Source: Kineosporia sp. NBRC 101731 (GTDB lineage Bacteria; Actinomycetota; Actinomycetes; Actinomycetales; Kineosporiaceae). Taken from it: a stretch of 64,000 nt of DNA. The notes under the pieces are model-generated. The model saw only the letters and a program-made list of their open reading frames with translations, was not told the origin of the DNA and ran no database searches. Location: assembly GCF_030269305.1 (NCBI RefSeq), contig NZ_BSTC01000001.1, positions 1,501,467-1,565,466 on the forward strand, written 5' to 3'. The position numbers and the translations under genes were made by a program. The first letter of the stretch is position 1. Each line of letters opens with the position of its first letter. Positions 1 through 64,000 of this stretch are shown here, piece after piece.

Positions 1-988
1 GGCCGAGGCCCTGATCGTCGCGCGGGAGGTCGGCTATGCCATTCAGCTGGCCGAGAACCGGCAGACGCTGAGTGATTTCGGTGTCGAGTTCGACGTCTGG
101 TTCTCCGAGCGCACGCTGCACGAGTCCGGTGCCGTCGAGCAGGCCGTCGCGCGGCTGCGCGAGCAGGGCCACGTCGACGACCGTGACGGCGCCGTCTGGC
201 TGCGCACCACCGACTTCGGCGACGACAAAGACCGGGTACTGATCAAGGCCGACGGTGAGAAGACCTATTTCGCGGCCGACGCCGCCTACTGGCTGTCGGT
301 GCGTGACCGGGGTTTCCCGAAGAAGATCTACATGCTCGGTGCCGACCACCACGGCTATGTGCAGCGGCTCAAGGCGATCGCGGCCTGTGCCGGCGACGAC
401 CCGGAGACCTCGCTCGAGGTGCTGATCGGTCAGCTGGTCAGTGTGGGCGGCGCCCGGCTGAGCAAGCGGGCCGGCAACATCATCGAGCTGAAAGACCTGG
501 TCGACTGGCTGGGCGCCGACGCCGTGCGCTACAGCCTGGCTCGTTACCCGGCCGACTCCCCGCTCACGCTCGACGGTGAGGTCCTGCAGAAGAAGACGAA
601 CGACAACCCGGTCTTCTACGTGCAGTACGCCCACGCCCGGCTCTGCTCGCTGGCCAACCAGGCCCGGGAGCACGGCGTGGACCGCTCGGTGTTCGAGCCG
701 TCGCTGCTCGACCACGCCACCGAGAACGCCCTGATCGCCGCGCTCGCCCAGTTCCCGGCGATCGTGGCGCAGTCGGCCGAATTGCGTGAACCGCACCGGG
801 TGGCGCGGCATCTCGAGGTCGTGGCCGGCGCGTTCCACAAGTGGTACGACGAATGCCGGGTCACGCCGCGTGGCGACGACCCGGTGGAAGACGTGCACCG
901 CACCCGGCTCTGGCTGGCCGAGGCCAGCAAGCAGGTGCTGGCCAACGGTCTGAACCTGCTGGGCGTGAGCGCGCCCGAGCGAATGTGA
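1..988 (+). CDS. argS: Arginyl-tRNA synthetase, C-terminal part (5' end outside window)
   Basis: Cytoplasmic class I aminoacyl-tRNA synthetase that charges tRNA-Arg. The reading frame is open from base 2, giving 328 visible residues, so the N-terminal HIGH-motif region lies outside the window. Visible are the KMSKS-like loop region (GGARLSKRAGN) followed by NIIELKDLVDWLGADAVRY, characteristic of ArgRS, and a C-terminal DALR-type anticodon-binding helical domain ending in NLLGVSAPERM. The next gene is lysA, the argS-lysA order typical of actinobacteria. Family assignment is firm; only the 5' truncation by the window edge is unusual. Confidence 0.95.
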   Translation, partial: AEALIVAREVGYAIQLAENRQTLSDFGVEFDVWFSERTLHESGAVEQAVARLREQGHVDDRDGAVWLRTTDFGDDKDRVLIKADGEKTYFAADAAYWLSVRDRGFPKKIYMLGADHHGYVQRLKAIAACAGDDPETSLEVLIGQLVSVGGARLSKRAGNIIELKDLVDWLGADAVRYSLARYPADSPLTLDGEVLQKKTNDNPVFYVQYAHARLCSLANQAREHGVDRSVFEPSLLDHATENALIAALAQFPAIVAQSAELREPHRVARHLEVVAGAFHKWYDECRVTPRGDDPVEDVHRTRLWLAEASKQVLANGLNLLGVSAPERM

Positions 989-1019
989 ACCATCAGACGT
1001 GAGGAAGAGCGGAAGCATC

Positions 1020-2447
1020 ATGGGTGCGCATGAGGCGGGCGAGCTGCACAGCCCTGGGTACGGCGGCGTGGCGACGGTTCCGGCCTGGCTGAGGCCGCCG
1101 GACGACGTCAACGACCTGCAGGAGGGGCTGTGGTCCCAGACCGTCCACCGGGCGGACGACGGCGCGCTGAAGATCGGCGGTGTGAGCGTCGCCGATCTGG
1201 CGGCCGAGTTCGGAACGCCGGCCTTCGTGCTCGACGAGGTCGACTTCCGCGCTCGCGCAACGGGTTTCCGTGATGCTTTCGCCTCGGCCTTCGCCGGGGT
1301 CGGCGGTGCGGACGTCTACTACGCGGGCAAGGCATTCCTCTGCACGGCGGTCGCCCGCTGGATCGCGGAAGACGGCCTCTTCCTTGACACCTGCTCCGGC
1401 GGTGAACTTGCCGTCGCGCTCCGGGCCGGTGTGCCGGGCGAGCGGATCGCCCTGCACGGCAACAACAAACTCGAGAGTGAGATCGACCGGGCGGTCGCGG
1501 CCGGCGTCGGCCGCATCGTCATCGACTCGATGATCGAGATCGACCGCGTCGCCGAGGCCGCGGCCCGGCACGGCGTGGTGCAGCCGGTCTTCGTACGGGT
1601 CACGGTCGGCGTCGAGGCCCACACCCACGAATACGTCTCGACCGCGCACGAAGACCAGAAGTTCGGTCTCTCCCTCGCGGGTGGTGTCGCGGCCGAGGCG
1701 ATCGCGAAGGTCCTGAACACCCCGTCGCTGCGCCTGCTCGGCCTGCACAGCCACATCGGGTCGCAGATCTTCGACACGCAGGGCTTCGAGGTAGCCGCGC
1801 GCCGCCTGCTCGGCCTGCACGCCTCGGTGGAGAAAGACCACGGCGTGGTGCTGCCCGAGATCGACCTGGGCGGTGGCTTCGGCATCGCCTACACCAGCCA
1901 GCACGACCCGCTCGAGCCCAAGGCCCTGGCCGACCAGCTCGCCGAGCTCGTCATCCGCGAGTGCCGGGGCCTGGGCATCGCGGTGCCGCGGGTCTCGATC
2001 GAGCCGGGCCGGGCGATCGCCGGTCCCAGCACGTTCACGCTCTACCGGGTCGGCACGCTGAAAGACGTCACGATCGATCACGGCGGTGTGCGCCGCTACG
2101 TGTCGGTGGACGGCGGCATGAGCGACAACATCCGCACCGCGCTCTACGACGCCGACTACTCGTGCACCCTGGCCTCCCGCACGTCCGACGCCACGGCTGC
2201 GCTCTGCCGCGTGGTGGGCAAGCACTGCGAGAGCGGCGACATCGTGGTGCGCGACGAGTTCCTGCCCGGCGATGTCGCCCCCGGCGACCTGCTCGCCGTC
2301 CCGGCCACCGGCGCCTACTGCCGCAGCATGGCCAGCCAGTACAACCACGTCCCCCGCCCGCCGGTGATCGCCGTGCGTGACGGCAAGGCCCGTGTCATCG
2401 TGCGCCGGGAAACTGAAGACGACCTGCTCGCCCTGGACGTCGGCTGA
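1020..2447 (+). CDS. lysA: Diaminopimelate decarboxylase
   Basis: PLP enzyme that decarboxylates meso-diaminopimelate to L-lysine, the last step of lysine synthesis. From the ATG at 1020 it is 475 residues. The PLP lysine is K104 in VYYAGKAFLC. HSHIGSQI, the glycine loop DLGGGFGIAY and EPGRAIAGP are all fold-III decarboxylase signatures. An in-frame GTG at 999 is possible, but a purine-rich GAGGAAGAG lies just ahead of 1020, so the ATG is preferred. It follows argS by 31 nt and is followed by a clear hairpin terminator, so transcription probably ends there. Confidence 0.96.
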   Translation: MGAHEAGELHSPGYGGVATVPAWLRPPDDVNDLQEGLWSQTVHRADDGALKIGGVSVADLAAEFGTPAFVLDEVDFRARATGFRDAFASAFAGVGGADVYYAGKAFLCTAVARWIAEDGLFLDTCSGGELAVALRAGVPGERIALHGNNKLESEIDRAVAAGVGRIVIDSMIEIDRVAEAAARHGVVQPVFVRVTVGVEAHTHEYVSTAHEDQKFGLSLAGGVAAEAIAKVLNTPSLRLLGLHSHIGSQIFDTQGFEVAARRLLGLHASVEKDHGVVLPEIDLGGGFGIAYTSQHDPLEPKALADQLAELVIRECRGLGIAVPRVSIEPGRAIAGPSTFTLYRVGTLKDVTIDHGGVRRYVSVDGGMSDNIRTALYDADYSCTLASRTSDATAALCRVVGKHCESGDIVVRDEFLPGDVAPGDLLAVPATGAYCRSMASQYNHVPRPPVIAVRDGKARVIVRRETEDDLLALDVG

Positions 2448-2484
2448 CAGTTGGTGCGTAGTGGTCAGTAGTGGTCAGTAAGGG

Positions 2485-2527
2485 GACGGCGCCGAGCATG
2501 CATCGAGCTCGGTGCCGTCTTCCTTTT
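2485..2527 (+). terminator. Intrinsic terminator after lysA
   Basis: A 13-nt arm GACGGCGCCGAGC (2485-2497) pairs with GCTCGGTGCCGTC (2507-2519) with one wobble or mismatch around a 9-nt loop, followed by TTCCTTTT. It lies 38 nt after the lysA stop. A GTG-started version of the next gene (2512) would begin inside this stem, which argues for the later ATG. Confidence 0.75.
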
Positions 2528-2544
2528 GCCCCGATACTGAGTCG

Positions 2545-2850
2545 ATGAGCCGAACCCCCGCCGGGGTACCCCGGGCGATGCGCAGGCTGGGTACCGACCT
2601 GGCCACGTGGCGGCGGATCCGGCGGCTGACGGTCGAGGAGTTGTCGCAGCGTTCGGGGGTCGGGATCGCGACGATCACCCGCCTCGAGGGGGGTCAGGGG
2701 GCACCGCTGGAACACGTGATGCGCGTGGCGGCGGCGCTCGGGGTCGGGGAGGTGCTGGCCACAGCTCTCACACCGCGCAACGTTCTGGCGCGCAGCACTC
2801 CGGTGACGTCCCGGAATCCTCCGGCCCCTAAGGTGCCCCCTAAAGCCTGA
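2545..2850 (+). CDS. Small XRE-type helix-turn-helix regulator
   Basis: 101-residue putative DNA-binding protein. A helix-turn-helix spans about residues 14-70 (DLATWRRIRRLTVEELSQRS, then GVGIATITRLEGGQGAPLEHVMRVAAALG), the usual XRE/Cro pattern of two helices followed by a recognition helix. The C-terminal 25 residues are proline-rich and probably unstructured. It lies directly upstream of and in the same direction as mutA, 117 nt away, so it could regulate the mutase genes, but nothing in the sequence proves this. The ATG at 2545 is chosen because upstream starts overlap the lysA terminator. Confidence 0.7.
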   Translation: MSRTPAGVPRAMRRLGTDLATWRRIRRLTVEELSQRSGVGIATITRLEGGQGAPLEHVMRVAAALGVGEVLATALTPRNVLARSTPVTSRNPPAPKVPPKA

Positions 2851-2924
2851 CGTTTCGCCACGTTGCGGCAAAAAGCCTGGTGGGCGGGGTTGTCAGCCCC
2901 TATTTCTGTGGCGTAGTTCAAGTT

Positions 2925-2947
2925 CGGGCCCTGTGCTTGAGGGCCCG
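2925..2947. promoter_or_regulatory. GC-rich dyad upstream of mutA
   Basis: A perfect 8-bp inverted repeat CGGGCCCT-N7-AGGGCCCG ends 20 nt before the mutA start. It could be an operator for the neighbouring HTH protein, or a leader hairpin. The short GC-rich arms make chance occurrence possible. No cobalamin-riboswitch-like sequence was recognised in this gap. Confidence 0.35.
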
Positions 2948-2967
2948 GCCTTCCTAAGCTGAGGCCC

Positions 2968-4737
2968 ATGGACGATCTGTCGCTCGCCGCGCTGTTCGAT
3001 CCGGCCGAGCGCGCCGCCTGGCTGAAGCTGGTGGCCTCGGCCCTGGTCAAGGCCGGCCGGATGACGCCCGATCAAGACCCGGCCGAGGCAGAACGTCTGC
3101 TCACCAGCTTCACCTATGACGGCATCGGGGTGCGCCCCCTCTACACGCAGGACGACGCGATCGGTGACGACGTGGTCGGGGTGCCGGGCCGCGCGCCCTT
3201 CACCCGGGGCACCCGGATCTCCCCGGCGGACGGCTGGGACGTGCGCCAACTTCACCTCGACCCCGACCCGGCGGTCACCCACGAGGCGGTGATGGCCGAT
3301 CTGGAGAACGGCGTCACCTCGCTCTGGCTGGCCGGAATGCCGCCGGGCAGTCTGAAGCAGGTGCTCGACGGGGTCCTGCTCGACCTGGCACCGGTGGTGC
3401 TCGACGCGGGTACCGGCACGCTTGAGGCTGCGGACGAGTTCCTGGCGCTTCTCGGAGACGTCCAGCCGGCCGGCGGAAATCTCGGTGCCGACCCGATCGG
3501 CCTGCGGGCGCGGCTCGGGAACTCCTACGAGCCCGATCTGGCCGAACTCGCCGCTCTGGCCCGGCGCTCACCGGTGCCGGTCGCCACGGTGGACGCCACG
3601 GTCTATCACGACGCGGGGGCGAGCGACGCCCAGGAACTGGGCGCCTCCCTGGCCACCGGGGTGGCCTACCTGCGGGCCCTGACCGATGCCGGGCTGGATC
3701 TCGCGCAGGCCTTCGACCAGCTCGAGTTCCGCTACGCGGCGAACGCCGACCAGTTCCTGGTGATCGCCAAACTTCGCGCTGCACGCCGACTCTGGTCACG
3801 CGTTGCCGAGGTCTGCGGAGCCGTGGAAGCAACCGGCCAACGTCAGCACGCCGTCACCTCGTCGGCCATGATGACCCGCCGCGACCCCTGGGTGAACCTG
3901 CTGCGCACCACCCTGGCCGCGTTCGGCGCCGGGGTCGGCGGGGCCGGAGCGGTGACCGTGCAGCCGTTCGACGCCGCGATCGGTCTGCCCGACGCGTTCT
4001 CCCGGCGCATCGCCCGCAACACCTCCTCGCTGCTGGTCATGGAGTCGCACCTGGCCCGGGTCACCGACCCGGCCGGGGGCTCCTGGTACGTCGAGCAGCT
4101 CACCGCCGAGCTGGCGCAGTCGGCGTGGGACGAGTTCACGGCCCTGGAACGGGAGGGCGGGATGCTCGCAGCGCTCGGGAAGGGCCGGTTCGCGGCGGAG
4201 ATCGGCGAGGTCTGGCAGCGGCGGGCGCAGAACCTGGCCCTGCGGAAAGACCCGCTGACCGGGGTGAGCGAGTTCCCCCACCTCGGCGAGCCCGAGGTCG
4301 TCCGTAAACCCTTGCCGAAGAGGCCCGGCGGTGGGCTGCCCGTACACCGCTACGCGCAGGAGTACGAGGCGCTGCGCGACGCGGCGGGCGACGCCAAGGT
4401 CTTCATCGCCACCATCGGCCCGGTGGCCGTGCACACCGCCCGGGCCTCCTTCGCCGCCAACCTCTTCCAGGCCGGTGGCCTCCAGACTCCTACGGGGGAG
4501 GGAGCCCAGGGTTTTCGGGAGAGCGGTGCCACCGTCGCCTGCCTGGCCTCCAGTGACAAGTTCTACGCCGAGCACGCCGAAAGAGTCGTGAAGGAACTGA
4601 AAGAAGCCGGGGCGCAATACGTCCTGCTCGCCGGGAAACCGGCGGACCACGTGGGTGCCGACGCGTACGTGTTCGCCGGGGTGGATGCCCTGGCCGTGCT
4701 GCGCGACGTGCACCGGCGCATCGGGATCGGGAGCTGA
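2968..4737 (+). CDS. mutA: Methylmalonyl-CoA mutase, small (non-catalytic) subunit
   Basis: 589 residues. Partner of the catalytic large subunit in the heterodimeric B12-dependent isomerase that interconverts methylmalonyl-CoA and succinyl-CoA. It has the mutase TIM-barrel (for example FTYDGIGVRPLYTQDD, then QLEFRYAANADQFLVIAKLRAARRLW) and a C-terminal flavodoxin-like domain. In that domain the cobalamin-binding DxHxxG motif is absent (IGPVAVHTARAS instead), as expected for the small subunit. mutB starts 6 nt after the stop, so the two are translated as a pair. Confidence 0.95.
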   Translation: MDDLSLAALFDPAERAAWLKLVASALVKAGRMTPDQDPAEAERLLTSFTYDGIGVRPLYTQDDAIGDDVVGVPGRAPFTRGTRISPADGWDVRQLHLDPDPAVTHEAVMADLENGVTSLWLAGMPPGSLKQVLDGVLLDLAPVVLDAGTGTLEAADEFLALLGDVQPAGGNLGADPIGLRARLGNSYEPDLAELAALARRSPVPVATVDATVYHDAGASDAQELGASLATGVAYLRALTDAGLDLAQAFDQLEFRYAANADQFLVIAKLRAARRLWSRVAEVCGAVEATGQRQHAVTSSAMMTRRDPWVNLLRTTLAAFGAGVGGAGAVTVQPFDAAIGLPDAFSRRIARNTSSLLVMESHLARVTDPAGGSWYVEQLTAELAQSAWDEFTALEREGGMLAALGKGRFAAEIGEVWQRRAQNLALRKDPLTGVSEFPHLGEPEVVRKPLPKRPGGGLPVHRYAQEYEALRDAAGDAKVFIATIGPVAVHTARASFAANLFQAGGLQTPTGEGAQGFRESGATVACLASSDKFYAEHAERVVKELKEAGAQYVLLAGKPADHVGADAYVFAGVDALAVLRDVHRRIGIGS

Positions 4738-4743
4738 GCCGAC

Positions 4744-6876
<2,133 letters not shown>

Positions 6877-6886
6877 AGTGCTCGGC

Positions 6887-7153
6887 ATGGCTGACGTATG
6901 CACTCATCTCGACACGATCCACGACGTCACCCCCAGTGCCGCCGGCTGTGAGGACTGCCTGAAGTCCGGCGGCACCTGGGTCCACCTGCGCCTGTGCCGC
7001 GAGTGCGGCCACATGGGTTGCTGTGACTCCTCACCCTCGAAGCACGCGACCGCGCACTTCCACTCCACCGAGCACCCGATCGTGCAGTCCGCCGAGCCCG
7101 GTGAGGACTGGCTCTGGTGCTTCCGTGACGAAGTGGCCTTCGAGCTGGGATGA
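6887..7153 (+). CDS. UBP-type zinc finger protein in the mutase operon
   Basis: 88 residues from the ATG at 6887 (a GTG at 6878 is also in frame). Nearly the whole protein is one ubiquitin-hydrolase-type (UBP) zinc finger: CTHL, CEDC, CRECGHMGCCDSS, then a His series KHATAHFHSTEHP and a final WLWCF. Actinobacteria lack a canonical ubiquitin pathway, so the ligand is unknown; it could be a C-terminal Gly-Gly-like peptide or simply a protein interaction surface. The stop overlaps the meaB start (ATGA), showing translational coupling and suggesting a link with the mutase system. A close relative is fused to the antiporter at 37152-39044. Confidence 0.85.
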   Translation: MADVCTHLDTIHDVTPSAAGCEDCLKSGGTWVHLRLCRECGHMGCCDSSPSKHATAHFHSTEHPIVQSAEPGEDWLWCFRDEVAFELG

Positions 7154-8124
7154 GGCCACCTTTCGATCCGGAGGAGGCGGCGCGGCACGTCCGCGCCGGG
7201 TCGCGGGCCTGGATCGCCCGCGCGATCACCCTGGTCGAGTCCACCCGGCCCGACCACCGGCGTCTGGCCCAGCACCTCCTGTCGTTGCTGGCACAGGACG
7301 CACCTCCCACCATCCGGGTGGGCGTCACGGGGGTGCCGGGGGCGGGTAAGTCGACGTTGATCGATGCTCTCGGAGGCCGGCTCCTCGATGCCGGGCACGC
7401 GGTCGCGGTGCTCGCGGTCGATCCGTCGTCGTCGCGTCACGGTGGCAGCATCCTCGGTGACAAGACCCGGATGCCCCGGCTGGCAACCGATCCGAAGGCT
7501 TTCGTGCGTCCCTCGCCGAGCGCGGGCACCCTGGGTGGGGTGGCCCGGTCGACCCGTGAGGCGATGGTCGTGCTGGAGGCGGCCGGGTACGACGTGATCA
7601 TCGTCGAGACGGTCGGCGTGGGGCAGTCCGAGACCACCGTGGCCCAGATGGTCGACACGTTCCTGCTGCTCACCCTGGCCCGTTCCGGGGATCAGTTGCA
7701 GGGCATCAAGAAGGGCGTGCTCGAGCTGGCCGACGTGATCGCGGTGAACAAGGCCGACGGTCCGCACCAGGCCGAGGCGTGGCGGGCCGCCCGGGAACTC
7801 AGCGGGGCGCTGCATCTTCTCGGAACCGGCGACGAGACCCCGGTTCTCACTTGCTCGGCCCAGGAGGGCACCGGGCTGGACGAGGTGTGGGCCCAGGTGC
7901 TCAAACACCGGTCGGAGCTGGGCGAGGAGCTGCAGGCCCGGCGTCGGCAGCAGCTCATCGGCTGGACCTGGTCGATGGTGCGCGACACCCTGATCGACCA
8001 GTTGCGCGAGTCGCCCGCCGTGCGCGAGCTCACCCCCGTCGTCGAGGGGCAGGTGCTGGCCGGTGAGCTCACCCCCTCGGCCGCTGCCGAGCAGATCCTG
8101 CGGGCTCTCAAGAGCCAGAATTGA
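7150..8124 (+). CDS. meaB: Methylmalonyl-CoA mutase-associated GTPase MeaB
   Basis: 324 residues. G3E/SIMIBI-class GTPase that gates delivery of adenosylcobalamin to the mutase and protects or ejects damaged cofactor. P-loop GVPGAGKST is at residues 61-69, switch region VDPSSSRHGGSILGDKTRM follows, and the guanine-specificity motif is NKADGP. The C-terminal dimerisation region is present. It overlaps the zinc-finger gene by 4 nt and closes the mut operon. Older annotations of this family as ArgK, a lysine/arginine transport kinase, are misleading. Confidence 0.95.
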   Translation: MRPPFDPEEAARHVRAGSRAWIARAITLVESTRPDHRRLAQHLLSLLAQDAPPTIRVGVTGVPGAGKSTLIDALGGRLLDAGHAVAVLAVDPSSSRHGGSILGDKTRMPRLATDPKAFVRPSPSAGTLGGVARSTREAMVVLEAAGYDVIIVETVGVGQSETTVAQMVDTFLLLTLARSGDQLQGIKKGVLELADVIAVNKADGPHQAEAWRAARELSGALHLLGTGDETPVLTCSAQEGTGLDEVWAQVLKHRSELGEELQARRRQQLIGWTWSMVRDTLIDQLRESPAVRELTPVVEGQVLAGELTPSAAAEQILRALKSQN

Positions 8125-8213
8125 GGACGAGGCTGAGCCCGGGTCTTTCGGGTCAGCTTTCCCACAACCGTTCTCTCACCTTCGTCACAGCCAGTACCTG
8201 TGAGAATGCGGGT

Positions 8214-9683
8214 ATGAGCACCGAGCACGGCTGGCGGTTCGACGCCGCGGCGGCCCCGCACCGGCTCCTGCCCTCGGTCCGGGCCCGGTCCACGGTCTCG
8301 GCCGTGCTGGTGGTCGGGCTGGGCCTGACGCTGGCGGGTGGGCTGATCTTCTACGTGCTGCAGCGCAGTCTGATCGGCGGGCTGAACCGGGCGGCGGACG
8401 CGCGGGTCAGCGAGGTCGCCGGGCAGCTGGAGCTGATCGGCGAGGGAGACCTGGACACCCAGCTGAAGAAGGAGCAGAACCAGCGCGACGGCCAGTGGGT
8501 ACAGGTGCTCCGGGGGGATGCGGTGGTGTCGGCCTCCACCTGGGACTCCGACCAGGGGCCGATCACCGGTCTGCGGCCGCAGGTCGGGCAGACGATCCGG
8601 GAGGAGGCCGGGCTGCTCAAGATTCTCGACACCACCCGGCCGTTCCTCGTGGTCACGCGCGGGGTGGACTACGACGGCAACACCGACACGATCATCGTGG
8701 CCACGTTCTACTCCGGTCAGCGCGACACCGTGCTCAAGATGCTGCTGGTCCTCGGGGTCTCGTTCCCGTTGCTGCTGGCCGCTCTCGGGGCGCTGGTCTG
8801 GGTGATGCTCGGGCGGGCGCTGCGGCCGGTGGAGGAGATCCGCGCGCGGGTGGCGCGGGTCGACGAGCGGGACCTGGACGACCGGGTGCCCGTGCCGCCG
8901 ACGCGCGACGAGATCGCCCGGCTGGCGGTCACGATGAACGAGATGCTCGACCGTCTCCAGGCGGCGCAGAAGGCCCAGCGGCAGTTCGTCTCCGACGCCA
9001 GTCACGAGCTGCGCAGCCCTCTGGCCACCCTCTCGGCCACGCTCGAGGTGGTCGATTCCGACGTCAGTGGCCGGGCCTGGGCCGAACTGCGGCCGGTGCT
9101 GCAGAACGAGACCGAGCGGATGGGCGTGCTGGTGCAGAACCTGCTACTGCTGGCCCGGGCCGACGACCAGGGCCTGAAGATCGTGTCGGTCGAGGTGGAC
9201 CTGGACGACCTGGTGATGGAGGAGGCCCGGCGTCTGCGGTCCTCGTCCTCGTTGGAGGTGCCGCTCTCGGTGGTGCCGGTGCGCATCCTCGGCGACCCGT
9301 ACAAGCTCGGCCAGGTGCTGCGGAACCTCGTCGACAACGCCACCCGGTACGCGCAGTCCACGGTCGCGCTGACCGTCACGACGGCCGGGACGACGGCGCT
9401 GATCATGGTGGACGACGACGGCCCGGGGATCGCTCCGGGCGACCGGGACCGGGTGTTCGAGCGTTTCGTGCGGCTGGACGAGAGCCGCGACCGGGCCAGT
9501 GGGGGAGCGGGTCTGGGACTGCCGATCGTGCGCGAGGTGGTGCGCGGCCATCACGGTGACATCGCGGTCGGCGTCTCGCCCTACGGCGGCGCCCGGTTCC
9601 AGGTGCAGCTGCCGATCACGATCGACCAGGCCGCCGGGCTGCTGCCCGGTGAGACCGGCGAGATCCCCGTACTGGGCTCCTGA
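8214..9683 (+). CDS. Sensor histidine kinase (OmpR-type partner)
   Basis: 489 residues from the ATG at 8214. Layout: short cytoplasmic N-terminus, first membrane helix about residues 28-52, extracytoplasmic region of about 130 residues, second membrane helix (MLLVLGVSFPLLLAALGALVWVMLG), HAMP domain, HisKA with phosphorylatable His in SDASHELRSPLATL, and an HATPase with NLVDNATRYA and DDDGPGIAPGDRDRVFERF. The signal sensed is unknown. Its stop abuts the stop of the response regulator on the other strand, so the likely cognate pair is convergent rather than an operon. Confidence 0.93.
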   Translation: MSTEHGWRFDAAAAPHRLLPSVRARSTVSAVLVVGLGLTLAGGLIFYVLQRSLIGGLNRAADARVSEVAGQLELIGEGDLDTQLKKEQNQRDGQWVQVLRGDAVVSASTWDSDQGPITGLRPQVGQTIREEAGLLKILDTTRPFLVVTRGVDYDGNTDTIIVATFYSGQRDTVLKMLLVLGVSFPLLLAALGALVWVMLGRALRPVEEIRARVARVDERDLDDRVPVPPTRDEIARLAVTMNEMLDRLQAAQKAQRQFVSDASHELRSPLATLSATLEVVDSDVSGRAWAELRPVLQNETERMGVLVQNLLLLARADDQGLKIVSVEVDLDDLVMEEARRLRSSSSLEVPLSVVPVRILGDPYKLGQVLRNLVDNATRYAQSTVALTVTTAGTTALIMVDDDGPGIAPGDRDRVFERFVRLDESRDRASGGAGLGLPIVREVVRGHHGDIAVGVSPYGGARFQVQLPITIDQAAGLLPGETGEIPVLGS

Positions 9684-10361
9684 TCAGCCACCGGTGGTCG
9701 AAAGGCGATAGCCCATGCCGCGGACCGTCTCGATGGCGCGGCGCTCGAACGGGGCGTCGATCTTCCGGCGCAGATACCGCACGTAGACCTCGACCACGTT
9801 CGGGTCACCCTCGAAGGCCGGGTCCCAGACTCCCTCCAGGATCTCGCTCTTCGTGACGACGTCGCCCTTGTGCCGCATCAGGAACTCGAGCAGGCCGTAC
9901 TCGCGCGGCGTCAGGCTGATCTCCTGGCCCGCCCGCTCGACACGCCGTCGGACCGGGTCGAGCGTCAGGTCGCCACAGGCCAGCACCACCGGGCGTTCCG
10001 GGGCGCCGCGCCGGATCAGCGCGCGCAAACGGGCCACGAGCACGATGAAACTGAAGGGTTTGGTCAGGTAGTCGTCGGCCCCGAGGTCGAATGCGTCGGT
10101 CTGGTCGTAATCGCCGTCTTTCGCGGTGAGCATCAGCACCGGCGTCCAGATCTCGCGGCGCCGCAGCTCGGTGAGCACCTGATAACCGTTGCCCCGCGGC
10201 AGCATGATGTCCAGAACGATGGCGTCAAAACGCTTTTCGGTCGCAGCCCAGAGAGCGTCCTGCCCGTTGTGGGCCATCTCGACCACGAAACCCTCATCAG
10301 TGAGCCCACGCCGGATCGTCTCAGCCAGTGGACGTTCGTCATCGACGATCAGTACCCGCAC
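9684..10361 (-). CDS. OmpR/PhoB-family response regulator
   Basis: 225 residues. N-terminal receiver domain with the acidic pair DDE (residues 7-9), phospho-acceptor Asp51 in FDAIVLDIMLP, and K in LTKPFS. The C-terminal winged helix (SLTPREYGLLEFLMRHKGDV to VEVYVRYLRRKI) is the Trans_reg_C DNA-binding domain. It faces the kinase gene tail to tail with no gap and is divergent from hom. It probably receives phosphate from the neighbouring kinase; target genes are unknown. Confidence 0.94.
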   Translation of the reverse strand: MRVLIVDDERPLAETIRRGLTDEGFVVEMAHNGQDALWAATEKRFDAIVLDIMLPRGNGYQVLTELRRREIWTPVLMLTAKDGDYDQTDAFDLGADDYLTKPFSFIVLVARLRALIRRGAPERPVVLACGDLTLDPVRRRVERAGQEISLTPREYGLLEFLMRHKGDVVTKSEILEGVWDPAFEGDPNVVEVYVRYLRRKIDAPFERRAIETVRGMGYRLSTTGG

Positions 10362-10451
10362 GGTTCTCCTTAGTCAGACCTGCAAAGATACTTGCCAGGA
10401 CGATGGCCGAGCGGGTGAACTCAGCAGGTTCTCAGGTCGCAGATGGGCCGT

Positions 10452-10461
10452 CATTCTCACA
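10452..10461. promoter_or_regulatory. 10-mer CATTCTCACA shared with the kinase upstream region
   Basis: CATTCTCACA occurs here, between the divergent response-regulator and hom starts. Its exact complement TGTGAGAATG occurs at 8199-8208, just before the histidine kinase start. A related GTTCTCAGG lies at about 10430. These could be half-sites for the OmpR-type regulator. The sample is tiny, so this is only a candidate. Confidence 0.25.
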
Positions 10462-10493
10462 TGTCGAGACAAAACACGAGTCAGGGAGTCACG

Positions 10494-11816
10494 GTGGAGC
10501 CGCTGAAGGTTGCGCTGCTGGGTAGCGGGTCGGTGGGCACGCAGGTTGCCCGCCTCCTGACGGCGCATGCGCAGGAGCTGGCCCTGCGGGTCGGTGCGCC
10601 TCTCGAACTGATCGGGATCGCCGTGCGCCGGCTGGGGGTGGACCGGGGGGCGGGTATCGACCCGGGCCTGTTCACGACCGACGCGCCCGAGCTGGTCAAG
10701 CGCGCCGATCTGGTGATCGAGCTGATCGGCGGCATCGAGCCCGCCCGCACGCTGATCCTCGACGCCCTGGCCTCCGGCGCGTCCGTGGTCACGGGCAACA
10801 AGTCGCTGCTGGCCGAGCACGGCCCGGAGCTGTACGAGGCCGCCGACGCCGGTGGTGTGGAGCTGTACTACGAGGCCGCGGTGGCCGGGGCGATCCCGTT
10901 GCTGCGCCCGATCCGGGAGTCGCTGGCCGGTGACCGGGTGCAGCGTGTGCTCGGCATCGTCAACGGCACCACGAACTACGTGCTCGACAAGATGGACACC
11001 GCCGGTCTGGACTTCGCCGACGCGGTGGCCCAGGCCCAGGCGCTGGGTTACGCCGAGGCCGACCCGACCGCCGACGTCGAGGGGTACGACGCCGCCGCCA
11101 AGGCCGCGATCCTCGCCTCGCTGGCGTTCCACACCCGGGTCTCGGCCGACGACGTGCACCGCGAGGGCATCTCCGGTGTCACCGCCGCCGACGTCGCCTC
11201 GGCCAAGGCCATCGGGGCCGTGGTCAAGCTGCTGGCCATTTGCGAGCGCGTGGTCGCCGCCGACGGCAGCGAGGGTGTGTCGGTGCGCGTGCATCCGGCG
11301 ATGGTCCCGGCCTCGCACCCGCTGGCCAGTGTGCGGGAGGCGTTCAACGCCGTGTTCGTCGAGGCCGAGGCCGCGGGCGAGCTGATGTTCTACGGCCGGG
11401 GCGCCGGTGGTCTGCCCACCGCGAGCGCCGTGCTCGGCGACCTGGTCTCCGCCGCCCGTAACCGGGTGGGGGGCAGCCGGGGTCCGGGGGAGTCGACCTA
11501 CGCCCAGCTGCCGTTGCGCCCGATGGGCGAGGTGGTGACCCGCTACCACATCAGTCTGGACGTGGCCGACCGTCCCGGTGTTCTCGCGCATGTCGCGAAA
11601 GTTATTGCCGATCACGGGGTCTCGATCGAGACCGTGCGGCAGCAGCAGTTCCCGGAGCCGGAGGGCGCCGGGGAGGAGAAGCCGGACCGGGCGTCGCTGG
11701 TGGTGGTCACCCACTCCGCGACCGACGCGGCACTGGAAGCAACGGTCTCGGCGCTGGCCGGGCTGGACATCGTGACAGCCGTGGTCGGCGTCATGCGGGT
11801 CGAGGGTGAGGACTGA
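10494..11816 (+). CDS. hom: Homoserine dehydrogenase
   Basis: 440 residues from the GTG at 10494, which follows an AGGGAG ribosome site. The ATG at 10443 would add 17 unconserved residues. The enzyme reduces aspartate semialdehyde to homoserine, the branch point to threonine and methionine. Rossmann motif [12 protein letters not shown] lies near the N-terminus, the catalytic/dimer region includes [10 protein letters not shown] and [14 protein letters not shown], and a C-terminal ACT domain ([20 protein letters not shown]) implies feedback control by threonine, as is known for the family. Its stop overlaps the thrC start (TGATG). Confidence 0.95.
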
Positions 11817-12886
11817 TGGCACATCTGTGGCGCGGCGTCGTCGATGAGTACCGGGACCGGCTCCCGATTCTGGGTGACGCCCCGGCGGTGACCCTGGGCG
11901 AGGGGGGCACGCCGCTGGTGCGGGCCCACAAGCTCTCCGAGCACACCGGGTGCGAGGTCTGGCTGAAGTGCGAGGGCGTCAACCCCACCGGCTCGTTCAA
12001 GGACCGCGGGATGACGGCCGCGATGACGGCGGCAGCCGCGGCCGGAGCCAAGGTCGTCGTGTGCGCCTCCACGGGCAACACCTCGGCGAGTGCCGCCGCC
12101 TACGCCACCGCGGCCGGGATGAAGTGCGCCGTGCTGGTGCCGGACGGCAAGATCGCGATGGGCAAGCTGGCCCAGGCGATCGCCCACGGCGCCGAGCTGC
12201 TGCAGGTCGACGGCAACTTCGACGACTGCCTGACGGTGGCCCGCAAGCTGGCCGACGCGTACCCGGTCGAACTGGTGAATTCGGTGAACCCGGCCCGTAT
12301 CGAGGGGCAGAAGACCGCCGCGTTCGAGATCGTCGACGTGCTCGGCGACGCCCCGGACATCCACTGCCTGCCCGTCGGCAACGCCGGCAACATCACCGCC
12401 TACTGGCGTGGCTACACGGAGTACGAGGCCGACGGCCCGGCTTCGAAGACCCCGAAGATGTGGGGTTTCCAGGCCGCCGGGGCCGCGCCGATCGTGCTCG
12501 GTCACCCGGTCGACCACCCGGAGACCGTGGCGACCGCGATCCGGATCGGCAACCCCGCGTCCTGGCAGCAGGCCGTCCAGGCCCGCGACGACTCGGGCGG
12601 GCGGATCGACGCGGTCGACGACCCGGCCATCCTGGCCGCGCACCGCTGGCTGTCCTCGAAGGAGGGCGTCTTCGTCGAGCCCGGGTCGGCTGCCTCGGTC
12701 GCCGGTCTGCTGCAGGTGCACGCCGCCGGTGAGCTCGAGCCGGGTCAGCGGGTGGTCTGCGCGGTCACCGGGCACGGGCTGAAAGACCCGCAGTGGGCCC
12801 TGAAGAACGCCGACGGCGACGACGTGCAGCCGACCCGGATCCAGGTCGACGTGGTCAGCATCGCCTCGGCGCTCGGGCTCGGCTGA
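11816..12886 (+). CDS. thrC: Threonine synthase
   Basis: 356 residues. PLP-dependent conversion of O-phosphohomoserine to threonine. PLP lysine is K62 in [11 protein letters not shown], with the [12 protein letters not shown]-type phosphate loop ([15 protein letters not shown]) and [11 protein letters not shown]. This is the short, class II-like form found in actinobacteria. It overlaps both neighbours by one base, so hom-thrC-thrB behaves as one translationally coupled unit. Confidence 0.96.
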
Positions 12887-13842
12887 TGTCGCTCGATTCC
12901 GCCCCGGTGGCCGGCCGGGGGCTGCTGGCCCACCGCCGCGCCACCGTGCGCGTGCCCGCCACCAGCGCCAATCTCGGCCCCGGCTTCGACAGCATGGGCC
13001 TGGCGCTGGCGCTCCACGACGTCGTCACCCTCAGCCCGGCCGCGTCCGGGCTGGAGGTGACGGTCGAGGGGGAGGGGGCCGGCGGCGTGCCCCTGACGGA
13101 GGACCACCTGGTCGTCCGGGCCGTCCGCGCCGGTTTCGACCACGCCGGGGTACCGCAGCCGGGTATTCGCCTTCACTGCGCCAACTCGATCCCGCACGGC
13201 CGGGGCCTGGGCTCGTCCGCCGCCGCGGTGGTGGCCGGTCTGGTCGCCGCCCGTGGCTGTCTGGCCGAGCCGGAGGCCCTGGACGACGCCACGGTGCTCG
13301 CCCTGGCCACGTCGCTCGAGGGGCACCCGGACAACGCCGCGGCCGCGCTGCTGGGCGGCTGCACGATCTCCTGGCTGTCGCCGAGCGGCGTCCCGCGCGC
13401 CGAACGGGTCGAGGTCCGGGCCGATCTCGACCCGGTGGTTTGCGTGCCGTCCGGCGAGCTGTCCACCAACACCGCGCGGGCGATGCTGCCTGCGCTCGTC
13501 CCGCACCCGGACGCGTCGTTCAACGCCGGGCGGGCCGCACTGCTGGTGCACGCCCTGACCCGGCGCCCCGATCTTCTGCTCGAGGCCACCGAAGATCGTC
13601 TGCACCAGGCGCAGCGGGCGCCCGCCATGCCGGAGACCGCCGAGCTCGTCCACCGGGTGCGTGAGCTCGGTGCGGCCGCCGTCGTCTCGGGGGCCGGCCC
13701 GTCCGTGCTCGTCCTGGGGGTCCGGGGCGAGGCGATCGACGCTGTGAATTCTGCCCTCGGCGGCCCGACCGCACACCGCTGGACCGTGCTGCGACCGGGA
13801 ATCGATACGGTGGGATCGATTCTCGCTACAGAAGGTGAATGA
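12886..13842 (+). CDS. thrB: Homoserine kinase
   Basis: 318 residues from the ATG at 12886, which overlaps the thrC stop. GHMP-family kinase that phosphorylates homoserine for threonine synthase. The N-terminal RVPATSANLGPGFDSMG and the ATP-binding glycine/serine loop PHGRGLGSSAAAV (residues 103-115) are diagnostic; EGHPDNAAAALLGG and the C-terminal VSGAGPSVLVL motif are also present. An upstream GTG at 12793 would lie inside thrC and is rejected. Confidence 0.95.
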   Translation: MSLDSAPVAGRGLLAHRRATVRVPATSANLGPGFDSMGLALALHDVVTLSPAASGLEVTVEGEGAGGVPLTEDHLVVRAVRAGFDHAGVPQPGIRLHCANSIPHGRGLGSSAAAVVAGLVAARGCLAEPEALDDATVLALATSLEGHPDNAAAALLGGCTISWLSPSGVPRAERVEVRADLDPVVCVPSGELSTNTARAMLPALVPHPDASFNAGRAALLVHALTRRPDLLLEATEDRLHQAQRAPAMPETAELVHRVRELGAAAVVSGAGPSVLVLGVRGEAIDAVNSALGGPTAHRWTVLRPGIDTVGSILATEGE

Positions 13843-14153
13843 TCCGTCCGAGTAGTCTGCGGGGCGGCACGGTGTAAGAATGTCCGAGCGCCGAGTGACG
13901 GATCGAACATCGTTTTACCGTGAGATCTGTCGCTTGGCCGGATTCGGGTTCTTCGTTCTGGGCCGCACCGGTGTTACAGTACGTATGCAGCCGCTGGATG
14001 CCGTAGTACCAGGCACACGTGCTGCACTCCGCCGCTCATTCCAGGTTTCCGCGCATGCGCGTGGTCGTCGCGGCGTACCACCACCCGGACTCTCCGGGTG
14101 TGAAAACCCGCTGGCCGTGACCATGTCGCGGCCGAGGAGGGGGAAGACCTTTC
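13843..14153 (+). promoter_or_regulatory. rho leader/promoter region
   Basis: This 311-nt gap separates thrB from rho and holds no convincing gene. A weak promoter candidate is TTCGTT-17-TACAGT (-10 at 13975-13980). A hairpin CACCCGGA-CTC-TCCGGGTG lies at 14082-14100, shortly before the rho ribosome site (GAGGAGGGGGAAG). A long structured leader fits the known autoregulation of rho in other bacteria, but no mechanism can be read here. Confidence 0.4.
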
Positions 14154-16184
14154 GTGACAGATACCACCGAGATGTCGGCCGCCGTCGACCTCTCGACGCT
14201 TCGCCTGCCGCAGCTCCAGGCGGTCGCCTCGCAACTGAACATCAACGGCACGGCGCGCATGCGCAAGGCCGAGCTCCTCGAGGCGATCCGGAGCCACCAG
14301 AGTGGTGGCGCCGCAGCTGCCCCACCAGCAACCCGCTCCCGCAGGGCCGCCACCGCGCCCGCCGGGGCCCCGGCCCGCACGCGCCGCACCTCTGCCGCGG
14401 CTGCTGCCGCCGCTGAGCCCGTGGCCGAAGCCGCTGCCCCCGCGCAGGAAGCACTGATCGAGGCGCCGGCCCCGAAGAGCACCACGACGACCGGTACCAA
14501 CGGCCGTCGCAGCCGGGCCGCCGCGGTCGCCGCTCCGGTCGAGGCCGAGCCGGCCAAGGCCGTCGAGGCCCCCGCCGAGCAGCCCGTCGCCGAGGCCGAG
14601 CCGGTCGAGCGTCCCACCCGTGGCCGGGGCCGGAACAACCGGGCCGACCGTCCTGACCGCGCCGACCGTCCTGACCGCGCCGAGCGGGCCGAACGTCCCG
14701 ACCGCGCCGAGCGTTCCGACCGGTCCGACCGGTCCGGGGGCGACCGGTCGGAGTCTCGTCCGGACGGCCGTGACGGCAGCCGGGAGAACACCCGCGACAG
14801 CAACCGGGACGGCAGCAGCCGCACCGACAGTCGTGACGGTGGCAGCCGGGACAGTCAGAGCCGCAACAACTCCCAGGCCCGGCGCAACCCGGTCCCGGTC
14901 AACGTCAGCAATGTCAGCAACGACGACGACGATGACGAGGACGGCCGCGGTCGTCGCCGGGGTCGCCGGTTCCGTGACCGCAAGCGTGGCCGCGGTCGCG
15001 AGGGCGAGCCCGGTCAGGTCGACGACGTCGAGGTCAGCGACGACGACGTGGTCGTTCCGGTCGCGGGCATCCTCGACGTGCTCGACTCGTACGCGTTCCT
15101 GCGCACTTCCGGCTACCTGCCGGGCCCGAACGACGTCTACGTCTCGCTCGGCCAGGTGAAGAAGTACAACCTGCGCAAGGGTGACGCCGTCACCGGCGCC
15201 GTGCGCCAGCCGCGCGAGGGTGAGCAGGCCAACCAGCGCCAGAAGTTCAACGCGCTGGTCCGGCTCGACACGATCAACGGCAGTGCACCCGAAGAGGCGC
15301 GCAACCGGCCGGAGTTCAACAAGCTCACGCCGCTCTACCCGCAGGAGCGCCTGCGGCTGGAGACCGAGCCGAACATCATCTCCACCCGGATCATCGACCT
15401 GGTGGCGCCGATCGGTAAGGGCCAGCGTGGCCTGATCGTCTCCCCGCCGAAGGCCGGTAAGACGCTCATCCTGCAGGCGATCGCCAACGCGATCACGCAG
15501 AACAACCCCGAGTGCCACCTGATGGTCGTGCTCGTGGACGAGCGGCCCGAAGAGGTCACCGACATGCAGCGCACGGTGAAGGGTGAGGTCATCGCCTCCA
15601 CCTTCGACCGTCCGGCCGACGACCACACGGCCGTCGCCGAGCTGTCCATCGAGCGGGCCAAGCGCCTGGTCGAGCTGGGCCACGACGTGGTCGTGCTGCT
15701 CGACTCGATCACCCGTCTGGGCCGCGCCTACAACCTGGCCGCCCCGGCCAGCGGGCGCATCCTCTCCGGTGGTGTCGACTCCAGCGCGCTGTACCCGCCG
15801 AAGCGGTTCTTCGGTGCCGCCCGGAACATCGAGCACGGTGGCTCGCTGACCATCCTCGCCACCGCCCTGGTCGAGACCGGCTCGAAGATGGACGAGGTGA
15901 TCTTCGAGGAGTTCAAGGGCACCGGCAACATGGAGGTCCGCCTGTCGCGCCAGCTGGCCGACAAGCGCATCTTCCCGGCCGTCGACGTCAACGCCTCCAG
16001 CACCCGCCGGGAAGAAATCCTGATGGGCAAGGAAGAGCTGGGCGTCATCTACCGGCTGCGCCGGGTCATGGGCGCCCTCGAGGCCCAGCAGGCCATCGAG
16101 CTGCTGCTCGACCGCACCAAGAAGAGCTCGAGCAACGCCGAGTTCCTCATGCAGGTGCAGAAGACCTCGCCCTCCGGCGAATAG
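14154..16184 (+). CDS. rho: Transcription termination factor Rho with long disordered insertion
   Basis: 676 residues, well above the roughly 420 of E. coli Rho. Order: N-terminal Rho helical domain (about 1-50), a long low-complexity region (about 50-290) rich in Ala/Glu and then Arg/Asp, with RADRPD-type repeats and [12 protein letters not shown], the RNA-binding cold-shock-like domain ([20 protein letters not shown]), and the RecA-type motor with P-loop SPPKAGKT (K436). Such N-terminal insertions are known in actinobacterial Rho and add RNA affinity. The GTG start has a strong upstream GAGGAGGGGG. Confidence 0.97.
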
Positions 16185-16190
16185 TCATCA

Positions 16191-16228
16191 CCGCGTTCAC
16201 CCCGGGAATGCTCCCGGGGTGAACGCGG
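16191..16228 (+). terminator. Hairpin terminator after rho
   Basis: A perfect 17-bp stem: left arm CCGCGTTCACCCCGGGA (16191-16207), loop ATGC, right arm to 16228. It begins 6 nt after the rho stop. The following tract (TTATGG) is poor in T, so efficiency without Rho is uncertain. Confidence 0.75.
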
Positions 16229-16328
16229 TTATGGCTCCCGTCTGCACATCTGGCAGACTGACTCAGGCTCCGGTTCACGAGCGACGCGCCCGCGCCGCAC
16301 GACCCGGCGGCGACAAACGAGGAGAATC

Positions 16329-16571
16329 ATGAAGGCCGACATTCACCCGCAGTACGTGACCACCACGGTCAAGTGCGCCTGCGGCGAGACTTTCGAGACC
16401 CGTAGCACCGCGACCAGCGGCACGATCTCCACCGAGACCTGCAGCGCCTGCCACCCGTTCTACACGGGCAAGCAGCGCATCCTGGACACCGGTGGCCGGG
16501 TCGCCCGCTTCCAGGCGCGTTACGGCAAGAAGACGGCCGACGCGGAGAAGACCGCCGACGCCGAGAAGTAG
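16329..16571 (+). CDS. rpmE: 50S ribosomal protein bL31, zinc-binding type
   Basis: 80 residues. Surface protein of the large ribosomal subunit. The starting MKADIHPQY and the zinc cysteines C16-x-C18 and C38-xx-C41 mark the cysteine-containing (C+) form, usually the zinc-replete version that is exchanged for a C- paralogue under zinc starvation. C-terminal tail has a small repeat, [13 protein letters not shown]. Ribosome site GAGGAG lies just before the ATG. Confidence 0.96.
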
Positions 16572-16577
16572 CCGAGC

Positions 16578-16620
16578 CGACGCCGGTCGTAGCCCTCATC
16601 GAGGGCGACGACCGGCGTCG
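16578..16620 (+). terminator. Terminator after rpmE
   Basis: Nested hairpin: outer stem CGACGCCGGTCGT (16578-16590) with its complement at 16608-16620, enclosing an inner GCCCTC/GAGGGC stem, followed by TCGTTTGTC. It starts 7 nt after the rpmE stop codon. Confidence 0.7.
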
Positions 16621-16686
16621 TCGTTTGTCACCACCCGAGTGCCTGCACGGCAGCAATTTCTCTTGATGACGTAGAAGAAGGCAGAG

Positions 16687-17799
16687 ATGACCCAGCTCAC
16701 CCCCGACGAGTCCGCCCAGGCTGCGGTCGGGCCGCTGCTCGACGAGTACGAGGAGCTGGAGCGTCAGCTCGCCGACCCGTCGATCCACGCCGATGCCGGC
16801 GCCGCCCGCAAGCTCGGGCGCCGTTACGCGGAGCTGGGGGCTGTGCACGCCGGGTACGTGGTCTGGCGCAGTGCACTCGATGACCTGGAGGCCGCCCGTG
16901 AGCTGGCCGCCGAAGACTCCTCGTTCGCCGAGGAGCTGCCCGCCCTGGACGCCACGCTGGTCGAGGCCCGCGAGCGGCTGCACCGGCTGCTGATCCCGCG
17001 CGACCCGGACGACTCGCGCGACGTGATCCTGGAGATCAAGGCGGGGGAGGGCGGCGAGGAGTCGGCCCTGTTCGCCGGTGACCTGCTGCGCATGTACCTG
17101 CGGTTCGCCGAGCGCAACGGCTGGCGCACCGAGGTTCTCGACTCCACCGAGAGCGACCTGGGCGGCTACAAGGACATCTCGGTCGCGGTGAAGACCCGCG
17201 GCAACCCCGCCCCCGGCGAGGGCGTGTTCTCGAAACTGAAGTACGAGGGTGGCGTGCACCGTGTGCAGCGGGTGCCCGTGACCGAGTCACAGGGGCGCAT
17301 CCACACCTCGGCCGCCGGCGTGCTCGCCCTGCCCGAGCCGGACGAGACCGTCGAGATCGAGATCGACCACAACGACCTGCGGATCGACGTGTTCCGCTCC
17401 TCCGGCCCCGGTGGCCAGAGCGTCAACACCACCGACTCCGCCGTGCGCATCACCCACCTGCCCACCGGCGTCGTGGTCTCCTGCCAGAACGAGAAGTCGC
17501 AGCTGCAGAACAAGGAACAGGCCCTGCGCATCCTGCGGGCCCGGCTGCACGCCCTCCAGGCCGAGGCCGCCCAGGCCGAGGCGTCCCAGGCCCGGCGCTC
17601 GCAGGTGCGCACCGTGGACCGTTCCGAGCGGATCCGCACCTACAACTACCCGGAGAACCGGATCGCCGACCACCGAACCGGTTACAAGGCCTACAATCTC
17701 GACCAGGTGCTCGACGGCGACCTGGGTCCGGTGATCCAGTCGTGCCTGGATGCCGACGAAAGTGCCCAGCTGGCCGCCCTCCAGACCTTCGGCGGCTGA
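16687..17799 (+). CDS. prfA: Peptide chain release factor 1
   Basis: 370 residues. Recognises UAA and UAG stop codons and triggers peptide release. The GGQ motif is at residues 242-244 ([17 protein letters not shown]) and the codon-reading tripeptide region is RVPVTE (PVT at 197-199), which distinguishes RF1 from RF2 (SPF). The next gene, prmC, modifies the GGQ glutamine of this protein, and its start follows the stop by one base. Confidence 0.97.
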
Positions 17800-17800
17800 A

Positions 17801-18670
17801 ATGCCCGAGCTGAAGCACGTTCTGGCCTCGGCCACCACCCTGTTGTCCGAGGCCGGGGTACCCTCGCCCTCGGCCGACGCGAACATCCTGGTGGCCCACG
17901 CCCTCGGGGTCGAGCGCCGCGACCTGGCCCGCCGGGTGATCCTCGGCTACGAGCTCAAGCCCGACGAAACCACCCAGGTGGCCGAGCTTCTCGACCGGCG
18001 CTCACAACGTGTTCCGCTGCAGCACCTGATCGGTTCGACCGGTTTCCGCCGACTTGAACTCCTGGTCGGGCCGGGCGTTTTCATCCCGCGGGTGGAGACC
18101 GAATGGGTGGCCGGCCTGGCCGTCGACGCCGCCTCCGCCCTGGAAGACCCGCTCGTCGTCGACCTGTGCACCGGCTCCGGCGCGATCGCCCTGGCGGTCG
18201 CCGACGAGGTGCCCGCGGCCCGGGTGGTCGCCGTCGAGCTGGACCCGCCCGCCGTGGAGTGGGCCCGCCGCAACATCGCGGCGCTGGGTTCCCGGGTGGA
18301 CCTGCGAGCAGGGGACGCGGTGCGCGCCGACGAGCACCTGCTCGCCGATCTGGTGGGCCTGGTGGACGTGGTGGTCGCCAACCCGCCGTACATCCCGCCG
18401 GACGCCGAGCCCACCGAGCCGGAGGTCCGTGACCACGACCCGGTACTGGCGCTGTACGGGGGAGGGGACGACGGCCTCGCCGTCCCGCGCGGGGTGGTCG
18501 CGACCGCCGCCCGCCTGCTGCGTCCCGGTGGACTCCTGGTGATGGAGCACGCCGACGTCCAGGGCCCGGGGGGCCGGGCCCTGACCAAGGCCCCGGACTG
18601 GGTGGACGTGAGCACCCAGCGTGACCTGACCGGGCGCGACCGGGCGCTGGTGGCACGCCGGAGCGGTTGA
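17801..18670 (+). CDS. prmC: Release factor glutamine methyltransferase
   Basis: 289 residues from the ATG at 17801. SAM-dependent enzyme that N5-methylates the GGQ glutamine of release factors. It has the N-terminal helical release-factor-binding domain, SAM motif I (VVDLCTGSGAIALAVADE) and the substrate motif NPPY (194-197). It is directly coupled to prfA, its substrate gene. An upstream ATG at 17750 lies inside prfA and is rejected. Confidence 0.95.
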   Translation: MPELKHVLASATTLLSEAGVPSPSADANILVAHALGVERRDLARRVILGYELKPDETTQVAELLDRRSQRVPLQHLIGSTGFRRLELLVGPGVFIPRVETEWVAGLAVDAASALEDPLVVDLCTGSGAIALAVADEVPAARVVAVELDPPAVEWARRNIAALGSRVDLRAGDAVRADEHLLADLVGLVDVVVANPPYIPPDAEPTEPEVRDHDPVLALYGGGDDGLAVPRGVVATAARLLRPGGLLVMEHADVQGPGGRALTKAPDWVDVSTQRDLTGRDRALVARRSG

Positions 18671-18826
18671 GCCGATTCGTCGGCGTGGTCCGGCGCTCCG
18701 CACGGCCGTGGCGGAGCGCGACGGGGTGGGCTCTCTGCGTCGTGAATCCGGTGCGTCAGGTTCCGGGGGCAGGGGCAGCACCGCCGAAATGCGCGCCCCG
18801 GGCCCCGGTAGTGCCACACTCGGGGG

Positions 18827-19507
18827 GTGAGTGTGCGTTACGACTGCGCCCTGGAAGTTCAGCGTTCGCGCGGGATCGCCAAAGCCGCCGACGTCGTCGC
18901 GGAAGGTGATCTCGTCGTCCTGCCGACCGACACCGTGTACGGCATCGGCTGCGACGCCTTCGACGCCGAGGCGGTGTCAGCCCTGCTCGCCGCCAAGGGG
19001 CGGGGGCGGGCCATGCCCCCGCCCGTGCTCGTGCCGCACGTGCGCACGCTGGACGGCATCGCCGCGGGCATCACCCCCGACATCCGGGCGCTGGCCGAGG
19101 CGTTCTGGCCCGGCGCCCTGACGATCATCACCCGCGCGCAGCCCACGCTGCGCTGGGACCTGGGCGAGACCAACGGCACCGTGGCGCTGCGCATGCCGCT
19201 GCACCCGGTGGCGCTGGAACTGCTCGAGCGCACCGGGCCGATGGCGGTGTCCAGTGCCAACCTCACCGGTCACGACGCCGCACTGACCGCGCAGCAGGCG
19301 CAGGAGATGCTCGGTGACTCGGTGGCGGTCTATCTCGACGGGGGCGAGGCCGAGCTCGGTGTCGCCTCGACCATCGTCGACTGCACCTCGGGCACCCCCC
19401 GGGTGGTCCGGCAGGGCGCGGTGGCGTTGGAAGACCTGCGCTCGGTCGTGCCCTCCACGCTCGGTCTCGGCGAGACCCCCGACGAAGAGGTGGAACAGAC
19501 GCAGTGA
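18827..19507 (+). CDS. tsaC: L-threonylcarbamoyladenylate synthase (YrdC/Sua5 family)
   Basis: 226 residues. Makes threonylcarbamoyl-AMP from threonine, bicarbonate and ATP for t6A37 modification of ANN-decoding tRNAs. YrdC-fold signatures include the nucleotide/RNA-binding DLVVLPTDTVYGIGCDAF, FWPGALTII and MAVSSANLTGHDA. The long Sua5 C-terminal domain is absent, so this is the short TsaC-like form. GTG at 18833 is an alternative start. Its 3' end overlaps wecA (GTGA). Confidence 0.9.
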   Translation: MSVRYDCALEVQRSRGIAKAADVVAEGDLVVLPTDTVYGIGCDAFDAEAVSALLAAKGRGRAMPPPVLVPHVRTLDGIAAGITPDIRALAEAFWPGALTIITRAQPTLRWDLGETNGTVALRMPLHPVALELLERTGPMAVSSANLTGHDAALTAQQAQEMLGDSVAVYLDGGEAELGVASTIVDCTSGTPRVVRQGAVALEDLRSVVPSTLGLGETPDEEVEQTQ

Positions 19508-20826
19508 GGGGTTACCTCTTCGTCCTCCTGATCGCCGCGACGGTCACCTACCTGACCACCCCGGCGGTCCGGCGCCTGTCCCGCCGGATGGGCGCGGTCA
19601 CCGCCCCGCGTGAGCGCGACGTGCACACCGTGCCGATCCCGCGCCTGGGCGGCGCCGCCATCTATGCGGGCATCGCCATCGCGATGCTCACCGCGTCGCA
19701 GGTGAAGTTCTTCGAGGGGGTCTTCGACGGCCGTACGGCCTACGTGGCCCTGCTGTCGGCCGGCGCGGTCTGCCTGCTGGGCGTCTTCGACGACCTCTGG
19801 GAGCTGGACGCCGTGACCAAGGCGGCCGGGCAGATGCTCGCCGCCGGGATCATGGCCTGGCAGGGCATCCAGCTGGTCTCCCTGCCGATCTTCGGCACCT
19901 TCATCCCGAGCCGGATGCTCCTGATCTTCGTCACCGTGGTGGCGATCATGGTGACGATCAACGCGGTCAACTTCGTCGACGGGCTGGACGGGCTCGCGGC
20001 CGGGATGGTGGCGATCGCCGGGTCGGCGTTCTTCGTCTACTCGTACCTGCTCGCCCGTGACTCCTCGCCCAACGACTACGCCTCGCTGGCGTCCGTGCTC
20101 ACCGCCGCCCTGGTCGGCGCGTGCCTGGGCTTCCTGCCGCACAACTTCAACCCGGCCCGGATCTTCATGGGCGACAGCGGCTCCATGCTGCTGGGCCTGC
20201 TGATGGCGACCTCCACGGTGGCGATCACCGGCACGGTCGAGCCCTCGACACTGGAAGAGGCCCGGATCATGCCGGCCTTCCTGCCGTTGCTGCTGCCGCT
20301 CGCCGTGCTCGCGCTACCACTCATCGATCTGATGCTGGCGATCATCCGACGCACCCGGGCGGGCAAGATGCCTTGGCAGCCGGACAAATTGCACCTGCAC
20401 CACCGCATGCTGAGCCTCGGCCACAGCCACGCCGGCGCCGTGCTCATCCTCTACTTCTGGACGGCCACCGTCGGTTTCGGAGTGGCCCTGTTCGCGCTGG
20501 TGAGCCCGCGCAAGGCCATCCTGATCGGGGGCACGGCCGTGGTCTTCGCCCTCTTCCTCACGGTCGGCCCGCGCCGCTGGCGCCGGATGGCGGCCACCGC
20601 CGTCCCGGGGGCCGGGCCACGCACCGCAACCGTGGTGATCCCGGCCGAGCCGGGCCTGCCGCGGGCGGCGGACGACCCGGATCTCACCACCGAGCCCGGG
20701 GGAGCGACGAAACCGAGCGCACGCCAGGTTCGTTCACCCGGAGCGACCCAGGACTCCACCGGGGACGACCGTTCGGACACCCACCGTGACGGTGCCGCCG
20801 TGAACTCTGCAATGAACGGATCGTGA
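19504..20826 (+). CDS. wecA: Undecaprenyl-phosphate sugar-1-phosphate transferase (WecA/TagO family)
   Basis: 440 residues. Integral membrane enzyme of the MraY/WecA family that transfers a sugar-1-phosphate, probably GlcNAc-1-P, to a polyprenyl phosphate to begin arabinogalactan, teichoic acid or other envelope glycan synthesis. About ten or eleven membrane helices. Catalytic DD-type region VNFVDGLDGLAAG, Mg site FMGDSGSMLLG, and the His-rich cytoplasmic loop KLHLHHRMLSLGHSH. The last 85 or so residues are a polar, probably disordered tail. The GTG start overlaps the tsaC stop. Confidence 0.9.
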   Translation: MRGYLFVLLIAATVTYLTTPAVRRLSRRMGAVTAPRERDVHTVPIPRLGGAAIYAGIAIAMLTASQVKFFEGVFDGRTAYVALLSAGAVCLLGVFDDLWELDAVTKAAGQMLAAGIMAWQGIQLVSLPIFGTFIPSRMLLIFVTVVAIMVTINAVNFVDGLDGLAAGMVAIAGSAFFVYSYLLARDSSPNDYASLASVLTAALVGACLGFLPHNFNPARIFMGDSGSMLLGLLMATSTVAITGTVEPSTLEEARIMPAFLPLLLPLAVLALPLIDLMLAIIRRTRAGKMPWQPDKLHLHHRMLSLGHSHAGAVLILYFWTATVGFGVALFALVSPRKAILIGGTAVVFALFLTVGPRRWRRMAATAVPGAGPRTATVVIPAEPGLPRAADDPDLTTEPGGATKPSARQVRSPGATQDSTGDDRSDTHRDGAAVNSAMNGS

Positions 20827-20828
20827 AC

Positions 20829-21272
20829 ATGTCCGACCCGAAGACCAACCTGATCAAGGTCTCCCGCCAGCCCGAACCGGTGTCCGCGCTGTGGCTTGCA
20901 GCACTTCTGCCCTCCCTTGCGCTGGGCGGCCTGACCGCCGGGGTGGCCTGGCTGGTGGGCCACGACGAGGGGCTTTCGGCCCTCCTGGGGCTCGGTCTCG
21001 CACTGGTAGCACTGACTCTCACGTCGATGTTGCACTGGCAGATCCGGATGACCGACCCGACCTTCGGGATGATCTTCGCCCTGACCACGTATGGCCTGGT
21101 CATGGGCCTGATGTGGGCTGTCTACCTCTCGCTCGACGACGTGGACTGGGTCAATGGCCCCAGTACGGCGTTCGGTCTCCTGGCCGGTGTCCTGGGCTGG
21201 GCCGGAGGTCTGATGCGCGGAGCGCTCAAGCTTCGCGAGCCGGTGTACGACGAGAAAGAGGCACGCGATTAA
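20829..21272 (+). CDS. atpI: AtpI-like membrane protein of the ATP synthase locus
   Basis: 147 residues from the ATG at 20829; a GTG at 20823 overlapping the wecA stop is equally possible. Four predicted membrane helices (LWLAALLPSLALGGLTAGVA, LLGLGLALVALTLTSML, FGMIFALTTYGLVMGLMW, and a C-terminal one near FGLLAGVLGWAGGLMRG). Position between wecA and atpB matches the actinobacterial AtpI/Rv1303-type protein, thought to help c-ring assembly or Mg uptake. Sequence similarity alone is weak. Confidence 0.75.
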   Translation: MSDPKTNLIKVSRQPEPVSALWLAALLPSLALGGLTAGVAWLVGHDEGLSALLGLGLALVALTLTSMLHWQIRMTDPTFGMIFALTTYGLVMGLMWAVYLSLDDVDWVNGPSTAFGLLAGVLGWAGGLMRGALKLREPVYDEKEARD

Positions 21273-21575
21273 CCCGATCGGGTGTGTGACCAGAGACCCT
21301 TAGGGATGTGCTGCTGGCCCCTTGTGAGGGGGTGCCGACAGAACCGCCCTACATGACTGATAGTGTCAATCCAGATGGATGACGAGTCGACCCTGCTGAG
21401 GGCACCCGCCATAACTGCGGTGTGCCTGCTGAAGGAACCCGCCGGCTACGAGCTGTAACGCCCGAGCCCGTCCTCCCCCTGAACCTGTTACACCCGTGAC
21501 CCTGCTGCCAGCGCCTGCAAGCGAGCGGTTGGCTGCAACCCCGCAATGAAGCACCTGAGTCTTGGAGGAGCGACC
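21273..21575 (+). promoter_or_regulatory. Gap upstream of atpB with possible operon promoter
   Basis: This 303-nt stretch has no convincing gene. An extended -10-like TGATAGTGT lies at 21358-21366, without a good -35. The strong ribosome site CTTGGAGGAGCGACC just before the GTG at 21576 decides the atpB start. The length suggests a dedicated promoter and leader for the atp operon. Confidence 0.35.
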
Positions 21576-22361
21576 GTGATTCATCTGGCCGCCGGCGGCG
21601 GCGAGAGCTACGAGGCTCCGACCATCGCCGAGTTCTGGCAGCCACTGGTCGGTGATGGCGCATTCGCCCTCACCCGCTCAATGGTCGTCTTCGCTGTCGT
21701 CGCCATTGTCATCTCGGTCGTGCTGCTGAGCATCACGTCGAAGCTCCGGGTGGTGCCGGGTAAGGCACAGTTCCTGGTCGAAGGCACCTACGGGATGGTC
21801 CGTAACAGCCTGGCGCGCGACATCATCGGCGCGGAGAAGTTCAAGCCGTTCCTGCCGCTGCTCTTCGCGTTGTTCACCGTCATCCTGGTGAACAACCTGA
21901 TGGGCGTCACGCCGTTCATCACCTTCCCGACGTTCAGCCGCATCGGCTACGCCATCGTGCTGACCGCGATCGTCTACTTCACCTACCACGGTGTGTGGAT
22001 CGCGCGGCTAGGTGTCATCGGCTGGCTGAAGAGCTTTGTGCCGCCGGGCCTTCCGGGCTGGATCGTTCCGTTCATGTGGGTCCTGGAGTTCATGACCTAC
22101 GTGATCACCCGCCCGCTGACGCTCGCGCTGCGACTCTTCGGCAACATGTTCGCCGGTCACTTCATGCTGCTGATCTTCACCTTCGGCGGCGAGTACCTGC
22201 TCTTCCAAGCCTCGGGCTTCCTGCCTGTCACGGGTGCCCTGGCCTACCTCTTCACCCTCGTCATGTACGGCTTCGAGGTTGTTGTCCAGTTCCTCCAGGC
22301 GTACGTCTTCGTGCTCCTGACCTGTGTGTACATCGCCGGTGCCGTCGCCGACGAGCACTGA
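21576..22361 (+). CDS. atpB: ATP synthase Fo subunit a
   Basis: 261 residues from the GTG at 21576, which has GGAGGAG upstream; the ATG at 21546 would add ten residues. Membrane subunit forming the proton half-channels. The essential arginine lies in ITRPLTLALRLFGNMFAGH. Five or six hydrophobic helices are visible. First structural gene of the operon atpBEFHAGDC. Confidence 0.96.
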   Translation: MIHLAAGGGESYEAPTIAEFWQPLVGDGAFALTRSMVVFAVVAIVISVVLLSITSKLRVVPGKAQFLVEGTYGMVRNSLARDIIGAEKFKPFLPLLFALFTVILVNNLMGVTPFITFPTFSRIGYAIVLTAIVYFTYHGVWIARLGVIGWLKSFVPPGLPGWIVPFMWVLEFMTYVITRPLTLALRLFGNMFAGHFMLLIFTFGGEYLLFQASGFLPVTGALAYLFTLVMYGFEVVVQFLQAYVFVLLTCVYIAGAVADEH

Positions 22362-22442
22362 TCTTCCGCCGGTGTTCGTCGTCGACGCGCACTGACAATT
22401 GCCTGAGCCCCTCAGGCATCAACCGAAAGGCAGGAAACTGCA

Positions 22443-22652
22443 ATGACCGGCAACATCGCCTTCCTTGGCTACGGCATCGCTGCTATCGGTCCGGGTATCG
22501 GTATCGGCCTTATCTTCGCCGCGTACATCAACGGTGTGGCCCGCCAGCCGGAGTCCCGCAGCGTTCTTCAGACCATCGCCTTCACCGGCTTCGCCCTCAC
22601 CGAGGCGCTGGCCATCCTGGGCCTGGTCTTCGCCTTCCTCTTCAAGTCCTGA
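22443..22652 (+). CDS. atpE: ATP synthase Fo subunit c
   Basis: 69 residues, two transmembrane helices forming the rotating c-ring. The glycine-rich first helix has [12 protein letters not shown], the polar loop is ARQPESR, and the proton-carrying carboxylate is Glu54 in [12 protein letters not shown]. It lacks the N-terminal extension of mycobacterial subunit c. A ribosome site (AGGAAAC) precedes the ATG. Confidence 0.97.
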
Positions 22653-22673
22653 CCCCCTCCACCCACGGTCTGA

Positions 22674-23281
<608 letters not shown>

Positions 23282-23282
<1 letters not shown>

Positions 23283-24115
23283 TGGCGGCGCAGGTGCGGA
23301 TGCAGGGGCCGAGCCGGGTGGCACTCGCCGCCGGGCAGGACCGGCTGGAGCTGCTGTTGAGCTCGGCCGGCACCGACGCGGCCCGGCTCGCGGAGGACCT
23401 GTTCGGGGTCACGAACCTGGTGGCCTCCAACGCCGCCCTGCGCCGGGCCCTGACCGAGTCGTCCCGTGAGGCCGACAACCGCGCCGCCCTGGTGGCGCGG
23501 CTGCTCGAGGGCAAGGTCTCCGGACCCGCCCAGGACCTGGTCTCCGGACTGGTCCGTTCGCACTGGTCGAACTCCGCCGACCTCACCGAGGCGCTGGAAG
23601 GCCTGGCGGTCTCCGCCGAGCTGTACAGCGCCGAGAAGGCCGGGCGTCTCGACAATGTCGAGGACGAGCTGTTCCGTTTCGGCCGCACGGTCGCCGGCGA
23701 TGTCTCGCTGCGTGACGCCTTCGCGATCCGGACCCCGGGTGGCGAGCGCAAGCGCGAGCTGGTCAACGCCTTGCTGAGCAGCAAGGTGGCGCCGGAGACG
23801 CTCCGTCTGGCCGAGCAGGCAGCTACTGCCCCGCGCGGCCGCCGGGTCGAGCAGGTGCTGGAGAAGTTCCTCGAGGCCGCCGCCGCCCGACGCCGCCAGC
23901 TGGTGGCAGAGGTCGTCGCTGCCTCACCGCTCACCGAGGGCCAGCGGGCCCGGCTCAGCACTGCGCTGCGCCGGCTCTACGGACGCGACATCCGGGTGAA
24001 CCTGGACGTCGACCCCGAGGTGATGGGTGGGCTGCGCATCATGGTGGCCGGTGAACTCATCGACAGCACGGTCCTGAGCCGGCTGAACACCGCTAAGCGA
24101 ACCATCGCAGGCTGA
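23282..24115 (+). CDS. atpH: ATP synthase F1 subunit delta
   Basis: 277 residues, longer than the roughly 180 of E. coli delta. The C-terminal half carries the conserved delta/OSCP pattern ending with VNLDVDPEVMGGLRIMVAGELIDSTVLSRLN. The N-terminal extension is alanine- and leucine-rich. It connects subunit b to the F1 head. In mycobacteria delta is fused to a b-like domain; here the extension is much shorter. Confidence 0.93.
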
Positions 24116-24121
24116 CCCCGT

Positions 24122-24161
24122 CGCACAGCTGTCGGCCGCTCTCAGGGCAGGCAGCTGTGCG
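24122..24161 (+). promoter_or_regulatory. Hairpin in the atpH-atpA gap
   Basis: A 10-bp inverted repeat, CGCACAGCTG (24122-24131) and its complement (24152-24161), lies just after atpH. The rest of the 175-nt gap is unusually A-rich near 24200-24235 for this genome. It may tune the stoichiometry of F1 versus Fo by attenuation or mRNA processing. Confidence 0.4.
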
Positions 24162-24290
24162 GACGCCGCGGCGCACGATGATGGACGCGTAGAAGCTTAG
24201 GTAAGTAGCAACAAAAAGTAAGTGGCAACGAAGAATGACGACCCACGGCCCGGCTCACGCCGGACAACGACGAGAGAGCAGGGGATCCAG

Positions 24291-25925
24291 ATGGCGGAAC
24301 TGACGATCCGTCCGGACGAGATCCGGGACGCGCTGGACGCCTTCGTTCAGTCCTACGACCCGAGCGCGGCGACGCGCGAAGAGGTCGGCACGATTTCCGA
24401 GGCTGCCGACGGCATCGCTCGGGTCGAGGGCCTTCCGAGCGTGATGGCCAACGAGCTGCTGCAGTTCGAGGACGGCACGCTGGGCCTGGCCCAGAACCTG
24501 GACGTCAACGAGATCGGCGTCGTCGTTCTCGGTGAGTTCAGCGGCCTGGAAGAGGGCCAGGAGGTCAAGCGGACCGGAGAGGTTCTCTCCGTGCCCGTCG
24601 GCGACGCCTTCCTGGGCCGCGTGGTGGACCCGCTGGGTACGCCGATCGACGGCCTCGGCGAGATCGTGGCCGAAGGCCGCCGGGCGCTGGAGCTTCAGGC
24701 TCCCGGCGTCATGCAGCGTAAGTCGGTGCACGAGCCGATGCAGACCGGGATCAAGGCGATCGACTCGCTGACCCCGATCGGCCGCGGCCAGCGCCAGCTG
24801 ATCATCGGCGACCGCCAGACCGGTAAGACGGCCATCGCGATCGACACGATCATCAACCAGAAGGCCAACTGGGAGAGCGGCGACCCGGACAAGCAGGTCC
24901 GCTGCATCTACGTCGCGATCGGGCAGAAGGGTTCGACCATCGCGTCGATCCGCGGCTCGCTCGAAGAGTCCGGCGCCCTGGAGTACACGACCATCGTCGC
25001 CGCTCCGGCGTCCGACCCGGCCGGCTTCAAGTACCTCGCCCCGTACACCGGTTCGGCCATCGGCCAGCACTGGATGTACGCCGGCAAGCACGTCCTGATC
25101 GTCTTCGACGACCTGAGCAAGCAGGCCGAGGCCTACCGCTCGGTGTCGCTGCTGCTGCGCCGTCCGCCGGGCCGCGAGGCCTACCCGGGTGACGTCTTCT
25201 ACCTGCACTCCCGCCTGCTGGAGCGTTGCGCGAAGCTCTCCGACGAGCTGGGCCACGGCTCGATGACCGGTCTCCCGATCGTCGAGACCAAGGCGAACGA
25301 CGTGTCGGCGTACATCCCGACCAACGTCATCTCCATCACCGACGGTCAGCTGTTCCTGCAGTCCGACCTGTTCAACGCCAACCAGCGTCCCGCGGTCGAC
25401 GTCGGTATCTCCGTCTCCCGCGTCGGTGGCTCGGCCATGACGAAGGCGATGAAGGCCGTCACCGGCTCGCTGAAGATCGAGCTGGCGCAGTACCGCGCCC
25501 TCGAGGCCTTCGCCCTGTTCGCCTCCGACCTGGACGCGGCGTCGAAGCAGCAGCTGGCGCGCGGTCAGCGTCTGATGGAGCTGTTCAAGCAGCCGCAGTA
25601 CTCGCCCTACGCCACCGAGGACCAGGTCGTCTCGATCTGGCTGGGTACCACGGGTGCGCTCGACTCCGTCGAGATCAGCGACGTGCGCCGGTTCGAGCAG
25701 GAGTTCATCGATCACCTGCGCCGCAACACCGACGTGCTCACCACGATCGCGGAGACGTTGAAGTTCACCGACGACACCGCGGCCAGCCTGGAGAAGGAGG
25801 CCGAGTCGTTCAAGCAGTTCTTCCAGGCCGGCTCCGACGAGGGCATCGTGGCGGGTTCCGAGGAGTTCGAGGCCTCCGGCGACGAGGACATCTCGCAGGA
25901 GCAGATCGTCCGGCAGCAGCGCTGA
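24291..25925 (+). CDS. atpA: ATP synthase F1 subunit alpha
   Basis: 544 residues from the ATG at 24291 (upstream GTG at 24222 gives an unconserved 23-residue extension). Non-catalytic nucleotide-binding subunit; P-loop GDRQTGKTA with K179, and the alpha-subunit signature [17 protein letters not shown] near the C-terminus. The last 30 residues are acidic. Ribosome site GAGCAGGGGATCC. Confidence 0.97.
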
Positions 25926-25959
25926 CGCACCCGCGCGGATCTAAGGAGAGCTAAGCGAT

Positions 25960-26853
25960 ATGGCAGGCCAGCAGAGGGTCTACCGGGCCCGAATCCGGTC
26001 TACCGCGTCCCTGGAGAAGATCTTCCGGGCGATGGAACTCATCGCCTCGTCGCGAATTTCCAAGGCACGGCAGGCCGTGGCTTCGTCGACGCCGTACGCG
26101 CGGGCCATCTCCCGCGCCGTGTCAGCGGTCGCGACCTACTCCGACGTGGATCACATCCTCACCACGGAGAAGGAAAGCGTCCGGCGGGCAGCGATTCTCG
26201 TCGTCACGGCCGACCGCGGCATGGCGGGTGCCTACTCCTCGAACGCGATCAAGGCGAGCGAACAGCTGCGTGAGCGGCTGCAGGGCGAGGGCAAGGAGGT
26301 CGCCACCTACGTCACCGGACGTAAGGGCGTCGCCTTCCTCAAGTTCCGCAAGCGTGACGTCGCGGCGGAGTGGACCGGTTTCTCGGACGCCCCGCGGTAC
26401 GAGAACGCCGAGACCATCGGTGACACGCTGGTCGAGGCGTTCCTCAGGGAGTACGAGGACGGCGGTGTCGACGAGATCCACATCGTCTACACCCGGTTCG
26501 TCAGCATGGTGACGCAGCAGCCGGAGATCGTCCGTCTGCTGCCGCTCGAGGTCGTCGAGGGCACCGAGCCGCCGGCACCCGACGAGTTGCTGCCGCTGTA
26601 CGCCTTCGAGCCGAACCCGGCGGAGGTGCTCGACGCGCTGCTGCCGAAGTACGTGAACAGCCGGATCTACAACGCACTGCTGCAGGCGTCGGCCAGCGAG
26701 CTGGCTTCCCGTCAGCGTGCGATGAAGTCCGCCTCGGACAACGCCAAGGAACTGATCCGGACCTACACGCGACTGGCCAACCAGGCGCGCCAGGCCGAGA
26801 TCACCCAGGAGATCAGCGAGATCGTCGGCGGCGCCGACGCGCTTGCCAGCTGA
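25960..26853 (+). CDS. atpG: ATP synthase F1 subunit gamma
   Basis: 297 residues. Central rotor shaft, with long N- and C-terminal helices forming a coiled coil: the start [20 protein letters not shown] and the end [20 protein letters not shown] are the conserved gamma termini, and the Rossmann-like middle has [16 protein letters not shown] strong TAAGGAGAGC ribosome site precedes the ATG. Confidence 0.97.
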
Positions 26854-26865
26854 TCCAGCAGCTGA

Positions 26866-28374
<1,509 letters not shown>

Positions 28375-28399
28375 TCCTCGATCAGGTAGTCGTTGTGCC

Positions 28400-28428
28400 G
28401 GGGGCCGGCACTCTCGTGTCCGGCCCCC
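28400..28428 (+). terminator. GC-rich hairpin between atpD and atpC
   Basis: GGGGGCCGG (28400-28408) pairs with CCGGCCCCC (28420-28428), with further CAC/GTG pairing inside. No T tract follows. It may be a partial attenuator or mRNA-stability element rather than a full terminator, because atpC is expected to be co-expressed. Confidence 0.45.
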
Positions 28429-28505
28429 ACACCTCGGCTCGCTGAGCCGATATTGTTTCCAGCACGTCGCACCGACGACGCGTCCAAGAGCACGGAGGAA
28501 ACGGC

Positions 28506-28778
28506 GTGACACTCCAGGTAGAACTGGTGAGTGCCGAGGCGAAGGTCTGGTCGGGCACCGCCCGCATGGTGATCGCCAGGACGAGCGAAGGCGAGATCGG
28601 TGTTCTCACCGGTCACGAGCCGACGCTTGCGCTGCTCGCTCCCGGCAAGGTCACGATCCGCGGTGAAGACGGCTCCACGGTGGTGGCCGAGGTCAAGGAC
28701 GGTGGGTTCCTCTCCATCGACCACGACCGGGTCACCGTGGTGGCCGATACCGCGGCCCTCGCCGACTCGGCCGTCTGA
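28506..28778 (+). CDS. atpC: ATP synthase F1 subunit epsilon, short form
   Basis: 90 residues. The N-terminal beta-barrel is complete (LQVELVSAEAKVWSGTARMV, GEIGVLTGHEPTLALLAPG, GGFLSIDHDRVTVVAD), but the protein stops about where the C-terminal two-helix domain would begin. That domain mediates inhibition of ATP hydrolysis in E. coli (139 residues) and is partly retained in mycobacteria (about 121). GTG start with GAGGAAACG upstream. Confidence 0.94.
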   Translation: MTLQVELVSAEAKVWSGTARMVIARTSEGEIGVLTGHEPTLALLAPGKVTIRGEDGSTVVAEVKDGGFLSIDHDRVTVVADTAALADSAV

Positions 28779-28796
28779 GCCAGGGCCCGGCCGTAG

Positions 28797-29240
28797 TTGG
28801 GAGACCTGGTCGCACCGCTCGAGATTCTCGGCGCGCTCCTCGTCCTCTTCGGCCTGGTCCTCGCACTGTTCATCCTGCGTCGTTACCTGTTAGCACGTAA
28901 CGGCGCCACGTTCGACTGCTCGGTCAGACACGAGTACCCGCGCCGCGCGAGCGCCTGGATCCTGGGCGTCGCGCGGTACGGCGAGGACACTCTCGAGTGG
29001 TTCCGCATCTTCACCGTCGACCCGCGCCCCAGCCGCGTGTTCGTCCGCTCCCAGCTCTTTCTGGTCGAGTGGGAACAGCCCGCTGAACAGGAAATCAACT
29101 CCATCCTGCCGGGCGCTGTGATCGTGCGGTGCACCTATGGCGACGAGAAGCTCGACATGGCCATGACCAGGTCGGACTACACCGGTTTCATTACCTGGCT
29201 GGAAGCCACACCGCCTGGTATCGCACCGTTCAGCGCTTGA
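28797..29240 (+). CDS. DUF2550 family membrane-anchored protein
   Basis: 147 residues. One N-terminal membrane helix (LEILGALLVLFGLVLALFIL) followed by a basic region and a compact soluble domain (FDCSVRHEYPRRASAWILGV, GEDTLEWFRIFTVDPRPS). It matches the conserved gene placed right after atpC in actinobacteria (Rv1312-type); function unknown. The start is uncertain: TTG at 28797 is the only start that retains the membrane helix. It lies 18 nt after atpC, so probably in the atp transcript. Confidence 0.75.
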   Translation: MGDLVAPLEILGALLVLFGLVLALFILRRYLLARNGATFDCSVRHEYPRRASAWILGVARYGEDTLEWFRIFTVDPRPSRVFVRSQLFLVEWEQPAEQEINSILPGAVIVRCTYGDEKLDMAMTRSDYTGFITWLEATPPGIAPFSA

Positions 29241-29585
29241 TCTCACCTCAGCTGTTCGTGCTTCGACCTGGTCGCCCACGCACTCGACCCACCTGATCCG
29301 GCGTGGACGACCTGGCCTCCATCTGTTTTCCGCAGGGGTCGGTACAGCCGCCTCATTCGCCGGGTAGCGAATGTTCCCTCGCGGCGGCCGCACTTCCCGG
29401 CGTAGGGCTGAGTCGCAGTGGTTTCGGCTGCTCCTCGCTCATAGTGATACCCCGGTGGCGATCCATGAAACCCGTTCCATCCCATTTCTTACGGCGAATG
29501 TGGTGCTTTCGCGGTCAACCATTTCGCCATTTCCTGAATGCACCGTAGAACCGCAGGCAGACCGGGTCCGGGCGCTTTCCCGTGC
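29241..29585. other. Convergent gap with no supported gene
   Basis: 345 nt between two genes pointing at each other. It is visibly less GC-rich than its surroundings, mainly at 29440-29560. One small hairpin CATTCGC-CGGGTA-GCGAATG lies at 29354-29373. Short open frames on both strands lack ribosome sites and recognisable sequence, and are not called. Confidence 0.5.
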
Positions 29586-30482
29586 TCAGCCGCCGTGCTT
29601 GATCCACACGTCGCCGGACCCGGTGTCGGCCACCAGCCGACGTTCTGAACTACCGGTCGGCACCTCGATGTGGCGGTCGCCGGTGCCGGTCGAACCGCTG
29701 ATGTCGTAGCTCGTGCCGTCGTCCGGGACGTAGATCTTCACGTCGCCCGACCCGGTCTTCGTCACCACGTCGGTGGGGGAGCCGTCGAACCGGGCGGTGA
29801 TGTCACCGGAACCGGTCCGGGCGGTCAGCCCCGTGGTGGCGCTGGTGAACGCGGCCTTGACGTCGCCGGAGCCGGTGCGCAGCTGGGCCCGGGTGCCGCC
29901 CAGCCGGACGGCGCTGATGTCGCCGGAACCGGTGCTGGCCACCACGTAACCGCCCAGGCCGTCGACGTGGATGTCGCCGGAGCCGGCCCGCGCCTGCACC
30001 GCCTTCGTGACATCGGTGATGATCTGGTCGCCCGACTCGGTGTGCGTCGTCACCGTGATGTCGTCGGGCACGGTGATCTGGAAGGTCACGGAGCAGTTCC
30101 CGACCGTCAGCCAGGAGCCGCCGCACGTGCCGGTCAGGTTCAGTACCCCGTCGTCCACCGACCGGGTGTAGGTGGCCTGGCTCAGGCCGGATCGCGTGGT
30201 CGCCTCGACGTGGACGGAGGTGAAGGCCGGGTCGGCGTACACCCGCACGTCACCGGAGCCGATGTCCACCGTCATCGCGTTCAGGTCATCGTCGACGGTG
30301 AACGCCTGGTTCTCCACCCGGGTGGCGAACTGGGCCACCACGGAGAGCGTGCCGCCGCCGATGAGGCACGCGCCCAGGGCGATCCCGGTGAAGCGGATCG
30401 GCCCCAGCCAGGGGTTGCGCCGGCGGGGAGGCTGAGCCGGTGCACCGGGTTCGCCGGTCGTGCCGGTCGTGAGCGTGGTCAT
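29586..30482 (-). CDS. DUF4097-type membrane-anchored beta-repeat protein
   Basis: 298 residues. A cytoplasmic N-terminus, one membrane helix (about 28-50, FTGIALGACLIGGGTLSVVA), then an extracytoplasmic domain built from repeated TGSGD(I/V) turns: at least eight copies such as GSGDVRV, AGSGDIHVDG, TGSGDISAV, TGSGDVKAAF and a terminal TGSGDVWI. Such spacing predicts a right-handed beta-solenoid. Function is unknown; often associated with two-component or anti-sigma systems. It begins 6 nt after the response regulator, so it is the third gene of that operon. AGGAGG precedes the start. Confidence 0.85.
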   Translation of the reverse strand: MTTLTTGTTGEPGAPAQPPRRRNPWLGPIRFTGIALGACLIGGGTLSVVAQFATRVENQAFTVDDDLNAMTVDIGSGDVRVYADPAFTSVHVEATTRSGLSQATYTRSVDDGVLNLTGTCGGSWLTVGNCSVTFQITVPDDITVTTHTESGDQIITDVTKAVQARAGSGDIHVDGLGGYVVASTGSGDISAVRLGGTRAQLRTGSGDVKAAFTSATTGLTARTGSGDITARFDGSPTDVVTKTGSGDVKIYVPDDGTSYDISGSTGTGDRHIEVPTGSSERRLVADTGSGDVWIKHGG

Positions 30483-30488
30483 GGTGTG

Positions 30489-31148
30489 TCAGGCCTCCTG
30501 GCCGAGCCAACGAAGAACAGCGAGCACCCGGCGGTGGTCCTGGGCGTGCGGGGTCAGGTCGAGCTTTCCGAAGATGCTGGAGACGTGTTTCTCCACGGCG
30601 CCCTCGCCGATCACCAGTTCCTTGGCGATGGCGGTGTTGGAGCGGCCCTCGGCCATCAGGCCGAGCACCTCCCGCTCGCGGGGGGTGAGGCGGCTCAGCG
30701 GGTCTTTCCGGGTGGCGCGGGAGAACAACTGCGCGACCACCTCCGGGTCGAGCGCGGTACCGCCGCCGGTGACCCGGCGCAGCGTCTCGGCGAACTCGCC
30801 GACATCCGCCACCCGGTCTTTCAGCAGGTAACCGATGCCCTTCGAGCGGGCGGCGAACAATTCGGTGGCGTAGTTCTCCTCCACGTACTGGCTGAGTACC
30901 ACCACAGCGATCTGCGGGTACTGGTGGCGCACCACCAGGGCGGCCCGCACCCCCTCGTCGGTGAAGGTCGGGGGCATCCGCACATCGACGATCACCAGGT
31001 CGGGTCGGTGCTTCTCGACCGCCTTGAGGAAACTCTCGGCGTCGGGACAGGCTTCCGCCACCTCGAACCCGGTCTCGGAGAGCAGGCGCAGCAGGCCTTC
31101 CCGCAACAGCACCGAGTCCTCGGCGAGTACGACACGAACGGCGGTCAC
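30489..31148 (-). CDS. NarL/LuxR-family response regulator
   Basis: 219 residues. Receiver domain with acidic pocket (AEDSVLL), phospho-Asp in PDLVIVDVRMPPT, and a C-terminal LuxR helix-turn-helix (LSRLTPREREVLGLMAEGRS). Translationally coupled to the kinase by a GTGA overlap. Expected partner of the kinase gene and possible regulator of the DUF4097 gene downstream. Confidence 0.95.
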   Translation of the reverse strand: MTAVRVVLAEDSVLLREGLLRLLSETGFEVAEACPDAESFLKAVEKHRPDLVIVDVRMPPTFTDEGVRAALVVRHQYPQIAVVVLSQYVEENYATELFAARSKGIGYLLKDRVADVGEFAETLRRVTGGGTALDPEVVAQLFSRATRKDPLSRLTPREREVLGLMAEGRSNTAIAKELVIGEGAVEKHVSSIFGKLDLTPHAQDHRRVLAVLRWLGQEA

Positions 31149-32470
31149 GAGGAGCTCCCGGAAGAGTCGGAGGGGTTGATCGGCAGGTGGATGGTGAGCA
31201 CGGTCGGGCCGCCGGCGGGCGAGGACAGGTGCACGGCGCCGTCGATCGCGGCGACGCGATCGGCCAGCCCCCGCAGGCCCGTGCCCGTACCGTCGGTCGC
31301 CGCCCCGCCGACACCGTCGTCCTCGATCTCGATCCGCAACCAGTCGTCGACCCCGTTCACCAGCACCCGGGCCCGGGTGGCCCGGGCGTGCTTGGCCACG
31401 TTGGTCAGCCCTTCACTCACACAGAAGTAGGCGATGGCCTCGACCGTGGGGGCAGGACGCGTGGACAGGCCGGTCTGGACCGAGACGGGAACCGGGGACG
31501 CGGCGGCCAGGGCGGACAGGGCCGCGTCCAGTCCCCGGTCGGTCAGGATGGGAGGGTGGATTCCCCTTGCCACCTGGCGCATTTCGACCACAGCCTCTTT
31601 TGCCGCACTGTGCGCCTTGTTCATCAGGTCGCGGGCCCCGTCGGGGTCCCGCTCGAGTCGTTCCCGGGCCATGCCCAGGTCCATCGCGATCGCGACCAGG
31701 CGTTGCTGCGGGCCGTCGTGCAGGTCCCGCTCGATGCGCTGGCGCTCGGCCTCGACCGAGTCGACCGTGGCGGCGCGGGTGGCGGTCAGCGTCTGCACCC
31801 GCTGGTTGAGGGTCTTCACCTGCTCGGCATTGGATCTCTCCCGGGTGAGCAGGGCCCGGGCGATCAGCACGTTCAGCGCGATCAGGCCGGAAGCGACCAG
31901 CGGCGTGAGAATCATGCCGACCACGCCGACCCCGAAGATCAGCAGCAGCCACCACGGTCCCGACGAGGCCGAGCCCCAGGGCCAGTACATCTGCTGGTCG
32001 GGCAGCGCCCAGATGTACAGCGGCGCACTCACCAGACCGAGCGTCACCGAGGCCAGACAGATGGCCACAGTGCCGGTCACCAGGCCCCACACCGCCTGGA
32101 TCGCCACCCACGCCATCGCTCGCCAGGGTCGGCTGTCGAGCAGATATCTCTGCAGGAAAGGACGTTTCGCGGTCTCGGGGGAGGGTTGCAGCCAGTTCAG
32201 GGGAACTCCCGTCGTCGCCTCCAGCCGCAGCAGGTCCAGCCGGGCCACAGCCGGCGCGATCACCAGCAACACGAAGACCAGGGGCACGCCGATGCCGAAG
32301 ACCGGTACCAGCACCAGCGACACCACCAGCAGCGTGGCGATGATCAGGTAGGGGACCGCGACCAGGATGTCGAGAGCCAGGTGACAGACCGCGGGGAAAC
32401 CGCGCAACCACCAGGTCAGGGCAGTACGCCCGGTCGGGAACGGCGTCGTCCGCCGGAGGGTTTCGCTCAC
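31145..32470 (-). CDS. NarL-type sensor histidine kinase
   Basis: 441 residues from the GTG at 32470, which follows AAAGGGG. Four or more membrane helices in an N-terminal prefix domain, then a coiled region and HisKA_3 domain with phosphorylated His in RIERDLHDGPQQRLVAIAM, and a degenerate HATPase (EIEDDGVGGAATDGTGTGLRGLADRV). First gene of the kinase-regulator-DUF4097 operon. The intergenic region toward the divergent MMPL gene holds a perfect 28-nt palindrome. Confidence 0.92.
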   Translation of the reverse strand: MSETLRRTTPFPTGRTALTWWLRGFPAVCHLALDILVAVPYLIIATLLVVSLVLVPVFGIGVPLVFVLLVIAPAVARLDLLRLEATTGVPLNWLQPSPETAKRPFLQRYLLDSRPWRAMAWVAIQAVWGLVTGTVAICLASVTLGLVSAPLYIWALPDQQMYWPWGSASSGPWWLLLIFGVGVVGMILTPLVASGLIALNVLIARALLTRERSNAEQVKTLNQRVQTLTATRAATVDSVEAERQRIERDLHDGPQQRLVAIAMDLGMARERLERDPDGARDLMNKAHSAAKEAVVEMRQVARGIHPPILTDRGLDAALSALAAASPVPVSVQTGLSTRPAPTVEAIAYFCVSEGLTNVAKHARATRARVLVNGVDDWLRIEIEDDGVGGAATDGTGTGLRGLADRVAAIDGAVHLSSPAGGPTVLTIHLPINPSDSSGSSS

Positions 32471-32522
32471 CCCTTTACGGTAGGCGTGATCATGGGCGCC
32501 CCGGCATACCGGAGCCACCCGG

Positions 32523-32550
32523 GTGGGGGTGGGGTTAACCCCACCCCCAC
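32523..32550. promoter_or_regulatory. Perfect 28-bp palindrome between divergent genes
   Basis: Left half GTGGGGGTGGGGTT (32523-32536) is followed immediately by its exact complement (32537-32550), with no loop and a central HpaI-like GTTAAC. It lies 53 nt upstream of the kinase start and 55 nt upstream of the MMPL start, the position of a shared operator. Zero loop favours protein binding over an RNA hairpin. Confidence 0.55.
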
Positions 32551-32604
32551 TTGAGGGGGACGCACCAATGATCGCCAGGTACTTCGTCCTCAAGCTTGAT
32601 CACC

Positions 32605-34788
32605 ATGACCACAACGACCGACTCGGACCGTCGCCGTTCGGTGAGCCCCGAACCCGGGGAACCCCGAAGATCTCTCGCCTCCTGGTGCGCCCAGCACCGC
32701 TGGAGCACCGTTCTCGCCGCGCTGATCGTGGTAGTCGTCGGCGTCGTGCTGCTCGGGGGCGGGCTGCACACGTCGACGGGTGCCGAGCAACTCGTCGGCG
32801 ACTCCCGCAAGGCCTCGAAACTGCTGGAGGGAGCAGATTTCGGCGAGAAGCCGGCCGAACATGTCGTGATCAGCGCGCGGAGGGGAGCGCTGGACGACGA
32901 GCAGGTGGCCCGGATCGGCCGGGAGACAAAAGACGCGTTCGGCGGTGTGGAGGGCGTGGCTGCGGTGGGGCAGCCGGTCGTCTCGGCGGACGCCCGCACC
33001 GCGCTGGTCACGATCGACCTGACGGCGGGCAAGAACGATGACGAGGCGATCGAGGCCACCGCGAAGCGGATGTTCCCGGTCACCGACCAGGTCGCGGCCG
33101 CGCATCCGGAGCTGGAGGTGGGCCAGACCGGTGATGGATCGCTGAACGCGGGGGTCGGCGAGCAGATCGAGAGTGACTTCAAGAAAGCCGAACTGATCAG
33201 CCTGCCGGTCACTCTCGCGATCCTGCTGCTGGCCTTCGGATCGGTGGTGGCGGCCTTCGTGCCGGTGCTGCTGGGTGTCGCGTCGGTGGGAACGGCTCTG
33301 GGGTTGACCGCTGCGATCTCGCGCTGGTACGAGGTCGACCAGAACACCCAGAGCATCGTGCTGCTCATCGGCCTGGCGGTCGGGGTGGACTACGCGCTCT
33401 TCGTGATCCGCCGCTCCCGCCAGGAACGCGCCCACGGCCTGGCCGTGCGCGACACGATCAGGGTGGCGGGACTGACCGCGGGCCGGGCCGTGATCATCTC
33501 CGGCATCACCGTGGTGGTGTCGATGGCCGGGATGCTCGTTGCCGGTGGGCTGTACACGTCGCTCGCGATCGGGGCGATGATCGTGGTCGCCATCGCCGTG
33601 ATCGCTTCGGCCACAGTGCTTCCGGCGATGCTGTCGCTGCTCGGCGACCGGATCGAGTGGCTGCGGCTCCCGTTGATCGGCCGGCGGGTGGGGCGCGAGG
33701 CCGGCGTCGACGGTCCGTGGGGTCGTCTGGCCGGTGCGGTCTCGCGTCGTCCCCTGATCTGGACCCTCGCCGCGACCGCCCTGCTGATCGCGCTGGCCGT
33801 TCCGGCTGCCGGGATGCACACCTCACTGCCGGGGGTCGAGTCGCTGCCGCAGGACCTGCCCCAGGTGAAGGCCACCACGACGATGGTGAAGGCATTCCCT
33901 CAGCAGGGGTCGAGCATCGAGGTGGTGGTGGGCGCCCCGGCCGGGAGCGCTGATCAGGTGCGCGCAGCGCTGCAGGAGGCCTGGCCGGTGGCGGTCGGCA
34001 CCGGTGAGGTCGCGGGTGACGAGGCGGTGGTGCGGACCTCGCTCGACGGCACCGTCTCGGTGCTGGATCTACCCATCCGGTACGACGATTCGGACGAGCG
34101 GGCTGGGTCGGCGGTGGAAGAGGTCCGGGACACGGTGGTTCCGGCGGTGCAGCGCTCGCTGCCCGCGGGTTCGCAGGTTCACCTCGCCGGTGTGGCCATG
34201 GGCACCGAACTGTCCGCCTGGATGGATTCCCGCCTGCTGCCCGTCGTCGGGTTCGTGCTGGTGCTGACCTTCGTGGTGATGGTGCTGTCGTTCGGGTCGC
34301 TCTGGCTGGCCCTGGCCACCGTGCTACTGAACCTGCTGTCGGTCGGCGCGGGCTACGGCGTGATGACCTCGATCTTCCAGAACACTTGGGCTGAGAAGCT
34401 TCTCGACTTCACCTCGATCGGCTCGATCGCTTCCTGGCTACCGCTGCTGATGTTCGTGATCCTGTTCGGCCTGTCGATGGACTATCACGTGTTCGTGGTC
34501 TCCCGGGTGCGGGAGGCATGGCAGGGCGGTGCCTCGCCGCGTGACGCGGTGCGCATCGGCGTGGCCCGCAGCGCCGGTACTGTGACGAGCGCGGCCGCCG
34601 TGATGGTCGCGGTGTTCGCCATCTTCGCCACGATGTCGGTGCTGGAGATGAAACAGCTGGGTGTGGGCCTGGCCACCGCGGTGCTCATCGACGCCACCGT
34701 GGTGCGCGGGATCCTGCTGCCGGCGGTGCTGGCCACACTGGGGGAGAGGGCACACCGTAAGCCGCGGTGGGTGCCCACTATTCACTAG
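32605..34788 (+). CDS. MMPL/RND-family membrane transporter
   Basis: 727 residues from the ATG at 32605. Inner-membrane proton-driven exporter of the MmpL type, with about 11 or 12 membrane helices in two halves, each preceded or followed by a large external loop. The two conserved GxxxDY motifs are GLAVGVDYALFVIRRSRQE and FGLSMDYHVFVVSRVREA. Such proteins export lipids, siderophores or drugs; the substrate here is unknown. It is divergent from the two-component operon with the shared palindrome, so that system may control it. Confidence 0.92.
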   Translation: MTTTTDSDRRRSVSPEPGEPRRSLASWCAQHRWSTVLAALIVVVVGVVLLGGGLHTSTGAEQLVGDSRKASKLLEGADFGEKPAEHVVISARRGALDDEQVARIGRETKDAFGGVEGVAAVGQPVVSADARTALVTIDLTAGKNDDEAIEATAKRMFPVTDQVAAAHPELEVGQTGDGSLNAGVGEQIESDFKKAELISLPVTLAILLLAFGSVVAAFVPVLLGVASVGTALGLTAAISRWYEVDQNTQSIVLLIGLAVGVDYALFVIRRSRQERAHGLAVRDTIRVAGLTAGRAVIISGITVVVSMAGMLVAGGLYTSLAIGAMIVVAIAVIASATVLPAMLSLLGDRIEWLRLPLIGRRVGREAGVDGPWGRLAGAVSRRPLIWTLAATALLIALAVPAAGMHTSLPGVESLPQDLPQVKATTTMVKAFPQQGSSIEVVVGAPAGSADQVRAALQEAWPVAVGTGEVAGDEAVVRTSLDGTVSVLDLPIRYDDSDERAGSAVEEVRDTVVPAVQRSLPAGSQVHLAGVAMGTELSAWMDSRLLPVVGFVLVLTFVVMVLSFGSLWLALATVLLNLLSVGAGYGVMTSIFQNTWAEKLLDFTSIGSIASWLPLLMFVILFGLSMDYHVFVVSRVREAWQGGASPRDAVRIGVARSAGTVTSAAAVMVAVFAIFATMSVLEMKQLGVGLATAVLIDATVVRGILLPAVLATLGERAHRKPRWVPTIH

Positions 34789-34805
34789 AACCCCGACAAA
34801 CCTTC

Positions 34806-34888
34806 CGTGATCATGCAAAACCTCCCCGGCGTTCTAGAACTCCTTCCTGGGTAGTTCTAGAACTCTGGGGAGGTTTTGCATGATCACG
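34806..34888. repeat. Palindromic repeat copy 1 (bidirectional terminator-like)
   Basis: Left arm 34806-34840 and right arm 34854-34888 are inverted repeats matching at 33 of 35 positions, with a 13-nt loop. Each arm runs CGTGATCATGCAAAACCTCC, then CC, a variable pair, and GTTCTAGAAC. The inner GC stem is followed by TTTTGC on both strands, so it can end transcription from both neighbours (MMPL and gntR, convergent). Nearly identical copies lie at 37052 and 58316. Confidence 0.93.
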
Positions 34889-34903
34889 AACAGGTGTAGG
34901 GGG

Positions 34904-35611
34904 TCAGCCGCTGGAGTCGTCCAGGCGGAGTTGGGCGGTGATCCGGTAGCGGTCGCCGCGGTAGATCGAGCGGGTGTACTCGACCACCCGGCCGTCGGTG
35001 TCTTTCGTGGTCCGCTCGAACAGCAGGGCCGGCGCGTAGACGGGTATCTCGAGCAGCGTCGACTCGGTGGCGTCGGTGACCGTGGCCTCGGTGGTCTGCA
35101 CGGCGGTGGCGACGGCGACCCCGAAACGCTGCCGCAGTACCTGGTAGAGCGAACCGGTCTCGAAGTCGTCCGGCCGGATGCCCGGTACCAGCTCGGCGGG
35201 CAGGCTGATGTGCTCGATCGCCATCGGCTCGTCGTCGGTGATCCGGAGCCGACGCACCGTGAGGGCTTCGCTCGCGGGTGAAATGTTGAGGCGTGCACCC
35301 AGTCTCGGCCCGGCTGGGGCCACGGTGAACTCCTCGACCCGGCTCAGCCAGGTGCCCTCGGCAGGTGGGACGGCAAACTCCGGCGGCTTGACCGTCAGAG
35401 GCTGGGACACCGGCCGGACCGTGGTGAAGGTGCCGCGCCCCGCGTGCCGCACCAGCAGGCCGTCGCGCGCGAGTTCCTCGATCGCGGCGCGCAGGGTCGG
35501 GCGCGAGACCCCGAGCTGTTCGCTCAGCTCCCTCTCGGACGGGATCAGCGCTCCCGGCGGGTTGTCGTCGATCAGCTGGCGAAGCTGGTCGCGGACCCAG
35601 ACCCGCTTCAT
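34904..35611 (-). CDS. GntR/HutC-family transcriptional regulator
   Basis: 235 residues. N-terminal winged helix (VRDQLRQLIDDNPPGALIPS, SERELSEQLGVSRPTLRAAI) and C-terminal UTRA ligand domain (LGARLNISPASEALTVRRLR, IEHISLPAELVPGI), the architecture of HutC/DasR-type repressors that sense small sugars or amino acid derivatives. It is divergent from a secreted GH16/chitin-binding enzyme with a large dyad between the two starts, suggesting local autoregulation and control of that enzyme. AGGAGG ribosome site. Confidence 0.93.
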   Translation of the reverse strand: MKRVWVRDQLRQLIDDNPPGALIPSERELSEQLGVSRPTLRAAIEELARDGLLVRHAGRGTFTTVRPVSQPLTVKPPEFAVPPAEGTWLSRVEEFTVAPAGPRLGARLNISPASEALTVRRLRITDDEPMAIEHISLPAELVPGIRPDDFETGSLYQVLRQRFGVAVATAVQTTEATVTDATESTLLEIPVYAPALLFERTTKDTDGRVVEYTRSIYRGDRYRITAQLRLDDSSG

Positions 35612-35684
35612 CGGAGTTCCTCCTGCGCTCGTGCCGACGTGGGCTCCTCATCATGACCTACCCGGGCCCGGATCCGGCCGACGA

Positions 35685-35735
35685 AACTGACCAGTGGGAA
35701 ATGTAAGGGCCCTTGACATTTACCACTGGTCAGTT
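35685..35735. promoter_or_regulatory. Double operator between gntR and the GH16 gene
   Basis: Two 20-nt arms, AACTGACCAGTGGGAAATGT (35685-35704) and its complement with one mismatch (35716-35735), flank an 11-nt centre containing AAGGGCCCTT. Each arm contains an ACTG-N2-CAGT dyad, the size of a GntR dimer site. The right arm overlaps the predicted promoter of the GH16 gene. Confidence 0.7.
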
Positions 35736-35741
35736 CATCGT
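35713..35741 (+). promoter_or_regulatory. Predicted promoter of the GH16 gene
   Basis: A perfect -35 hexamer TTGACA (35713-35718), a 17-bp spacer and a weak -10 CATCGT (35736-35741). The spacer is occupied by the right operator arm, so bound GntR protein would block polymerase. Confidence 0.5.
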
Positions 35742-35809
35742 TCTGCCAACGGTTCATCCGTTTCGAGCGTTTTCTCCGCAAGATCCCTGCCCCCTGAAGG
35801 AGATCTGTG

Positions 35810-36991
35810 ATGCCCGGGAAACACCAGAGAAGATTCGTCGCGTCGGCAGCCTCGGCGGTCCTCGTCGGCGGCGTGCTGGCGGCCGTCATCGGTGGAGGCG
35901 GCGCCGCGAACGCCGCCGGGAACACCTGCGGCGTGCTGTTCGACGACTTCAGCTACAGCTCGGCCACCGATACGAAGTTCACGGCGAACGGCTGGACGGC
36001 CCGCGGCAACGCCGGCGGTCCGGGCGTGCCCGGGGCGACCTGGAAGGCCTCGAACATCACCTTCCCGACCGTCGACGGCCAGAAGGTGGCCCAGCTGGAG
36101 AGCAGCACCGACGGCACCTCGTCGGGCACGGTGCAGTCCGAATTCCTCACCGCTGAGCGCAAGTTCAAGAACGGCACCTATGCCGCGCGGATCAAGTTCC
36201 ACGACACCCCGGCCTCCGGTACCGACGGCGACCACGTCAACGAGACCTTCTTCGCGATCGGCCCGGCCCAGAGCCAGACCTTCGACCCGAACTACTCCGA
36301 GCTCGACTTCTCCGAGTACCTGCCGAACGGTGGCTGGGGCGAACAGGGGCCGATCAACTACCAGACCAGCTGGAACGGGTATCAGGACGATCCCTGGGTC
36401 GCCCACAACGCGCACGACCAGCAGCGCACCAGCATCGACGGCTGGCACGACGTGATGGCCACCGTCACCGGTTCGCAGGTGAAGTACTACATCGACGGCA
36501 CTCTCGTGGGTGATCAGTCCTACGACGACGCGACCGGCACCTTCCCGGTCTGGCCGCGCGCGAACATGTCGGTGAACTTCAACCTCTGGTTCATCGACAC
36601 GGCCGGCCACACCAGCGGCAACAGCGTGTACCAGGAGCAGGTGGACTGGTTCTTCCACAGTAAGGACACCGAGCTCACCCCGGCCCAGGTCGCCGGCGCC
36701 ACCGCCGGATACCGCAGTGCTGGAAAAACTTTCGAGGACACGGTAGGCACCGGACCGTGCTCGACCACCCCACCGACCACACCCCCCACCACCCCGCCGG
36801 TGACCCCGACCACCACGGCCACTCCCGGCGACCCGGCGAACTGCACCCAGGCTGCGGCCTGGGAGTGGTCGAAAGTCTACCTGGAAGGCTCAAAGGTCAA
36901 GCACGGCAACCATCTCTGGCGGGCGAACTGGTGGACCCAGGGTTCCGAGCCGGGCCTGACGGCCCAGTGGAAAGACCTGGGCCCCTGCTGA
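35810..36991 (+). CDS. Secreted GH16-like glycosidase with chitin-binding module
   Basis: 393 residues from the ATG at 35810, preceded by GAAGGAGATCTG. Signal peptide about 1-36 (cleavage near AANAAGN). The jelly-roll domain carries ELDFSE (164-169), matching the GH16 catalytic pattern E-x-D-x-x-E. A PPTTPPTTPPVTPTTT linker leads to a C-terminal CBM5/12-type module (WSKVYLEGSKVKHGNHLWRA, WWTQGSEPGLTAQWKDLG), which typically binds chitin or cellulose. Probably degrades an insoluble beta-glucan; exact substrate unknown. Likely repressed by the adjacent GntR protein. Confidence 0.85.
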   Translation: MPGKHQRRFVASAASAVLVGGVLAAVIGGGGAANAAGNTCGVLFDDFSYSSATDTKFTANGWTARGNAGGPGVPGATWKASNITFPTVDGQKVAQLESSTDGTSSGTVQSEFLTAERKFKNGTYAARIKFHDTPASGTDGDHVNETFFAIGPAQSQTFDPNYSELDFSEYLPNGGWGEQGPINYQTSWNGYQDDPWVAHNAHDQQRTSIDGWHDVMATVTGSQVKYYIDGTLVGDQSYDDATGTFPVWPRANMSVNFNLWFIDTAGHTSGNSVYQEQVDWFFHSKDTELTPAQVAGATAGYRSAGKTFEDTVGTGPCSTTPPTTPPTTPPVTPTTTATPGDPANCTQAAAWEWSKVYLEGSKVKHGNHLWRANWWTQGSEPGLTAQWKDLGPC

Positions 36992-37051
36992 GGCGGTAGG
37001 TGATGGCGCATCCTGCGTCGTGAATGGCGAGAGCGGCGCCAAACCTTCTTC

Positions 37052-37134
37052 GTGATCATGCAAAACCTCCCCGGCGTTCTAGAACTGTCCGACCAAGAGT
37101 TCTAGAACTCTGGGGAGGTTTTGCATGATCACGA
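37052..37134. repeat. Palindromic repeat copy 2 (bidirectional terminator-like)
   Basis: Arms 37052-37086 and 37100-37134 have the same sequences as copy 1, with a different 13-nt loop (TGTCCGACCAAGA). It lies between the convergent GH16 and antiporter genes, 60 nt after one stop and 17 nt after the other. Arm identity with changing loop sequence shows that copies share a common origin, or are under constraint, specifically in the arms. Confidence 0.93.
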
Positions 37135-37151
37135 ACAGAAGGAGGGGCGGG

Positions 37152-39044
37152 TCAGCCCAGTTCGGCGTCTTCGAAGCACCAGCGCCAGGATTCGCCCAGC
37201 TCGATGCTGCGCATCACCGGATGACCGGTCTCGCGGTAATGGGCGTCGGCGTGACGGCGGGGGGAGGAGTCGCAGCAGCCGACGTGGCCGCAGTCCAGGC
37301 ACATCCGCAGGTGAACCCAGGTGCGCTCGCCCAGCGCCACGCACTCCGGGCAGGCGTCGGGGCGGGACGCGGGGGCCCGGGTGAGCGGGCGTTCCTTCAG
37401 GTGCTCGCAGGCCCCGGGTTTCGGGCTGGTCAGCATCGACGAGCGCTCGGTGGCGGAAGGGCCGGTCCCGGTGGAGAAACCGTCGAGCATGGCCTCTTCC
37501 TGGTCGATGCGTTCCAGCACCCGCTCGACCAGGTCGTGGGGCACCGAGCCGTCACTGCGCACGGCCGCGACCACCTCCCGCTCGGCCTCGAGCATGTTCA
37601 CCCGCAGACGGTGGAAGGCCGCGGCCGGGGTCTCGCGTTCGGCGTCGGTCGAGCCCAGGCGCTCCCAGGCCGCGTTCGCCACCCGTTCGCCCCACGACTG
37701 CAGCCCTTCCACCACGTCCGGCGCATCGCCGGAACGCTTCGAGGTGGCCAGCCGGTCCAGCCCGGCGTGCGCGGCCTGCTGCTGGAGCAGGGCTTCCTGC
37801 AGGGCGTCCTGGGCCGGGTCGGGGCCCACGACCCGCAGCCGGCGCACCATCCAGGGCAGCGTCGTGCCCTGGATGAGCAGGGTTCCCGCGACCACGGCGA
37901 AGGCGGCGACGACCAGCGCGGGCCGGCCGGGAACCTCTTCGGGGATGGTCAGGGCCGCGGCCAGGGTGACCACACCCCGCATGCCTGCCCAGCCGACCAG
38001 GGCCACGCTGCGAGGCGACTGCCGGGGCTCATTGCGGCGGATCCGCCGGACCAGGAGCCCTGGCAGGTAGGCCGAGGGGTACACCCACACCGCCCGCGCC
38101 GCGATCACCGTCAGCAGCACCGCGCCACAGAGCACGAGCACGTCGGTGTTCGGGGTCGACTTGTCTTCCAGGGCGGCCGTGACCAGGTCTTGGAGCTGGA
38201 GGCCGATGAGCAGGAAGACCGCGCTCTCGAGCAGGAACTGCACGGTGCGCCAGATCACCCGTTCGGTGACTCGGGACATCGCCGACTGCATCTCGATCGA
38301 CCGGTGTCCCAGCATGATCCCGGCGACGACGACCGCGATCACCCCGGAGCCGTGTACCTGTTCCCCCGCGAGGTAGGCGATGAACGGGACCAGCAGCGAG
38401 ACGGTCGTGTCCAGGACCGGGTCTTCCACCTTGCGCCGCAGGAACGCCACGATCTGGGCGAGCAACCAGCCGGTCAGTGCGCCCCCGGCCACGGCCCAGA
38501 CGAAGTCAAGGCCCGTCGAGAGCACCCCGACCGTGCCGGAGATGGCGGCGATCGCGGTGCGCAGCAGCACCAGGGCGGTCGCGTCGTTGAGCAGGCTCTC
38601 GCCCTCCAGCAACGTCACCACCTGGCGGGGCATGGCCACCCGGCGGGCCACGGCGCTCGCGGCCACAGCATCGGGCGGCGCGACCACGGCGCCGAGGGCG
38701 AGCGCAATCGCGAACGGCACCTCGGGCAGCACCAGCTTCACCACGAACGCCACGGCGAACGCGGTGAACAGCACCAGCCCGACCGAGAGCAGGGCGATGG
38801 GCCGTTTGTTGCGGCGCAGGTCGACCCACGGCGTGCGCAGGGCGGTGGCGTAGAGCAGCGGCGGCAGGAGCCCTTCGAGCACCACATCGGGTTCGAGGGG
38901 CAGCGTGGGCATGCCGGGGACGAACGACAGCACCAGCCCGAAGGCGGTCAGTAGGAGCGGGGCCGACAGGGAGAACCGGTTGGCAAGACCAGCGGTTCCG
39001 GCGGCGATGGCGAGGATGATGACGAGCTCGATCGCCAGGGACAC
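37152..39044 (-). CDS. CPA1-family Na+/H+ antiporter with C-terminal UBP zinc finger
   Basis: 630 residues. About twelve membrane helices in the first 400 residues; the ion-binding acidic region is VVAPPDAVAASAVARR with GESLLNDATALVL following. A cytoplasmic tail of about 140 residues leads to a UBP-type zinc finger (CEHLKE, CPEC, MCLDCGHVGCCDSSPRRH, HYRETGHP, WRWCF) that closely resembles the free zinc-finger protein at 6887-7153. It probably exchanges Na+ or K+ for protons, with the zinc finger as a regulatory or partner-binding tail. Confidence 0.92.
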   Translation of the reverse strand: MSLAIELVIILAIAAGTAGLANRFSLSAPLLLTAFGLVLSFVPGMPTLPLEPDVVLEGLLPPLLYATALRTPWVDLRRNKRPIALLSVGLVLFTAFAVAFVVKLVLPEVPFAIALALGAVVAPPDAVAASAVARRVAMPRQVVTLLEGESLLNDATALVLLRTAIAAISGTVGVLSTGLDFVWAVAGGALTGWLLAQIVAFLRRKVEDPVLDTTVSLLVPFIAYLAGEQVHGSGVIAVVVAGIMLGHRSIEMQSAMSRVTERVIWRTVQFLLESAVFLLIGLQLQDLVTAALEDKSTPNTDVLVLCGAVLLTVIAARAVWVYPSAYLPGLLVRRIRRNEPRQSPRSVALVGWAGMRGVVTLAAALTIPEEVPGRPALVVAAFAVVAGTLLIQGTTLPWMVRRLRVVGPDPAQDALQEALLQQQAAHAGLDRLATSKRSGDAPDVVEGLQSWGERVANAAWERLGSTDAERETPAAAFHRLRVNMLEAEREVVAAVRSDGSVPHDLVERVLERIDQEEAMLDGFSTGTGPSATERSSMLTSPKPGACEHLKERPLTRAPASRPDACPECVALGERTWVHLRMCLDCGHVGCCDSSPRRHADAHYRETGHPVMRSIELGESWRWCFEDAELG

Positions 39045-39137
39045 GGCCGGATCATCTCACGGCGCGTTGACGAGGTCTGTTTCAGGCGCGTGCCACCCAC
39101 GGTGACGGGCGCGCCGTCGGCGCACCGACGTCCGGAA

Positions 39138-39560
39138 TCAGCCGACCAGGGCCGCCGGACGTACCGACGAGGTCCAGGTGACCCGCGCGACCCGCAGCAG
39201 CCGGAGCTCGCGGGCCTGCACACCGGTGAGCACGAGCTGGCGACCCGACTGACGCGCACGACGGCTGGTGCCGACAATGACTCCCAGGCCCGTGCCGTCC
39301 CAGATCTCGAGCTTGTTCATCTCGATGACGAGCTCGCCGTCGCCGGAGTCGACCGCCTCGTGCAGCACCGACCGGGTGGTGGGGGCCGAACGTGCGTCGA
39401 GACGACCGGCGACCCGGAGCAGGGTTCCGGGGGTGACCACCTCGATGATGATTTTGGACGAGGTGGTCAGTGATGAGCGGGTGGCGCAGGGGGCCGGGGC
39501 AGCGGACATCTCCGGATCAGCCGGCTTCCGCGGATCTGGCGGTCCCGTCATTGCTCCCAT
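39138..39560 (-). CDS. STAS-domain (anti-anti-sigma-like) protein
   Basis: 140 residues from the ATG at 39560, which has a GGGGGGAGGGG upstream. A single STAS domain: PGTLLRVAGRLDARSAPTTR and LVIEMNKLEIWDGTGLGVIV. The usual phosphorylatable serine of SpoIIAA-type proteins (D-S-S/T-G) is here WDGTG, leaving Thr as the possible phospho-site. No cognate anti-sigma kinase is adjacent. The longer open frame upstream shows no conserved sequence. Confidence 0.85.
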   Translation of the reverse strand: MGAMTGPPDPRKPADPEMSAAPAPCATRSSLTTSSKIIIEVVTPGTLLRVAGRLDARSAPTTRSVLHEAVDSGDGELVIEMNKLEIWDGTGLGVIVGTSRRARQSGRQLVLTGVQARELRLLRVARVTWTSSVRPAALVG

Positions 39561-39753
39561 GCGCGCCCCTCCCCCCAAGGTCACCCCACCCCGGACCGCG
39601 TCGATGTACGTCGTCACAGGGCGTGCGATAACTGTGACACGAAATTCGTGTTGCGCCCAGTACCGACCCGCCGCAGCTTTATCATGCGCCGATGACCGGG
39701 CCGTCGGAGTGCCCCACTGGCAGGTACCGGGGGTACCCGGGGAGACTGGTGCC

Positions 39754-40101
39754 ATGTTGTACGGGGACGGCACTTCCTACCTGCTGTCGATCCTGACCGT
39801 CCTGCTCGGTTTCGGCGTGATGTTGCTGTTGCTGCGCTGGACGTTCAGTTCGGGCAAGTCGGTCGTCGCGCGCCGTCCGAAGCAGGGCGGAGAGCGGGAG
39901 TACGGGCTGTTCGTACCGGTCGCCACGCCCTCCACCATGATCGAGGGCGAGCAGTTGCGGTTGCGGCTGCTCGCCAACGAGATCCGCGGCAAGCTCGTGC
40001 AGACCACCGACGGGCCGCGGTTGATGGTGTTCGAGCAGGACGAGAAGATCGCCCGCACGATCCTGGCCGCGCCGCCGCCCCCGTCCGACCGCCTGCGCTA
40101 A
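39754..40101 (+). CDS. Small membrane protein, unknown function
   Basis: 115 residues from the ATG at 39754. One N-terminal membrane helix ([20 protein letters not shown]) then a soluble region with [20 protein letters not shown] and [20 protein letters not shown]. It is convergent with murA, overlapping its 3' end by 4 nt. I recognise no named family. The composition fits a small actinobacterial membrane-anchored protein. Confidence 0.75.
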
Positions 40102-41387
40102 CCGGCCGCCGGGCCCGAGTCCGGGGAGACCTCGAACCGGCGGACGTCGGCCCCGAGTGTGCGCAGGGCGTGGTCGAAGCGGTCGTAACCACGGTCGACG
40201 TGCCCGGCCTCGTAGACGATCGTCTCGCCGTCGGCCACCAGGCCGGCCAGCACCAGCGCGGCCCCGGCCCGGATGTCGCTGGCCTCGACCGGGGCCCCGG
40301 ACAGCCGGGGTACCCCGCGCACGAAGGCGTGGTGACCGTCCATCCGGACGTGCGCGCCCAGCCGGGCGATCTCCTGAACGAACCGGAACCGCGCCTCGAA
40401 AAGGTTCTCGGTGATCATGGCCGCGCCGTCGGCCACCGCGCACAGGGTGACCATGAACGGCTGCAGGTCGGTCGGGAAGCCGGGGTAGGGCAGGGTCGCG
40501 ACGTCCACGGCCTTGGGCCGTTCGGGCCCCTTCACCCGGAAACCGTCGGCCAGCGTGATCACCTCGGCCCCCGCGTCCACCAATTTGTCGATGACCAGTT
40601 CCAGGTGACCCGGCTCGCCGTTGTGCACGATCACGTCGCCGCCGGTGATGGCCGCGGCGAAGGCCCAGGTGCCGGCCACGATCCGGTCCGGCACCACGCG
40701 GTGCTCGACCGGGGACAGACTGTCGGTGCCGATGATCTCCAGCGTCGAGCTGGCTACACCGTCGATCTTGGCGCCCATCCGCCGCAGCATGCGGCACAGG
40801 TCCACGACCTCGGGCTCCCGGGCCACGTTGTCGAGCACCGTTCGGCCATCGGCGAGCACGGCCGCCATCAGCAGGTTCTCGGTCGCCCCGACGCTGGGGA
40901 AGTCCAGCCGGATCTCCGCCCCGTGCAGGCCGGTCGGCGCGTTCGCCACGAGAAAGCCGTGCTGCACCTCGATCCGGGCCCCGAGCGTCTCCAGCCCGGA
41001 CACGTGCATGTCCAGACCTCGCGAGCCGATCGCGTCACCACCGGGCAGCGCGACCTGGGCCGCGCCGCAGCGGGCGAGCAGCGGACCGAGCACGCTGATC
41101 GACGCGCGCATCGCCCGCACCAGGTCGTAGTCGGCCTTGTGCCCCGGCATGTGCGGCGTGGTGATCGACAGCATGCCGCTGCCGTCCACGTAGTCGACCC
41201 CACAGCCGAGTCTGGTCAGCAGTTTGACCATGATCCGGACGTCGAGGATGTCGGGAACGTCCGACAGCGTCGTCGTCCCCTCGGTCAGCAACGCCGCAGA
41301 CATCAGCTTGAGCACGCTGTTCTTCGCGCCTGCAACCCGCACGCCGCCTTTCAGCGGCGATCCACCAACGATCCGGAAGGCTTCCAC
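40098..41387 (-). CDS. murA: UDP-GlcNAc 1-carboxyvinyltransferase with Asp in place of the catalytic-loop Cys
   Basis: 429 residues from the GTG at 41387 (the frame extends to 41444, but [20 protein letters not shown] aligns as the normal MurA start). First committed step of peptidoglycan synthesis, adding enolpyruvate to UDP-GlcNAc. In the active-site loop the usual Cys (E. coli C115) is Asp118: [15 protein letters not shown]; codon GAC at 41034-41036. The same change is known in Mycobacterium tuberculosis MurA and gives intrinsic fosfomycin resistance. Other regions such as [13 protein letters not shown] and [13 protein letters not shown] are conserved. Confidence 0.96.
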
Positions 41388-41572
41388 GGAACGGCATCGT
41401 ATGGCTGATTCCTGAGCCGCGAACCACATCCGGGCAGGCGTCACCGCCAGTACGTCATCGGATCTGCTCCGTACGCACTGGTATCGCTCCGCGGTCCTAT
41501 CGCTGGGCGTGTTCTCGGCGTTACCGAAAGTTTCTTCCGAGGCTCCGCCGAGCCCCTCGTAGGCTGGGGCCC

Positions 41573-42160
41573 ATGGTGAACCTGACCCGGATCTACACGC
41601 GGACCGGCGACGACGGCACGACCGCGCTGGGCGACTTCAGCCGGACGTCGAAGAATGATCCGCGGCTGATCGCCTATGCCGACTGCGACGAGGCGAACAG
41701 CGCTCTCGGCGTGGCGCTCGCGGTCGGTGCCCTGGACGACCGGATCGCCTCGCTGCTGCTGAGGGTGCAGAACGAGTTGTTCGACGTGGGCTCCGACCTG
41801 TGCGTACCCCTGGCCCAGGCCCCGAAGTACCCGCCCCTGCGGGTGACCGCCGACTACGTCGACCGCCTCGAGGCCGCCTGCGACGAGTGGAACGAGAACC
41901 TTCCGGCCCTGCGCTCGTTCATCCTGCCCGGTGGCTCCCCGGCCTCGGCCTACCTGCACGTGGCCCGCACGGTGACGCGGCGGGCCGAGCGTTCGGTGTG
42001 GGCGGCGCTGGAGGCCCACGGCACCTCGACCGACGGCGGGGTCAACCCCATCACCGCGAGGTACCTGAACCGCCTGAGCGACCTGTTGTTCATCCTGTGC
42101 CGCGTGGTCAACGTGGACGCGGGTGGGGACGTGCTGTGGGTGCCGGGCGGGGAACGTTAG
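41573..42160 (+). CDS. PduO-type ATP:cob(I)alamin adenosyltransferase
   Basis: 195 residues. Transfers the adenosyl group of ATP to cob(I)alamin to form coenzyme B12. N-terminal [20 protein letters not shown] is the ATP-binding signature of PduO/MMAB enzymes, and the C-terminal [18 protein letters not shown] is also conserved. It serves the three AdoCbl proteins of this window (MutAB, Ecm), the latter lying just downstream. It is divergent from murA. Confidence 0.94.
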
Positions 42161-42173
42161 GTCCCCCCTCCCT

Positions 42174-42243
42174 TTGTTCGTGATCATGCAAATCCCCCAG
42201 CCTTCGGCCGGGAGGTGCCCCCACTCCCCGGAGTTCTAGAACT
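42174..42243 (+). repeat. Left 70-nt inverted repeat arm
   Basis: Begins TTGTTCGTGATCATGCAAAT and ends GGAGTTCTAGAACT. It starts 13 nt after the adenosyltransferase stop codon and is identical to the complement of 43298-43367. Confidence 0.95.
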
Positions 42244-42255
42244 CCGAGACCCGAC

Positions 42256-42285
42256 TTATCCACAGCCACCACCGCCTGTGGACAA
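42256..42285. promoter_or_regulatory. Inverted pair of DnaA-box sequences
   Basis: TTATCCACA (42256-42264, the E. coli consensus DnaA box) and TGTGGACAA (42277-42285, complement of TTGTCCACA, the actinobacterial consensus) face each other across 12 nt. They lie between the left repeat arm and the DUF559 start. They may bind DnaA or be an operator for the gene's own winged-helix domain. No other such pair was seen in the window. Confidence 0.6.
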
Positions 42286-42324
42286 CAAAATCCGCCTCGG
42301 GAGCAAGATGGGCATGCTCGCCCC

Positions 42325-43284
42325 ATGCCTCCTACCCACCCGCCGACCCTCGTCTGGAGACGCCAACTCGAGACCTGCTTCGGCGCCGATCCCTTCACGT
42401 CAGGAGAGGCGCTGAGGCTGGGTATCACCTACTCCCGCCTGAACAGGCTTCTGGCATCGGGGCTTCTCGCCCGAGGCCTGCACGGCGTATATCGACTGCA
42501 CGAGATGCCGTCGCTCCTGATGGCCCGGGCGCAGGAAGCCACCACCAGAATTCCCGGCGCCGTGATCGCCCGGCGAACGAGCGCCTGGTTCCTGGGTGAA
42601 GATGCCAGACCCCCGGCCGAAAAAGCTGAACTACCGATCGATTGCGTCGTCCCCCGGGGACGAATGCCCAATCGAAGCAACGGCATTCATTGCTATCAGT
42701 CAGATCTGACACCTGAGGACATCACCCGCATCGGCACCGTTCCCTGTACGACGCCGGCCCGGACCGCAGCTGACCTGCTCCGCTGGGCGCCACCCCACAT
42801 GGCACTGGCCTGTGTCGACCAGATGGCGCGCTCGGGCATCGTCACTTCCACTGAACTCAATCAGGTACTGGCCCGCTGGCCGGGTGAGCGAAACGTACGC
42901 CGCGCCCGCCGGCTCGTCTCGTTCCTGGATCCGCTGTCGGAGTCGTACGGGGAGAGTTGGCTACGACTTCGAATACTGGACGCAGGATTTCCGGCGCCTG
43001 AGGCGCAGATCCCGATCCTGAACGACCACGGCAGAGTTGTCTACCGCCTCGATCTCGGTTGGCGCCGGTCACGACTGGCGATCGAGTACGACGGCGAGGA
43101 ATTCCACGCGAGTCCTCGCCAGGTCGCCGCCGACCGGCGCCGTCGTGAAGATCTGCGAGTGCGGTTCGGCTGGGAGGTCATCGGTGTGGGGCGGGGCGAG
43201 GTGCTCGGTTCCAGCCTCGCCCTGGAGCGTGGTGTCGGAGAACTTCTCAGCCTGGAGCCCACGATTCGACGGCGGTCATGGTGA
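42325..43284 (+). CDS. DUF559/Vsr-like nuclease with AbiEi-type winged helix
   Basis: 319 residues. The N-terminal 1-60 resembles the AbiEi antitoxin winged helix (FTSGEALRLGITYSRLNRLL, ASGLLARGLHGVYRL). The C-terminal 205-290 is a DUF559, Vsr-like PD-(D/E)xK fold: E210 (GESWLRL), D243 (RLDLGW), E254-Y-D256 in AIEYDGEEFHA and H261. Base composition at third positions is less GC-biased than in neighbours, suggesting transfer. No toxin partner is adjacent. It is flanked by 70-nt inverted repeats, so it may act on or travel with them. Biological role is unknown; a single-strand nick or hairpin cleavage is speculation. Confidence 0.85.
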   Translation: MPPTHPPTLVWRRQLETCFGADPFTSGEALRLGITYSRLNRLLASGLLARGLHGVYRLHEMPSLLMARAQEATTRIPGAVIARRTSAWFLGEDARPPAEKAELPIDCVVPRGRMPNRSNGIHCYQSDLTPEDITRIGTVPCTTPARTAADLLRWAPPHMALACVDQMARSGIVTSTELNQVLARWPGERNVRRARRLVSFLDPLSESYGESWLRLRILDAGFPAPEAQIPILNDHGRVVYRLDLGWRRSRLAIEYDGEEFHASPRQVAADRRRREDLRVRFGWEVIGVGRGEVLGSSLALERGVGELLSLEPTIRRRSW

Positions 43285-43297
43285 CACCATGCCGGAC

Positions 43298-43367
43298 AGT
43301 TCTAGAACTCCGGGGAGTGGGGGCACCTCCCGGCCGAAGGCTGGGGGATTTGCATGATCACGAACAA
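43298..43367 (-). repeat. Right 70-nt inverted repeat arm
   Basis: Exact reverse complement of the left arm. It begins 14 nt after the DUF559 stop and ends 11 nt before the ecm stop codon, so it separates convergent genes, as do the stand-alone palindromes. Confidence 0.95.
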
Positions 43368-43378
43368 GGGGGGGTTCT

Positions 43379-45379
43379 CTACGTGGGGAGGTGGTGGGCC
43401 TTGCGGATGTGGGTGACGAAGTGGTTCATCATGGCGGTGAGGTCTATGTCCCTGGGGGTGAAGACCTCGGAAACGCCTTGAGACAGCAGCTTTTGCTGGT
43501 CGGCTTCGGGGATGATGCCGCCGACGATCACGGGGATGTCGCCGGCCCCGGCCTCGGCGAGGCCGCGCAGGACTTCGGGCACGACCTCGAGGTGGGAGCC
43601 GGAGAGCACGGAGAGGCCGATAGCGTGAACGTCCTCGGCCACGGCGGCGTCGACGATCTGGGTCGGGGTGAGGCGGATGCCCTGGTAGATCACCTCGAAA
43701 CCGGCGTCGCGGGCCCGCACCGCCACCTGCTCGGCGCCGTTGGAATGGCCGTCCAGTCCGGGCTTCCCGATCAGCAGGCGCAGGTGGGCACCGATGTCCG
43801 AGCCGGTCGTGAGGACGCGTTCCCGCACCTGGGTCAGGAGAGGCCCGGTTCCCGAGGGGGAGACGGCGGACGAGACCCCGGTCGGGGCCCGGTATTCGCC
43901 GAACACCGCGCGCAGGGCAGACGACCATTCGCCGGTGGTGACGCCCGCCCGGGCGCACTCCAGGCTGGCGTTCATGAGATTGGCCGAGCCGGAAGCATCT
44001 TCACGGAGGCGTTGGAGAGCCGCGGCGACGGCGGCCGGGTCCCGCGCGGCCCGCCACTGCCGGACGGCCTGCACCGCAGCGCTCTCCACGGCCGGATCAA
44101 CTGTCTGAAAGGCGGTTTCGAGATCGGCGGTGAGAGGACTGGGCTCGGTGCTGGTGAAGCGGTTCACTCCGACCACCACGTCCTCGCCCGCCTCGATGCG
44201 TACCCGCCGGGCGGTGTGCGAGGAGACCAGCGCCGACTTCAGGTATCCGGACTCGACGGCCGCGATCGCCCCACCCATCTCCGCGACCCGGGCCATCTCG
44301 AGGCGGGCTCCCTCGACGATCGAGGCGACCTTCGCCGCGACCACCGGGCTGCCGTCGAAAAGGTCTTCGTACTCCAGCAGATCGGACTCGTGGGCCAGTA
44401 CCTGCTGCAGGCGGAGCGACCATTGCTGGTCCCACGGCCGGGGCAGACCCAGAGCCTCGTTCCAGGCCGGCAGCTGAACGGCCCGCGCCCGCGCGCCCTT
44501 CGACAGGGTGACCGCCAGCATCTCGAGAACGATCCGCTGCACGTTGTTCTCGGGCTGGGCCTCGGTCAGGCCGAGCGAGTTGACCTGGACTCCGTACCGG
44601 AACCGCCGCTGACGCGCGTCCTCAATTCCGTATCGTTCTCTGGTCATCACGTCCCACAGGGTGACGAACGCCCGCATCTTGCACATCTCCTCGACGAAAC
44701 GCACACCGGCGTTGACGAAGAAGGAGATGCGCTGCACCACGTCGCCGAACCGCTCCGGCGGCACCTGCCCGCTGTCGCGCACCGCGTCGAGCACCGCGAT
44801 CGCCGTGCTCAGGGCGAACGCCACCTCCTGCACCGGCGTGGCCCCGGCCTCCTGCAGGTGATAGCTACAGATGTTCACCGGGTTCCACTGCGGCATCGCC
44901 GAGACCGTGTAGGCGATCGTGTCGGTGGTCAGGCGCAGGCTCGGGCCGGGCGGGAAGATGTAGGTGCCGCGGCTCAGGTACTCCTTGACGATGTCGTTCT
45001 GGGTGGTCCCGGTCAGCTCACGCAGCACGTCTTCCGCAGCGACAGAGGGGTTCTGGGCCAGCGCCACCTCCTGGTAGAGCGCCAGGAGCCACATCGCCGG
45101 GGCATTGATCGTCATCGACGTGTTCATCCGGGTCAGCGGGATGCCGTCGAAAAGCGCGGTCAGGTCACCGAGATGCTGAATCGGCACCCCGACCTTGCCG
45201 ACCTCGCCGCGCGCCAGTTCGTCATCGGCGTCGTAACCGGTCTGGGTGGGCAGGTCGAAGGCCACCGACAGCCCGGTCTGCCCCTTGTCGAGGTTGCGCC
45301 GGTACAGCGCGTTGGACTCCGCCGGGCTGGAATGGCCCGCGTAGGTCCGCATCACCCACGGCCGGTCGCGCTCACTCAT
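43379..45379 (-). CDS. ecm: Ethylmalonyl-CoA mutase (MeaA type)
   Basis: 666 residues. AdoCbl-dependent isomerase converting (2R)-ethylmalonyl-CoA to methylsuccinyl-CoA in the ethylmalonyl-CoA pathway. The barrel domain has GHSSPAESNALYRRNLDKGQ and [19 protein letters not shown]; the C-terminal B12 domain has KPGLDGHSNGAEQ with His545 as axial ligand. The N-terminus starting MSERDRPWVMRTYAG and the GLDGHSNGAEQ form distinguish it from methylmalonyl-CoA and isobutyryl-CoA mutases. The adenosyltransferase gene lies just across the inverted-repeat element. Confidence 0.9.
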   Translation of the reverse strand: MSERDRPWVMRTYAGHSSPAESNALYRRNLDKGQTGLSVAFDLPTQTGYDADDELARGEVGKVGVPIQHLGDLTALFDGIPLTRMNTSMTINAPAMWLLALYQEVALAQNPSVAAEDVLRELTGTTQNDIVKEYLSRGTYIFPPGPSLRLTTDTIAYTVSAMPQWNPVNICSYHLQEAGATPVQEVAFALSTAIAVLDAVRDSGQVPPERFGDVVQRISFFVNAGVRFVEEMCKMRAFVTLWDVMTRERYGIEDARQRRFRYGVQVNSLGLTEAQPENNVQRIVLEMLAVTLSKGARARAVQLPAWNEALGLPRPWDQQWSLRLQQVLAHESDLLEYEDLFDGSPVVAAKVASIVEGARLEMARVAEMGGAIAAVESGYLKSALVSSHTARRVRIEAGEDVVVGVNRFTSTEPSPLTADLETAFQTVDPAVESAAVQAVRQWRAARDPAAVAAALQRLREDASGSANLMNASLECARAGVTTGEWSSALRAVFGEYRAPTGVSSAVSPSGTGPLLTQVRERVLTTGSDIGAHLRLLIGKPGLDGHSNGAEQVAVRARDAGFEVIYQGIRLTPTQIVDAAVAEDVHAIGLSVLSGSHLEVVPEVLRGLAEAGAGDIPVIVGGIIPEADQQKLLSQGVSEVFTPRDIDLTAMMNHFVTHIRKAHHLPT

Positions 45380-45465
45380 GGATTCGACGATAGGCAGCAG
45401 GTCAGCAGCACATCAGGGGCGCCGGGGTGACCGGCCCCACACGTATTGCCCTACCCCAAACGAAA

Positions 45466-45503
45466 GGGACGACGCCGGACCCCTCACAGTCCGGCACCGT
45501 CCC
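45466..45503 (-). terminator. Intrinsic terminator of the DUF1800-DUF1501 operon
   Basis: Arms GGGACGACGCCGGAC (45466-45480) and its complement with two mismatches (45489-45503), loop of 8. On the minus strand the stem is followed by TTTCGTTTG. It lies 16 nt beyond the DUF1501 stop. Confidence 0.75.
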
Positions 45504-45518
45504 CTTCCCTGACCCGGG

Positions 45519-46796
45519 TTACGCCACCAAGCCAACCGTCTTGGCCTTGTACCCCGGGAAGATGTCGGTCGTGGAGTCCACGCCGACACGCTTTTTCAGC
45601 ACCTCGGACACGATCGACCGGTAGTCCGTGGTGCCGGCCAGGTCGCCGTCCACCAGGGCCGAGGCACCCAGCCCGGGCCAGCGTCCGTGCACGCCCTTCT
45701 TCAGGCCACCGCCCAGGGCCAGCACCACGTTGCCGTGCCCGTGGTCCAGGCCGCCGGAGCCGTTCTCCTCCAGGCGCCGCCCGAACTCGCTCAGGGTGAT
45801 CAGGTTGGTCTTCGCCAGACCCGCGGTGCCCAGCTCGGCGGCGAACGCGGCCAGGGCCGTGCTCATCTCCTTGAGCTGGTTGAACATCCACCCGGCGTCG
45901 GAGCGGCCGAGGTTCACGTGCATGTCCCAGTTGCCGTAGTCGACGGTCGCGACCCGCAGGCCCAGATCGGCCTTGATCAGCCGGGCGACGTCGTGCAGGG
46001 CATTGCCCAGGCCGGTGTCGGGGTAGCCGAGCTCCTTGGCGGTCTTGCTCGTGGCCTTCTGCAGCGGGCCCATCTTGCCGACGGCCCCGAGAGCGTTGGA
46101 GAGAGGGGCCTTCAGCTCCGGCGCGGCCCCGGTGTGCAGGGTCTTCATCGCCGAGCGCCACCGGGCCAGCGGCACCAGGTCCTCGCCGACCGAGAGCTTC
46201 ACGCCGGCGATCGAGTTCATCGCGAACTTCATGTTCGGCCCGATCATCGAGTCGGGCATCGCCCCCGAGCCGACCTGGGTACCGCCGAAACCACCGGGAT
46301 TGCCGAGGCTGCCCAGGGTGCGGTCGATCCAGCCGGTGCGCAGGTTCGAGTCGGGCGCCGCGCGCTCCATCTCTTCCATCGCCTCGAAGTGCGACCGCGT
46401 CGGATCGGCCTGTCCCACGGCGTGAACCGCTGCCATCGTGCCGTTGTCGAACAGCTTGAACACCGGCTCCATGGCCGGGTGCAGACCGAACATCGAGTCG
46501 AGCTTGTGCGCCTGCCCCGCGGCGACCTTGATGCCGGGCCGGGCCTTGGCATAGGCGGCGTCACCGAGCGGGATCACGGCGGAGAGACCGTCGAAACCGC
46601 CGCGCAGCGACAGCACCACCAGCGTGCCGGTGCCGGCCGGGGCACCGAAGGCCAGCGTCGCGCCGGACAGCGTGGTGGCGGTGGTCAGCCCACCGACCGC
46701 GGCCATCCGGAACAGGGTGCGCCGCGAGACGCCGCGGTTCTCCGGGCAGCCGCAGTCCAGCATCTGCTCCGGCGTCTGCGGGATCATCGTCGTCAT
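45519..46796 (-). CDS. DUF1501 protein with Tat signal
   Basis: 425 residues. The Tat-type signal VSRRTLFRMAAVGGLTTATT near residue 23 indicates export in folded form. The body is the DUF1501 fold (alkaline-phosphatase-like superfamily in distant structure comparisons), with LVVLSLRGGFDGLSAVIPLG, NWDMHVNLG and LITLSEFGRRLEENGSGGLD HGH region. Function unknown. It is the second gene of a pair with DUF1800, 12 nt downstream; the two families are almost always adjacent. Confidence 0.88.
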   Translation of the reverse strand: MTTMIPQTPEQMLDCGCPENRGVSRRTLFRMAAVGGLTTATTLSGATLAFGAPAGTGTLVVLSLRGGFDGLSAVIPLGDAAYAKARPGIKVAAGQAHKLDSMFGLHPAMEPVFKLFDNGTMAAVHAVGQADPTRSHFEAMEEMERAAPDSNLRTGWIDRTLGSLGNPGGFGGTQVGSGAMPDSMIGPNMKFAMNSIAGVKLSVGEDLVPLARWRSAMKTLHTGAAPELKAPLSNALGAVGKMGPLQKATSKTAKELGYPDTGLGNALHDVARLIKADLGLRVATVDYGNWDMHVNLGRSDAGWMFNQLKEMSTALAAFAAELGTAGLAKTNLITLSEFGRRLEENGSGGLDHGHGNVVLALGGGLKKGVHGRWPGLGASALVDGDLAGTTDYRSIVSEVLKKRVGVDSTTDIFPGYKAKTVGLVA

Positions 46797-46808
46797 GAGA
46801 ATACCGAT

Positions 46809-48653
46809 CTAGACGGAGAGGTGGGCCGGGGCGGCGAGGAACAAGGTGGTGGTCAGCGCGATCGTCTCGTGCTGCTCCCAGGAGTTGGCCTTCAGCGCGG
46901 TGGGCAGCTTGGTGCCCGCCAGCAGGTTCACCGCGGCCGCGCGCTCGCGCTTGGTCGGGGCCCGGCCGAACACCTTCTTGCCCACGGCGGTGATCACGGC
47001 CGAGCGGGTGGTCGGTTTCTTGGCCAGGATCTTCTCCGGGCCGGGCAGCGACATCCGGGTCGGCCACCAGCCGTGCACCATCGCGGTGGTGGAGTTGAAC
47101 ACCTGAAGGGCCCCGGCCGGCGACTGCCACGAGTCCGCGGTGTCGGCGTAGCCGTTCGGCATCGTCCAGCTCAACGGCCCGTGGCCGGCGTCCTTGACGA
47201 TGTAGTACATGTCCATCAGGGCCTTGGAACTGGAACCGTTCTTCACGCCGATCGCCCGCGCGCTCGCGACCACCTGTTCCATCGGCCGGCGGATCTTCTC
47301 ACCGCTGGAGGCCGCGAACTCGGGCGAGGTGAACAGTGCGCGCAGCACCGGCACGATCGCCGTGTCGTTCTTCGTGTAGACCTTGGCCAGCGCGGTGATC
47401 AGCGACTTGGGCGGGCTGTCGGAGACGAAGTGCGTGGCCAGCTTGGTGGCGATGTTGCGGGCCGTCTTCGGGTGGTTGGCCAGGTAGCGCAGATACCGGC
47501 GCTGCGCGGCCGGGCCGCCCGCACCCGTGGAGTTCGCACTCTTGAACCCGAAAGCCTTGATCCCTCCGGTGTAGTGGCGCGAGGGGTCGTAGGCGCGCTT
47601 GCCCTCGTTGAAGGTCCAGCCGGTGAGCAGCAGGGCCGAGTGCTGGATGTCTTTCTCGGTGTACCCGCCGTTCACGCCGACGGTGTGCAGCTCCAGCACC
47701 TCGCGGGCGTAGTTCTCGTTGGGCGCCTGGCCGGTGGACTGCGCGCCGTTCAGGAACACCAGCATCGAGGGATGAAAAGCGCTGGCCAGCAGCAGATCCT
47801 CGAAGGAGGTCATCGCGTGCTTGCGGATCACGTCGCGCTGGTAGCGGTGCCGGGTGTCCCAGACGTCGCCGCCCGGGCAGGTGATGTTGAGGTGATTGGA
47901 CCAGAAGTCGACCATCACCTCGTACAGCTCACGGTTCGAGAACAGCGCCCGGCCCAGGTGATGCGCGCTGGTGTCTTGCATCAGGTCCCAGGCGCCGACC
48001 TTCAGCCCCTTGCGGGCCTGGGCGATGCTCCACTTCAAGTCGGGGAACTGGGCGTCGACGGCCAGGCCCCCCGGGTCTTTGATCTTCGCCGGGCGCAGCT
48101 GGCGCTCCAGCCAGGCCGAGGCGCCGATCTTGCCGATCAGCCGGTCGCTCGTGGCGGTGCGCCCGTAGGAGGCCCGGCCGAGCAGCAGATCGGGGTCGGC
48201 CCTGACCTTCTTCGCGGCAGCGGTGGTGGTGCCGGCCGCTGTGGTGGTGCCGGCCGCTGTGGTGGTGCCGGCCGCGGTGGCCGCCTTGGTGGCGGTGCTC
48301 GCCTTGGCGGCGGCGCTGGTTGAGGTCGCACTGCTTGAGGACGCGGTGGCGCTCGCCAGGGCGTCGGCGGCGGTCTGGTTCGTGGTGGCCGAGGCGGCGC
48401 TACCGCCCGGCAGCGAGGTTGTCGCGGACTCGGCGCCGCCACCCCGCATCAGCAGGTATCCGGTGCCACCGGCCGCGGCCACGGCGGTGGCGCCACTGAC
48501 GATCATGCTGCGTCGGGAGAGCCCGGCGGCGACGCCCGCCCCGTTCTCCCGCAGGGTGCGGCGGGTACGGAAATCCGGTGTGGATTCCGCTGGGGAACCG
48601 CTGCGGCCGGAATCGTTCCCGACCGGCGGAAAGCCGTCTGCCATCCGTTGCAT
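46809..48653 (-). CDS. DUF1800 protein with Tat signal and Ala/Thr-rich linker
   Basis: 614 residues. Near residue 46 SRRSMIVSGATAVAAAGGTG is a Tat-like signal. A low-complexity Ala/Thr/Ser region follows (about 75-150), containing three perfect TTTAAG-type repeats. Then the DUF1800 domain: LLLGRASYGRTATSDRLIGK, ENYAREVLELHTVGVNGGYT, DIQHSALLLTGWTF and MEQVVASARAIG. Such protein pairs are exported and of unknown role; the linker could anchor or display the domain at the cell surface. Confidence 0.88.
   Translation of the reverse strand: MQRMADGFPPVGNDSGRSGSPAESTPDFRTRRTLRENGAGVAAGLSRRSMIVSGATAVAAAGGTGYLLMRGGGAESATTSLPGGSAASATTNQTAADALASATASSSSATSTSAAAKASTATKAATAAGTTTAAGTTTAAGTTTAAAKKVRADPDLLLGRASYGRTATSDRLIGKIGASAWLERQLRPAKIKDPGGLAVDAQFPDLKWSIAQARKGLKVGAWDLMQDTSAHHLGRALFSNRELYEVMVDFWSNHLNITCPGGDVWDTRHRYQRDVIRKHAMTSFEDLLLASAFHPSMLVFLNGAQSTGQAPNENYAREVLELHTVGVNGGYTEKDIQHSALLLTGWTFNEGKRAYDPSRHYTGGIKAFGFKSANSTGAGGPAAQRRYLRYLANHPKTARNIATKLATHFVSDSPPKSLITALAKVYTKNDTAIVPVLRALFTSPEFAASSGEKIRRPMEQVVASARAIGVKNGSSSKALMDMYYIVKDAGHGPLSWTMPNGYADTADSWQSPAGALQVFNSTTAMVHGWWPTRMSLPGPEKILAKKPTTRSAVITAVGKKVFGRAPTKRERAAAVNLLAGTKLPTALKANSWEQHETIALTTTLFLAAPAHLSV
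48223..48276. repeat. 18-nt tandem repeat inside the DUF1800 gene
   Basis: Three consecutive units of GTGGTGGTGCCGGCCGCT (the last differs at its final base). In the protein it encodes AAGTTT units of the linker. Copy number could vary between strains, changing linker length without shifting frame. Confidence 0.8.
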
Positions 48654-49017
48654 TCCTCCTGCGAGCCGCGCCCCCGAGGCGAGGTGTCGGGTGAAGTCGC
48701 AGGGAACTTACAAGTTTTCCGGGCAGGCGGGCAACCATCCCGACGCCGGGCGCGACTGATCACTGGTGCTGATGAAACCTGCTGGTGAGAGCCACATCAG
48801 GAGGTGAGTGAAACGAAGGTCAAGAAACACTCAACAGACCCACCTAAGCTTTAGGGAGTGCTTCGGCAGCCTTAAGAAGGTTTCATGGGAATGGGTATTT
48901 CCCCCGGAATACGAGGGCAGTGGGCGGTGCAAAAAATTAATCTGATGGATGCCCCGCGACCCGCGTTCCGGGAACGCTGAGTGGATCGGTGGTGGCTTTT
49001 CGTGGTCTGCGGAAGCT
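48654..49017. other. Gap with promoter region of the DUF1800-DUF1501 operon
   Basis: 364 nt with no convincing gene. It must hold the promoter of the minus-strand DUF1800 gene and the end of the D-amino acid oxidase gene. AGGAGG is visible just before the DUF1800 start (about 48656). The part at 48770-48950 is notably AT-richer than the flanks. Confidence 0.5.
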
Positions 49018-49959
49018 CTATGACAGCCGGGAGACCTCGGTGAGCACGTCGTCCGCACATCCCCAGGCCAGCGTGACCCCACTGCCGCCGTGGCCGTAAC
49101 AGTGCACCGTGGTGCCCTCGGCGGTGTGAACGGTCTCGAGCCGCACCGCAGGGCGGGCCGGGCGGAGGCCCACCCGGTGCGAGAGCACCGTGGCGCGGCT
49201 CAGCGCGGGCACGAGTTTCCGCGCCCGCTCGAGGATCTGCTCCGCGATCACCGGGTCGGGGGTGGTCTCGAAGTCGTTCACCAGGGCCGTGCCCCCGATC
49301 ACGATGTGCCGGGTCTGAGGCAGTACGTAGGTGAGTACGTCCGGGTCGCTGTCGTCGGTCCACCACTGCGCCACACCCGGGTTCGACACCCGCAGCACCT
49401 GACCGCGCACCGGGTAGACCGAGGGGTCGGCGGCGAGGGCGCGACTGGCCAGACCGGTGCAGTTGATCACCACACCGCGGGTCGGCAGGGCGCTCAGCGC
49501 GATCCGGGTCAGCGTGCCTGAGGCCGCTTCCAGCCGGCGCACGAGATAGGGCAGGTGCACGGTCATGTCCACGACCGGAACGGTGAGGTGCCAGCCGTCG
49601 CGGTGGTCCGGGTGCGGGTGGTTGACGTGAGCCAGGCCGACCGCCGGGAGACCGTCGGCGAAGACCGGCCGCTGCGCGACCCCGACGATGTAGCCCGGTC
49701 GCTGCACGACGCCGGTGACCCGGGCCTCGTTGTCCTCGGACAGCTCGGTCAGCGCCCGGTAGGTCGCGTGCGACCAGCGGGACACCAGGTCGGCGGGCTC
49801 GGCCAGATAGGGCTGCCACAGCCCACCGGCCACCGCCGAGGTGGTCTCCAGGGGCATTTCGCGGGCCATCACGTCGACCTGATGGCCCGCCTCGGCCAGC
49901 CGCACGGCACAGGTCAGACCGATGACGCCCGCGCCGATGACGGTGATCCGTGCAGCCAT
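49018..49959 (-). CDS. D-amino acid oxidase
   Basis: 313 residues. FAD enzyme oxidising D-amino acids to keto acids. The N-terminal Rossmann motif VIGAGVIGLTCAVRLAEAG binds FAD; TTSAVAGGLWQPY is the second FAD contact typical of the DAO family, and the C-terminal HCYGHGGSGVTLAWG closes the flavin site. Length is close to that of known bacterial DAOs. It is separated from pyrD by 72 nt in the same direction. Confidence 0.9.
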   Translation of the reverse strand: MAARITVIGAGVIGLTCAVRLAEAGHQVDVMAREMPLETTSAVAGGLWQPYLAEPADLVSRWSHATYRALTELSEDNEARVTGVVQRPGYIVGVAQRPVFADGLPAVGLAHVNHPHPDHRDGWHLTVPVVDMTVHLPYLVRRLEAASGTLTRIALSALPTRGVVINCTGLASRALAADPSVYPVRGQVLRVSNPGVAQWWTDDSDPDVLTYVLPQTRHIVIGGTALVNDFETTPDPVIAEQILERARKLVPALSRATVLSHRVGLRPARPAVRLETVHTAEGTTVHCYGHGGSGVTLAWGCADDVLTEVSRLS

Positions 49960-50031
49960 ATGAGCGATGGTGCCGTGACTTGGTGTCAGGCTGCTACTCG
50001 ACGTCCACCATTAGGGCCTGTTTCCCGGCCT

Positions 50032-51144
50032 TTAGTTCTCGGCGGTGCCCACGGCCTGGTGGATCGACGTGAAGCCGTCGGCGCGGAGGCGTTCGGCGAT
50101 GCGCCGTTGCACCTGGCGCGGCCAGAACAACCCGCCGTAGATGAAGCCCGTGTACGCCTGCACCAGCGTGGCGCCGGCCCGGATGCGCTCGTAGGCGTCA
50201 TCCCCGTCCTGGATGCCGCCGGCCGCGACCAGCACCATCTCGTCACCGACCCGGGCCCGCAGCCGGCGCAGCACCTCGAGCGACCGCTCGGCCACCGGGG
50301 CGCCGGAGAGTCCGCCGGCGCCCATCGCCTCGACGTCGGCCGCGGGGGTGCGCAGGCCGGTGCGGGTGATGGTGGTGTTCGTCGCGATGATGCCGTCCAG
50401 CCCCAGCTCGACGGCCAGGTCGGCGACGGCGTCCACGTCGTCGTCGGACAGGTCGGGTGCGATCTTCACGAGCAGGGGGACGCGTCGGGTACCGGTTCCC
50501 CGGCCGGTCGGGCCGGATGCATCAAGAGTGCGCCGAACCGCGCTCAGCAGTGGCCGCAGTGACGAGACCGCCTGGAGATCACGCAGTCCGGGCGTGTTCG
50601 GGGAGCTGACGTTGACCACGAGGTAGTCGGCGACCGGGCCGAGCCGGGCGGTGCTGGCGACGTAGTCCTCGATCGCGTCGGCCGGGCCGACCACCTTGGA
50701 CTTGCCGATGTTCACGCCCACGACCGCCGGGCCCCTGCGCGCCTTCAGCCGGATCGAGGCCGCGGTGGAGCCGTGGTTGTTGAACCCCATCCGGTTGATC
50801 AGGGCCTTGTCCGCCGGCAGGCGGAACATCCGGGGCTTGGGGTTACCCGGCTGGGGGCGGGCCGTGACCGTGCCGATCTCGACGTACCCGAAGCCCATCG
50901 CGGCCAGCGCGTCGGGTGCCAGGGCGTCTTTGTCGAAGCCCGCCGCCAGGCCCAGCGGACCGGGTAGGTCCAGACCCAGCGCGCGGGTACGCAGCACGGC
51001 GTCCTTCGGGGCCAGCAGCTTCGCCAGCTGCGCCCGCAGCGCGGGCACCCTCTCGACCAGACGGATCGCGGTGAACGCCGCGTGGTGCGCGGTCTCGGCC
51101 GGCACCCGCACCAGGAGGTGCTTGAAAACGAGTTGATAGAGCAT
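50032..51144 (-). CDS. pyrD: Dihydroorotate dehydrogenase, class 2 (quinone)
   Basis: 370 residues. FMN enzyme oxidising dihydroorotate to orotate in pyrimidine synthesis and passing electrons to quinone. The N-terminal amphipathic helices ([20 protein letters not shown]) are the membrane-association domain of class 2 enzymes. FMN-binding [20 protein letters not shown] and the catalytic serine in [14 protein letters not shown] are present, as is [21 protein letters not shown]. Its start overlaps the nucS stop (ATGA). Confidence 0.96.
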
Positions 51145-51839
51145 CAGAAGAGTCGGGTCTCCACGTCGTCCAGGCCCCGCATCTCGTTGTAGTCCAGGAT
51201 CACGCAGCGGATGCCCCGGTCCTCGGCCAGCACCCGGGCCTGCGGCTTGATCTCCTGTGCGGCGTAGATGCCGGCGACGGGGGCGAGCAGCGGGTCGCGG
51301 TTCATCAGTTCCAGGTAGCGGGTGAGCTGCTCGACGCCGTCGATCTCACCGCGCCGCTTGATCTCGACCGCCACCGAGCCCCCGGAAGCGTCCTTGACCA
51401 GCAGGTCGACCGGCCCGATGGCGGTCATGTACTCGCGCCGGACCAGCTGCCAGCCGTCGCCGAGCCGGTTCACCTGCTCGGCCAGGAGCTTCTGCAGATG
51501 GGCCTCGACGCCGTCTTTCACCAGCCCGGGATCGACCCCGAGCTCGTGGTTGCTGTCGTGCAGCACCTCGTGCAGATTCACGATCAGCCGGTCGTCGGTC
51601 TTGGCGCTCTGCACCGTCCAGACCTCGGTCACACCCACCTCGGCGGCCGCCTCGTCCGGCGGGCCCACGGTCAGCTTGGCGGGCGGGCTCATCCAGTTCA
51701 GCGGCTTGTAGGAGCCACCGTCTGAATGCACCAGCACACTGCCGTCGGCCTTCACCATGAGCAGGCGGTTCGCGAGCGGTAGGTGGGCGGTCAACCGCCC
51801 GGCGTAGTCAACAGAACAACGAGCGATAACCAGGCGCAC
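51144..51839 (-). CDS. nucS: Mismatch-specific endonuclease NucS
   Basis: 231 residues from the GTG at 51839; the frame extends to 51884, but [20 protein letters not shown] aligns with the usual NucS start. In actinobacteria lacking MutS/MutL it carries out non-canonical mismatch repair. The N-terminal DNA-binding part has [12 protein letters not shown]; the nuclease domain has DLLVKD and the catalytic E-x-K ([20 protein letters not shown]). The C-terminus ends DDVETRLF, a likely beta-clamp-binding tail. Cotranslated with pyrD. Confidence 0.94.
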
Positions 51840-51934
51840 GGTCGACGAGCCTAGCCTGAACCCGGACACCGGATGGGCGACCACCCTGACACGCGATGGA
51901 TGACCACCCTCGCCCCGTCCCCATCCAACCCCTC

Positions 51935-51950
51935 CATGATCACGAACAGA
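51935..51950. repeat. Half copy of the palindromic repeat end
   Basis: CATGATCACGAACAGA is identical to the outer right end of copy 2 (37125-37140) and is followed by a G run as in the right arm of the 42174 element. No matching left end or TTCTAGAA core is nearby. It lies in a divergent gap (nucS/padR), unlike the intact copies. Likely a degenerate remnant. Confidence 0.6.
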
Positions 51951-52020
51951 GGGGGGGGGTTGCCCGCGTCGCTCGTGGGTGATCCTGGCGTGACACGCCC
52001 CACTCCCGCACCATGGACGC

Positions 52021-52039
52021 TACTGCGCATTGCGCGGTA
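52021..52039. promoter_or_regulatory. Dyad upstream of padR, candidate PadR operator
   Basis: TACTGCGCA-T-TGCGCGGTA, an odd-centred dyad with 8 of 9 matching positions, centred 48 nt before the padR start. Autorepression through such a site is common for PadR proteins. Confidence 0.5.
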
Positions 52040-52077
52040 CCTTCTGTGGCGCGGCAGTGGATGGTTGGGGGAGACGG

Positions 52078-52455
52078 ATGGATACGACGCAGTTGCTGAA
52101 GGGCGTGCTCGACGTCGCGGTGCTGGCGGTGGTCGCGCAGGAGGACGGGTACGGGTACGACGTGGTGCGTCGTCTGCGGGCCGCGGGGCTGGAAGACGTC
52201 GGGGACGCGTCGGTGTACGGCACGTTGCGGCGTCTCTATGCCGGTGGGTCGCTGACGTCTTACGTGGTGCCCTCCGACGAGGGGCCGCACCGCAAGTACT
52301 ACGGCATCACGCCGCTCGGGCGGCAGGAACTCGGGGAGCAGCGGCAGACCTGGGCCGCGTTCGCCGACACGATGACCGGCCTGCTGGCCGGGTCGACGGG
52401 TAACACGGTGCCGCTGGAGCGCCGGCGGCGGACAGGCTCGGAGGGAACGCGATGA
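52078..52455 (+). CDS. PadR-family transcriptional regulator
   Basis: 125 residues from the ATG at 52078, preceded by GGGGGAGACGG. Winged helix typical of PadR: MDTTQLLKGVLDVAVLAVVA, GYGYDVVRRLRAAGL, then ASVYGTLRRLYAGGSLTSYV and RKYYGITPLGRQEL. It is translationally coupled (ATGA overlap) to a HAAS-domain membrane protein, a recurrent actinobacterial pair in which PadR represses the operon. Signal unknown. Confidence 0.92.
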   Translation: MDTTQLLKGVLDVAVLAVVAQEDGYGYDVVRRLRAAGLEDVGDASVYGTLRRLYAGGSLTSYVVPSDEGPHRKYYGITPLGRQELGEQRQTWAAFADTMTGLLAGSTGNTVPLERRRRTGSEGTR

Positions 52456-53597
52456 ACACGGTGACTCAGACCCCGGACCTGGCGAACTATCTGGCGGCGG
52501 TGCGGCGGGAGCTCGGTGATCTCGGTACGGATGAGGTCGACGAGCTGACCGGTGGGCTCGAGGCCGACCTGGCCGACGCCCTCGACGGCAGTGACCGGAC
52601 ACCGGAGGGGATGTTCGGTCCGCCGCAGGCTTATGCCGCCGAGCTGCGCGCCGCGGCCGGCCTCTCGCCGCGGGGTGCGAAAAAGCCTCCGCGGCTGAGC
52701 ATCCGGCCGCGGATCGCCGCCGCCGAGGCCTGGCTGGACCGGCAGCCGTGGGGGCCGGGTGTGAAGGGCTTCGGCGAGACGGCTCGTCCACTGTGGTGGG
52801 CTTTTCGCTCCTACGTTGTTTACCAGCTCATCGTTCAGACCCTGAGCGACACCCGTCAGAGGGCTCCGGAGTCTGAGGTGCAGTGGCTGCTGCTCATCGT
52901 GCTGGTGATCGGGGGTATTGAACTCGAGCGCCGGAAGTGGTTCTCGTCCGGCAGATTCCGTCGTGGTCTGGTCGGTGCGGCCGATCTGCTGGCCGTCGGC
53001 TCGCTGGTGCTGGCCGCTTGGCTGTTCGTCATCCCGAACTATTCCGTCGTGGGGTTGGTGCCGGTGGGTACCGACGGATACACGGATTCGTTCAGCGCGG
53101 CTCAATCGGACCCGATCGAGGGCGTGACCAACGGCGGGCGGTTGGTGCACAACATTTTCCCGTACGACTCCGAGGGAAACCCGCTGCAGGGCGTGCAGTT
53201 GTTCGATGATCAGGGGCGGATGCTGGTGCCGTCGGAAAAGGACTACCTGGAAGGTGGGTCGGACGTCAGCGTGAATCCGGCGAAGGGCCGAGACGGCCGG
53301 AACCTCTTCAACGTCTACCCGCTGAAGGAGACGCTGACGGGGTGGGACGAGAACGGGAACGAGATCCCGGTGCGTGTCCGCGACGCCAAGGCTCCCAGCC
53401 GCCTGCAGTACCCGGTGAGCCAGGGTGAGCCGGAGCCGACCGGGACCGCCACGCCCGGGCCGACCCCCACCCTGGCGCCAACCCTGACCCCGACGCCGGC
53501 CCTGACCGAAACCGCGGAACCGACCTCGTCCGAACCGGGCGATCCCTCGCCGTCGGCAGAACTGACCGAGGCTCCGGCGGACGGTGACGAGGGATGA
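52452..53597 (+). CDS. HAAS-domain membrane protein with proline/threonine-rich tail
   Basis: 381 residues. N-terminal HAAS domain (YLAAVRRELGDLGTDEVDEL, TGGLEADLADALDG) of the type that accompanies PadR regulators, then membrane helices (VVYQLIVQTLS region; WLLLIVLVIGGIELE; LLAVGSLVLAAWLFVIPNYS), an external domain of about 150 residues, and a C-terminal low-complexity tail of P/T/E (PTGTATPGPTPTLAPTLTPT and on). No enzyme signature. Likely a membrane sensor or target coupled to the upstream PadR. Confidence 0.8.
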   Translation: MNTVTQTPDLANYLAAVRRELGDLGTDEVDELTGGLEADLADALDGSDRTPEGMFGPPQAYAAELRAAAGLSPRGAKKPPRLSIRPRIAAAEAWLDRQPWGPGVKGFGETARPLWWAFRSYVVYQLIVQTLSDTRQRAPESEVQWLLLIVLVIGGIELERRKWFSSGRFRRGLVGAADLLAVGSLVLAAWLFVIPNYSVVGLVPVGTDGYTDSFSAAQSDPIEGVTNGGRLVHNIFPYDSEGNPLQGVQLFDDQGRMLVPSEKDYLEGGSDVSVNPAKGRDGRNLFNVYPLKETLTGWDENGNEIPVRVRDAKAPSRLQYPVSQGEPEPTGTATPGPTPTLAPTLTPTPALTETAEPTSSEPGDPSPSAELTEAPADGDEG

Positions 53598-53736
53598 GCG
53601 CGCTCCTGGAAAACCACCGTCCGATAGCCGATTACGGTGGCCCGCGCTGGTGGGCCTGGGCATCGTCCTGCTGAACCTCTGGCTGGTGGTCCTGGTTCTG
53701 CTCGTCGTGCCGGTCGACCTGTACTGGGGTTCCTGA
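53584..53736 (+). CDS. Small single-helix membrane protein downstream of the HAAS gene
   Basis: A 50-residue frame from the GTG at 53584 overlaps the HAAS gene by 14 nt in another frame. It starts MTRDERAPGKPPSDSRLRWP and continues with a strongly hydrophobic helix (ALVGLGIVLLNLWLVVLVLL) ending PVDLYWGS. A basic N-terminus before one membrane helix and the tight overlap suggest a real coupled gene. No homologue is recognised, and the ribosome site is weak. Confidence 0.5.
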   Translation: MTRDERAPGKPPSDSRLRWPALVGLGIVLLNLWLVVLVLLVVPVDLYWGS

Positions 53737-53758
53737 ACGCGGCACCACCTGAACGCAG

Positions 53759-53794
53759 AAGCGGCGGCGGTCCCCGAAAGGTCCGCCGCCGCTT
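53759..53794. terminator. Hairpin between convergent PadR-HAAS module and subtilase
   Basis: AAGCGGCGGCGG (53759-53770) pairs perfectly with CCGCCGCCGCTT (53783-53794), loop of 12, followed by CGTCTTCAG on the plus strand and TCTGCG on the minus strand. It lies 23 nt after the small ORF stop and 10 nt from the subtilase stop. Confidence 0.7.
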
Positions 53795-53803
53795 CGTCTT
53801 CAG

Positions 53804-55489
53804 TTACAGTCGGCCGCTCACCGCGGCCTTGGCGTTGACGATGCCGTGACCGTAGAAGCCGTTGTCCGACTTCGGGCCCTCACACGTGGCCTCCGAGTCC
53901 ACGATCGCACCGGTCGTCAGGATCCGGTGGTACTTGAACGTGCGGGGGTTCGGGCAGGCGGTCTCGGTGGCCGACTTCAGCAGCTTGGCCTCGGTCTTGT
54001 CCGGGTCCAGGCCCAGGCCGCTCTTGTCCTTGTGGCCGAACTCGCTGACCACCAGCGCAGCCACACCCGCGGCGTGCGGTGAGGCCATCGAGGTGCCCTG
54101 CAGGTACTGGTAGTAACCGCAGACCGAGCCCTTGCACGACTTCACCACGGCCGGCGTGAGGGGTTCACCGTTCTCGTCGATGAGGCCCTCCTCGATGGCT
54201 AGGTGCTTCGGGAAGGCGGCCAGCACGGTGCCGCTGAGATTCCTGGAACCGTCGGCGGTGTCGTAGGCGTCACCACCGGGCGCGGAGACGTCGGTCTCCT
54301 CCGTGCCGTAGTTCGAGTAATAGGCCTTGCGCTTGCTCGGCCCGGTCGAGCTGACGGTCAGCACACCCTTGCTCTCGGCCGGCACGTTGATGCACGAGTT
54401 GTCGATCGTGCGTTCCTTCGCAGCGCCTTCCGGGTAGTCCGGCGAGGTGGCGTCCGTGGTCGGGTTATTGAGGTCGGTGGCCTCGTTGCCCTCGGCGGAG
54501 ACCGGCAGCACACCCTTGTTGCGGGCGTAGGTCAGGGCCCGCTGCGTGGCGGTGCGGATGACCTGCTGCTCGCGCTGTTCCGCGGGCGAGTCGGCCGGGT
54601 TGCTCGTGCAGTTGAACAGCCACGGGTCGACGTAGTAGCTCATGTTCACCACGTCGACGCCGATGTCACCGGCGTAGGTGAGGGCGTCCAGGGTGGGCTG
54701 GAGGAAGAAGTAGCCCGAGTCCTGACCGGCCCGGATGTTCACGAGCGTCACGTCCGGCGCGACACCCGCGATGCCGATGCCGTTGATCGGTGACCCGATG
54801 GTGCTGGCGACGTGCGTGCCGTGACCGCCGTCGTCCACGTCGGCGGCGTCCTTACAGCTCGCCACCTCGCACTCGCCGTCGATCTCGGGGATGTCCGTGA
54901 CGAAGTTGCGCGACAGCTTCTTGCTGAAGTTCGGCGCGATGTCCGGGTGGCTACCGTCGACGCCGGTGTCGATCACGCCGACCAGCACCTTGCTGCTACC
55001 GGGCTGCGAGGCGTACGAGCCCTTCTTGGTGGCGTCGATCTGCTTCATGTCCCACTGCAGATCGGCCAGCGGTTCGTTGCTTGCGGAAGAACCCTTGTGC
55101 GTGCCGGACTTCGACGACTTGGGGGTGCTCTTGCGCAGCTGCTCGATCTGGAACTGGCTGGCCTGCTGCTCCTCCGGAGCCTGGCCGATGATCTGGTTGC
55201 CCGCGGCGCCGAGCACGGTCTTGTCCGCGTTGATCTTCGCCTCGAAGTCGGACTTCGAGCTGGTGGCCACCACGTAGCCGAGCGCGGAGTTCTCCGAGAC
55301 CACCGTGCCCCCGGCCTTCTCCACGGCGGCCTTGGCCGCCAGAGCGCCGGAGTTAGCGTTCTGCAGAACGACGTACTCGGTCGTCGCGGCCTTCTGAGAG
55401 GTGCTCGCCGAGGCCGGGGAACTGGCCACGAGCGCGGTGCCGGTGACGGCGAACATCGCTGTCACCAGGCAGACGCCAAGTTGTCGCAT
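53804..55489 (-). CDS. Secreted subtilisin-like serine protease (S8)
   Basis: 561 residues. Signal peptide (MRQLGVCLVTAMFAVTGTAL, then VASSPASA), an inhibitor-like prodomain (about 35-130: EYVVLQNANSGALAAKAAVE) and the S8 catalytic domain with the triad Asp in VGVIDTGVDGSHPDI, His in GHGTHVASTIGSP and Ser in GTSMASPHAAGVAALV. It is presumably secreted and activated by removal of the prodomain. Upstream is a 13-nt inverted repeat (55548-55612) that may control it. Confidence 0.95.
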   Translation of the reverse strand: MRQLGVCLVTAMFAVTGTALVASSPASASTSQKAATTEYVVLQNANSGALAAKAAVEKAGGTVVSENSALGYVVATSSKSDFEAKINADKTVLGAAGNQIIGQAPEEQQASQFQIEQLRKSTPKSSKSGTHKGSSASNEPLADLQWDMKQIDATKKGSYASQPGSSKVLVGVIDTGVDGSHPDIAPNFSKKLSRNFVTDIPEIDGECEVASCKDAADVDDGGHGTHVASTIGSPINGIGIAGVAPDVTLVNIRAGQDSGYFFLQPTLDALTYAGDIGVDVVNMSYYVDPWLFNCTSNPADSPAEQREQQVIRTATQRALTYARNKGVLPVSAEGNEATDLNNPTTDATSPDYPEGAAKERTIDNSCINVPAESKGVLTVSSTGPSKRKAYYSNYGTEETDVSAPGGDAYDTADGSRNLSGTVLAAFPKHLAIEEGLIDENGEPLTPAVVKSCKGSVCGYYQYLQGTSMASPHAAGVAALVVSEFGHKDKSGLGLDPDKTEAKLLKSATETACPNPRTFKYHRILTTGAIVDSEATCEGPKSDNGFYGHGIVNAKAAVSGRL

Positions 55490-55547
55490 CGAATCGGTCC
55501 CTTCGTCGCGGATGTTCGCGGGTGGAACGTGACTACCGAATTCTGCT

Positions 55548-55612
55548 CGGTATGCGGACTCGCCGGACCTGCGGCAGTCGGGCCCCCGACCGGCAAAGCA
55601 GTTCGCATACCG
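55548..55612. promoter_or_regulatory. Inverted repeat upstream of the subtilase gene
   Basis: CGGTATGCGGACT (55548-55560) and AGTTCGCATACCG (55600-55612) match as inverted repeats at 12 of 13 positions across 39 nt. It lies 59 nt before the subtilase start, in a 323-nt divergent gap with no other gene. It may be a pair of operator half-sites, or a leader stem. Confidence 0.45.
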
Positions 55613-55812
55613 GATGACTTATACATGTTCTTCCGTCCGGATTAAATGCAAACCGAACGTTTTTCTGCCGGAGGGTGGCGCAGAATACTTTTTCTTGACG
55701 GGAGCCACCTCCGTCCGCAGCGTGGCGTGGGCGACAGATTCACCCCTGCTGAAGGTCTTTCACCCAGGTCACCATGAGTGATCGGCAATGATCGGCCACG
55801 AGGAGGCTCGCG

Positions 55813-57588
55813 ATGGCGCGGCAGATACGGACCGTGGGAGTGGTCGGGCTCGGCACGATGGGATCGGGCATTGCCGAGGTGCTGGCCCGCCACGGGTTCG
55901 GCGTGATCGGTGTCGAGGTCGACGCGGCCGCCGCCGACCGGGCGAGGACGCGGATCGAGGCATCCACCGAGAGGGCGGTCGAACGCGGCAAGCTGCAGCC
56001 CGCCGACCGCGCGGAACTGCTGGCCCGCATCGAGTTCTCCACCGAGCCGGCACGGGTCGCCGACGCCGGTCTGGTGATCGAAGCAGTGCCCGAGGTGCTC
56101 GGCCTGAAGCGCGAGATCCTGGCCTCCCTCGATGCCGTCGTTGCCCCCGACGCCATTCTGGCCACTAACACCTCCAGCCTTCCGGTCACCGAAATTGCCG
56201 TGGCCACCAGCAATCCCCGGCGTGTGATCGGGCTGCACTTCTTCAACCCGGCCCCGGTGCAGGAGCTCGTCGAGGTGGTGCGCACGGTGGTGAGTGACGA
56301 GGACGTGGTGGACGACGCCGCACTCCTGGTGCGGGCCCTGGGCAAGGAGCCGGTGGTGGTCGGCGACCAGGCCGGGTTCATCGCCAACGCCTTGCTGTTC
56401 GGCTACCTCAACCACGCCGTGTCGATGTTCGAGGCGAAGTACGCGCGGCGCGAGGACATCGACGACGCGATGCGTCTGGGGTGCGGTCTGCCGATGGGCC
56501 CGCTCGCCCTGATGGACCTGATCGGGCTGGACACGGCTTACGAGATCCTCGACTCGATGTACCACCAGACCCGCGATCGTCTGCACGCCCCGGCGCCGTT
56601 GATCAAGCAGATGGTCACCGCCGGGCTCACGGGGCGCAAGAGCGGGCGGGGCTTCTACCGTTACGCGGCTCCCGGCTCGTCGGTGGTCATTCAGGACGCG
56701 CGCCTGCCCGCGGGCGGGCCGGTCGCCGACCGGGGGAGAGACGTGCAGAGCGTGGGGGTGGTCGGCTCCGGCACGATGGCCACCGGGATCGTCGAGGTGC
56801 TGGCCAAGGCCGGTCTGGACGTGCTCTTCGTGGCCCGGACACCGGAGAAGGCCGAGGCGGTGCGCGCGGGCCTGAGGCAGAGTCTGGACCGCTCGGTGAC
56901 GAAAGGACGGATCACGCCGGATCAGCGGGACGCCGCCCTGGGGAAGGTCCGCGGCACCACGGCACTCGCCGACCTGGGCGACGCCGACCTGGTGCTGGAG
57001 GCGGTGGTGGAGGACCTGGAGGTGAAGCAGGCCCTGTTCCGTGACCTCGACCGGATCTGCCGGCCGGGTGCCGTTCTGGCGACCACGACGTCCTCGCTTC
57101 CCGTCATCGAATGTGCCGCCGTGACGGGAAGACCACAGGACGTCATCGGGATCCACTTCTTCAACCCCGCCCCGGCGATGCGGCTGGTCGAGGTGGTCAG
57201 CACGGTTTCGACGGCGGAGGATGTGACTCTGACCGCAGTGAAACTCTGCCGCCACATTCGTAAGCACCCGGTCACATGTGGCGACCGGGCCGGGTTCATC
57301 GTCAATGCGCTGCTGTTCCCCTACCTCAACGACGCCGTGAAGATGCTCTGCGCGCACTACGCCCAGGCCCAGGACATCGATCGGGCCATGCGCCTGGGCT
57401 GCGGGTATCCGATGGGGCCCTTCGAGCTTCTGGATGTCGTGGGTCTGGATGTATCACTGGCGATCGAGAAGGTTCTCTTTCATGAGTTCCGTGAACCTGG
57501 CTTCGCTCCGTCACCGATGCTGGAACACCTGGTCACTGCGGGTTATCTGGGCCGGAAAACTGGGCGAGGATTCCGTACTTACGGCTAG
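55813..57588 (+). CDS. 3-hydroxybutyryl-CoA dehydrogenase, two fused domains
   Basis: 591 residues made of two tandem copies of the 3-hydroxyacyl-CoA dehydrogenase unit (about 1-290 and 315-591). Each has an NAD Rossmann motif (VGLGTMGSGIAEVLA; VGSGTMATGIVEVLA), NTSSLPVTE or TTSSLPVIE, the catalytic-His region GLHFFNPAPVQELVEVV or GIHFFNPAPAMRLVEVV, and GFIxNALLF. Probably interconverts acetoacetyl-CoA and (S)-3-hydroxybutyryl-CoA, feeding crotonyl-CoA to ccr. It is upstream of a SigE-family sigma gene, in the same direction. Confidence 0.92.
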   Translation: MARQIRTVGVVGLGTMGSGIAEVLARHGFGVIGVEVDAAAADRARTRIEASTERAVERGKLQPADRAELLARIEFSTEPARVADAGLVIEAVPEVLGLKREILASLDAVVAPDAILATNTSSLPVTEIAVATSNPRRVIGLHFFNPAPVQELVEVVRTVVSDEDVVDDAALLVRALGKEPVVVGDQAGFIANALLFGYLNHAVSMFEAKYARREDIDDAMRLGCGLPMGPLALMDLIGLDTAYEILDSMYHQTRDRLHAPAPLIKQMVTAGLTGRKSGRGFYRYAAPGSSVVIQDARLPAGGPVADRGRDVQSVGVVGSGTMATGIVEVLAKAGLDVLFVARTPEKAEAVRAGLRQSLDRSVTKGRITPDQRDAALGKVRGTTALADLGDADLVLEAVVEDLEVKQALFRDLDRICRPGAVLATTTSSLPVIECAAVTGRPQDVIGIHFFNPAPAMRLVEVVSTVSTAEDVTLTAVKLCRHIRKHPVTCGDRAGFIVNALLFPYLNDAVKMLCAHYAQAQDIDRAMRLGCGYPMGPFELLDVVGLDVSLAIEKVLFHEFREPGFAPSPMLEHLVTAGYLGRKTGRGFRTYG

Positions 57589-57713
57589 AACGGTGCACAG
57601 GCAGTCGCAAGGTCCGGTTAGGCTGACGCCGGATTGCGCGAACGCGGCTGTGGGAAGCCGTTCACGGGGGCGCGGCACAACGTCGGTGAATGAGCTAGAT
57701 CTGCGAGGGGAAC

Positions 57714-58286
57714 GTGGTGGTGCAGCAGCCTGTCGATGCGTCGGCAGACGATGCGCACTGGTCTGTCCCCGATCAGATGATCGGTCAGGACGCACCGGGA
57801 CGGCTGGTGTTCGAGGAGTTCGTGGCGAGCCGCGGCCCGGCGCTGGTGCGGTTGGCGCGTGGTCTGCTGCGTGACCCCTACCTGGCCGAGGACGTGGTTC
57901 AGGACGTGCTCGGTAAGGCCCTGCTGCAGTGGGACCGGGTCAGTGCCGCCAACGACGTCGACGCCTACGTGCGGCGCATGGTGGTCAACGCCTGCACCTC
58001 CTGGTTCCGGCGGGCCGCCCGGCGCGAGCGGGCGACCGACTCGGTGCTGGTGCTGGACACCCCGTCGGGCGACGGTGCCGAGAACCGGGCCGATCGCGAA
58101 CAGCTCATCGCCCTGCTGCGCCGGCTGCCGGCCAAGCAGCAGGCCGTGCTGGTGCTGCGGCACTACGAGGGCCTGCCCGACAGCGAGATCGCCGTGCTGA
58201 TGAAGTGCTCCGAGGTCACGGTGCGCAGTAACGCCCACCGCGGCCTGGCGAAGCTGCGCGACATGCTGACAACCGCCCCGGTCTAG
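57714..58286 (+). CDS. SigE-family (ECF-type) sigma factor
   Basis: 190 residues. Region 2 has FVASRGPALVRLARGLLRDP and LAEDVVQDVLGKALLQWDRV; region 4 has RLPAKQQAVLVLRHYEGLPD and SEIAVLMKCSEVTVRSNAHR. This is the SigE (ECF-like, actinobacterial) subgroup. No anti-sigma factor is adjacent. GTG at 57714 follows GAGGGGAAC; GTG at 57717 or 57720 is also possible. A palindromic repeat follows 30 nt after the stop. Confidence 0.92.
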   Translation: MVVQQPVDASADDAHWSVPDQMIGQDAPGRLVFEEFVASRGPALVRLARGLLRDPYLAEDVVQDVLGKALLQWDRVSAANDVDAYVRRMVVNACTSWFRRAARRERATDSVLVLDTPSGDGAENRADREQLIALLRRLPAKQQAVLVLRHYEGLPDSEIAVLMKCSEVTVRSNAHRGLAKLRDMLTTAPV

Positions 58287-58315
58287 CGCGCCCCCTCAAC
58301 TCCAAAGCCTTCGTT

Positions 58316-58399
58316 CGTGATCATGCAAAACCTCCCCGGAGTTCTAGAACTGTGAGTTCGAAGAGTTCTAGAACACTGGGGAGGTTTTGCATGATCACG
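58316..58399. repeat. Palindromic repeat copy 3 (bidirectional terminator-like)
   Basis: Arms 58316-58350 and 58365-58399 match at 33 of 35 positions, loop of 14 nt (TGTGAGTTCGAAGA). Arms are the same as in copies 1 and 2 apart from the variable two or three positions before the TTCTAGAA core. It separates the convergent sigma and DUF952 genes by 30 and 12 nt. Confidence 0.93.
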
Positions 58400-58410
58400 A
58401 CGGGGTTGGG

Positions 58411-58782
58411 TTAACGGGCTACGTCGTACGGGGTTACGTCGGGTAGTTCCGGGCCGGTGAACTCCAGTACCGCCACCACCGCGTCCACCGGGATCGGCCC
58501 GTAGAAGTGGGGGAACGGGCTGTCTGAGCCGGGGACGTCGTCCCAGCGCATGGGCGTGCCCTGCTCCGCGCACTTCTCTTCGTCGACCACCAGCAGGCGC
58601 AGGTCCGCAGGAGGCAGGTCGCCGTAGAACGTGCTCAGCACGACCGTGGCCTGGCTGACGGTGCTGGCGTGGATGAAGCCCTCCTGCGCCAGAGTGACGT
58701 CGCGGCTGGACTTCTCATAACGGCCCAGGGTCAGGGCCTGCGCCCAGTCGGGCTCCAGGGCGATGTGCAGAACGCGGGTCAC
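58411..58782 (-). CDS. DUF952 family protein
   Basis: 123 residues, compact cytoplasmic protein. Family-typical GFIHASTVSQ and FPHFYGPIPVDAVV motifs. Function unknown; DUF952 proteins are common in actinobacteria. Its start overlaps the stop of the AI-2E-type permease gene (ATGA), so it is second in that operon. Confidence 0.88.
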   Translation of the reverse strand: MTRVLHIALEPDWAQALTLGRYEKSSRDVTLAQEGFIHASTVSQATVVLSTFYGDLPPADLRLLVVDEEKCAEQGTPMRWDDVPGSDSPFPHFYGPIPVDAVVAVLEFTGPELPDVTPYDVAR

Positions 58783-59990
58783 GCTTCCTCCTGTCGGGGG
58801 ATGACGACTTCCTGGATGATCAGCAGGATCGCGGCGGCGATCGGGATGGCGATGAGCGCCCCCAGGACGCCGAGCAGCGCACCGCCACCGAAGGCCGCGA
58901 TCAGGGCCACGGCGCCGGGTACGGCCACGGTGCGGGACATGATGCGTGGCGCGATCAGGTAGTTCTCCACCTGCTGGTAGATCAGGTAGTAGACGGCGGC
59001 GATGATCGCGATCTGCACCGACTGGAACAGCCCGACGAGCACCACCAGGATGGCGCCGAGAGTTGCACCTACGAGCGGGATCACGCCCAGCACGCCGACC
59101 ACGAAGGCGAGCACGGCGGCGTAGGGGATGCCGATCACCGTCATCATGATGAAGCTGCAGACGCCGTTGATCGTCGCGATCGCGACCTGCCCGGCCACGT
59201 AACCGCCGATGCGCTTGATGATTTCGTCGCCCAGGGCTCGCACCCGGGTGCGGCGGCTGCGCGGCACCAGCCGGTAGCCGGCCTCGGCGATGTTGTTCAG
59301 CGAGGCCAGGAAGTACAGGGTCAGGATCAGCACGGTGAAGGTGCTGGCCAGGCCGGACAGCACGGCCTTGCCGGCGCCGAGCACCCCACCGAACACCTGC
59401 ATCACGGTCGTGCCGTTGCTGGCCCGGTCGCGCAGTTGCTTGCTCATGTTGTCGATCACGCCGTACTGCGCGTTCAGGTCGTTGATCCAGCGGGTCTTCG
59501 TCAGGTTGTCGATCTGGTCGGGAGCCGAGTCGATCAGCTCGGTGGCCTGGTCGACCATGTCCGGGATGATGATCGCGGCGAACCCGCCGAAGATGCCGAT
59601 GACCGCGACGAACACGATGCCGACCGACCAGCCCCGGCTCAGCCCCTGGCGCTGCAGGTAGCGCACCACCGGGTCCAGGCCCACCGCCAGGAACGCCGCG
59701 ATCACCACCAGGGTGATGGTCTGCGAGAGGTCGGCCACGATCTTCATCAGCTGGAAGGCCAGCAGCGCGCCGATCGTGGCGAGAAAACCGAAGTAGAACG
59801 GGCTGTTCCGGTTGATCGGAGGGCCCGGGCGGCCGAACTTCGGGTCGCCCTTCACCGGTTCGCCCTCCTCGACGATGCGCGGTTCGCCGGCCGGGTGCTC
59901 GGGGGTGGAGTCCGACACCTTGGCGGGCTCGCTGCCGGGGTGCTCGGAGCCCAGGGTGGAGGCGGTGTCGGGGTCCGACTGCTGTGACAC
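58779..59990 (-). CDS. AI-2E/PerM-family membrane permease
   Basis: 403 residues. Eight or so predicted membrane helices after a 70-residue acidic cytoplasmic N-terminus. The family pattern (FYFGFLATIGALLAFQLMKI; a central soluble stretch IDSAPDQIDNLTKTRWINDL; GVLGVIPLVGATLGAILVVL) marks UPF0118/AI-2E transporters. Some members export autoinducer-2 or act as Na+/H+ antiporters; the substrate here is unknown. Confidence 0.88.
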   Translation of the reverse strand: MSQQSDPDTASTLGSEHPGSEPAKVSDSTPEHPAGEPRIVEEGEPVKGDPKFGRPGPPINRNSPFYFGFLATIGALLAFQLMKIVADLSQTITLVVIAAFLAVGLDPVVRYLQRQGLSRGWSVGIVFVAVIGIFGGFAAIIIPDMVDQATELIDSAPDQIDNLTKTRWINDLNAQYGVIDNMSKQLRDRASNGTTVMQVFGGVLGAGKAVLSGLASTFTVLILTLYFLASLNNIAEAGYRLVPRSRRTRVRALGDEIIKRIGGYVAGQVAIATINGVCSFIMMTVIGIPYAAVLAFVVGVLGVIPLVGATLGAILVVLVGLFQSVQIAIIAAVYYLIYQQVENYLIAPRIMSRTVAVPGAVALIAAFGGGALLGVLGALIAIPIAAAILLIIQEVVIPRQEEA

Positions 59991-60060
59991 AGCGAGGGCT
60001 CCGTTTCAGTGGTAGGTCGCGAGCCGGGGAAGATCGCCAGGAGCATTCTCACCCGGAACA

Positions 60061-60098
60061 CAGCAACGCCGCCCGGTGAGAACCGGGCGGCGTTGCTG
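60061..60098. terminator. Hairpin terminator after the FilP-like gene
   Basis: A perfect 17-bp stem: CAGCAACGCCGCCCGGT (60061-60077), loop GAGA, and its complement to 60098. It lies 15 nt after the coiled-coil gene stop on the minus strand, between that gene and the permease gene. Confidence 0.75.
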
Positions 60099-60113
60099 GC
60101 GTGATCTTGGCGG

Positions 60114-61415
60114 TTACCGCTTGGATCCGGCGGGGGCGGCGTCAGGCAGCACGATCGTGCGCTGCTCGCTGTCCTGACCGTTGTCGCCGGAGGGGTCGTC
60201 CTGCGGGTTGTGCGAGGCGGCCTGGGCGACCTTGTCCAGCGAGCCGGCGTTCATCGGCATGCTGTTGCCGAGCAGGGCGCGCAGCTGGTCGAGGTGACCG
60301 GTGATGCTGTCACGCTGACGGATCAGCTCGTCGACCTGACGCTGGGCGGCCCGGCGGTTGCGGTCGGCCTCGCCCTTCGCCTCGGAGAGCACCTTGTCGG
60401 CGTGCGCCCGGGCTTCGGCCATGACCTGGTCGGCGTTGCGGCGGGCGTTGCCCACCAGGGTCTTGGCGTGCTCGTCGGCGTCGCGGCGCACGGCCTCGGC
60501 CTGGGCCACGGCCTTCCCGGCGCGGGTCTCCGCGGCGGACGCGCGCTGTTCGGCCTCGGCCACCAGCTGGGTGGCCTGGGCCACGGCCTGCTCGTGACGC
60601 TCGGCGTCGAGACGCTCGGCCTCTTCCCGGCGGGCGGCGAGCTTGACCTCGAGGTCGGTGCTCATCTGCTCGGCGCGGCTGCGGGCCTCTTCCAGGGCGG
60701 CGGCCGCAGACGTGCGCATCTCTTCGGACTCGCGCTTGGCGGTCGACCGCATCTCCTCGGCGTCACGCTTGGCGTGACCCCGGGCCTCGTCGGTCTCGCG
60801 CTTGGTGCCGGCCCGCAGCTCGGTGACCTCGCGCTCGGCCGTGGCCCGCAGACGGGCCAGCTCGCGGTCGACGGTGCTGCGCTTCTCCGAGGTCTCGTGC
60901 TCCGTGACCGATTTCAGCTTCGAGGCCTCGCGCTCGGCGACGGCCAGCATCTCTTCGGACTTACGGGTGGCCGTGCCGACAATGTCCTCGGCCTCGGTGC
61001 TCGCCTGGTTGCGCAGCTCGGCGGTCTCCCGCTGGGCCACGGCCGTGGTCTCGGCCGCCTCGTTCTGGGCGGCCGCGCGGTGCTGGGCCGCCTCGACCCG
61101 GGCCTGCGCGACTGCTTCCTCGGCCTCCTTGGTGGCGGCCGCGATCACGTCGCTGGCCTGCTCCTCGGCCAGACGCAGCAGCTGCTCGATGCGGGAACCC
61201 AGGCCGCTGTACGACGGGCGCTCCACCTCGCGCAGCTGGCGGTGCGCCTCGGCCACCTCACCGGAGAGTTTCAGCGCGCGGGTGTCGAGCTCCTCGACGC
61301 GGGCTCTGGCGTCACGCAGGGAGGACTCCAGGGAGGCAATTCTTTCCTCCACCTGCGCGCGATCGAAACCACGCATGACGATCTGGAATCCATGGGGGCT
61401 CTGTTCGCCGGCCAC
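60114..61415 (-). CDS. FilP/DivIVA-like coiled-coil cytoskeletal protein
   Basis: 433 residues. The N-terminus FQIVMRGFDRAQVEERIASL is a DivIVA-like targeting motif. After residue 40 almost the entire protein is a continuous Ala/Glu/Arg coiled coil with stuttering repeats (EREVTELRAGTKRETDEARG and ATKEAEEAVAQARVEAA types). This is the composition of Streptomyces FilP and Scy, filament-forming proteins that organise polar growth. It lies 34 nt after ccr in the same direction; in Streptomyces scy/filP are also near the epimerase gene (recalled). Confidence 0.82.
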   Translation of the reverse strand: MAGEQSPHGFQIVMRGFDRAQVEERIASLESSLRDARARVEELDTRALKLSGEVAEAHRQLREVERPSYSGLGSRIEQLLRLAEEQASDVIAAATKEAEEAVAQARVEAAQHRAAAQNEAAETTAVAQRETAELRNQASTEAEDIVGTATRKSEEMLAVAEREASKLKSVTEHETSEKRSTVDRELARLRATAEREVTELRAGTKRETDEARGHAKRDAEEMRSTAKRESEEMRTSAAAALEEARSRAEQMSTDLEVKLAARREEAERLDAERHEQAVAQATQLVAEAEQRASAAETRAGKAVAQAEAVRRDADEHAKTLVGNARRNADQVMAEARAHADKVLSEAKGEADRNRRAAQRQVDELIRQRDSITGHLDQLRALLGNSMPMNAGSLDKVAQAASHNPQDDPSGDNGQDSEQRTIVLPDAAPAGSKR

Positions 61416-61449
61416 TACTCAGTCCTCCCTGACGGCCCGCCGCCCGGGC

Positions 61450-62787
61450 CTAGACGTTCCTGAACCTCATGATTGCTTTACTATGCCGCTCGCGTTGGGC
61501 TGCGTTGCGCACGCCGAGACCTTCATCAGGTGCCAGGCAGCGTACTCCCACCTTGCCTTGATGCCGGTTGCCGTGAACGTCGAATGCAGCCTGTCCAGCC
61601 TGGTCGAGCGGGTAAGTTCGAGACAGCGTCGGATGGATCAGCCCTCTCGACACGAGGTCGTTGGCCGCCCATGCCTCGGCATAGTTCGCGAAGTGCGATC
61701 CTACGATGCGTTTCAGGTTCATCCACAGATAGCGATTGTCATATTCGTGCATGTAACCAGATGTTGATGCACAGGTGACCACCGTTCCCCCTTTCTTCGC
61801 GGCGTAGACACTGGCCCCGAACGTCTCGCGCCCGGGGTGCTCGAACACCACGTCAACGTCCCGCCCGCCGGTCAGTTCCCGGATGCGGCTGCCGAACCGC
61901 CGCCACTCCTTCTGGTCCTGGGTGTGTTCGTCACGCCAGAACCGGTAGCCCTCGGCCCGGCGGTCGATGACCAGGTCAGCGCCCATCCGCCGGCACAGCT
62001 CGGCCTTCCCGGGACTGGACACCACACAGACCGGAGTTGCTCCTGCGGCCAGTGCGAACTGCGTGGCGTACGAGCCGAGCCCGCCCGAGGCGCCCCAGAT
62101 GAGGACGTGGTCGCCGAGCTTCAGGCCGGCGCCGTTGCGCGAGACGAGTTGTCGGTAGGCGGTCGAGTTCACCAGTCCGGGACAGGCGGCCTCCTCCCAG
62201 GTGAGGTGGGCCGCCTTGGGCATCAGCTGGTTCGTCTTCACCAGCGCCAGCTCGGCCAGGCCGCCGAAGTTCGTCTCGAAGCCCCAAATACGCTGTTCGG
62301 GGTCGAGCATGGTGTCGTTGTGCCCTTCGGGGGCCTCCAGCTCGACCGACAGGCAGTGCGCCACCACCTCGTCACCGGGCTTCCACGCCTGCACCCCGGC
62401 CCCGGTCCGCAGCACCACCCCGGCCAGGTCCGAGCCGATCACGTGGTACGGCAGGTCGTGCCGGGCGCCGAGGGGGCCGGTGCGGCCGTACCGGCGCAGG
62501 AACGCGAAGGTCGGGACCGGTTCGAAGATCGAGGTCCAGACCGTGTTGTAGTTGACGGCGCTGGCCATCACGGCGACCAGTGCCTCACCCGGCCCGAGCT
62601 CCGGCACCGGTATCTCGTCCAGGTGCAGTGAGCGGCGCGGATCCTTCTCCCGGGTGGGCAGCCCCTCGAACATGTCCACCTCGTCGGCGTGCACGGTGAC
62701 GCCGCGGTAGAACTCGGGCACGTCGATGGCGAGGTAGTCCTCGCGGGTCGCCGTGCCGGACAGGATCGCCTCGAGAATCTTCTGCAC
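61450..62787 (-). CDS. ccr: Crotonyl-CoA carboxylase/reductase
   Basis: 445 residues. NADPH-dependent reductive carboxylation of crotonyl-CoA to ethylmalonyl-CoA, the key step of the ethylmalonyl-CoA pathway. The four CO2-pocket residues known from the Kitasatospora enzyme fall at identical numbers here: N81, F170, E171 and H365. The inter-subunit residues E151, N157, N218 and K332 recalled from that enzyme also match, which supports the GTG start at 62787 (GGAGG upstream). Medium-chain dehydrogenase fold with WGASGGLGSYATQ NADPH loop. It precedes the FilP-like gene. Confidence 0.95.
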   Translation of the reverse strand: MQKILEAILSGTATREDYLAIDVPEFYRGVTVHADEVDMFEGLPTREKDPRRSLHLDEIPVPELGPGEALVAVMASAVNYNTVWTSIFEPVPTFAFLRRYGRTGPLGARHDLPYHVIGSDLAGVVLRTGAGVQAWKPGDEVVAHCLSVELEAPEGHNDTMLDPEQRIWGFETNFGGLAELALVKTNQLMPKAAHLTWEEAACPGLVNSTAYRQLVSRNGAGLKLGDHVLIWGASGGLGSYATQFALAAGATPVCVVSSPGKAELCRRMGADLVIDRRAEGYRFWRDEHTQDQKEWRRFGSRIRELTGGRDVDVVFEHPGRETFGASVYAAKKGGTVVTCASTSGYMHEYDNRYLWMNLKRIVGSHFANYAEAWAANDLVSRGLIHPTLSRTYPLDQAGQAAFDVHGNRHQGKVGVRCLAPDEGLGVRNAAQRERHSKAIMRFRNV

Positions 62788-63001
62788 GATGGGCCTCCGG
62801 CGGGCATGAAGAAAGGGGGACGCGGGTGTCGGCGGAAGGGCGTGGAGCCCGCCGGAGAGGTCCTGGACGCCGGGTCACGGCCGGTCCGGACAGCGGGGGA
62901 AGTTGTTCTGCCTACGACGTTAACGAGCAGGTCAAAAGGGTTGTAGGTGGTGAGCGGTGATGCAGCTCACCGGTTTTGAGGTTCCCAGGGGACAACGAAA
63001 A

Positions 63002-63028
63002 ACCGCACCTCCCCGTGGGAGGTGCGGT
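63002..63028 (-). terminator. Intrinsic terminator of the epimerase gene
   Basis: A 12-bp perfect stem, ACCGCACCTCCC (63002-63013) and its complement (63017-63028), with a three-base loop. On the minus strand it is followed by TTTTTCGTTG. It separates the epimerase from ccr, so ccr needs its own promoter in 62788-63000. Confidence 0.85.
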
Positions 63029-63050
63029 CCGGCGTCCCTAAGCTCTGGTT

Positions 63051-63497
63051 CTAGGCCGGTTCGACCAACTCGACCAGCACGCCACCCGCGCTCCTGGGAT
63101 GGATGAAGTTGACGCGACTGCCCGCGGTACCCCGCCGGGGCGCGTCGTAGAGCAGCCGGGCGCCCCGCTCGCGCAGGGTCGCGCAGACCACGTCGATGTC
63201 CTCGACCCGGTAGGCGACCTGCTGCAGGCCGGGGCCCGAGCGGTCGATGAACTTCGCGATCGTCGACGTCTCGTCCAGCGGGGCCAGAAGCTGCACGTGG
63301 CTGCCGGAATCACCGACGGCCATCATGGCTTCCTGCACCCCCTGCTCCTCGTTGACCTCGCGGTGGGCCAGGCGCATGCCGAGCACGTCGCGGTAGTAGG
63401 CGATGGCGGTGTCCAGGTCGGGCACGGCCACCCCGACGTGATCGATCGTGGTGAAGAGCTGGGTTGCGGGGGTGCTCACCCCAGTCGGGTCGGTCAT
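63051..63497 (-). CDS. mce: Methylmalonyl/ethylmalonyl-CoA epimerase
   Basis: 148 residues from the ATG at 63497 (the longer frame to 63590 adds unconserved sequence). VOC-fold metalloenzyme interconverting (R)- and (S)-methylmalonyl-CoA, and in this context ethylmalonyl-CoA. Likely metal ligands are H20 (TTIDHVGVAV), Q69 (GSHVQLLAP) and E143 (VLVELVEP). At the usual GLHH position it has GLQQ (Q92-Q93). Its neighbour ccr makes the ethylmalonyl-CoA substrate. Confidence 0.9.
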   Translation of the reverse strand: MTDPTGVSTPATQLFTTIDHVGVAVPDLDTAIAYYRDVLGMRLAHREVNEEQGVQEAMMAVGDSGSHVQLLAPLDETSTIAKFIDRSGPGLQQVAYRVEDIDVVCATLRERGARLLYDAPRRGTAGSRVNFIHPRSAGGVLVELVEPA

Positions 63498-63565
63498 GCA
63501 GGCCAGGGTAGGTGGCCGGTTCCCGGAACAGTGGACGACAGCCGTGAGCAGTCCCACGTATTTCC

Positions 63566-64000
63566 CTAGTTCGCCTGGTCTTTCGGGCACCAGTAGAGAT
63601 TTCGCGCCACCATCTCCTCGGTGCGCACCGGGGTGCCGCAGGTCCGGCAGGGCTCACCCGCGCGCCGGTAGACGTAGTGCGAGTCCTCGCGCCGGACGGT
63701 CGATGCCGTGCGCCGCCCGCGGGGCCGGTCTTCCGGGCGGGTCGTGATGATCTTCTTCGTGCGCACCCCGGCGCGCATGAGGACCTGCAGGTCGGACCAC
63801 AGAGCCGTCCACTCCTGCGGGGTCACGTCGCGGCCGGGCCGGTGCGGGTCGATGCCGTGCCGGAACAGGATCTCGGCGCGGTAGACGTTCCCGATGCCCG
63901 CGATGACCTTCTGATCCATCAGTAGGGCGCCCACCGCGGTTCGGGACCGGCTGATCCGCTCGAACGGCGCATCGCCGTCCGCGTGCTTCCGGAGCGGATC
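63566..64000 (-). CDS. Fpg/Nei-family DNA glycosylase, C-terminal part (5' end outside window)
   Basis: 144 visible residues; the frame is open to the window edge. Base-excision repair glycosylase/AP lyase. The helix-two-turn-helix region is LLMDQKVIAGIGNVYRAEIL, and the zinc finger ends in CRTCGTPVRTEEMVARNLYW with CPKDQ. The catalytic N-terminal Pro/Glu lies outside the window, so Fpg versus Nei (Nei more likely) cannot be settled. Confidence 0.9.
   Translation of the reverse strand, partial: DPLRKHADGDAPFERISRSRTAVGALLMDQKVIAGIGNVYRAEILFRHGIDPHRPGRDVTPQEWTALWSDLQVLMRAGVRTKKIITTRPEDRPRGRRTASTVRREDSHYVYRRAGEPCRTCGTPVRTEEMVARNLYWCPKDQAN

Follow-up and report, generated by a model that had tools for sequence, protein, structure and literature searches.

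A predicted AbiEi/Vsr-like nuclease associated with dispersed gene-end repeats in Kineosporia and other Actinobacteria

In Kineosporia sp. NBRC 101731 a gene for a nuclease-like protein is enclosed by two long inverted repeats, and the question raised by this locus is whether repeats and protein form one system. An earlier note had described perfect 70-nt inverted repeats about 1.05 kb apart, with a DUF559/Vsr-like nuclease gene and a DnaA-box dyad between them, and had proposed that this is the gene-bearing member of a REP/RAYT-like family whose free palindromes are non-autonomous. The window, i.e. the whole stretch of 64,000 nucleotides that was analysed, contains the following features.

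34806..34888, unstranded: free palindrome of the 68-type, flanked by convergent genes (as RNA, -72.3 kcal/mol and z -12.8)
37049..37135, unstranded: free palindrome, 68-type, between convergent genes (inverted-repeat search, RNA fold)
41573..42160, forward strand: cobalamin adenosyltransferase, flanking gene; its stop lies 13 nt ahead of the left arm
42174..42243, forward strand: left arm, a half-palindrome with the iteron GTGATCATGCAAA facing inward; exact 70-nt inverted match to 43298-43367
42193..42224, forward strand: 29-nt GC-rich module of the left arm, approximate place; second copy in the right arm at ~43317-43348
42256..42285, unstranded: DnaA-box-like dyad TTATCCACAG / CTGTGGACAA, 5' of the nuclease gene (sequence)
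42325..43284, forward strand: predicted fusion, 319 aa, of an AbiEi-like part (winged helix and C-terminal domain) and a Vsr/I-Bth0305I-like nuclease (model and folds)
43298..43367, reverse strand: right arm of the gene-bearing element, exact 70-nt partner of the left arm
43379..45379, reverse strand: methylmalonyl-CoA mutase, convergent flanking gene (ORF and annotation)
51930..51942, reverse strand: relic half-site with 3 mismatches; a whole 68-type palindrome stands at its K. mesophila counterpart
58315..58400, unstranded: free palindrome, 69-type, between convergent genes; no K. mesophila counterpart, the genes abutting there

The arms are indeed exact over 70 nt, with a measured gap of 1054 nt, and an inverted-repeat search of the window extends them to 77 nt (42167-42243 and 43298-43374, 97% complementary, same spacing). 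From 42174 the exact arm, at what is locus L224 in our set, reads TTGTTCGTG...AGAACT. The nuclease gene lies within the arms, as does the TCCACA-type dyad, which we take to be DnaA-box-like and which is located between the left arm and the gene; both flanking metabolic genes converge on the element. The ends of the arms are common to all three free palindromes noted earlier (at 34806, 37052 and 58316), and the 29-nt GC-rich piece is extra to the arms and missing in these three. The nuclease gene is compositionally distinct, with a GC3 of 0.72 vs 0.94 for a neighbour gene. The mutase gene also overlaps a long inverted similarity of 72% between 4956-5265 and 45053-45362, 40 kb apart, possibly arising from a mutase paralogue near 5 kb of the window.

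The earlier label of the protein calls for one correction: the Pfam matches of the Kineosporia protein are AbiEi_4 and, under its gathering score, MTES_1575, and it is not among the 11 of 26 aligned members that match DUF559. The PADLOC AbiEi models match all 26. A whole-chain fold search with the predicted model (pLDDT 89.4) gave AbiEi-like and Vsr-like matches (6y8q, 3r3p and 1cw0), better than those of a sequence search of solved structures, which returned 3hrl alone (E 0.37); a BFVD search returned DUF559 phage proteins with low whole-length TM. The protein is predicted to be an AbiEi antitoxin fused to a Vsr/I-Bth0305I-like domain. Residues E210, E254, D256, H261 and D270 are invariant in the 26 aligned rows, which share the signature EYDGEEFH, and these acidic and histidine residues are probably catalytic. 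Pfam, PADLOC, NCBIfam and fold searches detected neither a transposase nor an integrase domain in the protein, nor is it identified as a Y1 HUH (IS200/IS605-like) transposase, the families returned by Pfam, PADLOC and NCBIfam being AbiEi, MTES_1575 and DUF559. The two genes beside the window gene, encoding the cobalamin adenosyltransferase and the mutase, include no AbiEii nucleotidyltransferase partner. Purifying selection acts on the nuclease gene, with dN 0.041 and dS 0.227 in the comparison with K. mesophila, vs 0.015 and 0.181 for a neighbour gene. Of 296 genomes sampled from the class, 161 encode a homologue (E <= 1e-30), as do 165 of the 196 Nocardioides sampled (E <= 1e-25). Many genomes of one genus (f22/g74) contain up to seven nuclease matches each, where seven candidates were scored.

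The genome assembly of our strain (8.26 Mb, 88 contigs) contains 298 copies of the core GTGATCATGCAAA and none of the reversed pattern, which excludes a chance origin of this family. A census of 40 fetched stretches and the window, with one mismatch allowed, gave 66 clusters, with 28 lying between convergent genes, 15 and 11 between codirectional genes and 8 between divergent genes; the remaining 4 were called within genes, calls that rest on an ad hoc gene finder. Among intergenic gaps of at least 60 nt in the same regions, 54 of 317 are convergent. Many palindrome copies have a stop codon 9-20 nt ahead of them. The clusters form nested classes: the 29-type consists of TTCGTGATCATGCAAAACCTCCCC and its complement, the 68-type has a centre containing TTCTAGAA and a variable loop, and the 97-type has the 29-nt GC-rich module in one arm. 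Single half-sites account for 14 of the 66, and the arms co-vary (CCTCCCC/GGGGAGG, GTGTCCCC/GGGGACAC, CGTTCCCC/GGGGAACG). Folded as RNA, the three window palindromes form very stable hairpins (z ~ -13), and window positions 34000-59000 matched no known RNA family at gathering score. A few copies face outward (minus then plus, with 27-37 nt), at L064 6059, L066 5774 and L301 2266.

Our strain is close to K. mesophila, and comparison with congeners allowed the history of these copies to be followed. GTGATCATGCAAA occurs 260 times in K. mesophila and not at all in four other Kineosporia genomes; the 14-mer with one mismatch occurs three times in one of these (G121) and is absent from the remaining three. 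A full-length nuclease homologue is found only in the two high-copy genomes, the others having weak matches at E >= 3e-9 or none, and the neighbouring cobalamin gene is present in congeners that lack both nuclease gene and palindromes. The earlier note had envisaged empty sites at orthologous loci, and G121 provides one, its flanking genes overlapping with no element; in the three other congeners the locus is rearranged. K. mesophila has the nuclease at the same locus (protein 92% identical), where both arms (L001) lack the 29-nt module and the gene is inverted relative to both flanking genes, with the order outside the arms unchanged. The note had taken the perfect arm identity to suggest recent insertion or ongoing gene conversion. 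Since the same locus in K. mesophila carries different arms, we read the identity as concerted change of the two arms and not simply as a recent insertion.

Among 25 of our sites that could be compared over the syntenic pieces fetched (the gene arms counted as two), 22 are occupied in K. mesophila and 3 are missing, and the spread of the palindromes is slow, as 22 of 25 sites are common to two genomes at ~93% DNA identity. The palindrome at window 58317 amounts to ~130 bp of additional sequence separating two genes whose K. mesophila counterparts abut. In the opposite direction, the complete 68-type palindrome at K. mesophila C1:154646 corresponds to the relic half-site at window 51930, which is plainly a loss in our own lineage; the other presence/absence differences could also be losses. 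Three presence/absence sites were aligned, and none has a clear target-site duplication. Five 97-type sites could be compared; in K. mesophila four of them belong to the 68-type and lack the module, which argues that the module spreads or is copied among elements. Besides the left arm (window 42193-42224), module sites were noted at L058 6550, L075 6411, L078 6026 and L076 5620. The overall picture is one of copies that evolve in concert, with slow and occasional gain or loss.

Whether homologous genes elsewhere are enclosed in the same manner was addressed with the longest exact inverted match between the 300 nt upstream and the 300 nt downstream of each gene; all loci were collected through the nuclease gene. 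In a first set (52 of 56 loci used, the rest dropped for short flanks, K. mesophila included) matches of at least 13 nt were found at 33 of 52 loci (median 14.5) vs 10 of 283 neighbour-gene controls (median 9). A second set (29 of 30 loci used, our own included) gave 21 of 29 (median 16) vs 6.4% of 812 mismatched pairs. After removal of short flanks, interrupted or short proteins and near-duplicates, 89 loci remained: an inverted match of at least 13 nt occurs in 68, compared with 16 of 89 in direct orientation and 69 of 2000 mismatched flank pairs, and the other 21 have no exact inverted match of that length. The 89 cannot be treated as independent, as 17 have one upstream gene end in common; with these removed the figure is 53 of 72. 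Chance pairing of terminators around a gene is rejected by the neighbour-gene, direct-orientation and mismatched-flank controls. The homologues are regularly enclosed by inverted repeats, an outcome in favour of the earlier proposal, but most genomes use a different, cognate repeat.

Flanks were read at 27 of 30 loci, three having no motif string and L200 having only 20 nt downstream; gene contexts, and start codons for most relatives, come from ad hoc gene-calling code. Tandem arrays are common in the flanks; they repeat every 21-22, 31-32 or ~36-45 nt and run forward on the upstream side and in reverse on the downstream side. Many relatives have an iteron array (pitch ~21-45 nt) as their unit in place of a single long palindrome. 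Nine GATCATG-type loci have inward-facing iterons except for one near-match in L246. Whole palindromes occur on each side of the gene in L020, L037 and L055, and upstream of the nuclease in G456 and G472. In L055 (5649-6860 and 8376-8440), from a Frankiaceae MAG, the nuclease is bracketed by paired ACGATCATGACGTTCGC palindromes and a solo copy lies past the next stop codon. Gene-bearing elements lie between convergent genes at 29 of 43 scorable loci vs 46 of 382 background adjacent gene pairs. A TCCACA[AG] core on either strand is found within 170 nt upstream at 71 of 89 loci vs 2 of 89 control windows, its position peaking near -58 and -49. Such DnaA-box-like sites near the promoter suggest that expression is tied to DnaA or replication.

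Gene-less copies are also present in other genomes. Solo loci of Nocardioides sp. SLBN-35 (G203) and G199 were fetched by repeat pattern from among the matches listed: all 18 sites read in the former are arrays of the form (+)n centre (-)m with a 22-nt pitch (one 21), often beginning at a stop codon, and 19 of 20 in the latter are palindromes. The bias towards convergent gaps is not universal, since only 1 of 10 sites in G001 and 5 of 12 in G023 and G004 together are convergent; these three genomes also contain some single half-sites and one outward-facing site. The iteron array of L121 (G210) lies beside an intron-like sequence, which we take to resemble a group II intron.

The number of copies follows the cognate gene. 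A survey of 20 nuclease-bearing genomes found 60 and 82 copies of TGACCCGCCCGAAA in the two whose nuclease is flanked by it and none in the 18 others; CCGTTGAGTTG was found in G203 (51 copies), G204 (23), G210 (8), G207 (2) and three genomes with one each, and not in 13 genomes, a survey whose reversed-pattern control is void because GTTGAGTTG is identical backwards. Among 196 Nocardioides, TGACCCGCCCGAAA is present in ten: G391 (134), G226 (132), G199 (82), G353 (69), G198 (60), G374 (34), G396 (8) and three with one or two. The nucleases nearest to that of G199 (itself and those 81, 67, 65 and 60% identical) are in exactly the five top-copy genomes. G293 encodes a nuclease as close to that of G199 as is that of G226, has CCGCTGACCCGTCAGAAA in its flanks and contains no copy of TGACCCGCCCGAAA. 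In G374 and G396 no homologue of the G199 protein was found at E <= 1e-25, only distant ones. Distant paralogues in these two genomes (L348 in G374, L352 and L355 in G396) are accompanied by inverted repeats of their own, 26-32 nt long and different in sequence, which suggests that one genome can harbour several repeat families.

Across 296 genomes of the class, GTGATCATGCA reaches at least 20 copies in nine (413, 384, 328, 106, 90, 45, 35, 28 and 24) and at most 11 in the other 287. All nine encode a nuclease homologue, vs 161 of 296 overall. In eight (our own, G001, G490, G023, G004, G428, G456 and G472) GTGATCATGCA is present in the nuclease flanks, and in the ninth, G533, these flanks have mainly the variant TGATCTTGCA. 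The earlier note had asked whether palindrome number tracks the gene; it does so in Kineosporia (298 and 260 copies with the full-length gene, none in four genomes without) and likewise in Nocardioides and the class, except G374 and G396.

Repeat and protein also diverge together. The sharing of flank 9-mers increases with protein identity, from no locus pair below 30% to 61% of pairs at 60-95% (Mantel r 0.40, 0 of 5000 permutations as high); if the 17 neighbour-sharing loci are reduced to a single one, r becomes 0.36 (0 of 5000 here too) and 13 of 30 pairs share at 60-95%. On a tree of the 89 proteins the flank-motif label changes 17 times vs 46.2 when shuffled (0 of 200 as low), the labels having been picked after flank inspection and 36 loci labelled as other. 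The main GATCATG group on this tree unites loci from several families, which argues that the motif follows the nuclease and not host taxonomy. Co-divergence is nevertheless partly expected from joint vertical descent. When sub-domain identity was compared with shared flank k-mers, r was 0.17-0.34 over five segments with no clear winner, the 43-residue winged helix giving the lowest value.

Taken together, we consider that this is probably a dispersed-repeat system with its own protein, organised like REP/RAYT around a non-homologous enzyme that, by cutting, would allow the repeats to spread or convert. The earlier proposal of a gene-bearing member with non-autonomous free palindromes is in this respect upheld by the recurrence of inward-flanked homologues and by copy number following the gene. 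Each lineage has a cognate iteron (GTGATCATGCA-AA in Kineosporia), and iterons stand head to head in palindromes or in arrays of the form (+)n-centre-(-)m; one or a few copies per genome contain the AbiEi/Vsr-like gene in the centre, and the others are gene-less and mostly lie behind stop codons. We infer that the AbiEi part binds paired iterons and that the nuclease cuts at iterons or at the target. Repair of the break on another copy as template would then give concerted arm change and inversion of the gene between its arms, and a cut in an empty gene junction, followed by repair, would give a new copy in a homing-like manner. Retention behind stop codons would reflect selection against damage, and the nuclease protein would play the part that RAYT plays for REPs.

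It is possible, though unlikely, that the AbiEi-nuclease is instead a DNA-binding regulator and that the dispersed 3'-end sites are roadblocks or terminators, multiplied by ordinary recombination and kept by selection. PMC3985639 describes the AbiEi of Streptococcus agalactiae as an autorepressor that binds inverted repeats in its promoter (11 bp exact, reaching 23 bp when extended), and such a network would accommodate both the stable hairpins of the three free palindromes and the many copies that begin just past a stop codon. Autoregulation, however, has no need of arrays on the 3' side of the gene as well; the conserved nuclease-like signature is left unexplained, and copies are missing from four gene-less congeners although the neighbouring cobalamin gene is present.

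We regard it as improbable that the protein is a nuclease for defence or self-recognition, with repeats that mark the chromosome as self or keep the enzyme inactive. AbiE is an abortive-infection system according to PMC3985639, and the PADLOC matches of every aligned member point in this direction, but the window gene has two metabolic neighbours and no AbiEii-type partner, and a defence role does not predict the inward layout around the gene, its inversion or the conversion of its arms.

Equally doubtful is a passenger role for the nuclease gene, with another transposase moving the repeats. The protein has no transposase or integrase domain, we know of no case of transposition by a Vsr-like enzyme alone, and our loci were gathered via the nuclease gene and not via arrays. 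Against this, the repeat sequence tracks the nuclease phylogeny across families, and arrays that are unrelated in sequence repeatedly enclose members of this one gene family. Finally, a recombination event that happened to place an unrelated gene in a terminator palindrome, an alternative raised in the earlier note and suggested by the odd composition of the gene and its place in a palindrome loop, is scarcely credible: enclosed homologues and gene-linked copy number are unexplained by it, the layout recurs with unrelated repeats far above three controls, and a single orthologous insertion may cover 17 of the 89 loci, the rest lacking that neighbour and retaining the recurrence.

Returning to a repeat system with its own protein, we are evenly divided on a reading in which AbiEi-Vsr fusions are a class-wide family and an undescribed kind of repeat mobiliser, the protein alone recognising head-to-head iterons, spreading, converting and inverting them by homing-like cutting and repair, and so generating lineage-specific populations of gene-end repeats without a DDE, HUH, serine or tyrosine recombinase. 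AbiEi, the Vsr-like fold and REP-like repeats are each known, and their combination into one system appears to be new: among the literature matches listed, with subscription journals mostly outside the scope, none linked AbiEi, DUF559 or MTES_1575 proteins with dispersed repeats. If true, a large number of AbiEi/DUF559-like genes would gain a role, the dispersed gene-end repeats of actinobacteria would be accounted for, and recognition could be tested directly on many natural pairs of protein and repeat.

Several known systems share individual features with the one described here. DNA uptake sequences are also short repeats, often in inverted pairs behind genes where they serve as terminators, but they number thousands of copies compared with tens to hundreds here, where the repeats are linked to a nuclease gene and flank it on both sides. 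Tn7 ends, with their multiple 22-bp sites, likewise have several repeats per end, and a MITE family with its parent transposon resembles our system in that the parent bears a gene and its relatives do not, the inverted ends being the same in both. EDxHD/Vsr-like homing endonucleases such as I-Bth0305I share the predicted Vsr-like fold and conserved acidic and His residues, whereas the present genes lie between genes, outside any intron or intein, and are associated with many gene-less repeat copies. The AbiE type IV toxin-antitoxin system shares the predicted AbiEi fold; here this is fused to a nuclease-like domain with no AbiEii partner adjoining the window gene, and repeats are found on both sides and genome-wide.

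The closest parallel in organisation is REP/RAYT. REPs frequently occur in inverted pairs, and the repeats described here are similarly dispersed extragenic palindromes or paired inverted sequences in tens to hundreds of copies, allowing for the 4 of 66 clusters called in genes and the 14 half-sites. RAYT is a Y1/HUH transposase, in contrast to an AbiEi and Vsr-like nuclease, and our system differs further in its iteron arrays and in its occurrence in Actinobacteria; as an HUH enzyme is absent, the Kineosporia-type system is not a member of REP/RAYT. In both, the partner gene is flanked by cognate repeats. In the published systems, the abundance of a repeat class depends on its cognate RAYT (PMC3686654) and recognition has co-evolved between repeats and protein (PMC8266576); here too, with the exceptions of G374 and G396, high abundance depends on the cognate gene. 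If our reading is true, the REP/RAYT principle would have been invented independently with an unrelated enzyme.
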